From assembly GCA_040754395.1 (NCBI GenBank), contig JBFMCL010000027.1:1-38348 (forward strand): a stretch of 38,348 nucleotides of DNA, read 5' to 3'. Made by a program: the position numbers and the translations under genes. The notes beneath the pieces are model-generated. The model was given only the letters and a program-made list of their open reading frames with translations. It was not told the origin of the DNA and did no database searches. The DNA comes from Nitrospirota bacterium. Its GTDB lineage: Bacteria > Nitrospirota > Thermodesulfovibrionia > Thermodesulfovibrionales > SM23-35. Below, piece after piece: positions 1-38,348 of the stretch; positions within the stretch are counted from its first letter, which is position 1; every line of letters starts with the position of its first letter.

Positions 1-120
1 GTAAAAAGACTTGGACTGATCAACAAGGGGGGATTTATCAGACTTACGATTGCAACTCAGGAAAGCTCTGTACTGAACAGAAAACGCAGTCTATTCGTTA
101 CCACCGCGCAAGCGGTTTAG
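1..120 (+). CDS. 3' end of a cut-off ORF, function unknown
   Basis: Frame 1 is open from the window edge to a TAG at 118-120, giving 39 residues ending in SLFVTTAQAV. The start lies outside the window. The same strand carries the pilus operon 485 bases further on, so this could be the end of another pilus-related gene, but nothing in the 39 residues identifies a family. It could also be a chance open frame; the only support is the absence of stops and a natural-looking composition. Confidence 0.35.
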   Translation, partial: VKRLGLINKGGFIRLTIATQESSVLNRKRSLFVTTAQAV

Positions 121-142
121 TCCTTCTCGACATATTAATACC

Positions 143-284
143 CCAAATCCAGCGATAGGAATAGTCATTGCGAGTGTAGCGAAGCAATCTCGTCGTATCA
201 TCTGAGATTGCCACGTCCCGAATGCTTTCGGGACTCGCAAAGACCTGTTTGTTACACACTTGAGTTATGTATCGCTGGATTTGG
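143..284. repeat. Nested inverted-repeat element (MITE/REP-like)
   Basis: Perfect 15-base arms CCAAATCCAGCGATA (143-157) and its reverse complement (270-284) enclose a second foldable unit at 164-244. The inner unit begins GTCATTGCGAG (164-174) and ends with its complement at 234-244 (one mismatch). It also contains GCAATCTC (184-191) opposite GAGATTGC (204-211), and a perfect 7-bp hairpin TCCCGAA/TTCGGGA (216-233). The GTCATTGCGAG...GCAATCTC motif resembles palindromic repeats dispersed in many bacterial genomes. No ORF lies inside. Confidence 0.75.
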
Positions 285-604
285 AGATATCTGATGCCTG
301 AGGACATACATATACGCCCGGGGCGTCAGATCCCGGCATCGGAGACTTGTCAACATAAAATAATCTATGAAAAACAATATGATGCAAATTATATTAGCAT
401 TTGCTAATAATTGTGTGGTATATTCTTTTGCTCCGGCTGCTGTTGTGAGTGTGCCGAACAGGGAAACCGTTTTTCCCGCATCATCGGATAATACCAGTGG
501 AACATGACAAATCGCAACATAGCATGGAACTGCATGACATATCCTCAAGAGAATGTCCGGGAGGATGTCCGTGCTGTACGCCCGCGGCAAGAATATACAG
601 AGGC
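285..604. other. Leader region upstream of pilY1
   Basis: Apart from possible upstream in-frame starts of pilY1 (GTG at 449, ATG at 524), no gene is seen here. The stretch around 370-430 is AT-rich and probably holds the operon promoter. A GG...GC pair at 416-432 resembles a sigma-54 site, but its spacing is 11 rather than 10 bases, so I do not call it. No terminator is seen. Confidence 0.4.
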
Positions 605-3600
605 ATGCGCATTATCAGTGTATGGATTTTTCTTTTTCTGTGTGCCATACCTCTCACCTCTTCTGCCGCTTCCATGAAGGATTACTGCATTGTCCCGCCG
701 CATATTGCAAACGCAGGCGTCATGCCGAACATCATGATTGCGTACGAAAATGGAGAGGATGTGCTGAACAGGGCATATCCTGCAGATGAACTGCCCGGAG
801 ACCCCGGCGCCAATTTTGATAAGTCCAGGATACATTACGGTTTCTTTGACAGCGGACCGGATGACCGGTATGCATATGACAGCACGGGAGGCTATTTCAT
901 AAAGAACAATGCGTGCGAAGGAAAAAACTGCTTTGCGGGGGACCTGCTGAACTGGGCAGTCATGAGTTCACTCGATCTTTCAAGAAAGGCTCTCGTCGGT
1001 TTCGGATGGCCGGAACCCGGGACAGATTCGGGAGCAGGCAATGTATTTACATATAATGGCATCCTGTACAGTCTCGGGCAGGCACACGCTGCGACTGTCA
1101 GCGGAAGGGACCCATTCAGCGGGATTGAATATACCTTCTGTCTTTCAGGTTCTGACGGGTCAAATCCTACAGGCATACAGATAAGTCTCGGAAATCTTTC
1201 TCACTGTAACGCCGGCGTTGTGCTGGTGGACGGCAAAGTGAGAATACGGTATACCAGCGAAGACAGGACAGGTTTCCTGCAGCAATTTGCAGACAAAGAT
1301 CAGGATTATCAGTATGACATGAATGCTCCGCGATTCGGGATCAGAAGATGGAACAGCGGAAAGGATACGCAGCAAGACATCCCAAGAGATTCTCCTCCCA
1401 TGACCGCTTCAGAGAGGGAACAATACTTCAGGAATCTGCTCACCGCTGCGTCCGCATGGCCTCCCGCTGATCCTCAGACTCCATATCTCGCTGACATGAT
1501 GCGGGAAATGGTGCACTATTTTACGGGATCAGCATCTTCATACAGTGATAATGACGGGTATTCCCAGACCCCCTATGCGTGGGCAGACGACCCTGCGAGG
1601 GCGTGCAGGAAGACGTTTGCAGTATTTGTGACAACAGGCAGACACCCCGGATCGGACAGCAGCAGGCTTTTGCCCCTTCCCGCGGCATGCGCTTCACTGC
1701 GTTATCCTGATGCCTTTCCGGCAAATGCATGCTATGCATACCATAAAGACCTCTATCCTGACGATGGTATCCGGCCGCGGCAGAACGTAAGTACCTATAT
1801 CATCCATACGGCATATTATGGCAGCAGCGCTGATAATGAAAAGATGCTTGCGTATGCTGCGGCTGTCAGCGACGGGGAATATTTCAGAGTGAATCAGCCT
1901 GAAAAACTCGGAGAAGCCTTGTCAGCCGCTCTGAATGATATTCTGAAACGGATGGCTTCGGGTACCGCGTCCTCTATGCTTTCCTCCGGAGAGGGAAGCG
2001 GTGCCAATATGCTGCAGGCGCTTTTTTATCCGCGTACACCAATAAGTCCGACGGGAATGTTTGACAGAAAGGTTTCATGGATCGGGAGGCTGCAGAATTT
2101 GTGGTATCATGTTGACCCGTTTTTTGTGAAGAGCAGCATACGTGAGGATTCCAACGGTGACCGGATCCTCGACCTCTCCAATGATTATATTGTGCAGACC
2201 TATTACGATTCTTTGGAGAATGCTACGAAAACGGCTCTTTACGCTGACCTTGACGGCAACGGGGTGGCCGACAGCGCAGCACCTCTCAAGACAAAGCATC
2301 TGGAGACCCTCACAAGCCTCTGGGAAAGCGGCCTTGAACTATGGAAAAGGGATCTTGCAGTATCTCCGCGGGTTATTTACATTCCGGCTTCTGTAACAGG
2401 GGCGGGCACCCATACGAATCTGTCCCTCTTTTCGACCGGCAATGCATCTTCACTAAGGCCATATCTGGATCTGCCGGAATACGATTCTGACAGAGACGGG
2501 TTCAGGGACGGAGACCTCAATCATGACGGGATCGTGAACGATAATGATGCCAGAGTGCTGATTCAGTATATTCAGGGCGAGGATTTCTCATCGGCAAATC
2601 CTTCCTGCACATGGCTGAGGTCGAGAACTGTCGGAGTTGATCTGAACGGGGATGGCGATTCGGACGACACAGGGGAATCTCCGAAGGTATGGAGACTCGG
2701 AGATATTGTGAATTCTACCCCCAGGGTTGCGTCATGGATACCGCTGAACTCCTATCATACGGCCTATGGCGACACAACCTATGGAATGCAAAACATGATG
2801 CCGCATCCTGAGGAACCTGCTGATCCGGATCATTTTGTTACGAGCGCGCAATACAGGAACAGAGGGATGGTCTTTGCCGGTGCAAATGACGGGATGCTCC
2901 ATGCATTTAAACTCGGAAGACTGGAATTCAGCGGTGCGTGGAAGAATTCGGAGACAAAAAAGGCAAGACTGAGGAATCCCGATCCCTCTACACCACTGGG
3001 ACATGAGATGTGGGCATTCATTCCCAGGAACGTGCTTCCATATCTCAAATACCTCGCTGATCCCGGGTATTGCCATATCTATACAGTTGACCTGAGTCCG
3101 TATCTCTTCGATGCGAGTATCAACGGCTCTCCGGGAGGCAAAAAAACCGCAGACAGCTGGCGGACTGTGCTCATAGGGGGTATGAGATTCGGCGGGGCAT
3201 GCAGGGATGCGGACAGTCAATGCAATTTGCCTTCCGGCGGAAGCTCTGACTGTGTGAAGTCTCCGGTCAGAGGCAATGGGTTGTCTTCCTACTTTGCACT
3301 GGACATCACTGATCAGACACATCCCCGCCTCCTCTGGGAATTTACCGATCCAAGGCTTGGCTTTACCACGACAGGGCCAGCGGTGGTAAGAATCGGAGAG
3401 GACAGAGATAAAAACGGCGAATGGTATGTGGTATTTGGTTCCGGCCCCACCGGTCCGATCAGTACAACAGACCGACAGTTTCTCGGTAATTCAGACCAGA
3501 ACCTCAGCATTTTTATATTGAATTTAAGGGACGGAAGCATGGCAGTTCCCGCAATTGATACGGGAATCCCGAAAGCCTTTGCGGGTTCGATGATGAACGC

Positions 3601-4453
3601 TGCGCACGACAGCAACATGGATTATCAGGATGACGTGCTGTATGTCCCCTACACGAAAAAAGCTGCTGACAACACATGGACAGATGGAGGCATCCTCAGA
3701 ATTCTGACCAACGGAACTGTACCGTCAGGCTGGTCCCTGAGCACGCTGATTGATTTTACCGGGGGTGAAGGCGGACCTGTGACTTCATCGGTTGCCAGGC
3801 TCCAGAACAGGAAAAAAGGGAATTTATGGCTTTATTTCGGAACAGGGAGGTATTTTTTTTCACAGGCCTCTGCAGCAGATGATCAGACGAAGCAGCGGCG
3901 TATTTTTGGCATTAAGGACCCATGTTTCTCGATTGCCGGGTTCGCCTCAGGGTGCACTTCCGGTATACGCGGACTGACTGATGTTACCAATACCCCGAAC
4001 CTGAAGGATGAACCTGAGAACGGGTGGTTTATCAATCTTGACCCTGCCGGGAGTTTTACTTACCTGGAAGGCATCCCTTCTGCATCGGTGACAAAAAAAT
4101 ACCGGGCGGAAAGGGTAATCACAGACCCTGTATCAACAGGGTCCGGCCTTGTGTTTTTCACCTCCTTTAAGCCTTATGGAGACGCATGTTCCCTTGGAGG
4201 AAAAAGCTTTGTCTGGGCGGTCAAATACGATACCGGAGGATATGCGGGGGCACTGCTCAGGGGCAAAGCACTTCTTCAGACTTCGACGGGAAGCATTGAG
4301 CAAAAAGACCTTGGAACCGCGTTTTCCCCCTCGGATATGTCAGGAGGACGAAAGTCTTCCGCTATAGAGGGGGCACCACCTACCGCGCAGGGGCTCTCTG
4401 TAATCGCTCCCCCGCCTCCGGTGAAACGGGTACTGCACATGAGGGAAAAATGA
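605..4453 (+). CDS. pilY1: PilY1-type pilus tip adhesin/assembly protein
   Basis: About 1282 residues. The ATG at 605 is chosen because it opens a clear Sec signal peptide (MRIISVWIFLFLCAIPLTSSAAS); in-frame starts at 449 and 524 would place it internally. An RBS-like AGAGG at 599-603 sits very close, so the start is not certain. The N-terminal half has a von Willebrand A-like look (FAVFVTTG, then SDGEYFRVNQPEKLGEAL). Acidic Ca-binding-type loops occur near residues 628-650 (dockerin-like DLNHDGIVNDNDARVLIQYI) and 679. The conserved PilY1 C-terminal beta-propeller follows: GDIVNSTP, VFAGANDGMLHAF near 748, the calcium loop DSNMDYQDD near 1001, and YFGTGRYF. PilY1 proteins cap type IV pili and, with minor pilins, prime assembly and adhesion. 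First gene of the minor-pilin operon; its stop overlaps fimT (ATGA). Confidence 0.93.
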   Translation: MRIISVWIFLFLCAIPLTSSAASMKDYCIVPPHIANAGVMPNIMIAYENGEDVLNRAYPADELPGDPGANFDKSRIHYGFFDSGPDDRYAYDSTGGYFIKNNACEGKNCFAGDLLNWAVMSSLDLSRKALVGFGWPEPGTDSGAGNVFTYNGILYSLGQAHAATVSGRDPFSGIEYTFCLSGSDGSNPTGIQISLGNLSHCNAGVVLVDGKVRIRYTSEDRTGFLQQFADKDQDYQYDMNAPRFGIRRWNSGKDTQQDIPRDSPPMTASEREQYFRNLLTAASAWPPADPQTPYLADMMREMVHYFTGSASSYSDNDGYSQTPYAWADDPARACRKTFAVFVTTGRHPGSDSSRLLPLPAACASLRYPDAFPANACYAYHKDLYPDDGIRPRQNVSTYIIHTAYYGSSADNEKMLAYAAAVSDGEYFRVNQPEKLGEALSAALNDILKRMASGTASSMLSSGEGSGANMLQALFYPRTPISPTGMFDRKVSWIGRLQNLWYHVDPFFVKSSIREDSNGDRILDLSNDYIVQTYYDSLENATKTALYADLDGNGVADSAAPLKTKHLETLTSLWESGLELWKRDLAVSPRVIYIPASVTGAGTHTNLSLFSTGNASSLRPYLDLPEYDSDRDGFRDGDLNHDGIVNDNDARVLIQYIQGEDFSSANPSCTWLRSRTVGVDLNGDGDSDDTGESPKVWRLGDIVNSTPRVASWIPLNSYHTAYGDTTYGMQNMMPHPEEPADPDHFVTSAQYRNRGMVFAGANDGMLHAFKLGRLEFSGAWKNSETKKARLRNPDPSTPLGHEMWAFIPRNVLPYLKYLADPGYCHIYTVDLSPYLFDASINGSPGGKKTADSWRTVLIGGMRFGGACRDADSQCNLPSGGSSDCVKSPVRGNGLSSYFALDITDQTHPRLLWEFTDPRLGFTTTGPAVVRIGEDRDKNGEWYVVFGSGPTGPISTTDRQFLGNSDQNLSIFILNLRDGSMAVPAIDTGIPKAFAGSMMNAAHDSNMDYQDDVLYVPYTKKAADNTWTDGGILRILTNGTVPSGWSLSTLIDFTGGEGGPVTSSVARLQNRKKGNLWLYFGTGRYFFSQASAADDQTKQRRIFGIKDPCFSIAGFASGCTSGIRGLTDVTNTPNLKDEPENGWFINLDPAGSFTYLEGIPSASVTKKYRAERVITDPVSTGSGLVFFTSFKPYGDACSLGGKSFVWAVKYDTGGYAGALLRGKALLQTSTGSIEQKDLGTAFSPSDMSGGRKSSAIEGAPPTAQGLSVIAPPPPVKRVLHMREK

Positions 4454-4941
4454 GCAATCATCAGGGAATCACATTTATTGAGCTCGTGATCGCACTCTCC
4501 GTCGCTGCGGTACTTGTGGGAGTTTTCGGATTTTCATTCCACGGATGGATGGGGAGTTACGAGGTGGAGAGCCAGGTGAAAAACGTCTATGCGGATATGA
4601 TGAATGCACGGGCGCGGGCCATGGATACAAACAGGACTTACTATATCACCATTACCCCCGATCATTATCAGATATGCGAGGATGCGGATGACAATGAGCA
4701 ATATGAACCTGATATCGACAGCATACGCGGGGTTGTCAATACGAAGACGCTCAGATATCCGTCTTTATGGACGGGAATCATACGCGTTGACCACCGTGGC
4801 CTGGTTTCCGGGAATCCCGGACCAAACGGGACTATCCGTTTCAGCAACGAATCGAGCGAGCCGGATTACGACTGTATCGTATTCTTTGCGACACGAATCA
4901 ATATCGGGAAATGGGATGGCAAAAACTGTATTGTTCAATGA
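4450..4941 (+). CDS. fimT: FimT/GspH-type minor prepilin
   Basis: 163 residues. It starts with a six-residue leader and a class III prepilin cleavage site (MSNHQG before ITFIELVIAL), with the conserved Glu at mature position 5 and a single hydrophobic helix to about residue 30. A GspH/FimT-like beta-rich domain follows (ARARAMDTNRTYYITI, GTIRFSN). It would be processed by the PilD peptidase and, with PilV, PilW, PilX and PilY1, form the priming complex at the pilus tip. The ATG overlaps the pilY1 stop by four bases, so translation is probably coupled. FimU or a type II pseudopilin GspH are alternative names. Confidence 0.88.
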   Translation: MSNHQGITFIELVIALSVAAVLVGVFGFSFHGWMGSYEVESQVKNVYADMMNARARAMDTNRTYYITITPDHYQICEDADDNEQYEPDIDSIRGVVNTKTLRYPSLWTGIIRVDHRGLVSGNPGPNGTIRFSNESSEPDYDCIVFFATRINIGKWDGKNCIVQ

Positions 4942-5383
4942 GAAGGGAGTCACGCTCGTTGAGATAGTGATCTCATGTGTGGTAATGCTTCTGGTATCTC
5001 TTGCCCTGATGCAGACTGCATTGCTCGGAATCGAAACAAATTTCAGGAATATCCTGAGGGATGGGGCAGTAAGGATCGGTGAGATGAGGATGCACGAAGC
5101 CAGAAACCTCTGTTTTGCCAGGCTTTTAAGGGATGTGGAGGATGACATTCCTGATGACAATCTTGTGCTGGATGCATGCCAGAGGCCTCCAGTGAATGAT
5201 CCGCGGTCCTATCCTGTGAAAGTGATAAGACCTTTCCGGAATATGACGAATTTCAGTTATGGAACCAGGAGGGAAGTGACAGACATGGGAGCGGATATGA
5301 AACAGGTCACGATTCTCGTAAGGTGGGTGTATAAAGACGAGTGTTCAACCCATTCAGTCTCCTCTATAGTGAGAAACAATTGA
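4916..5383 (+). CDS. pilV: PilV-like minor prepilin
   Basis: 155 residues. The start at 4916 gives MAKTVLFNEKG before VTLVEIVIS, a prepilin peptidase site with Glu at mature position 5, preceded by a GGGAAATGGG stretch as RBS. It overlaps the end of fimT by 26 bases. The helix runs to about residue 35; the remaining globular domain is poorly conserved and ends with a short strand-rich segment (KQVTILVRWVYKDECSTHSV). The assignment to PilV rests on the prepilin motif, size and position between fimT and pilW, not on a diagnostic motif. Confidence 0.8.
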   Translation: MAKTVLFNEKGVTLVEIVISCVVMLLVSLALMQTALLGIETNFRNILRDGAVRIGEMRMHEARNLCFARLLRDVEDDIPDDNLVLDACQRPPVNDPRSYPVKVIRPFRNMTNFSYGTRREVTDMGADMKQVTILVRWVYKDECSTHSVSSIVRNN

Positions 5384-6525
5384 TCAGGCATAATGAAGGG
5401 TTCACGCTGACTGAGCTTCTGATTACCATGGCTGTCCTGGTGCTTGTTCTCAGCGCAGCCTCCGAAGTTTTTACCGGCCTTTTGACGCATTTCAAACAGC
5501 AGGGAAAAATCGCGGAATCGAATATGGAAGGGAATGTCGGGCTCGAGATGATGAGGCGGGATTTAGGGCATGCGGGCTACGGCCTGCCGTGGTCCTTTCA
5601 GAATTCCATTCACTACAGCGAGGCTTCAGGGCATCCGGCACGCAAATACAATGATGCACCCGGAAGTCCTCCCCGTGCTTTCGTGAGCGGAAATAATACG
5701 GGCCCCAACGGTTCTGACTATCTGGTGATAAAGGCGACAAATGTTGCACGGAATAAAACATGCGACAAATGGACCGTGCTGGGACCTCTGCCGTTTGTTG
5801 CACCCTATAATCCCCGTTCCTGGATTCCGCAGACAGAGAACCTTGCCAAGTCTGATAGGGTTATCATCATTGCCCCGGGTGATACAGGTTTCAGCCGTTC
5901 CCTTGTGATGAGCGCAGAGGTGTTTTCAACCAATTATGGCAGTATCATGAATTCGCCATGGTCTCCTTCCGAGACTGCCGGGACCAGGATAGTGTATGGG
6001 GTTGACCCTGATACGGTGTTGAGGATGCCGTTCAACAGGGCTGATTACTTCATCTCACAGGCAAACGTTCCGAAAAAGTGCGCACCCAATACGGGTGTGC
6101 TTGAAAAGGCCATCATCAATCAGGGTAACGGGGGACAGAGTTTTTTGCCCATTCTGGACTGCGTTGCCGACTTTCAGGTGATTTACCGGCTTGATATGGA
6201 CGGGGACGGAGCAGCAGAGACAGAGTCGGATGCTGATGGAAGTGTTGTCCTGAGTGCTGATGGAAATGCAAATGCCGCATCTGTCATGTCGACTTTTCAG
6301 AATGCCGCTGACCTCAGGCGCCGTCTCAGGGAAATAAGGGTATATATCCTTGCTCATGAAGGGCAGAAAGATGCACATTATGGTTATCCGGAGAATACGA
6401 TTACAGTGGGAGAATATGGGCTGGGAAGTTCATTTAAACTCAATGAGAAGATAGGAACAGAGTGGACGCACTACCGGTGGAGAGTATATTCCATCATCGT
6501 CAAGCCGGGGAACCTCATGGGGTGA
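5380..6525 (+). CDS. pilW: PilW-like minor prepilin
   Basis: I prefer the TTG at 5380: it overlaps the pilV stop (TTGA) and gives a short prepilin leader, MIRHNEG before FTLTELLITMAV, with Glu at mature position 5. This makes 381 residues; a GTG at 5341 in the same frame would add 13 and overlap pilV by 43 bases. Features typical of PilW are the MMRRDLGHAGYGLP segment after the helix, a large variable beta-rich domain, and a C-terminal LRRRLREIRVYILAHEG stretch. An acidic loop (LDMDGDGAAETESDADG) near residue 270 could bind calcium. It acts in the tip/priming complex of the type IV pilus. Confidence 0.85.
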   Translation: MIRHNEGFTLTELLITMAVLVLVLSAASEVFTGLLTHFKQQGKIAESNMEGNVGLEMMRRDLGHAGYGLPWSFQNSIHYSEASGHPARKYNDAPGSPPRAFVSGNNTGPNGSDYLVIKATNVARNKTCDKWTVLGPLPFVAPYNPRSWIPQTENLAKSDRVIIIAPGDTGFSRSLVMSAEVFSTNYGSIMNSPWSPSETAGTRIVYGVDPDTVLRMPFNRADYFISQANVPKKCAPNTGVLEKAIINQGNGGQSFLPILDCVADFQVIYRLDMDGDGAAETESDADGSVVLSADGNANAASVMSTFQNAADLRRRLREIRVYILAHEGQKDAHYGYPENTITVGEYGLGSSFKLNEKIGTEWTHYRWRVYSIIVKPGNLMG

Positions 6526-6559
6526 GTATGCCTGTCGTACATGCAGGAAGAGAAAACTT

Positions 6560-7267
6560 ATGGGAGTGACGGACAAACAGACAGCAGGGAACAATTGCAC
6601 ATCTTGCGGAAGGCTGATCCTTCAGTCTGAAAAAGGGATTGCGCTAATGATGGTACTTGTGCTGTCTGCAGTTGTCCTCGCAACAATCGCAGGTCTGGTG
6701 TATATCATAACTTCCGGTACGCAGATCTCCGGCATCCAGAAACGATACAGGACTGCGCTTGAGGCAGGCATCGGAGGGGCCGGGATTGCCAGTGAGATCA
6801 TAGGGCTCAGGGGAGAAAAATCTTCCCTGGAGGCCTTAGCGAAATCTCTGTCCTCGATCGACCTTTCCATCACGACCGCTGATTCGTGTACTGCACTTTC
6901 TTCTGCCACCTTCTGCAGCGCATTCGGCAGTTACACGGGAATAGTCACAAAATTACATGTGCCGACAGCCTGCTGGTCAGGGTGCGATTACTCACGTATA
7001 ATTGATCCTGCCAGCAGAGCAACGTATGACTTCAGCTTTCGGCTGCAGGGAACTCCTTTCCCGTATCACGTGTACGCAAAAGTCGTGGATACCGTGCCGG
7101 GCAATACCGGCGGGGATGAGGATCTGGTCAAGTCCGGGGTAGTATCAGCGCACTCAGGCGAGGTTGTGGTAATGACGATCCCGTATCTGTATACCATTGA
7201 GGTGAATGCAGAGAATTCCGCCAACACTTCTGAAAAGGCCAGGCTGTCGATCCTCTATCAATACTGA
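6560..7267 (+). CDS. pilX: PilX-like minor prepilin
   Basis: 235 residues. The ATG at 6560 follows AGGAAGAG at good spacing. A 26-residue leader ends in EKG before IALMMVLVLSAVVLATIAGLVYI; the site lacks the usual Glu at mature position 5, as in GspK-type prepilins. The hydrophobic helix continues into a globular domain with several cysteines (CTALSSATFC, CWSGC) that may form disulfides, as described for PilX. It is the last gene of the pilus operon, 34 bases after pilW. A CXXC pair in the leader (CTSC, residues 13-16) is unusual. Identification rests on operon position and architecture. Confidence 0.72.
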   Translation: MGVTDKQTAGNNCTSCGRLILQSEKGIALMMVLVLSAVVLATIAGLVYIITSGTQISGIQKRYRTALEAGIGGAGIASEIIGLRGEKSSLEALAKSLSSIDLSITTADSCTALSSATFCSAFGSYTGIVTKLHVPTACWSGCDYSRIIDPASRATYDFSFRLQGTPFPYHVYAKVVDTVPGNTGGDEDLVKSGVVSAHSGEVVVMTIPYLYTIEVNAENSANTSEKARLSILYQY

Positions 7268-7356
7268 ACTGCAGGCAATGAGCACATGTTCCGGATGTGC
7301 GGTGTGAGGTCATGTACTTGATTATATGGGGCTTTCTGTCTGATAATTGATTAGGC

Positions 7357-8721
7357 ATGTCTATTACTGCAAGGCACAAGAAACGGAAAGAGGACAACCA
7401 GTCAGTTGCAACGAAGATAATACTGGACAGCATCGCTGACGGGGTCTTTACGGTTGACAAGAACTGGAATATTACCTCTTTCAACCGCGCCGCAGAAAGG
7501 ATTACCGGGATTCAATCAAGCGAAGCGATCGGCCGCAAGTGCTTCAATGTCTTTCACGCGAATATCTGTCAGACCGCGTGTGCGTTACGCAAAACACTCT
7601 CATCGGGGAAAGAGATCATTGACCTCCCGGTGAATATCCTGAATTACGAAGGCAGCATCATTCCCATTTCTGTCAGCACGGCACTTCTGAAGGACGAAAC
7701 CGGCAGTATCATCGGGGGAGTGGAGACCTTCCGTGACCTTTCGACATTTGAAGCCCTCAGGAAGGAAATTGCGCGACAGTATTCGGTTGCAGACATCATC
7801 AGCAAGAACCATGAAATACAGGCGATTTTCGAAATCCTCCCTCATATCGCCGAAAGCGACAGTACAGTACTTATCCAGGGTGAAAGCGGGACCGGAAAGG
7901 AACTTTTTGCCAGGGCCATCCATAATTTGAGCAAACGTAAGAAGAAACCTTTTGTTGCGGTCAACTGCGGTGCATTGCCGGAAGCCCTCCTTGAATCTGA
8001 GCTGTTCGGGTACAAACGGGGTGCTTTTACAGACGCAAAACAGGATAAGCCGGGCCGGTTTGCGCTTGCCGAGGGTGGCACCCTTTTTCTGGATGAAATC
8101 AGCGACATTCCTTCCCTCTTGCAGGTAAAACTGCTCCGTGTGCTGCAGGAGCGGGAATATGAACCGTTAGGTGCAACTGCGGCATCGAAGGCGGATGTGA
8201 GGATTATCGCCGCCACCAAACAGAACCTTCTGGATATGGTACAACAGAAGATGTTCAGGGAAGACCTTTTTTATCGTCTGAATATTGTACAGATAGTACT
8301 GCCCCCCCTCCGCAGGAGAAAAGAGGATATCCCGCTCCTGGTGAATCATTTCATGAAGAAATTGAATCTTAAGACAGGCAAGAAACTATTATTTGTCTCA
8401 GACGATGTAATCCGCCTCTTAATGGCATACGATTTCCCGGGGAATATCCGGGAACTGGAAAACATCATGGAACATACATTCGTGATGTGCCGCGGAGAGC
8501 GGATTAGTGTCGAGCATCTGCCGAAGGAATTCAGGGAATCGTTCACAAAGGTACCATCAGCGAGAGCCTTGTCGCTGCATGATCGTCATCAGGAGTCTGA
8601 AGAAAGAACCATTCGGGAGGCTCTGGAACGGAATCTTGGCAGACGCTCGGCAACGGCAAAACAGCTGGGTATCCATCCAAGCACACTCTGGAGAAAGATG
8701 AAGCGGTTAAAAATACAGTAG
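7357..8721 (+). CDS. Sigma-54-dependent activator with cysteine-bearing PAS domain
   Basis: 454 residues in three parts. PAS sensor at about 20-135, with cysteines C62, C71 and C75 (CX8CX3C). AAA+ domain at about 147-385: Walker A GESGTGKE 175-182, Walker B LFLDE with D246/E247, and FREDLFYRLN arginine-finger region. Fis-type HTH at the end (TAKQLGIHPSTLWRKMKRL). No receiver domain, so signal input is probably through the PAS. The sigma-54 contact loop reads GAFTDA (222-227) instead of GAFTGA. Two inverted repeats and a -24/-12 promoter lie just downstream, before the two-CW/NifX-like cassette, so this protein most likely activates that cassette. Redox or metal sensing by the cysteines is inference. 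Confidence 0.92.
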   Translation: MSITARHKKRKEDNQSVATKIILDSIADGVFTVDKNWNITSFNRAAERITGIQSSEAIGRKCFNVFHANICQTACALRKTLSSGKEIIDLPVNILNYEGSIIPISVSTALLKDETGSIIGGVETFRDLSTFEALRKEIARQYSVADIISKNHEIQAIFEILPHIAESDSTVLIQGESGTGKELFARAIHNLSKRKKKPFVAVNCGALPEALLESELFGYKRGAFTDAKQDKPGRFALAEGGTLFLDEISDIPSLLQVKLLRVLQEREYEPLGATAASKADVRIIAATKQNLLDMVQQKMFREDLFYRLNIVQIVLPPLRRRKEDIPLLVNHFMKKLNLKTGKKLLFVSDDVIRLLMAYDFPGNIRELENIMEHTFVMCRGERISVEHLPKEFRESFTKVPSARALSLHDRHQESEERTIREALERNLGRRSATAKQLGIHPSTLWRKMKRLKIQ

Positions 8722-8732
8722 ACAAAGGACAG

Positions 8733-8778
8733 TTGCATTTTTGCAATAAAGTGCAATAATAAATTGCAATAATGCAAT
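8733..8778. promoter_or_regulatory. Paired palindromes, likely activator binding sites
   Basis: Two inverted repeats share a TGCAA core: TTGCA-TTTT-TGCAA (8733-8746) and ATTGCA-ATAA-TGCAAT (8763-8778), with a further TGCAATAAT half-site at 8752-8760. They lie 80-125 bases upstream of the -24 element at 8858, the usual place for enhancer sites of sigma-54 activators, and begin 12 bases after the activator gene. That they bind the adjacent regulator is inferred. Confidence 0.7.
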
Positions 8779-8856
8779 ATCTTCTCCTTTCTGTGCTCTG
8801 TCGCATTTCTTCTGCAACTATTTGATAAATAATAATTAAAATTGCTCCTGCCACTC

Positions 8857-8871
8857 TGGCATTGTTTTTGC
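8857..8871 (+). promoter_or_regulatory. Sigma-54 (-24/-12) promoter
   Basis: TGGCATTGTTTTTGC carries the GG (8858-8859) and GC (8870-8871) doublets exactly ten bases apart and matches the TGGCAC-N5-TTGC consensus with C to T as the only difference in the conserved positions. Transcription would begin near 8883 and read through the two-CW/NifX-like/two-CW genes. Confidence 0.82.
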
Positions 8872-9056
8872 CCTATGTATGACAGATACCTTCACATTTG
8901 TACGGGTGGGGCATCGGGATCATGCGATTGTCAGGTGCCTCGGGCCGAAATACAGAGCCGGGAAAGGGGGTGAAAAAAGAAATCAGTGAAACGGCAGAGA
9001 TGCAGAAGATAGACATCTATGAACTCCTTGAAATCAGTGACCCCGAAAGGAGCAAT

Positions 9057-9299
9057 ATGATGATGAAAATGAACTGCTGGGAATACAAGAATTGTGCAGA
9101 TACAGGATGTCCTTCGTTACGTGAAGAGCGGTTTGACGGATTCAACAGCGGAAAAAACGGAGGAAGGATGTGCTGGTATACCAAGAAAATCGCATCCGGG
9201 AACAAGGGGAAAGGCGAACAAGCCGGAAAGTGCTCTCAATGCGATTTCTTTTCCAGGGTAGAACAGGAGGAAAATAGCAACCTTGTGATATTTGTATAG
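9057..9299 (+). CDS. Two-CW domain small cysteine protein (first copy)
   Basis: 80 residues from the ATG at 9057, which follows AAAGGAG. Cysteines at 7, 13, 18, 39, 59 and 62, with the two signature CW pairs (NCWEYKNC and GGRMCW) and a closing CSQCDFF. This pattern matches the two-CW family of short proteins of unknown function, common in anaerobes beside redox regulators. The frame is open back to a TTG at 8898, with a GTG at 8970; a longer form would add up to 53 residues including IDIYELLEISDPE, and cannot be excluded. First gene after the sigma-54 promoter. Metal or Fe-S binding is plausible but inferred from the cysteines only. Confidence 0.8.
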   Translation: MMMKMNCWEYKNCADTGCPSLREERFDGFNSGKNGGRMCWYTKKIASGNKGKGEQAGKCSQCDFFSRVEQEENSNLVIFV

Positions 9300-9359
9300 C
9301 AGAATATCCAACGGGCAGGAAAAACTCGCATGCAGAAACAGCACAGGAGGAGGGACAGG

Positions 9360-9743
9360 ATGAAAATTTGCTTTCCGGTTCTTAAGGATAATGGTTTTGG
9401 AAGCAGAATACACCGGCATTTCGGTTCTGCACCTTTATTTATCATGTTCGAGACTGACAGCAGACAGGTAAACAGTATCAGGAACAGCGACCTGCATCAT
9501 GAATACGGATCCTGCAATCCGATGAAGGCACTGAACAACCAGAAATGTGATGCGGTGGTAGTAAGCGGGATAGGCGCAGGTGCACTGAACAAACTGAACC
9601 GGCTGGGGATCAAGGTGTTTCAGTCTCAGGCACCCACAGTGAAAGAAAATATCGTTTTGCTGGAAGCCCGGAACCTTCCCGAGTTCACCCTGCAGCACTG
9701 CTGCCAGGGCCACAGGCTGAATGCAGCATGCAGGCATTATTGA
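9360..9743 (+). CDS. NifX/NifB-type dinitrogenase cofactor-domain protein
   Basis: 127 residues. The ATG at 9360 follows AGGAGGAGGGACAGG, a strong RBS. The fold signature of the dinitrogenase iron-molybdenum cofactor family is visible: MKICFPV at the start, HFGSAPLFIMFE, then DAVVVSGIGAGALNKLNRLGIKVF. The C-terminus is rich in Cys/His (HCCQGH, AACRHY), which could bind metal. Family members carry or insert metal clusters, but most stand-alone copies outside nif clusters have no known role, and no nif structural genes are in this window. It sits between two two-CW genes, a context suggesting shared metal or redox handling. Confidence 0.85.
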   Translation: MKICFPVLKDNGFGSRIHRHFGSAPLFIMFETDSRQVNSIRNSDLHHEYGSCNPMKALNNQKCDAVVVSGIGAGALNKLNRLGIKVFQSQAPTVKENIVLLEARNLPEFTLQHCCQGHRLNAACRHY

Positions 9744-9779
9744 TCCCTGATTTACAGCGCGAGCGCTTTGGTGGCGAAT

Positions 9780-10040
9780 ATGAACTGCTGGGAATATAAA
9801 AGATGCGGTAAGGAACATCATGATCCGGAAGCTGATGCACCTGCTGTGTGTGCTGCCGCAACAGATGAAAGATTTGACCGTATCAACCATGGCACGAACG
9901 GAGGAAGGGTATGCTGGTTGATCAGGCAGATCCGGGCTGAAAGAAAGAAAAAGAGCATAGCCATAACGCACTGCTGCCGATGCGATTTTTTCAGATTGGT
10001 TGAAAAACAGGAAGGACTGCATTTTTTTGTATCCATGTAG
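9780..10040 (+). CDS. Two-CW domain small cysteine protein (second copy)
   Basis: 86 residues from the ATG at 9780 (in-frame GTG at 9771 and TTG at 9768 would add three or four). It repeats the layout of the first copy: MNCWEYKRCG, a longer insert with one extra cysteine (PAVCAAATDERFD), NGTNGGR-type glycine turn followed by CW, and CCRCDFFRLVEKQE. The two copies flank the NifX-like gene and are probably co-transcribed. Divergence outside the cysteine framework suggests an old duplication rather than a recent one. Function unknown; only a weak GGTGG precedes the start. Confidence 0.8.
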   Translation: MNCWEYKRCGKEHHDPEADAPAVCAAATDERFDRINHGTNGGRVCWLIRQIRAERKKKSIAITHCCRCDFFRLVEKQEGLHFFVSM

Positions 10041-10081
10041 GCATTTCCCTGCCATGATTGAAGCACGACAGATGAATCGTG

Positions 10082-12055
10082 TCAGATATGCAGGATGAGA
10101 TTGAGTGCTCCGCCGACAAGGAGGGCAAACGGGATTATCAGCACCATCATGAGCAATGCAGTTTTCAGACCTCTCTCTTTTATCATCATGAAGAAGTTTG
10201 CGAGACACGGTACAAAAAGGGTCAGGGTTACCAGGCTTACAATAATCTGGGTTTCATCCATCAGTCCCTGCCGCGAGAGATCAAACAGGCCTGCTGCGCC
10301 ATAATCTCTTCTGAGGAATCCCATGAGCAACGCCTCGGTTGCACGCGAAGGAAGTCCGAGGAATTGGACAACAAGCGGTGAAGCAGCCTGTTCTATCCAG
10401 CCGAGTATCCTGAACTTGTCAAGGAGAAAAAGGATAAAGGTGCCAAGAACAAAAAGAGGGACAGCTTCCTTTACGTACCATTCTATCCTGCTCAGAGTTT
10501 TCATGATGATGTTCCCCATGGTCGGCTTTCTCAGAGGCGGAAGCTCTACGAAGAAATCAGGTTTTTCCCCGGGCACTACCCGTGAAGCGAGATATCCGGT
10601 CAGGATGAGGACGAGTATCACAGTCCCTGCCCACCAGAGCATCGCCCGCAACGAGAGGGCACCGAGCATGCCGAATATCACCCCGAGCTGTGCCGAACAG
10701 GGAATGGCAAGGGCAATAAGGAAAGTTGCGATTATCCTTTCCCTTGATGTTTCAAGTATCCGGGTTGACATTGTCGCCATGGTCCCGCAGCCGAGACCGA
10801 GCACCATGGGCAGTATTGCTTTGCCGTTCAGTCCAAGATACCGGAATGCTCTGTCAGAGACTACGGCGAGCCGCGGCAGATACCCGCTGTCTTCAAGGAA
10901 TCCGAACGCAAGGAAAAAAGTGGTCGTAATGGGCAGAATAATGCCGAGGGCGTATGTCAGAGCCATAGTAAATACCCCGTACTTTCCGATGAGCATGTCC
11001 TGAAGAAACGATACCGGGATAAGGCCTGTGACGACTTTCTCAACCACCGGGTTGAGATATTTTCCGAAAATAACCTCTTCAAGGAAATCCACAAGAACGC
11101 CTGCACCAAAAACACCGACAAATTCATAGAAACAGAAGATAACAAAGAGCAGTATGGGGAATCCCAGTACAGGGTGCATGGTCCAGCGGTTAAGGGCCTG
11201 CATGAACATGCCGGTCTGCCTCACGCCGCTCCTCTGGACTTTGCCTGTGACATCTTCCGCGAATCTTATCCTGCTCTGCCCGATTAAGGAAGAGATCGGC
11301 TCTTTCAGTTTCAGCTGGGCTTCGTCCCTTATGTCCTCAATCTGCTTGATATGTTCAGCAGAAAGGTTTGTCATGAGCCAATCCTTGAGGCTTTCGTCTC
11401 CCGACAGTATCATCAGGGAGACAGACCGTTTCGAAATATTCACGTCCGGAAGAAGTGCGGAGATTTTCTTTTCGTATTCTTCGATAATGTCGTGGTAACG
11501 TGCGGTTACCGAAGGGATTCTGGCTTTTGCAACGGCCTCCCGCAATCTTTGAATGCCTTTCCTCTGAGGCGCAACGGTGCCGATCACCTCAACGTTCAGG
11601 AGTTCGCCCAGCATCTGATAGTCTATCTCTATGCCCCGCGCCTTTGCTTCATCTTCCATATTGAGATCAAGGATGCAGGGCAATTCCATCTCAGCAAGCT
11701 GTATCAGGAGCATGAGGGCTCTTTTCAGGTTTTTTGCATCTGCAACCACGATAACCGCTTCAGGTCTCTCCTTCAGAAGGATATCCCTGGTGACCTTTTC
11801 ATCCTCGCTCATGGGGATGAGATTGTTCACGCCCGGAGAGTCGATAATAAGAAAATCCCTGTCGCCGATAGGAGCATTTCCATATGATACTTCCACGGTT
11901 GTGCCCGGATAGTTTGAGACCGTCACGTATTTTCCGGTGAGAAGGCCGAAGATGACGCTTTTGCCTACATTCGGGGTGCCGAGAAGAATTACCTTGCTCT
12001 GGATGGTATCCGTACCGCGATGCCGCTGACGCTGTCTTTTTCTCTCTTTTTTCAT
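10082..12055 (-). CDS. feoB: Ferrous iron transporter FeoB
   Basis: 657 residues, start ATG at 12055 overlapping the fur stop (ATGA), with AGGAAG upstream. N-terminal G-protein domain: G1 GTPNVGKS (26-33), G2 region SNYPGTT, G3 DSPG (72-75), G4 NMED (132-135). The C-terminal half is a polytopic membrane domain with the gate-type motifs IPCSAQLGVIFGM and LFVPCLANFF. It imports Fe(II) across the inner membrane under low-oxygen conditions. A basic N-terminal stretch (KKERKRQRQRHR) precedes the G domain. No feoA or feoC is visible next to it. Coupling to fur suggests iron-controlled expression. Confidence 0.94.
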   Translation of the reverse strand: MKKERKRQRQRHRGTDTIQSKVILLGTPNVGKSVIFGLLTGKYVTVSNYPGTTVEVSYGNAPIGDRDFLIIDSPGVNNLIPMSEDEKVTRDILLKERPEAVIVVADAKNLKRALMLLIQLAEMELPCILDLNMEDEAKARGIEIDYQMLGELLNVEVIGTVAPQRKGIQRLREAVAKARIPSVTARYHDIIEEYEKKISALLPDVNISKRSVSLMILSGDESLKDWLMTNLSAEHIKQIEDIRDEAQLKLKEPISSLIGQSRIRFAEDVTGKVQRSGVRQTGMFMQALNRWTMHPVLGFPILLFVIFCFYEFVGVFGAGVLVDFLEEVIFGKYLNPVVEKVVTGLIPVSFLQDMLIGKYGVFTMALTYALGIILPITTTFFLAFGFLEDSGYLPRLAVVSDRAFRYLGLNGKAILPMVLGLGCGTMATMSTRILETSRERIIATFLIALAIPCSAQLGVIFGMLGALSLRAMLWWAGTVILVLILTGYLASRVVPGEKPDFFVELPPLRKPTMGNIIMKTLSRIEWYVKEAVPLFVLGTFILFLLDKFRILGWIEQAASPLVVQFLGLPSRATEALLMGFLRRDYGAAGLFDLSRQGLMDETQIIVSLVTLTLFVPCLANFFMMIKERGLKTALLMMVLIIPFALLVGGALNLILHI

Positions 12056-12486
12056 TTCGTTTTCTTCCTGCATTGCCTGCACAGTCCCCTGATCTCCAGG
12101 GTGTGGTCGGTCCCCGTGAACCCCTGTTTCCTGCAAAGCTTGTCCTGAAGCCTTTCAAGTTCCCTGGAATAAAACTCGATGACATTTCCGCACTCTGTGC
12201 ATAGCATATGATCGTGATGCTTCTGTCCGAAGGTATTTTCATAGATGGTACCGTGTTCGGTTTTGCTGACTTTCGCAATAAGGCCGCATTCGCATAGCAG
12301 GCTGAGAGTCCTGTACACTGACGCCCGTGATGCCTTCGACCCGGTCTCCCGTATCTGCAGATAGAGCGATTCGGGATCAAAGTGGCCGCCGCATGAGAGG
12401 GTTTTCCGGAGAATGACGGAACGCTCCTTGGTGAAGCGTTGCCCCCGGTCCCTGAGAAAATCCGCAAACGTTTTATTCTCTTTCAT
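12052..12486 (-). CDS. fur: Fur-family metalloregulator
   Basis: 144 residues from the ATG at 12486 (MKENKTFADFLRDRGQRFTKER); in-frame starts at 12534 and 12552 give a longer form that does not look like Fur. Winged helix at about 10-85 (SRASVYRTLSLLCECGLI), then the dimerisation domain with HHDHMLCTECG and the C-terminal GLCRQC, the two CXXC pairs of the structural zinc site. Its partner feoB makes iron-responsive Fur more likely than Zur or PerR, but sequence alone does not prove the metal. Its stop overlaps the feoB start. Autoregulation through the palindrome at 12603-12621 is possible. Confidence 0.88.
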   Translation of the reverse strand: MKENKTFADFLRDRGQRFTKERSVILRKTLSCGGHFDPESLYLQIRETGSKASRASVYRTLSLLCECGLIAKVSKTEHGTIYENTFGQKHHDHMLCTECGNVIEFYSRELERLQDKLCRKQGFTGTDHTLEIRGLCRQCRKKTK

Positions 12487-12602
12487 GTCTTTCAGAGGAT
12501 TTACTGAAACAGTACCCCAGGGCTGCGGGATCATTTCCTCAGCGACTGGCAAAGAAGCAGGACTGGCTCCTCAGAACTGCACTGCAATCAAAATAATTAA
12601 TT

Positions 12603-12621
12603 GATATTGAGTCTCAGTTAC
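12603..12621. promoter_or_regulatory. Possible Fur box
   Basis: GATATTGAGTCTCAGTTAC matches the classical 19-base Fur consensus GATAATGATAATCATTATC at 12 positions and is centred on the palindrome TGAG-T-CTCA (12608-12616). It lies about 120 bases upstream of the fur start, between fur and the divergent argG. Plausible, not proven. Confidence 0.4.
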
Positions 12622-12724
12622 AATTTTATCAGTTCCTGCCGGAAAAAATCAAGGACTGAGTCACAGCGGGCAGGCCATCCGTGCGTGTTTTACATTTTTT
12701 TATGATTTATGCTAAGGTTTATTG

Positions 12725-12742
12725 TTATAGCCTGTGCTATAA
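12725..12742. promoter_or_regulatory. Operator-like palindrome upstream of argG
   Basis: Perfect 7-bp inverted repeat TTATAGC-CTGT-GCTATAA, 40 bases before the argG start. The right arm contains a TATAAA that could serve as a -10 element, so a protein bound here would block the promoter. It does not match the ArgR box. Confidence 0.5.
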
Positions 12743-12782
12743 AACTTTCCTGTAACAAACTAACTTATATGGAGGATTTCTC

Positions 12783-13985
12783 ATGCTGAAAAAGATCGTC
12801 CTTGCCTATTCGGGAGGGCTTGATACCTCTGTGGCGATACAGTGGCTCAGGGAACAATATCATGCACAGATTATTGCCTTCTGTGCCGATCTCGGACAGG
12901 ACGAAGCGATGGAGCCGATCAAAAAGAAGGCACTGAAGACCGGGGCATCAAAGGTCTATGTGGAAGACCTGAGAGAGGAATTTGTTCGCGACTACATCTT
13001 CCCCATGCTCAGGGCGAACGCGGTCTATGAGGGCGCATATCTGCTCGGGACATCCATTGCCAGGCCTCTGATTGCGAAAAAGCAGATCGAGATTGCCGTC
13101 AGGGAAGGGGCAGAGGCGGTAGCGCACGGTGCTACCGGAAAAGGAAATGACCAGGTGCGCTTCGAACTGACATACTATGCGCTGAAGCCCGGGATCAAAG
13201 TAGTAGCCCCATGGAGGGAATGGCCCTTTGATTCAAGACAGTCCCTCATCGAATATTCGGCGCGCCACGGGATACCGGTGACCGCAACAAAAGCAAAACC
13301 CTACAGTATCGACAGAAATCTGTTTCATATCAGCTATGAAGGCGGTATCCTTGAAGACCCGTGGAAAGAGCCGCCACAGGATATGTACACAATGATATCT
13401 CCGCCTGAAAATGCCCCTGACAAGCCCGTATATATCGAACTGACCTACCGCAAGGGTGATCCTGTCGCGATAAACGGCAAAAAACTGTCTCCTGCCAGGC
13501 TCCTTTCAGGGCTGAACTCCGTTGCGGGGAAACATGGCATCGGCAGAGTAGATATCGTGGAAAACAGATATGTGGGAATAAAATCAAGGGGCGTGTATGA
13601 GACGCCCGGAGGCACGGTACTCCACACAGCCCACAGGGCTCTGGAATCGATCGTCCTCGACAGGGAAGTGATGCATCTGAAGGATTCCCTTATCACACGC
13701 TATGCAGAACTTGTGTATTACGGGTACTGGTTTTCTCCCGAGAGGTCTGCGCTCCAGAATCTTGTTGATGATATTCAGAAGGATGTGAACGGCACGGTGC
13801 GGGTAAAACTGTATAAGGGCAGCTGTACCGTAGTCGGAAGAAAATCTCCGTATTCACTCTATAATCCGGAACTTGCGACATTTGAAAAAGAAGAGGTTTA
13901 TAATCAGAAGGATGCAGAGGGATTCATCAAAATAAATGCGCTGAGGCTGAAGTTGGGTAAGCTGAAAAAAGGCGTGAAAAGGTGA
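12783..13985 (+). CDS. argG: Argininosuccinate synthase
   Basis: 400 residues, the usual length. It joins citrulline and aspartate with ATP to form argininosuccinate in arginine biosynthesis. The N-terminal ATP-binding motif AYSGGLDTS (8-16) and the family block [15 protein letters not shown], with [19 protein letters not shown] further on, are intact. The start follows GGAGG at 12772-12776. The 55 bases before it contain a TTATAGC/GCTATAA palindrome. It is followed ten bases later by dprA; no other arginine genes are in the window. Confidence 0.97.
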
Positions 13986-13995
13986 ACGTCGGGAT

Positions 13996-15081
13996 ATGTC
14001 GGACCTGAAATACTGGATAGGGTTGTCCATGCTCCCTGACGTGGGGCCTGTGAGCGCCAGAAAGCTGCTTGCGCGTTTCGGGTCTCCGCAGAGCGTATTC
14101 GGTGCAAGCGAACTGGATCTTATGGCTGCCGACGGGATTGGCAGTGCCCGTGCAAAGAATATCCTGAAGTTTTCTTCATGGGATGCAGTAGAGAGACAGA
14201 TTGTACATACTGAAAAAAATGGGATAAGGATTGCAACTCTTCAGGACCCGTCCTATCCGGAACTGCTGAAGGAAATTGACGGCGCCCCGGTGGTGATATA
14301 CCTTAAAGGAGATGTCCATCCGCATGACAAGTTTGCGATCGCAGTTGTCGGTTCACGCAGACTTACGCATTATGGGGCATCAATGGCAGAAGGCATTTCG
14401 GGTGATCTCGCATCCATGGGGTTTACGATAGTAAGCGGCATGGCAAGAGGAGTTGATTCATTATCTCATAAGGCAGCTCTGAAGGCCGGTGGAAGAACTC
14501 TCGCGGTACTTGGGTCGGGTATCGACGTTCCCTATCCCCCCGAGAACAAAACGCTTATGGAAAAAATTGCGGAATGCGGATGTGTCATCACTGAGTTTCC
14601 TCCCGGAACCCCGCCCGACAAAGAGAACTTTCCGAGGAGAAACAGGCTGATCAGCGGGCTTTCGCTCGGGGTGTTAGTGATTGAGGCAGCATCTGAGAGC
14701 GGGGCACTCATAACCGCCCGCTATGCAGCAGAACAGGGCAGAGAGGTCTTTGCCGTACCCGGAGCAGTAACTTCAGGGAATTCTGCAGGCACAAATGAAT
14801 TGATCAGAAGGGGAGCGATACTTACACGGAGGGCAGAGGATATTGTGGAAGAGCTTGCCCCTGTGCTGAAGGGATTTATCAGGGCTAGGGAAAAGGTCAC
14901 AAGAGAAATTACGGAAGAAGAGAAGAAAATCTGTGATCTTCTCTCCGGTGAGCCAAAGCAGATAGACGAGATCTCGCGGGAAAGCGGGGCCCCGTCATCA
15001 AAGGTGCTGGGAATCCTGCTTGGACTGGAGTTAAAAGGCACTGTCAAACAAATAACTGGAAAGAGGTTTTATCTGGCATGA
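13996..15081 (+). CDS. dprA: DNA processing protein DprA
   Basis: 361 residues. N-terminal helix-hairpin-helix/SAM-like region (GLSMLPDVGPVSARKLLARFG), central Rossmann-fold DprA domain with VVGSRR, SGMARGVDSLSHKAAL, LGSGIDVPYP and RNRLISGLS, then a C-terminal winged-helix domain from about residue 295. DprA binds incoming single-stranded DNA and loads RecA during natural transformation. Together with a type IV pilus operon in the same window this is compatible with competence, though DprA is near-universal and is no proof. Its stop overlaps the topA start (ATGA). Confidence 0.96.
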   Translation: MSDLKYWIGLSMLPDVGPVSARKLLARFGSPQSVFGASELDLMAADGIGSARAKNILKFSSWDAVERQIVHTEKNGIRIATLQDPSYPELLKEIDGAPVVIYLKGDVHPHDKFAIAVVGSRRLTHYGASMAEGISGDLASMGFTIVSGMARGVDSLSHKAALKAGGRTLAVLGSGIDVPYPPENKTLMEKIAECGCVITEFPPGTPPDKENFPRRNRLISGLSLGVLVIEAASESGALITARYAAEQGREVFAVPGAVTSGNSAGTNELIRRGAILTRRAEDIVEELAPVLKGFIRAREKVTREITEEEKKICDLLSGEPKQIDEISRESGAPSSKVLGILLGLELKGTVKQITGKRFYLA

Positions 15082-17405
15082 ATTCTTTGGTAATTGTCGA
15101 ATCGCCTGCCAAGGCAAAGACGATCAATAAGATACTTGGAAAGGAATTTGCAGTAAAGGCATCTGTTGGTCATATAAAAGACCTCCCTGCGAAAGAGCTC
15201 GGAGTGGATGTCGAAAAAAATTTTGAGCCCCGGTACATGGTGATTCCGGGAAAGGAGAAGATTATCAGGGAGCTGAAAAAGGCTTCGAAAGAGGTGGATA
15301 GAGTGTTCCTTGCCCCTGACCCTGACAGGGAGGGAGAAGCAATCGCGTGGCATATTGCATATGAAGTATCTGACAGGAAAAAGCAGCCGATCAATGAAAA
15401 GATATACCGGATTGTATTTAATGAGATTACAGAGCGGGCGGTAAAAGAAGCGATACAAAACCCGCAGAAGATAGATATGCACAAGGTTGAGGCTCAGCAG
15501 GCTCGACGGATACTCGACAGGCTGGTCGGGTACGGGCTCAGCCCTCTTCTCTGGAGAAAGGTGCGCAGGGGGCTGAGCGCAGGAAGGGTACAGTCGGTTG
15601 CCGTGCGACTCGTGGTGGACAGGGAACGTGAGATTGAAGCATTCACTCCCGAAGAGTACTGGAGCATCAATGCTGAATTTGAAGGGTCCAGGCTTCCCTC
15701 ATTCTGGTCGAAGCTTGTGAAGATGGAGCGCGAAGCGGGACAAAATGACCAGAAATTTCTTATCACGAACGGAGAGACCGCGCATGCATTGGCAGCGGAT
15801 CTGAAAGACAAGGAATTTGTACTGAGCAGGATAGAACGGAAGCACAGGAAAAGGATGCCTTACCCTCCTTTTATTACCAGCACACTGCAGCAGGAAGCCG
15901 TGAGAAAGCTGCGATTCCCGGCAAAAAAGACCATGATGATAGCGCAACAGCTGTATGAGGGCATAGAACTCGGGGAGGAAGGCTCTGTAGGACTGATTAC
16001 CTATATGAGAACAGATTCTCACCGGGTGGCACCGGAAGCGCAGGAATGGGCGAGGGCGTTTATTGAAAAGGCGTTCAGTAAGGAATATATCCCGGAAAAA
16101 CCCCATGTGTACAAGAGCAAAGCCTCTGCTCAGGAGGCACACGAGGCGGTCAGGCCTACCTATCCGGAAAAAAGGCCTGAAGCGATAAAGACATTCCTTT
16201 CAAAAGATCAGTTCGCCCTGTATGTCCTTATATGGAACCGTTTCATCGCAAGCCAGATGTCGCCGGCACAGCTTGAACAGACAGCATTTGTTATTCATAA
16301 CCTGCAGGATGGTCAGCAGGGCTCGTATGAATTTAAATCTACAGGAACAGTGGTGCGTTTTGACGGGTTTATGGCGTTGTACACTGAAGGGAAAGATGAG
16401 TCAGAAGAGGAAACCGGCCTTACGTTGCCGGCACTGCAGGAAGATGAGAACCTAAGGTTGCTGGGACTGTTGCCCAAACAGCATTTTACCCAGCCGCCCC
16501 CACGGTATTCCGAGGCAACTCTCGTGAAGGCGCTTGAGGAAAAAGGTATCGGAAGGCCGAGCACGTATGCGGCAATCCTCTCGACTATCCAGGACAGAAA
16601 ATATGTCCAGAAGACCGAAGGCAAATTTTCTCCGACGGAGCTTGGTGTTGTTGTCAACGATTATCTTGTCGAGAGGTTCCCGGAACTTATTGATGTAGGG
16701 TTTACCGCGAAGATGGAAGATGAACTGGATAATATTGAAGAAGGAAAAATGAAGTGGGAAAACGTTGTGAAGGATTTTTACAAGCCTTTCAACAGTGACC
16801 TTTCGGAAGCCATAAAAACTGTCGGCAAGGTAAAGCCGAAAGATATTCCCACAGAGATTGTCTGTGAGAAATGCGGCCTTCCCATGGTAATGAGATGGGG
16901 AAGGCATGGGAGGTTCCTGGCATGTACCGGGTTCCCGGAATGCAAGAATACAAAAGCGCTCAAGACAGAAGGGGCAGGGGATGGTCCTGAATCTGTGGAA
17001 AGCATCCCGCAGCAGACGGATGAGAAATGTGAGAAATGCGGGTCACCGATGATTATAAAATCAGGACGGTATGGGAAATTCCTTGCCTGCTCAAAATACC
17101 CTGAATGCAAAAATGCAAAGCCCCTGGCAACCGGGATCAAATGTCCCGATGACGGCGGGGACATCGTTGAAAGGCGTTCGAAGAAGGGAAAACAGTTCTG
17201 GAGCTGCACGAACTTCCCGAAATGCAAGTTTGCCTCATGGTACAGGCCTGTCGCTCTCACGTGTCCGAAATGCGGCGCTGCCTTCCTATTCGAAAAAAGG
17301 AACAAGGATGGCGATATCACACTCTTCTGTCATAACAAAGAGTGCGGCTTCAAGGAAGTGAAAAAAGTCCCCGGGGAAGAAGTACAGGATACGGGAGTCG
17401 GATAA
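15078..17405 (+). CDS. topA: DNA topoisomerase I
   Basis: 775 residues. Type IA topoisomerase, relaxing negative supercoils. TOPRIM domain at the N-terminus (LVIVESPAKAKTI; metal-binding D81, D83, E85 in APDPDREGE), catalytic Tyr309 in GLITYMRTDS, and the GRPSTYA block. The tail carries three zinc-ribbon modules of the CXXCG...CXXXXXC type (about 597-690) and a fourth Cys4 module (CPKCGAAFLF...CHNKECGF). The module starting CPDDGGDIVERR lacks the second cysteine of its first pair and may not bind zinc. Start overlaps dprA by four bases. Confidence 0.97.
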   Translation: MNSLVIVESPAKAKTINKILGKEFAVKASVGHIKDLPAKELGVDVEKNFEPRYMVIPGKEKIIRELKKASKEVDRVFLAPDPDREGEAIAWHIAYEVSDRKKQPINEKIYRIVFNEITERAVKEAIQNPQKIDMHKVEAQQARRILDRLVGYGLSPLLWRKVRRGLSAGRVQSVAVRLVVDREREIEAFTPEEYWSINAEFEGSRLPSFWSKLVKMEREAGQNDQKFLITNGETAHALAADLKDKEFVLSRIERKHRKRMPYPPFITSTLQQEAVRKLRFPAKKTMMIAQQLYEGIELGEEGSVGLITYMRTDSHRVAPEAQEWARAFIEKAFSKEYIPEKPHVYKSKASAQEAHEAVRPTYPEKRPEAIKTFLSKDQFALYVLIWNRFIASQMSPAQLEQTAFVIHNLQDGQQGSYEFKSTGTVVRFDGFMALYTEGKDESEEETGLTLPALQEDENLRLLGLLPKQHFTQPPPRYSEATLVKALEEKGIGRPSTYAAILSTIQDRKYVQKTEGKFSPTELGVVVNDYLVERFPELIDVGFTAKMEDELDNIEEGKMKWENVVKDFYKPFNSDLSEAIKTVGKVKPKDIPTEIVCEKCGLPMVMRWGRHGRFLACTGFPECKNTKALKTEGAGDGPESVESIPQQTDEKCEKCGSPMIIKSGRYGKFLACSKYPECKNAKPLATGIKCPDDGGDIVERRSKKGKQFWSCTNFPKCKFASWYRPVALTCPKCGAAFLFEKRNKDGDITLFCHNKECGFKEVKKVPGEEVQDTGVG

Positions 17406-17446
17406 GACCCTGCCCCGAATTTGCAGAGTGTGACGGTATTCAACAG

Positions 17447-17959
17447 ATGCCCCTGATCATTGGAATCGGCGGAGGGCACAGTGGGTCCGGAAAAACTACG
17501 GTTGCCTGTGCAATCCTTCAGAAGCTGAAAGGGTGGGGAGCGATTAAATACACAAGAACCCCCCTTTACAGTTCCCTCATCACAGACGACAAAGTCCTCT
17601 CGGAAGAAAATAAAGATACGAGGAGATTACTGGATGCCGGTGCCCAGAAAGTTCTCTGGGTATGTGCTCCTTCTGAGGAACTCGGAAAGATTCTTCCCGT
17701 TGCCCTTGAAATGCTTGCACATCTAAACGGCATCATTATCGAGGGTAACAGCGCGGTGAGGGCTGTATATCCCCATATTGTCATATTCGCAGCAGGCTCA
17801 GAAGGCAATATCAAGGAGGGTGCGGAAGATATCCTCAGGATTTCAGATGTCGTGGTGTTTGACAAAACACCACCACCTGCCGCACCAGATCATGCCCGGA
17901 GATTCAGGATGAATGAAATGGAGGGTTGTGTCGATTTCGTCATAAGGCATCTCGGCTGA
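17447..17959 (+). CDS. P-loop GTPase/ATPase resembling MobB
   Basis: 170 residues from the ATG at 17447. A Walker A motif GGGHSGSGKTT stands near the N-terminus, as in MobB and related nucleotide-binding proteins; a further conserved stretch reads LNGIIIEGNSAVRAVYPHIVIFAAG, likely the strand with Walker B-like acidic residues. MobB assists attachment of GMP to molybdopterin, but no other molybdenum-cofactor gene is near, so the role is uncertain. No clear RBS precedes the ATG; the frame is open back into topA, so a start upstream is possible. Convergent with the histidine kinase. Confidence 0.6.
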   Translation: MPLIIGIGGGHSGSGKTTVACAILQKLKGWGAIKYTRTPLYSSLITDDKVLSEENKDTRRLLDAGAQKVLWVCAPSEELGKILPVALEMLAHLNGIIIEGNSAVRAVYPHIVIFAAGSEGNIKEGAEDILRISDVVVFDKTPPPAAPDHARRFRMNEMEGCVDFVIRHLG

Positions 17960-18017
17960 TTTTCCAGGAAATCTATGAATAGACTGGATAAGGCTCCATG
18001 TCCGGTCATCATGTGAG

Positions 18018-20042
18018 CTATTGTGCAGTTTCGATGATTCTGGCCACAGTCTCACTCAGTTCTTTTACCCGGTACGGCTTTGCGAGCACCCCTCTGAACC
18101 CGTGATCCTTATATTCGGACATGATGGGATCGTTTGAATAGCCGCTCGAAACGATTGTTCTGACATTCCTGTCGATTTCCATCAATTGTCTGTTCGTCTC
18201 TTTCCCTCCCATGCCGCCGGGTATGGTGATATCCAGGATTACCGCGTCAAAAGGCTGACCTGACTCAAGAGCCTTTCTGTACAATGCAACAGTTTCTCTG
18301 CCTTCTTTGGCAGCAACAACTTCATATCCTATCCCTTTCAGCATCAGGCAGACGGCTTTTCTCACTGCATCTTCGTCGTCCATGAGCAGTATCCTGCCTT
18401 TTCCGTAACGATACTTCTCTTCTTCAGGGAGTTCCGGAGTTGCATGCTCCCCGGACGCAGGGAGATAGACTTGAAAGAGGGAACCGTCTCCTTTCACGGA
18501 TTCCACCGCAATGTACCCATGATGTTTCTTGAGAATTGAATATGCGGTGGCGAGTCCGAGACCGCTTCCCTTCTGTTTTGTGGTGAAATAAGGATCGAAG
18601 ATTTTGTGGAGGTATTCTTTGGGGATTCCGATGCCATGATCCTGAAAGGATATTTCCACATATTTTCCCTGTTTCAGCGGCAGAATATCATTTTCCGCAA
18701 TAACTACGTTGCTGAAGCGGACATTGATAATGCCGCCTTCCGGCATTGCGTGGTCTGCATTGATAATCAGATTGTTCACGACCTGGCTTATCTGCCCCTC
18801 ATCAACATCAACCTGCCACAGGTCATCGGGAACGGAAAATTCGCACTTCACATTTGATCCTCTCAGGGCAAATCCGGCTGATTCCTTTGTGATCTGCACA
18901 ATTGACGTGGTTTTTATAACCGGCGTCCCGCCCTGAGAAAAGGTGAGAAGCTGATGGGTTAAATCCCTGGCCCTGAGGGTTGCTTTTTCCGCATCCTCGA
19001 TGATCTGTGACACCTCTTCGGGAGAATGCAGATACAGCTTGATGAGGGAGATATTCCCGAGAATTGCTGTGAGAAGATTATTGAAATCATGGGCAATACC
19101 TCCGGCAAGTACCCCCAGAGATTCGAGTTTCTGGCTTTTCAGCAACTCTTCTTCCATCTTTTTTCTCTCGCGTATATCCTGAATCACGTGAACCCAGCCT
19201 ATGCGGTTATGCTGATCATCTTCGAGAGGGAGCATGGTATGCTCAGCCGGAAAGGTTGTCCCGTCCTTTTGTTTCATACTGAACTCAGGAAGGAACATGA
19301 ATCCCTTATCCTTCACCGCGGAATCAAGATGCCTGTTGAATTCCCTGAATTCTTCTTCAGTAAGGTGCATAAAACCGGGAGTCCGGTTCAGCATCTCGTT
19401 CCTTGTGTAGCCGAATAGCGTTGTTGTGGCCTGATTGCAGTCAATGATCTTTCCGGTCCCGGCGTCGAGGATCAGCACTGCATCACGGAGGCTGGCAAAA
19501 GTTTTTTCAAGAAGCTGCTTGGATTTCCTGAGCGCCTCCTCAGCCTTGTATATTGTACGTATAGGTAAGAAACGCAGGATGAGGAATGCTCCTGCGCCAA
19601 CAGGCAGCATTATCAATGCGACCATGACGGTTTTCATCAACAGGGGTCTGATGGAACGGTAAATCTCGAGCCTTCCGACAACCACTCCTGTGTCGTACAG
19701 CTGAAAGGAACGTTTAATGACGGGTGTATCGAGTTCGGCCATATTTTCTGCAATGACCTCGTTAATTGTGTTGAGGGTACGCCATCTCTCGGCATGTCCT
19801 TTCCTCGGGTAATCAGATAATGCTTCCTGGAGCCTGTGCAGTTCAAATTCCCAGTCGTACGGGTTTGTGCTGATGATTTTCATTATCTGACTTGACCCGA
19901 TCTGTCCTTCGGTTTCGAGACTCCCTACCATATATTCATAGGAGACGACAAAATAGACCAGGGGGAAAATGATTACCAGCAGGGTGATGATGACTCCTGA
20001 AAGCCACGTGATGATCGAAGCTATATTTTTCGTTGCCTGCAT
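18018..20042 (-). CDS. Hybrid sensor histidine kinase with receiver domain
   Basis: 674 residues. Two membrane helices (about 9-35 and 138-158) enclose a roughly 100-residue periplasmic segment; a PAS domain follows (about 185-290), then HisKA with the phosphoacceptor H318 (GGIAHDFNNLL), HATPase (NLIINADHAM, DHGIGIP, GSGLGLATAY) and a C-terminal receiver with D604 (VILDITIPGG) and K655. No output domain: it must pass phosphate to another protein or use the receiver to tune its own activity. It starts 15 bases after the end of the PstS-like gene, so the two are almost certainly one operon and the binding protein probably delivers the signal to the periplasmic segment. Confidence 0.92.
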   Translation of the reverse strand: MQATKNIASIITWLSGVIITLLVIIFPLVYFVVSYEYMVGSLETEGQIGSSQIMKIISTNPYDWEFELHRLQEALSDYPRKGHAERWRTLNTINEVIAENMAELDTPVIKRSFQLYDTGVVVGRLEIYRSIRPLLMKTVMVALIMLPVGAGAFLILRFLPIRTIYKAEEALRKSKQLLEKTFASLRDAVLILDAGTGKIIDCNQATTTLFGYTRNEMLNRTPGFMHLTEEEFREFNRHLDSAVKDKGFMFLPEFSMKQKDGTTFPAEHTMLPLEDDQHNRIGWVHVIQDIRERKKMEEELLKSQKLESLGVLAGGIAHDFNNLLTAILGNISLIKLYLHSPEEVSQIIEDAEKATLRARDLTHQLLTFSQGGTPVIKTTSIVQITKESAGFALRGSNVKCEFSVPDDLWQVDVDEGQISQVVNNLIINADHAMPEGGIINVRFSNVVIAENDILPLKQGKYVEISFQDHGIGIPKEYLHKIFDPYFTTKQKGSGLGLATAYSILKKHHGYIAVESVKGDGSLFQVYLPASGEHATPELPEEEKYRYGKGRILLMDDEDAVRKAVCLMLKGIGYEVVAAKEGRETVALYRKALESGQPFDAVILDITIPGGMGGKETNRQLMEIDRNVRTIVSSGYSNDPIMSEYKDHGFRGVLAKPYRVKELSETVARIIETAQ

Positions 20043-20057
20043 TGTATGCTGGTGGGT

Positions 20058-20894
20058 TTATATCTGCGCATTCCCTGTTTTTTCCAGGATTTTTCTGCCC
20101 TCAGGTGATTTTACAAAATCAATAAACTGTTGCACCAGTGTGGAGGGGTGGGCTTTTATTGCCATGGCGTGGTTTTTGGAAATCGGATATTCCGCATTGA
20201 CGCGGTTATTGAGCATTGGGGGGATGCTGTTATACGCCAGAATAGTCATATGACGGTTTTCAGCAATAATCTGGGTTAATGTGCAGAAACCGAAGGAGCC
20301 GTGTGTCTTTTCCACAAGATCGGCTGTTTCCTGATCGGTAAGGGCCACTACTCTCCATGGACGTGACATCGCGATGTCCATGGCGTTGCTTACCGCAGAT
20401 GAAATCTCCCGTACCGTGATCGCGTTGCTTTCCGCAGGCTGACGCAGGATAGGGCGGATGCGTTCGCCGTTTGGCCACGTCTGCATCTCGCCGTTGAAGA
20501 TCCTGATGATCTCCTGAGTCGTGATATTGGATACCCCGATATTTTTTTTAGTGACGAACACAAGCGGGGTTTTTGCATATTCTATAAGGGTTAATTTCAG
20601 TTTAAGTTCATTTTTCGTCAGAGGCCTTCCGACTAATCCGATATCAATGGCTCCCTTTGATACTGCTTTTATGCCTCCGATGCTTCCCAGACTTGGCAGA
20701 ACAGTTACCTTGATTCCCGGGCGTGATGCTTCGAAGGCAGCTGCAAGAGATTTCATTGAACCGAGTGCACTTCCCGCGCCTCCTATTTTGAGAGTTTCTC
20801 CCGCAAGCGATATGTTATGAAAGACCGTACCGACAAGCATAAGGCACAAGAATACTATCCATAGTTGTTTGTTCAGGGACTTTGAATACCGCAT
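20058..20894 (-). CDS. PstS-like periplasmic substrate-binding protein
   Basis: 278 residues from the ATG at 20894, which follows GGAGGG; an in-frame start 16 codons upstream has no RBS. An N-terminal signal peptide (LWIVFLCLMLVGTVFHNISLAG) is followed by the phosphate-type fold: LKIGGAGSALGSMKSLAAAF, SKGAIDIGLVGRPL, LVFVTKKNIGVSNIT, and FNGEMQTWPNGERIRPILR. The order matches PstS-like family proteins (tungstate and phosphate binders). No ABC permease or ATPase is adjacent; the partner is the hybrid kinase, so ligand sensing is more likely than uptake. The ligand, phosphate or another oxyanion, cannot be told from the sequence. Confidence 0.85.
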   Translation of the reverse strand: MRYSKSLNKQLWIVFLCLMLVGTVFHNISLAGETLKIGGAGSALGSMKSLAAAFEASRPGIKVTVLPSLGSIGGIKAVSKGAIDIGLVGRPLTKNELKLKLTLIEYAKTPLVFVTKKNIGVSNITTQEIIRIFNGEMQTWPNGERIRPILRQPAESNAITVREISSAVSNAMDIAMSRPWRVVALTDQETADLVEKTHGSFGFCTLTQIIAENRHMTILAYNSIPPMLNNRVNAEYPISKNHAMAIKAHPSTLVQQFIDFVKSPEGRKILEKTGNAQI

Positions 20895-21108
20895 GGCATT
20901 CCCTCCGGAAAGGATATTAGCTAATAGTATATCAGAATTCATTCCTGTCCCGTATCAGCAGGGAAATCTTCCGAAGTGTGTGGTCTGCAGCGTGAGAGAG
21001 GGTCAATCGCACATGTGCGGTACGCGCCGGACCGGGAAATATCGCAGTCGGCCTTTGGCAAGTCTTCTCTGCCGGACGGCAGCATAACAACAATGACGGA
21101 AGCAATTA
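20895..21108. other. Intergenic region upstream of the PstS-like gene
   Basis: No ORF of note. It contains a perfect 12-base palindrome CGCACATGTGCG at 21008-21019 and a short CTGCCG-GA-CGGCAG repeat at 21070-21083. It should hold the promoter of the binding-protein/kinase operon and the 3' end of the PilZ gene transcript. No T-tract follows either repeat. Confidence 0.5.
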
Positions 21109-21822
21109 TCAAGAGGAAGGTTCAGGGTTGCCGCTTTCGAGCGCGGAAATAAAGGCATGCAACACTTTCCGGTCTTCCGGTGACATATCAAGAAACTCGA
21201 CTCCGATATCGTAGTGATGATTATCCTTCTCTGATACGAGAAGACAGGAGGCGACCCGTCCGGTAAATTTGACGGTATTGTCCCCGGTGAGATCTAGCTC
21301 CATGGGCAGGCGGCTTTCGAGCTGAATCGTTTCCTGGCTTCCTATCAGCATGCCGCCAAGACTGATTTTTTTGACTTTATAATTATCATGATAATGCAGG
21401 ATAGCCTCTTTAGGTGTATCAAACTGTATTCTGACATTGATCCTGAGGTTAATGAGGCTGAAAACCTCCTGTGCGATTTCATGCCTGTGTTCTTCGATGA
21501 ACCCTGCAATCTCGAGTTTTTTGTCGTCAGAGATGTCCGTAATTTGCATCCCTGCAGAGTATATGGGGATAATGTTTCCGGAGGCGTCTGTTATGCTTTC
21601 ATGGATGATTGACCACGCAACAGTTCCCCTGATTGTCAGTTCCCTGCTTTTCCCCTTTATCTTAAGGGTATATTCACCATTGACGTTCAGTCGTCTGTCG
21701 GTTTTCAGGGCAACGCCTCCGGGACTCATGTCAATGATTCTCACATCTCTCGCAAACGTCATTCTGCCACTTATACCGAAGAGATCCACCTTGAACCTCT
21801 TATACTGTCTCTGCTCTTTCAT
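21109..21822 (-). CDS. Double PilZ-domain protein (c-di-GMP effector)
   Basis: 237 residues from the ATG at 21822, preceded by AAAGGAT. First PilZ domain (about 1-105): RxxxR in EQRQYKRFKVD and DMSPGGVAL, the two c-di-GMP contact motifs. Second PilZ-like domain (about 118-230): KKISLGGMLI keeps the SxxG part but has no clear RxxxR, so it may not bind the nucleotide. The open frame continues about 99 codons upstream but looks like noncoding leader. Such proteins tie c-di-GMP to motility or surface properties; a pilus operon lies 14 kb away. Preceded by a leader with two long inverted repeats. Confidence 0.88.
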   Translation of the reverse strand: MKEQRQYKRFKVDLFGISGRMTFARDVRIIDMSPGGVALKTDRRLNVNGEYTLKIKGKSRELTIRGTVAWSIIHESITDASGNIIPIYSAGMQITDISDDKKLEIAGFIEEHRHEIAQEVFSLINLRINVRIQFDTPKEAILHYHDNYKVKKISLGGMLIGSQETIQLESRLPMELDLTGDNTVKFTGRVASCLLVSEKDNHHYDIGVEFLDMSPEDRKVLHAFISALESGNPEPSS

Positions 21823-21905
21823 GTGATATCCTTTCAGGAAATATCGCTCCGCACCAGACTTTGAAGAGCGTTTCCCGTTAACAGATAACAGTTTCCGCAT
21901 GTTCC

Positions 21906-21943
21906 GAGCATTGAACTCTCCTTTCCAGGATAGTTCAATGCTC
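21906..21943. repeat. 12-bp perfect inverted repeat in the PilZ gene leader
   Basis: GAGCATTGAACT (21906-21917) and its reverse complement (21932-21943) separated by 14 bases. It lies 84 bases upstream of the PilZ ATG, inside its probable 5' UTR or promoter. It may be an operator or RNA hairpin. No T-tract follows on either strand. Confidence 0.7.
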
Positions 21944-21998
21944 AGGAAGGATAGTGCTGCAATAAGCGTGCTGAACGCAATGGAACATTGTCTCCCCT

Positions 21999-22035
21999 TT
22001 TTTGTTCCGGGAGCAAGGTATTCCCGGAACAAAAA
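21999..22035. repeat. 14-bp perfect inverted repeat, terminator-like but with reversed tracts
   Basis: TTTTTGTTCCGGGA (21999-22012) pairs with TCCCGGAACAAAAA (22022-22035) around a 9-base loop. A terminator needs A-rich before and T-rich after the stem; here T precedes and A follows on both strands, so it is not a canonical one. Together with 21906-21943 it makes this about 400-base gap (21823-22226), which has no convincing gene, unusually structured. Confidence 0.75.
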
Positions 22036-22226
22036 CATGCAACAGAGGCAACATCCTGTTTCTGAATGTAATAATATCAATTTTGCCAGTGCAAGTAAAT
22101 ATAGCTGGAATATTTTCATTTTCCCTGCAGAAGCCGGTGGGGTGGCGAAAGAGAGTCACAAAAAGCTCCCTTCTCAACGCGTCGCCGGAGATAGGTTTAC
22201 AGTGCTGAAATGGCGTGAGAGACTGG

Positions 22227-22637
22227 CTAACGGGGTTTCAGGAGGTCCAGGAACTGTGACTCGGTGTCCTTGTCGAATTGCAGGGTATTCTTCAGGATGA
22301 TGTCCATGATGATGTCTGCAATCTCCTGTTTGGTTTCATCCGGAGCAAGGCGGTACGCAGTCCGCAGCGGGGGAAGTGCCTCGCGCCATTTCCCGAGATT
22401 CAGGTATGATCTTCCTATATAAAGATAGGCTTTGCCGAAGTCCGGCACAAGCTCTGCAGCATGCTCAAAATGTGTTATCGCTTCGTCATACTTGCCGCGA
22501 TTGAAAAGAGAAAACCCTGTCTCAAACTCGGATTCAGCGGTTGACTTTGCAAGTATGCCGGCGCAGGAAGCCAGAGTGATCATCATCGCGAGAAGGATGC
22601 AGAAGCCCGCTATTCCATGAGTCTTCATTGACAACAT
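22227..22637 (-). CDS. TPR-repeat lipoprotein
   Basis: 136 residues. The signal peptide ends in a lipobox (TLASC), so the mature protein is probably lipid-anchored at Cys25 or so, counting from the ATG at 22637 (a second ATG at 22628 is possible). Two TPR units follow at about 38-105: FETGFSLFNRGKYDEAITHFEHA and AYLYIGRSYLNLGKWREALPPL. TPR lipoproteins often scaffold envelope complexes, including pilus secretins, but no partner is next to it. It starts divergently from the K+ channel, with 148 bases between. Confidence 0.8.
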   Translation of the reverse strand: MLSMKTHGIAGFCILLAMMITLASCAGILAKSTAESEFETGFSLFNRGKYDEAITHFEHAAELVPDFGKAYLYIGRSYLNLGKWREALPPLRTAYRLAPDETKQEIADIIMDIILKNTLQFDKDTESQFLDLLKPR

Positions 22638-22785
22638 CTTAAAACAAGGGATGGCGTCTTATCAAGAAAAAAATCTTTTCTTACACTGCAATCTCCCGTG
22701 ATCTTTCTGCCGGTAACTGGGGGCATCTCTGAAAACACGGCATCTTCCTGGGAAAAGAAAAAAACCTGTGATATGATATCCGTAT

Positions 22786-23604
22786 ATGGACTATTTCCGT
22801 TTCAGATTAAGGATTTACCTGATTGTGTTTGGAGCTGTCATTCTGGCGGGAACCCTGGGGTTTTCGGTTATCGAGGATCTCACGCTGATGGATGCCTTGT
22901 ATTTCAGTATCGTCAGCATAGCTACTGTCGGATATGGCGATATACATCCTGTGACTGCGCAGGGCAAGATTCTTGCCATTGTGATGATTATCCTTGGGGT
23001 AGGCACCTTTCTGGGGGTTGTGGCAAATGCAACTGAAATGATGCTGAATAAGAGGGAAAAAATCGCCAGGCTTGAGAAGATGAATATGGTCATCGGGGTA
23101 TTTTTCAGCGAATCCGGCACATCCCTGCTCGGATATTTTTCCAAAGCCGATCCGGCGATAGAAAGGATAAGAAAGGACCTTATCATCACCGGCGAGTGGT
23201 CCGGAAAAAGTTTTGAAAAAGCCGTGAAAACCCTTCAGGGATATGACTATGCGGTTGATATGCGCCAAATCGACCTTGAACATCTGCGGACGTACCTGAC
23301 TGAAAAGAAAGATTTCCTTTTGCGTTTGCTCGAAAATCCGATGCTGCTTGAACATGAAGCTTTTACAGAACTCCTGAGAGCAGTGTTTCATCTTACGGAG
23401 GAGCTGACGTTCCGGAATGACCTTTTGCATATTCCAAAAACAGACGTCCAGCATCTTGCAGGAGACATCAGAAGGGTATATACATTGCTGGTCGTCCAAT
23501 GGCTGTATTACATGCAGCACCTCCGCAACAACTATCCCTACCTTTTTTCCCTTGCGATAAGGACAAACCCTTTTAACCACCTGGCTTCACCGGTGGTGCA
23601 ATGA
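22786..23604 (+). CDS. Two-helix potassium channel with helical cytosolic domain
   Basis: 272 residues. A compact pore module: first helix about 9-29, pore loop with the K+ selectivity filter TVGYGD (47-52), second helix about 62-84. Channels of this kind let K+ pass the inner membrane. The cytosolic part (about 95-272) is not an RCK/TrkA domain: no Rossmann GxGxxG is seen. It is helical and ends in a stretch (HLAGDIRRVYTLL, LRNNYPYLFSLAIRTNPF) that I recall from other bacterial ion channels but cannot name. No clear RBS before the ATG. Confidence 0.85.
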   Translation: MDYFRFRLRIYLIVFGAVILAGTLGFSVIEDLTLMDALYFSIVSIATVGYGDIHPVTAQGKILAIVMIILGVGTFLGVVANATEMMLNKREKIARLEKMNMVIGVFFSESGTSLLGYFSKADPAIERIRKDLIITGEWSGKSFEKAVKTLQGYDYAVDMRQIDLEHLRTYLTEKKDFLLRLLENPMLLEHEAFTELLRAVFHLTEELTFRNDLLHIPKTDVQHLAGDIRRVYTLLVVQWLYYMQHLRNNYPYLFSLAIRTNPFNHLASPVVQ

Positions 23605-23671
23605 CACCGTTGCAGACAAGGACGGCGGAGCAGCGTGCCCGGAACGGAAATAGACGGAAGCTTCACAATGG

Positions 23672-24136
23672 CTAGAATATTGTAGTGAGACGCTCGGTAA
23701 CCTTGCGCAGACGGAGCGCAAGGATTCTGATAAACCCTTTCAGCAGTTTTATCCCGATGTGGGGATACTGCCGGGTGATCGCATCCAGCCCGCTGTTCCG
23801 CAGAACAAGGATGACGGAGTCCTCAACCGTTTCAACGGTTGCAGAACGTTGCTGTTCAAATATCGACATTTCACCGAAGAGCGCGCCGGATCCAAGAAGC
23901 GCGATGATTACCTGATTCCCTTTGAATTCTGTCTGCTTTTTGACCTCGATTTTTCCTGAAACAACAAATCCGATAAAATCCCCTGCCTCACCTTCCCTGA
24001 ATATCTGCGTGCCTGCAGAATAATTCTTGAGTTCGAAGAAAGGAGCGATCTTTTCTATATCCCCTTCATCGAGAAGACCAAAAGTCATCTCCTCCTTGAG
24101 TTTCTTCAATTGTTCCTGAACCGTGAAGCTTTTCAT
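23672..24136 (-). CDS. Cyclic nucleotide-binding domain protein
   Basis: 154 residues made essentially of one cNMP-binding domain (about 20-130). FREGEAGDFIGFVVSGKIEV and the phosphate-binding cassette region GSGALFGEMSIFEQQRSATVET carry the conserved Gly-Glu and Arg. No HTH follows, so it is not a CRP-type regulator. It lies 29 bases downstream of mlaD, last in the Mla operon, which suggests a sensor controlling or reporting on lipid transport. The ligand could be cAMP, cGMP or another nucleotide. No obvious RBS. Confidence 0.88.
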   Translation of the reverse strand: MKSFTVQEQLKKLKEEMTFGLLDEGDIEKIAPFFELKNYSAGTQIFREGEAGDFIGFVVSGKIEVKKQTEFKGNQVIIALLGSGALFGEMSIFEQQRSATVETVEDSVILVLRNSGLDAITRQYPHIGIKLLKGFIRILALRLRKVTERLTTIF

Positions 24137-24165
24137 GCCGTGGTCAAGGCCGGATCCTTGCCAGT

Positions 24166-24606
24166 CTACTCCTTTTCAAAAATATACTTGCTGATCAGTT
24201 CCTCGATATCAACTGCAGATTCCGTTTCTGACAGAATTCCCTTCGGCTTGATATACTCATCGGAACCGCCGGGAGATATCTTAACATATTTGTCCCCGAT
24301 GATCCCCTGGGTTCTGATGCTGGCGATGGAATCTTCCTGTATCCTGACATCAGGATTGATCAGCAATTCTACATTGGCCCGGTAGTTGTCGAGGGATATT
24401 CTGGAGACTTTGCCGACCTTTACCCCGGCGATCTCGACCTCTGATCCTTTTTTCAGTCCCGAAATATTATTGAAGCGGGCCTGGACGGAATAGAGTTTCG
24501 TGCCGAACAGTTCGACATCACCGAGTTTCACAGAGAGATAGGCCAGACACAAAAGTCCTACAACCAGAAAAATTCCCACGGATGTTTCAATAGTTATTCT
24601 GTTCAT
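24166..24606 (-). CDS. mlaD: MlaD-type MCE-domain lipid-binding protein
   Basis: 146 residues. One N-terminal membrane anchor (VGIFLVVGLLCLAYLSV), then the MCE domain at about 37-117 (SVQARFNNISGLKKGSEVEIAGVKVGKV, GIIGDKYVKISPG). In Mla systems MlaD rings bind phospholipids between the inner membrane transporter and the periplasm. It starts three bases after mlaF ends. Slightly shorter than E. coli MlaD. Confidence 0.93.
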   Translation of the reverse strand: MNRITIETSVGIFLVVGLLCLAYLSVKLGDVELFGTKLYSVQARFNNISGLKKGSEVEIAGVKVGKVSRISLDNYRANVELLINPDVRIQEDSIASIRTQGIIGDKYVKISPGGSDEYIKPKGILSETESAVDIEELISKYIFEKE

Positions 24607-24609
24607 CTG

Positions 24610-25383
24610 CTAACCCTCCACTTCTTCACTTTCATAGATTTGCCCCATGGTTTTTTCCACGAAATCCCTGATATGCGGATTGTCTGATGTCTGAAATGCT
24701 TCCGGAGGAAGACAATCCTGAATGATACCTTCATGGATGAGTGCAACATAATCGGCGAGCTTGAAAATCTTCGGCACATCATGGCTTACGATAACGGCAG
24801 TATAGCCCAGTTTCGTCTGTGTCCTGTAGAATACGCGGTATATTTCGTTGCTCTTTGCGACATCAAGTCCTGTTGTCGGCTCATCAAAAAACACTATTTT
24901 CGGATTCAGCACAAGTGCCCTTGCAAGGCCGACCCGTTTTCTCATCCCGCCGCTCAGCTGAGCAGGATATTTCTCATTGCTCCCCTCGAGATCCATCAGT
25001 TGCAGCTTTTCATTCACAATGCGCCTTATCTCTTCTTCAGAGGCCTTGGTTCGCTCCCGCAGCGGCAACGCAACATTGTCAAAGACGGTCATCGAATCAA
25101 AAAGCGCTGCGTTCTGAAAGAGCACCCCGAAATAAGACCTGATCTCCTTCAGGTCCTGTTTTTTTATCATGCTGAGATCCTTGCCGTATACCATGACTTT
25201 CCCGCTGTCAGGCTTTATAAGACCGAGGATATGCTTCAGGATAAGGCTTTTCCCCTTTCCGCTCTCTCCGACGATAACTGTCGTTTTTCCTTCATAAATG
25301 GCAAGGTTAATACCCTTCAGAACCTGCTGTGTTCCGAATGTCTTTCTCACATCTTCCAGCCGAATTATCGGTTCCATGTTCAT
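24610..25383 (-). CDS. mlaF: Lipid ABC transporter ATPase MlaF
   Basis: 257 residues. ABC ATPase with Walker A GESGKGKS (39-46; Lys at the second variable position is unusual), Q-loop GVLFQNAALF, signature QLSGGMRKRVGLARAL, Walker B IVFFDEPTTGLD and H-loop VIVSHDV. It powers phospholipid movement by MlaE at the inner membrane. Its ATG overlaps the mlaE stop (ATGA), so translation is coupled. An ATG two codons on is an alternative start. Confidence 0.95.
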   Translation of the reverse strand: MNMEPIIRLEDVRKTFGTQQVLKGINLAIYEGKTTVIVGESGKGKSLILKHILGLIKPDSGKVMVYGKDLSMIKKQDLKEIRSYFGVLFQNAALFDSMTVFDNVALPLRERTKASEEEIRRIVNEKLQLMDLEGSNEKYPAQLSGGMRKRVGLARALVLNPKIVFFDEPTTGLDVAKSNEIYRVFYRTQTKLGYTAVIVSHDVPKIFKLADYVALIHEGIIQDCLPPEAFQTSDNPHIRDFVEKTMGQIYESEEVEG

Positions 25384-26177
25384 AAGAGAAAAGAGGTGAT
25401 GAAATAATCAAATACCAGAATAGCGACAGACGTAAGAACGACGGCATTGGTAGTTACCCTGCTCACTCCTTCAGCACCGAACCCGCCCTTTCTCTCATAA
25501 TGGACAAAGTAGCCCTTAGCAGAACATATCCACACAATCAGCAGTCCGAAACAGAGTGATTTCACGAACCCCATATATATATCATTGAACTCCACATCCT
25601 TGTACATGCTTGAAAAATACGACCCCTCGTTGGCACCGAGGAGAGAGACTCCCACAAGATATCCGCCGAAAATGCCGATTACGTCGAAAATTGCGGTCAG
25701 CAGAGGCATCGAGAGGATCGTTGCAATGAATTTCGGGGCGATAATGTACTTATGGGGATCGATCGCCATGCATTCAAGCGCATCAATCTGTTCCGAGTTT
25801 CGCATGATACCGATTTCAGCGCAAATGGCGGAACCGGCTCTTCCGGTTACCATCAGTGCGGCCAGTACCGGCCCCAGTTCCCTGATAAGACTCAGGGCGA
25901 CAGCCGATCCGAGGAGCCCCTCGGAACCGAACTTGCGGAGGGTGGTGTATCCCTGCAGACTGAGTACCATGCCGGTAAAGGCTCCGGTGAATATGATGAC
26001 GAAGATCGACAGCGACCCGATGATGTAGATCTGCTTCGTGATATAAGAGATTTTATAATAGGGAAGCTTGAATATGCTTATTGTCACGTTGAACAGGAAT
26101 ATCCCCATCCTGCCCACCTGATTGAGATAGTAGAGACAAAGGTCACCAAGTTTTTCGAACACATTCAGTATCAGCAC
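25380..26177 (-). CDS. mlaE: Lipid ABC transporter permease MlaE
   Basis: 265 residues from the GTG at 26177, preceded by AGGTG; a GTG at 26162 is an alternative, and the open frame runs far upstream but into sequence that does not look like MlaE. Family signature blocks: FTGMVLSLQGYTTLRKFG, LIRELGPVLAALMVTGRAGSA and EIGIMRNSEQIDALE. Five or so membrane helices. It is the membrane channel of the Mla transporter. The operon order is E-F-D, without mlaC or mlaB. Confidence 0.93.
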   Translation of the reverse strand: MLILNVFEKLGDLCLYYLNQVGRMGIFLFNVTISIFKLPYYKISYITKQIYIIGSLSIFVIIFTGAFTGMVLSLQGYTTLRKFGSEGLLGSAVALSLIRELGPVLAALMVTGRAGSAICAEIGIMRNSEQIDALECMAIDPHKYIIAPKFIATILSMPLLTAIFDVIGIFGGYLVGVSLLGANEGSYFSSMYKDVEFNDIYMGFVKSLCFGLLIVWICSAKGYFVHYERKGGFGAEGVSRVTTNAVVLTSVAILVFDYFITSFLL

Positions 26178-26298
26178 CGGAAAGCACCTATTTTCAATTT
26201 TACCGCTAATACTATAAAATACAAATAAATAACAAGCTATATTGTATATCGTATCCGCACTGATTGGAAAGGGTTTTTTAGTATAAGGAGACAGCGCA
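26178..26298. promoter_or_regulatory. Divergent promoter region between mlaE and the MshEN-repeat gene
   Basis: 121 AT-rich bases separate two divergent genes and must hold both promoters. Tracts such as TATAAAATA and TATATTGTATA are good -10 candidates, but I cannot fix a start. AAGGAG at 26285-26290 is the RBS of the plus-strand gene. Confidence 0.45.
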
Positions 26299-27324
26299 AT
26301 GGCACGTGTTACCGTTAAGTATCTGAACGGAGAAGAGATTACCGGCGAGGTCATGCTGTTCAATGTCAACAAACCCACCTTTCCCCTGCAGGTTGAGGGC
26401 CCGGGCGGAATACCTGAGACAAGGGCAGTGAGGGTCGATGCGGTCAAGATGATCCTGTTTCTCAAAAAAGAGGAGCCCGGTGGTTCCCGTGTGCGAATGG
26501 AAACCATCGACCAATCGATATATGCGGGAACCCTGGCCTTCAGACTCATCGTCGAATTCAGGGACGGTGAAGTTATTCACGGCTCTACTCTTAAATACAG
26601 TCCGAACGATCCCGGCTTTTTCCTGATCCCCCTGAATCCTGCTGACAGGAGCGACCGGATTTATGTCAATGCGCAGTCGGTCAAACATGTAGTAAGCAAG
26701 AGACTCCTCGGAAAGATCCTTGTGGATCAGAACAAGATTACACATGAACAGCTGACTGAATCCCTGAGATACCAGAGAGAAACCAGGGAGAAGAAACTCG
26801 GTACGATTCTGAGGGAAAAGGAGATTATCAGTGAACAACAGCTGCGGGAATCTCTTGATAAACAGAAGGAAAAAAACAAGATGCTCGGAGAAATTTTGCT
26901 TGAAGCAGGATATATTACCGACGAGCAGCTGGATAACGCGCTGCGCATTCAGCAGGAGAACCGGAAGAAAAAACTGGGGCAGGTGCTGGTGGACCTCAAA
27001 TATATCTCCCCGAATGATATCTGTATCGCCCTTGCCACCCAGTTCAAACATCCGTGGATCGACCTTTCCCGTATATCAATCCCTCAGGAGATTGCCACAA
27101 GCATGCCTGAGGCAGTTGTGAAGAAATTCGAAGTGATTCCTGTGGAAAAGAAAGGCACCGACATCCTTGTTGTCGCCACCTCACAACCGCAGGATGCCGA
27201 TCTTAAGGCAGTGTTATCCAAGATCACCTCACTGAATGTTGAAATGGTAATAGCGTTCGAGGGATATATTGAATCTGCCATCCAGACGTTCTTCCCTGCA
27301 AAAGACAGCAATTCTTTGCGCTGA
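26299..27324 (+). CDS. Four-repeat MshEN-like protein with twin N-terminal domains
   Basis: 341 residues, ATG after AAGGAG. Two similar beta-rich units (VTVKYLNGEEITGEV about 4-56; LIVEFRDGEVIHGST about 83-132) precede four tandem 29-30-residue repeats beginning LG at 137, 167, 196 and 226 and ending in L-x-x-Q at 159, 189, 218 and 248. These have the spacing of the c-di-GMP-binding MshEN (GspE N-terminal) motif, e.g. KLGTILREKEIISEQQL. The C-terminus (about 249-341) continues the GspE N-terminal type (IPVEKKGTDILVVATSQPQD). The GspE ATPase domain is absent. It is probably a c-di-GMP receptor linked to pilus or secretion; binding is inferred. Confidence 0.8.
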   Translation: MARVTVKYLNGEEITGEVMLFNVNKPTFPLQVEGPGGIPETRAVRVDAVKMILFLKKEEPGGSRVRMETIDQSIYAGTLAFRLIVEFRDGEVIHGSTLKYSPNDPGFFLIPLNPADRSDRIYVNAQSVKHVVSKRLLGKILVDQNKITHEQLTESLRYQRETREKKLGTILREKEIISEQQLRESLDKQKEKNKMLGEILLEAGYITDEQLDNALRIQQENRKKKLGQVLVDLKYISPNDICIALATQFKHPWIDLSRISIPQEIATSMPEAVVKKFEVIPVEKKGTDILVVATSQPQDADLKAVLSKITSLNVEMVIAFEGYIESAIQTFFPAKDSNSLR

Positions 27325-27328
27325 TCGC

Positions 27329-27387
27329 CTTTTTTCAGTACGCAATACAATACGGAGTATTATTGCCTGCGGTACTCCTGAAAAAAG
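27329..27387. repeat. Inverted repeat with 10-base identical ends
   Basis: CTTTTTTCAG (27329-27338) and its exact complement CTGAAAAAAG (27378-27387) enclose an imperfectly pairing core (TACGCAATAC / GTATTATTGCC...GGTAC). It begins four bases after the stop at 27324. It could stop transcription but has no T-tract after the stem; a decayed mobile element is the other possibility. Confidence 0.6.
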
Positions 27388-27531
27388 ATGGATACCGTGT
27401 TCTCTGAAGATCTGGTCATATGCAGACAGAGGCCTCCGGTCAAATTGAGTTTTGAAAGCCTGATGGTGTAATATTTTTGTATAAAAGAATGATTTTCATG
27501 ATTTGTGCGGTGATTGCAAACTTCCTGTGAA
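27388..27531. other. Intergenic region upstream of the small CELGCF gene
   Basis: 144 bases without a convincing gene. Together with the inverted repeat at 27329-27387 it separates the MshEN-repeat gene from the small-protein/ccsA/hemA/hemC operon. A TATAAAAG-like tract near 27479 may belong to a promoter. I see no riboswitch or strong repeat. Confidence 0.4.
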
Positions 27532-27702
27532 ATGAGAGATAAGATCGCAGAAGAGATAAAGAAGCACGCGGTGGACAACAGGCTTCCCTGTCCTGTTGCC
27601 AGAAAAATCGCTCAGGACCTTGCCGTATCTTACAAAAATGTCGGCAGCGTGGCCGATGAGCTGAGAGTAAAGATCACTGACTGCGAGCTTGGTTGCTTCT
27701 GA
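27532..27702 (+). CDS. Small conserved protein ending in CELGCF
   Basis: 56 residues from the ATG at 27532 (in-frame TTG at 27514 would add six). Two short helical segments and a helix-turn-helix-like layout: RLPCPVARKIAQDLAVSYKNVGSVADEL, then KITDCELGCF. I recognise the CPVARKIA...C-LGCF pattern from small proteins of anaerobes, without known function; the three cysteines may bind metal. The stop overlaps the start of ccsA (TGATG), so it is translationally coupled to cytochrome c assembly. No clear RBS. Confidence 0.7.
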   Translation: MRDKIAEEIKKHAVDNRLPCPVARKIAQDLAVSYKNVGSVADELRVKITDCELGCF

Positions 27703-28517
27703 TGGGAGTGATACTCTTTGAACTTGCACTTACGCTGTATTTTGCCGCGACCATTATCAGTATCACGGAACTTTTCAAAGAGTCCAGAATAACCGCGAGA
27801 ATTACGATTGCAGCAGCAGTGATCGGTTTCGTGATCCACACCGCGAGTATTGTTTCCCGGTATCTCACCGCAGGACATCTTCCCATTACAAACCCCCATG
27901 AAGCGACATCGTTTTTCAGCTGGTGCATAGTCCTAATCTTTTTTATTCTCCAGACCAGATATAAAATCGGCCTCCTGCCGTCATTCATCATGCCTATTGT
28001 GTTCATCCTGATGCTTATATCCTCGATGCTTTCAAGAGAGGTAAAACCCCTGACCCCGGTGCTGCAGAGCTACTGGCTTGGCATACATACTGTTTTTGCG
28101 TTTCTCGGGAATGCGGCTTTCGCGATGGCATTCGGCATCGGATGCATGTACCTTGTGCAGGAACATTATGTGAAATCAAAGCAGCTCGGCGGCCTCTTCG
28201 GGAGATTGCCAAGCCTTCAGACACTTGATGAGGTGAATTACCGCCTGATTAGCTTTGGGATCCCCCTTTTCACCCTGGCGATCATCACAGGTGCCTTCTG
28301 GGCCGAGACTGCCTGGGGGAGATTCTGGAACTGGGACCCGAGAGAGACCTGGTCACTGATCACATGGTTTATTTATGCAATCATCCTTCATGCACGTCTC
28401 GTCTTAGGATGGAGAGGCAAAAGGGCTGCCATCCTGTCGATGATCGGCTTTCTGACGATCATGATCGCGTTTTTTGGTATCAAACTGCTCCAGAAAGGTC
28501 TTCATGTCTTTCTATGA
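27702..28517 (+). CDS. ccsA: Cytochrome c biogenesis protein CcsA (system II)
   Basis: 271 residues from the ATG at 27702, which overlaps the previous stop; a TTG at 27693 is possible. About eight membrane helices. The WWD haem-binding motif WGRFWNWDPRETWSLITW is at 205-222, flanked by likely haem-ligand histidines H129 and H230. CcsA with CcsB exports haem and attaches it to apocytochrome c; databases also call this family CcsB or ResC. The usual partner (CcsB/ResB) is not next to it. Its stop overlaps the hemA start (ATGA). Confidence 0.92.
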   Translation: MGVILFELALTLYFAATIISITELFKESRITARITIAAAVIGFVIHTASIVSRYLTAGHLPITNPHEATSFFSWCIVLIFFILQTRYKIGLLPSFIMPIVFILMLISSMLSREVKPLTPVLQSYWLGIHTVFAFLGNAAFAMAFGIGCMYLVQEHYVKSKQLGGLFGRLPSLQTLDEVNYRLISFGIPLFTLAIITGAFWAETAWGRFWNWDPRETWSLITWFIYAIILHARLVLGWRGKRAAILSMIGFLTIMIAFFGIKLLQKGLHVFL

Positions 28518-29788
28518 AAATATTTGTCGTAGGACTGAATCATAAAGTCGCTGATGTTGAGGTCAGGGAGAAACTGGCATTCAACGGTCCCAAACTGGAA
28601 GAAGGACTTCTGCGTTTCAGGGAGCTCCCTGAAATACGTGAAGCGATCATCCTGTCCACCTGCAACAGGGTGGAACTTTACGCAAACGTGACTGACCCTG
28701 CACAGGCCTCCGTATCTGTCAGGACATTCCTTTCCGAATTCCACGGCATACAGAGGAATTCGCTTGAACATTCCCTGTATATCTACGACGATATCGATGC
28801 GGTAAGGCATATCTTCAGGGTCGCGTCAAGCCTTGATTCCATGGTGGTCGGCGAGCCGCAGATCCTCGGTCAGCTGAAAGATGCCTTTGATCTTGCGCTT
28901 TCCAAAAAGACGACCGGTATCCTGCTGAACAAGCTGATGAAAAAAGCGATATCTGTTGCAAAACGGGTGAGAACAGAGACAAAAATCGCGGAAAATGCTG
29001 TTTCGATCAGTTTCGCTGCGGTCGAACTCGCAAAAAAAATATTCACTGACCTTTCAAAAAGGGTCTTCATGCTGCTCGGGGCCGGCGAAATGGCGGAACT
29101 GGCTGCAAAACACCTGATCAGCAGCGGTGTCAGAGAGGTCCTCGTCTCCAACAGGACGTTTGAACGTGCCTGTGAACTGGCGGAGGAATTTCATGGGAGG
29201 CCGGTGAAATTCGAGGAATTCATCCAGGAGATGGTCCGGACCGATATTGTCATCTGCTCGACCGGCGCGCCGCACTATATTCTTACCAAATCCCAAATGC
29301 AGAAGGTCATGAAGGAGAGAAAGCAGCGGCAGGTGTTTTTGATCGATATCTCGGTACCAAGAAATATCGATCCCGCGATAAATGAGCTGGATAATGTCTA
29401 CCTCTATAATGTCGATGACCTTCAGGGAGTTGTTGACGCGAACATGTTCGAGAGGCAGAAAGAAGCGGAAAAGGCTGAAAACATTATTGCGGAAGAGATT
29501 ATGACCTTTCTCAAGTGGCTTGTCTCACTTGATTCTGTCCCGACTATTGTTGCGTTGCGTGAGAAGGCTGAAGAGGTGAGGAAGGAAGAGCTTGAGAGGC
29601 TTTTCCATAAGATTGAGGGAATCGGGGAAAAGGAAAAGGAGGCCATTGAATATATGGCCACCGCCATTATGAACAAGCTTATCCACCCGCCTACCGCAGC
29701 GCTGAAGGAGGATTCGGAGAACAAGGATATCCTGGTCGCTACAATCAAGAGACTTTACGGGATCGAAGAGGAGAAGAATGGGGACTAA
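28514..29788 (+). CDS. hemA: Glutamyl-tRNA reductase
   Basis: 424 residues from the ATG at 28514; the frame is open upstream within ccsA, but [11 protein letters not shown] is the family N-terminus. It reduces glutamyl-tRNA to glutamate-1-semialdehyde, the first committed step of tetrapyrrole synthesis in the C5 pathway. Catalytic Cys50 in [11 protein letters not shown], the [10 protein letters not shown] block, an NADPH-binding [15 protein letters not shown], and a C-terminal dimerisation helix region. Operon with ccsA upstream and hemC downstream, so haem supply and cytochrome assembly are co-ordinated. Confidence 0.97.
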
Positions 29789-30794
29789 GAAAATATCCAT
29801 TGGCACAAGGGGAAGCAAACTCGCAGTATGGCAGGCGGAATTCGTGAAAGCGGAGTTGCAGAAGCTGAGTCCGGGCCTTGAGATTGAGCTGAACAGGATA
29901 AAGACGACAGGAGATAAAATCCTTGATGTGCCTCTTGCACAGGTCGGGGGGAAAGGGCTTTTTGTGAAGGAAATAGAAGAGGCCCTCCTGCGGCAGGAGG
30001 CTGATATCGCAGTGCACAGCATGAAAGACGTCCCGACGGAATTTCCCGAAGGACTGCATCTGGCGGTCATCTGTGCAAGAGAAGACCCGAGAGACGCGCT
30101 CATAGTCGGCCAGAAATCAATTTCCTCCTTGTCCGCGTTTTCTCAGGGGGAACAGGGGGAAAATGCCAGATCATTAATATATACCCTTCCACAAGGGGCA
30201 AGGGTCGGTACCAGCAGCCTCAGGCGGGCATGCCAGCTGCTCAGCATACGTCCTGACCTGCGCATCGGGCAGCTCCGGGGAAACCTCGATACGAGGCTTC
30301 GCAAACTGGATGAAGGGCAGTTCGATGCCATCATTCTTGCTGCTGCCGGTGTAATACGACTTGGCCTGCAGCATCGTATTGCCGAAATCCTCCCGTTTAA
30401 GGTGAGCCTGCCTGCGATAGGGCAGGGTGCTGTCGGAATTGAATGCAGGACTGATGACACCTTCATCCACACCCTCATAATGCCCCTGAACCATTCTGAA
30501 ACGGATATCTGTGTAAGGGCTGAAAGGGCTTTCCTGCAAAGACTGGAAGGCGGATGCCAGGTTCCTATTGCGGCACATGCACGGATGATTGACGGAGCAA
30601 TCATTATGGACGGGCTTGTCGGAAGCGTCAGCGGGGACAGGATTATAAGTGGACGCAGCAAGGGAATCCCCGGGGAGGAAGAGTCTATGGGAATCTTGCT
30701 TGCAGAGGAGATTCTTTCAAAAGGTGCAAAGGAAATCCTGGATGAGGTGTATCGCAGAAACCTGCCGGTTATAGACAGGGAAACAGGGGGCTAG
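29778..30794 (+). CDS. hemC: Porphobilinogen deaminase
   Basis: 338 residues; ATG 29778 lies within the end of hemA (11-base overlap) after GAGGAGAAG. It condenses four porphobilinogens to hydroxymethylbilane. Conserved blocks [30 protein letters not shown], and the dipyrromethane cofactor Cys260 in [12 protein letters not shown]. Relative to E. coli HemC there is an insertion of about 15 residues at 113-135 ([20 protein letters not shown]). The stop codon shares the tetranucleotide CTAG with the stop of the convergent DksA-like gene. Confidence 0.96.
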
Positions 30795-31495
30795 CCGATC
30801 AGGCCTTCCCGTCTTTCCATTTCTTCCAGCTTCTCCCGCTTTTCCTGACAATCGATGCAGTAAATCGCGAAGGGAAGGATTTTGAGCCGCGCCTCGCTTA
30901 TCTCTTCTCCGCAGTCTTCACAGCTTCCATAGGTCCCTTCATTGAGCTTGCGCAGCGCCTCGTCTATTTTCAGGAGGGTTTCCCTGTGACTGCTGAGATG
31001 CCTGAAGCTGATATCCTCGGACAGATCGACAATCGACCAGTCACCGTCGTCGAGGGCTGTGTCTACCAGTTGTCTTGTCTCTCCCTTTATGTATTTTGAT
31101 ATCTCGTTCTTTACCTCTTTGAACAGCTCCTGCTTCTTTGCGATAAGCAACCTTTTGAGCGCACGATTTCTCTCTTCCTCTGTGACCGCACCCATAGGCT
31201 GCATAATGCTGCGCTGTCTGACGGCCTTTTGTGCTTTTGCAGCAGTGCCTTTCCTTTTGGAAGGAACGGATTTCCCTGTCCGGGTTTTCGCAGGAGGCGC
31301 TTTGCTTGTTCCGGCAGACGCTGTTTTCTTCTTTGCCGGAGCCTTCTTCGGGGCCGGTTTTACGGCAACGTGCTTTCTTTTTCCTGAGGGAGCAGAGGGT
31401 TTCTCTGCAGGGGGCTTGGCTGTTTTTGCCGCGGTCTTTTTTTCTTTCCTGCCGCTTTTCTGCACAGTCTTCGTTTTTGTCTTTTTGGTTGCCAT
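30791..31495 (-). CDS. DksA/TraR-like protein with Lys/Ala/Pro-rich tail
   Basis: 234 residues. Residues 1-100 are low-complexity, rich in Lys, Ala and Pro ([27 protein letters not shown]), resembling histone H1-like tails and probably able to bind nucleic acid. Residues 105-234 are DksA/TraR-like: a coiled-coil hairpin ([17 protein letters not shown] onward) and a zinc finger with C192/C195 and C213/C216. DksA binds RNA polymerase in the stringent response; whether this one does is unknown, and the acidic hairpin-tip residues need comparison. ATG 31495 overlaps the stop of the preceding small gene (TAATG). Last in the ribosomal protein operon. Confidence 0.85.
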
Positions 31496-31647
31496 TATTC
31501 TGTTTCCTTCTGCTCTTCCTGAGGTTTCTCTTCTTCCCTGAATACCTCGATAATGCTTCTGACCGTGATCCCTGCGGAAAGAAGCGCCTTCTTGATATCC
31601 GTGAGCTTTGCGTCTGTCACTTTCAGCATGAAATTGCTGTGTACCAT
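31495..31647 (-). CDS. Small coupled protein between frr and the dksA-like gene
   Basis: 50 residues, shorter than a usual ORF cut-off: MVHSNFMLKVTDAKLTDIKK, then ALLSAGITVRSIIEVFREEE and a Glu/Gln/Lys-rich end. It starts one base after the frr stop (TGA-G-ATG) and ends on TAATG shared with the next ATG, so it is placed exactly like a translationally coupled gene. GGAAG in the end of frr can serve as RBS. The alternation of strand and helix suggests a small alpha/beta fold. I know no family. Confidence 0.65.
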   Translation of the reverse strand: MVHSNFMLKVTDAKLTDIKKALLSAGITVRSIIEVFREEEKPQEEQKETE

Positions 31648-31648
31648 C

Positions 31649-33522
<1,874 letters not shown>

Positions 33523-33526
<4 letters not shown>

Positions 33527-34284
33527 TCTGTCACCCCTGCTTCTTCCTGCCGGATTTTTTCCGCGATCTCGGGGGTCTCCGCCTGTTCAGCCACAGTTTT
33601 TGATAAGGTCTCTTTTCCTTCCACGATCGCATCTGCAATCTTCGAGGTGATGAGTTTTATCGCCCGGATCGCATCATCATTGCCGGGGATGACATAATCG
33701 ATTTCATCAGGATCGCAGTTCGTATCAACGATCGCGACGATGGGCACAGAGAGTTTTTTTGCTTCCGCTACGGCTATCCTTTCTTTTTTCGGGTCAACGA
33801 TGAACAGTGCGCCGGGAAAACTCGTCATGTCCTTGATCCCGGAAAGGTTTCTTTCAAGCTTGAAGCGCTCTTTTTCGAGGGCAGAAACCTCTTTTTTCGG
33901 GAGCAGATCCATTGTTCCGTCCTGCTTCATCGTCTCGATCTTTTTCAGTTTTTCTATGCTCTTTTTTATCGTGGTGAAATTCGTCAGCATCCCGCCGAGC
34001 CACCGCTGGTTCACATAGAACGCACCGGCCCTCTGGGCCTCTTCCCTGATCGCATCCTGTGACTGTTTTTTCGTGCCGACAAACAGCACCGGTGAACCGG
34101 ACATCGAAATGCGTTTCACGAAATTATAGGCATCCTCAAGCCCCCTGACAGTCTTCTGCAGGTCGATGATGTAAATGCCGTTTCTTTCGCCGAAGATGTA
34201 TTTTTTCATCTTCGGATGCCACCGTTTTACCTGATGGCCAAAGTGTACCCCTGCTTCAAGCAGTTCCTTCATTGCAGCTACCAT
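33523..34284 (-). CDS. rpsB: Ribosomal protein S2
   Basis: 253 residues from the ATG at 34284, preceded by GGAGGAG. S2 signature blocks: [46 protein letters not shown], and [21 protein letters not shown]. First gene of a classic S2-Ts-UMP kinase-RRF operon, here extended by two more genes. The leader carries a 9-bp hairpin (34366-34391). Confidence 0.97.
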
Positions 34285-34365
34285 ATTCTTTGCTCCTCCT
34301 GTCTCTTCCCTCTGTTTACTCGAGCGTTCGCCATGCCGGCGCACAGAGGCAGAATGATGTATTTT

Positions 34366-34391
34366 CTGAAAGAAACAAGCCGTTCTTTCAG
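34366..34391. repeat. Hairpin in the rpsB leader
   Basis: CTGAAAGAA (34366-34374) and TTCTTTCAG (34383-34391) pair perfectly around an 8-base loop. It lies about 80 bases before the rpsB start on the minus strand. It could be a leader structure for ribosomal autoregulation; the sequence does not prove it. No T-tract. Confidence 0.5.
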
Positions 34392-34477
34392 GAAGTCAAG
34401 AGTAACATAATAATAGCTGATTTTGCAAGGGGATAGGTGGTACAATCGTATAGTTTACAGGACCGGTGGAGCCTGAT

Positions 34478-34570
34478 ATGCTCTTGTCCGTTCCCGACTG
34501 GCATGCGAAGAAATTGAGGGAACATTTATCAGAATTCCACAATGAGGATTGGAATGAGGAGGCATTATGA
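34478..34570 (+). CDS. Possible 30-residue leader ORF before purB
   Basis: MLLSVPDWHAKKLREHLSEF followed by HNEDWNEEAL, 30 codons and TGA. A good GGTGGAG RBS stands six bases upstream, and the stop overlaps the purB ATG (ATGA). The placement is what a translationally coupled leader would have, but it may be fortuitous since the purB RBS (GAGGAGG) lies inside it. No family recognised. Confidence 0.4.
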   Translation: MLLSVPDWHAKKLREHLSEFHNEDWNEEAL

Positions 34571-35862
34571 TAGCACGCTATACACGCCCTGAAATGGGGA
34601 GACTGTGGGAGGTGGAGAACAAATACCAAAAATGGCTCGATGTTGAGATCGCGGCATGCGAGGCATGGGCAGAGCTTGGCGAGATACCCCGCGATGCCCT
34701 TAAGGCTATCAGGCAGAAGGCAGGGTTCGACATCAGGCGGATTGATGAGATTGAGAAGGTGGTCAAGCATGATGTCATTGCGTTCCTCACCTCAGTGGCC
34801 CAGAGCCTCGGCCCGGAATCACGGTTCATCCATAAGGGATTAACCTCTTCAGATATCCTTGACACGGCACTTGCCATTCTCATGAGGGAAGCAGCGGACA
34901 TTATCATTAAGGACATCAGGCTGCTCATGGAAGTGATGAAGAAACAGGCCTTCAGGTACAGGGACGTGCCGATGATCGGAAGAAGCCACGGTGTCCATGC
35001 GGAGCCCATGACATTCGGGCTCAAGTTCGCCCTCTGGTACAGCGACATGAACAGGAACCTCTCGAGGATGAAAAAAGCCAGAGAGATGATCAGCACCGGC
35101 AAGCTCTCGGGCGCGGTCGGGACCTTTTCGAATATCCCGCCTGCGGTCGAAGAGAAAGTCTGCAAAAGGCTTGGCCTGAAACCCGAACCGGTCGCAACGC
35201 AGGTTGTGCAGCGTGACAGGCATGCGGAATACCTCACGACGCTTGCCCTGATCGCAGCCTCGGTGGAGAAGATAGCTGTCGAGATACGGCATCTGCAGAG
35301 GTCTGAGGTGCTCGAGGCAGAAGAGCCGTTCATGGCCGGCCAGAAGGGTTCTTCCGCAATGCCCCATAAGCGGAACCCGATCGGGTGTGAAAACCTTTCG
35401 GGTCTCGCAAGGGTTGTGCGGTCGAATGCGCTGGCAGCACTCGAAAATATCGCTTTGTGGCATGAGCGGGATATTTCCCATTCTTCCGTCGAACGGATCA
35501 TCATACCGGACAGTACGATACTCGTGGACTACATGCTGGACAGGATACGAGGAATCCTGGAGAGACTGCATGTGTATCCGAAAAAGATGAAGGAAAATAT
35601 GGCTGCAAGCTACGGGCTCTTCAATTCCCAGCGGGTGATGCTCGCCCTTATCGATAAGGGGATGAGCCGCGAATACGCCTATGAGATTGTCCAGAGAAAT
35701 GCGATGAAGAGCTGGAAGACGGGGGCCACGTTCAGAGATCTGTTACTGAAGGATAAAGAGGTGAGAAGGCATCTCGGGACAGGTGAGATCAGGGGAATTT
35801 TTGACCTTGCATATTACCTCAAGCATACGGAATATATTTTCCAGAGGGTATTCGGGAAATAA
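34567..35862 (+). CDS. purB: Adenylosuccinate lyase
   Basis: 431 residues, family length. It removes fumarate from SAICAR and from adenylosuccinate in purine synthesis. The fumarase/lyase signature GSSAMPHKRNP is at 261-271, with the earlier blocks HDVIAFLTSVAQ, HKGLTSSDILDTA and GRSHGVHAEPMTFG. The ATG follows GAGGAGG. It is followed by 288 bases before the next clear gene. Confidence 0.97.
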   Translation: MIARYTRPEMGRLWEVENKYQKWLDVEIAACEAWAELGEIPRDALKAIRQKAGFDIRRIDEIEKVVKHDVIAFLTSVAQSLGPESRFIHKGLTSSDILDTALAILMREAADIIIKDIRLLMEVMKKQAFRYRDVPMIGRSHGVHAEPMTFGLKFALWYSDMNRNLSRMKKAREMISTGKLSGAVGTFSNIPPAVEEKVCKRLGLKPEPVATQVVQRDRHAEYLTTLALIAASVEKIAVEIRHLQRSEVLEAEEPFMAGQKGSSAMPHKRNPIGCENLSGLARVVRSNALAALENIALWHERDISHSSVERIIIPDSTILVDYMLDRIRGILERLHVYPKKMKENMAASYGLFNSQRVMLALIDKGMSREYAYEIVQRNAMKSWKTGATFRDLLLKDKEVRRHLGTGEIRGIFDLAYYLKHTEYIFQRVFGK

Positions 35863-35987
35863 GCGTTTTATCTTCAGGGATTCGCGGATGTCTTCTCTTT
35901 TGCGGCAGATTCTGCAAAGATTTTCATCGCAATAAAGGGGGGAAAATGTGGAGATAACAAAGTTAACAGCACTTTGGCTGGGAGGTT

Positions 35988-36086
35988 ATGATAAACGGCC
36001 TTATTATTCCCTTTTGGATAAGCGTTCCCGGTTTTTTGGTTATGGCAGGACTTGCGCTGATGCTATGGCGAGAATCCCGGAAATAA
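35988..36086 (+). CDS. Possible 32-residue single-helix membrane protein
   Basis: MINGLIIPFWISVPGFLVMA continues as GLALMLWRESRK: one membrane helix and a positive tail, the usual look of a membrane microprotein. GGGAGG precedes the ATG with only two bases between, which is short. A different frame opens at GTG 35948 (68 codons to 36154) after AAAGGGGGG; it has a good RBS but no protein-like features. The choice between them, or neither, is open. Otherwise 35863-36150 holds no gene I can support. Confidence 0.35.
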   Translation: MINGLIIPFWISVPGFLVMAGLALMLWRESRK

Positions 36087-36150
36087 ACACTATGTTCGCG
36101 TTCATGCGTACGATGCTCTTTTTTGAAAAGCACTTCTGGAGCTTTACGCT

Positions 36151-37362
36151 TTGAACAACAGTGTTCCTGCACAAGAGTTAGCTTCCCGGTGGGACAGGTG
36201 CAAAAAGCTTCTGCAGCAATTTATCCCGCAAGCTCAGGGGATATTGGTTTTCTCCCGTTTAAATATCTATTATCTCAGCGGTTCGTTTGCCAATGGAGTG
36301 TTGTGGTTGCCCGTCAATGGCGAGCCCATATTATTGTGCAGGCGTGGCGATGAAAGAGCAAGAATTGAGTCACCGATACGGCATATTTACTCATTCAGAT
36401 CATATGGCGATGTAAAGTCAATACTTCACGATCTGGGTTTTTCTCTGCCTGAACTGGTTGCCGCTGAGATGAATGGGTTATCGTGGGCTCTCTCAAACAG
36501 CCTTATCAAATACCTCCCCGGGCATCAGTTCATTCCCGCAGATCGGGTCTTAGGCATGAGTCGTGCGCATAAGTCACCGTGGGAGCTCAATATCTTGCGG
36601 GAAGCAGGCGCCAAACATGCAAGATGTTTGACTGAACTGCTGCTGCCATTTCTTTACGAGGGGATAACTGAACTTGAGATATGTCAAAAAATTTCAGAGC
36701 TATTCTTTTCCGAAGGCCATCTCGGGATCCTCCGAATGGAAAATTATGGAGAGGAAGCCTTTCTTGCATTTGTCTCGGTTGGAGACAGCGCAAATTATCC
36801 GAGTGTCTTCAACGGCCCTGTCGGTCTTCGGGGTGTGCATCCGGCAATACCACACATGGGATCAGCAGAAGTGAAATGGACAACGGGGAAGCCTCTTATC
36901 ATAGATAACGGGTTTACTTTTGCTGGCTACATGACCGATAAGACGCAAGTTTACTGGCTTGGGGAGAAGAAAGATGTGCCGGAGAAAGCTATGAAGGCAC
37001 ATGAGTTCTGTATCGATTTGCAGGAGAAAATCACAGAATTTCTGAGGCCGGGCATCCTGCCAAGTGAAATCTGGCAGTATTGCCTCGATAAGGTTGAGCA
37101 CTCCGCATGGCGAGATGGCTTTATGGGGTTGGGGAAAAATAAAGTGTTCTTCATAGGCCATGGCATCGGGCTTGCCGTAGATGAATATCCCGCTTTGGCA
37201 AGTGGATTCGATTTTCCGCTTGAAGAAGGGATGACCCTTGCTATCGAGCCCAAAATTGGCATCCCGGATTTCGGAATGGTTGGAGTCGAAAATACTTTTG
37301 AGGTTACAACTGATGGCGGAAAATGTCTAACAGGCGAAAACTTCGATATAATCACCGTTTAA
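36151..37362 (+). CDS. M24-family metallopeptidase (Xaa-Pro aminopeptidase-like)
   Basis: 403 residues starting at a TTG with TGGAGC upstream. N-terminal creatinase-like domain (GILVFSRLNIYYLSG) and C-terminal pita-bread catalytic domain. The five metal ligands are in place: D252 (IIDNG), D263 (TDKT), H337 (FIGHGIGL), E366 (AIEPK) and E380 (GVENTFEV), so it is probably an active two-metal aminopeptidase or dipeptidase. Substrate cannot be told. Codon use is somewhat more AT-rich than the genes before it, as in the rest of the right end. Confidence 0.85.
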   Translation: MNNSVPAQELASRWDRCKKLLQQFIPQAQGILVFSRLNIYYLSGSFANGVLWLPVNGEPILLCRRGDERARIESPIRHIYSFRSYGDVKSILHDLGFSLPELVAAEMNGLSWALSNSLIKYLPGHQFIPADRVLGMSRAHKSPWELNILREAGAKHARCLTELLLPFLYEGITELEICQKISELFFSEGHLGILRMENYGEEAFLAFVSVGDSANYPSVFNGPVGLRGVHPAIPHMGSAEVKWTTGKPLIIDNGFTFAGYMTDKTQVYWLGEKKDVPEKAMKAHEFCIDLQEKITEFLRPGILPSEIWQYCLDKVEHSAWRDGFMGLGKNKVFFIGHGIGLAVDEYPALASGFDFPLEEGMTLAIEPKIGIPDFGMVGVENTFEVTTDGGKCLTGENFDIITV

Positions 37363-37531
37363 TAGACAAGTACACTTGCGCGCTGCACCAGATTCTCATC
37401 AACATAGTTTACAGATTCATCGGTTAATCTGGAGAGCTTCATATTCGTTTTCCTGAAGTTCTCTCCCATGAACTTGATATAATTGTGCTAAATGTAAGAG
37501 GATTCTTTTATACATATTGCATAGATTTTAG
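37363..37531. promoter_or_regulatory. Promoter-like region, first copy of a repeated element
   Basis: 169 AT-rich bases without a gene. TTCCTG (37450-37455) followed 22 bases later by TATAAT (37478-37483) in the string TTGATATAATT. A similar unit occurs at 37896-37932 before the next small gene. The -10 match is perfect but no good -35 is seen at 17 bases. Confidence 0.5.
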
Positions 37532-37858
37532 ATGAATAATTCTGATTGGTTATGGTGGTTCTTTGCTGCTTATCCGTCTTGGACAGCACCAGTTCGTTTA
37601 GTTGTTTTTGCACTTGTCGGTTTTGGTTTTATCATAATAGGGATAACGGGTAAAAATTGGAGAAACATTTTATGGGGAACAGTAGTTATTATTTTCGTCG
37701 TTTTTCTATGTAGGAACGATAATCGTAATCTTCTCGAAGGCTTTACGCATCTTAACCTATTAGCTGTAAAAATCTTTTACGGTGTTCTCATTTGTATTAT
37801 CGCCATAATACTTATGATAGCCTTTAAGATAATTAAAGCTTCAAATGGCAAGACATGA
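37532..37858 (+). CDS. Small membrane protein, function unknown
   Basis: 108 residues with about three membrane helices (WTAPVRLVVFALVGFGFIII, ILWGTVVIIFVVFLC, IFYGVLICIIAIILMIAFKI). An AT-rich reading frame, unlike the upstream genes, suggests a recently acquired segment. No strong RBS before the ATG. No family recognised. A TATAAT element lies 48 bases upstream. Confidence 0.55.
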   Translation: MNNSDWLWWFFAAYPSWTAPVRLVVFALVGFGFIIIGITGKNWRNILWGTVVIIFVVFLCRNDNRNLLEGFTHLNLLAVKIFYGVLICIIAIILMIAFKIIKASNGKT

Positions 37859-37895
37859 ATTGTGGTTATTTTTATTAAAGCTCTCTTACAAATTC

Positions 37896-37932
37896 TTCCT
37901 GTACTCCACTCCCCGGAAGTTTGATATAATTT
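37896..37932 (+). promoter_or_regulatory. Second copy of the promoter-like element
   Basis: TTCCTG (37896-37901), then CTCCCC..GAAGT and TTGATATAATT with TATAAT at 37925-37930. It resembles the unit at 37450-37485 in order and sequence, and stands 57 bases before the next ORF. Shared ancestry or shared regulation of the two small genes is possible. Confidence 0.45.
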
Positions 37933-37987
37933 CAAATAGTACAAATGAAAATCGGCAATGCTTTTTTATTTAGGTAATTAGTTATAA

Positions 37988-38257
37988 ATGAGTGAAATAA
38001 GAATAAAAGCATTGATACTGTATTTAATTGCGGTTTTAGCAGCGTTTTTTCTTCAAAGAGTAATTAATAAAATATCAGAAAAAGCCGTTAGGGATAAAAA
38101 ACTTGATACAGGTATTTATCATTTTTTCCCCTTACAAGGCGATCAAGCTGTTAGATTAGCCAAGGGCTATATTTATGCAAGCAAAATTGTTTTCTGGTTT
38201 ACACTCATCATTTTTCCTCTCAGGAGTCATGTCAATAGGTGTGTAAAAAGCATTTAG
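37988..38257 (+). pseudogene. Small membrane protein, probably truncated by an insertion sequence
   Basis: 89 codons (MSEIRIKALILYLIAVLAAF, later IVFWFTLIIFPL) with two hydrophobic segments; the last residues RSHVNRCVKSI look unrelated and the frame ends on TAG just where the transposase-like sequence begins. The natural C-terminus is therefore probably missing, cut around 38220-38240. AT-rich. Function unknown. Confidence 0.5.
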
Positions 38258-38348
38258 GCGGCCATCCTTTCAAGCACCTTGGTTTCCTGCTTCAATACAC
38301 CATCGACAAAAGTCCTTCCTTTATAAACATCAGCCAATAACCAGTATC
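38254..38348 (-). mobile_element. End of an insertion sequence (transposase C-terminus)
   Basis: On the minus strand the last 93 bases up to the window edge read YWLLADVYKGRTFVDGVLKQ and on to a TAA at 38254-38256 (ending VLERMAA), a 30-residue end of a larger protein continuing beyond the window. The composition resembles a transposase C-terminus, but the family cannot be identified. The element's end should lie about 38225-38250; GTGTGTAAAAAGC there may be part of the terminal repeat. The other end is not in the window. Confidence 0.45.

Follow-up and report, generated by a model that had tools for sequence, protein, structure and literature searches.

A probable ORP-type sigma-54 regulatory module before a lineage-specific operon of two-CW and NifX-like genes in a Nitrospirota bacterium

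Introduction

Activators of sigma-54 RNA polymerase attach to sites upstream of the promoter and remodel the enzyme; at orp, the DNA is bent by IHF. The closest described counterpart of the locus presented here is the ORP (orange protein) cluster of Desulfovibrio vulgaris Hildenborough, DVU2103-DVU2109, with its sigma-54 activator DVU2106 (PMC3897727, PMC4641369, PMC6345978). DVU2106 is listed with GAFTDA (PMC4641369); its palindromic sites lie at -131 (orp1) and -88 (orp2), and functional IHF sites lie between these and the sigma-54 promoters (PMC3897727). The ORP complex includes Mrp-type proteins with ferredoxin motifs and a homologue of a Mo-Cu cluster protein, and MrpORP acts in Fe-S biogenesis (PMC6345978).

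Our locus lies in a 38,348-nucleotide stretch of DNA (the window), contig C27 of a 2.98-Mb genome that is 99.96% complete. Like the D. vulgaris cluster, it has a one-component sigma-54 activator with a GAFTDA loop encoded beside its targets, and two palindromic sites upstream of a -24/-12 promoter with an IHF site between, these elements being predicted in the window. The window's site pair is centred ~128 upstream of the expected transcription start, compared with the -131 and -88 of the two D. vulgaris operons, and a NifX-like protein is among the targets in both (Orp8 in D. vulgaris, a PF02579 protein in the window). However, the D. vulgaris genes form two divergent operons that include Mrp/NBP35 ATPases (Orp3, Orp4 and Orp9), whereas the window has a single operon with two two-CW genes and no Mrp, and its NifX-like protein is of a DUF134-linked subtype, unlike that of the D. 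vulgaris cluster. The kind of regulator is already known, and what is new is that its usual targets are swapped here for two two-CW proteins and one NifX-like protein. The regulatory module, of known ORP type, is real and well supported, and the operon is lineage-specific; we consider it likely that the locus as a whole is a lineage-specific variant of the ORP-type module, with two-CW proteins recruited into an unusual target operon.

Results and discussion

Layout of the locus

The features of the locus are as follows, in window coordinates.

7357..8721, + strand: sigma-54 activator, 454 aa, with PAS, AAA+ and Fis-type HTH parts and a GAFTDA loop (Pfam PAS_9, Sigma54_activat, AAA_lid_14, HTH_8)
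7396..7803, + strand: PAS sensor domain with three invariant Cys (residues 62, 71 and 75; CX8CX3C)
8733..8746, no strand: palindrome 1, TTGCATTTTTGCAA, predicted activator binding site (UAS)
8764..8777, no strand: palindrome 2, TTGCAATAATGCAA, 31 bp from palindrome 1, predicted activator binding site (UAS)
8815..8827, - strand: predicted IHF site, TATCAAATAGTTG, a perfect match to WATCARN4TTR
8857..8872, + strand: -24/-12 sigma-54 promoter, TGGCATTGTTTTTGCC, transcription start expected near 8883
9057..9299, + strand: two-CW protein 1, 80 aa, Shine-Dalgarno AAAGGAG, longest ORF from 8898 (NF045718, 52.3 bits)
9360..9743, + strand: NifX-like protein (Nitro_FeMo-Co), 127 aa, C-terminal CCxGH...CxH tail, longest ORF from 9330 (PF02579, 65.3 bits)
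about 9780..10040, + strand: two-CW protein 2, 86 aa, longest ORF from 9768 (NF045718, 68.2 bits)

The first palindrome begins 11 bases past the end of the activator gene, and the three cassette genes follow in a single orientation with short gaps (30-60 bases). Their likely starts at 9057, 9360 and about 9780 were placed by Shine-Dalgarno sequences and the starts of orthologues, and with these starts all three genes are shorter than the longest ORFs.

An earlier note on this DNA had proposed a self-contained sigma-54 module, and most of its parts hold up. The PAS/sigma-54 regulator gene is real, with PAS, Sigma54_activat and Fis-type HTH matched by Pfam; the two TGCAA-type palindromes are exact copies of TTGCA-N4-TGCAA; and the -24/-12 promoter has its GG (8858-8859) and GC (8870-8871) ten bases apart. 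The self-contained nature of the module is also supported, since regulator, site pair and promoter are co-conserved in three genera and, at some of the loci in other phyla, beyond them. Two readings needed adjustment: the span given, from 8733 onward, contains real elements but omits the regulator itself, and the three genes are real, by the scores listed above, but probably shorter than their longest ORFs.

Several further observations concern the surroundings. The cassette ends before a convergent feoB (10082-12136, - strand), the one Feo gene identified there; reading by eye also gave a FeoB-like gene near the regulator at another locus (L148), and the proximity of feoB may be chance. Just before the regulator, 449-7267 holds apparently unrelated genes of type IV pili, encoding PilY1-like proteins and proteins with N-methylation motifs. 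The leader of the first two-CW gene (8883-9056) is ~170 bases, and ~210 in genome G003, which is long for a small gene; no obvious conserved structure was found in it. Scans for sigma-70 promoters and terminators gave no result above chance.

The regulator and its family

The three PAS cysteines are present in all 97 homologues compared, and GAFTDA replaces GAFTGA in the window regulator and in 73 of these 97. A tree built from 97 regulators groups the window protein in a clade with those of genomes G003 (81% identical) and G012 (support 99), inside an 89-row ingroup of regulators adjoining NifX/Mrp genes that is separated with support 100 from three-Cys PAS paralogues. It is by gene content, GAFTDA, layout and this tree, not by sequence match to DVU2106, that the window regulator is of ORP type. 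The AlphaFold2 model of the PAS domain (pLDDT 84) has a PAS fold by Foldseek; the Cys loop is its weakest block (pLDDT ~64), and because of this low confidence we claim no geometry for it.

The family is widespread. Searching 84,980 species genomes with a PAS-domain profile gave at least 548 relatives, and the 80 best of these span many phyla. In another sample, drawn from the single phylum to which Desulforhabdus belongs, 190 of 395 genomes have a match at E<=1e-45. Within the window's own family, the regulator was found in only 3 of 20 genomes. One Desulfobulbaceae genome (BM506, G403) has ~14 strong three-cysteine PAS matches on contigs C55, C69, C76, C39 and C11, several of them in tandem within single open frames.

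Palindromes, IHF site and promoter

Among 5000 dinucleotide shuffles of 8722-8897, one exact palindrome arose in 0.76% and two in none. The whole 2.98-Mb genome has three exact copies of TTGCA-N4-TGCAA, two of them the window pair; the third looks like a terminator stem, a GC-rich hairpin then a T run after what resembles a tRNA end. No further exact site with a promoter, as expected of another regulon member, was found in this genome. Among 396 genomes of the phylum, a 44-base pattern of two sites at 31-bp spacing is present in just 3 (those of the window, G003 and G012), always directly behind the orthologous regulator. This speaks for specificity and not for independent discovery, since the pattern was derived from these three genomes.

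When the regions downstream of 79 homologous regulators were searched without bias for spaced inverted repeats, TTGCA-N4-TGCAA came out as the top dyad, at 14 loci against a shuffled mean of 0, and the same dyad came first upstream of homologous regulators (12 of 78). With one base relaxed, 22 of the 79 have a near-perfect palindrome just downstream. In a second set the corresponding figure is 5 of 50, and the dyad ranked second (4 loci vs 5 for the first). Because near-perfect palindromes accompany only these fractions of the regulators, TTGCA-N4-TGCAA belongs to part of the family and is not general.

By itself, the promoter pattern matches the window no more often than chance would allow (5 times vs 3.2 expected), and the call is supported by its position and by its conservation as TGGCATTTTTATTGCA in G003 and TGGTATCCTTTTTGCA in G012. 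Across the family, 33 of 128 downstream regions have a -24/-12 element scoring at least 9 on the forward strand and none has one on the reverse, with ~1.7 in shuffled sequence. Twelve loci have both palindrome and promoter; the first site lies 124-139 from the promoter in ten of them and 103-104 in the other two, compared with 117 in the window.

A perfect IHF consensus match has a ~1% chance of arising in this stretch. The G012 orthologue likewise has a perfect match; G304 and G003 each have a single mismatch, a fit that chance alone would give in ~17% of such stretches. Sites, predicted IHF site and -24/-12 promoter stand in order, as in the ORP-type layout, the IHF site being a consensus match only.

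This arrangement suggests how the operon may be controlled. The three-cysteine PAS domain of the activator would sense a redox, metal or Fe-S-related signal, and the activator would bind the TTGCA-N4-TGCAA pair that follows its own gene, as their co-conservation suggests. IHF, judging by the consensus site and the D. vulgaris example, would bend the DNA between palindromes and promoter, and the activator's ATPase would open sigma-54 RNA polymerase there, a step established for the family. One transcript would presumably cover the first two-CW gene, the NifX-like gene and the second two-CW gene.

Neighbourhoods of related regulators

Relatives of the regulator keep characteristic company. Within 5-6 kb, a NifX-like gene was found at 96 of 130 regulator loci (62/80 and 34/50) and an Mrp ATPase at 58 (28/80 and 30/50); both counts are minima, since flanks often ended at contig ends, and the searches used HMMs built for this analysis with seeds partly from these same loci. 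No two-CW gene was found near the regulator at any of the 130 loci (80 and 50, non-overlapping), all outside the window's own group. The three-cysteine PAS/sigma-54 activator with its TTGCA-N4-TGCAA site thus adjoins NifX/Mrp clusters across many phyla, well beyond Desulfovibrio. The window itself has no Mrp, DUF134 or DUF5320 gene, and because of the missing Mrp match we do not file its operon as an ORP cluster and apply the term ORP-type to the regulatory module only.

The two nearest loci each retain part of the window's arrangement. In G003, the regulator and site pair are followed by the promoter counterpart and one two-CW gene; in G012, the order is a DUF134-like gene, NifX, regulator, sites, promoter and a gene for an FmdB-like zinc ribbon. 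The G012 regulator (L067:5900-6742) stays in frame, but most of its AAA+ core, from Walker A to the lid, is missing, which may reflect either a genuine deletion or an error of assembly; palindromes and promoter are kept.

These loci bear on whether the two-CW proteins work with this NifX as a dedicated metal-cluster machine, new to science, with the sigma-54 regulator as its specific activator. The two-CW genes do flank NifX in the window, the G003 locus keeps everything from regulator to one two-CW gene, and NifX stands beside the regulator in G012. Nevertheless, we find such a machine unlikely: the full cassette of regulator, two-CW, NifX and two-CW was seen in the window only, one genome; two-CW genes are absent from the 130 loci; the sampled two-CW genes elsewhere have no NifX-like gene within ~1.5 kb; and the orthologous NifX genes elsewhere mostly have no two-CW neighbour. 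A conserved two-CW/NifX unit, tried as a candidate, was rejected, none being found outside the window.

It is less likely still that the regulator activates the first two-CW gene only and that chance insertion put a functionally unrelated NifX-like gene and second two-CW gene downstream of it. G003 does have just one two-CW gene behind the promoter, and NifX elsewhere usually comes without this regulator, but the short gaps and single orientation of the window genes speak against this explanation, as do the adjacency of NifX to the same regulator in G012 and of NifX-like genes to the regulator's relatives in general. Some findings also weigh against our preferred reading of a variant ORP-type module: the limited spread of the palindrome, the presence of the regulator in only 3 of 20 genomes of the family, the subtype of the window NifX, and the lack of an Mrp, DUF134 or DUF5320 gene in the window.

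The earlier note's larger claims divide along the same line. Conservation beyond close strains, on which it had made its proposal depend, is found for the regulatory module and not for the combined cassette. Its idea that two-CW and NifX act together on a metal cluster keeps the link to a NifX-like protein of metal-cluster type, given the 96 of 130 loci, and loses the conserved two-CW/NifX unit, given the 0 of 130. The description as an undescribed system falls, because the regulator's clade adjoins NifX/Mrp (ORP-type) clusters, a kind studied in D. vulgaris (PMC3897727, PMC6345978).

The NifX-like protein

The window NifX-like protein is well above the PF02579 cut-off of 26.3 bits, and its orthologues in the order are 48-64% identical. 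They share the motifs HFGSAP, HHxxGxCxP and CCxGH...CxH, and this subtype with the CCxGH...CxH tail is found through the order, often beside a DUF134 gene. None of 117 NifX-like ORFs near related regulators has the CCxGH tail; the window NifX, of a DUF134-linked subtype of the PF02579 NifB/NifX family, thus differs from the NifX usually beside these regulators. Most relatives come without this regulator and without two-CW genes.

A Nitro_FeMo-Co domain downstream of a sigma-54 activator raises the question of nitrogen fixation, with a NifA-like activator controlling a nitrogenase NifX. The regulator does score to nifA, among many sigma-54 activators, and nif genes are present in the genome: contig C10 (L244:943-9575) has a nif-type cluster with nifD/K/E/N/B-like genes, as read by eye, plus a NifX-like gene (PF02579), and the organism is probably able to fix nitrogen. 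But that cluster has its own NifX-like and NifB-like genes, and the window NifX-like gene is distinct from its NifX and lies outside it. In addition, the window regulator matches all sigma-54 family models far below their cut-offs, its palindromes are not of NifA type (TGT-N10-ACA), and its relatives adjoin Mrp/ORP genes. Nitrogenase regulation, which was rejected as a candidate with the nif-type genes on another contig, is thus a highly improbable role for this locus, and we retain the ORP-type reading.

The two-CW proteins

Both small proteins exceed the NF045718 two_CW cut-off of 35 bits and share the NCWE...C...C...CW...CxxC pattern of that family; typical members are ~100 aa, whereas those of the window are short. 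They are 43% identical to each other, and two-CW protein 1 is 59% identical to the two-CW protein of G003. Matches above cut-off occur in 52 of 148 sampled Nitrospirota-like genomes. We found no paper on the family, no solved structure and no two-CW protein in viral contigs. An AlphaFold model from an alignment of two rows (pLDDT 59) was set aside.

The two-CW genes stand where the activator of related loci adjoins NifX-like and Mrp/NBP35 proteins, which are carriers of metal-sulfur clusters. From this we infer that the two-CW proteins most likely bind, shuttle or protect a metal or Fe-S cluster under anaerobic stress. A more specific version, in which they are small metal or Fe-S-cluster carriers able to replace the Mrp/NBP35 ATPases in an ORP-type anaerobic cluster-handling response, is a tentative proposal that we think doubtful at present. 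If true, it would give a first function to a widespread uncharacterised family, and where a two-CW domain begins a large signalling protein it would serve to sense a metal or cluster. Placement under an ORP-type regulator is a first regulatory context for two-CW genes, and ties them testably to anaerobic metal-cluster handling.

The two-CW pattern also occurs elsewhere in the window's own genome. At L006-L011 on contigs C1, C2, C3, C8 and C13, it opens large signalling-like proteins (frames of 300-900 aa) or lies close to their start, as if it were a sensor domain. On contig C19, a MerR-like regulator (L245:7681-8232) has a CWEITGC...CWEYNHMIC stretch resembling a two-CW domain in its C-terminal part, and near it, behind genes resembling a membrane redox complex, lies a classical two-CW gene (L245:6357-6638).
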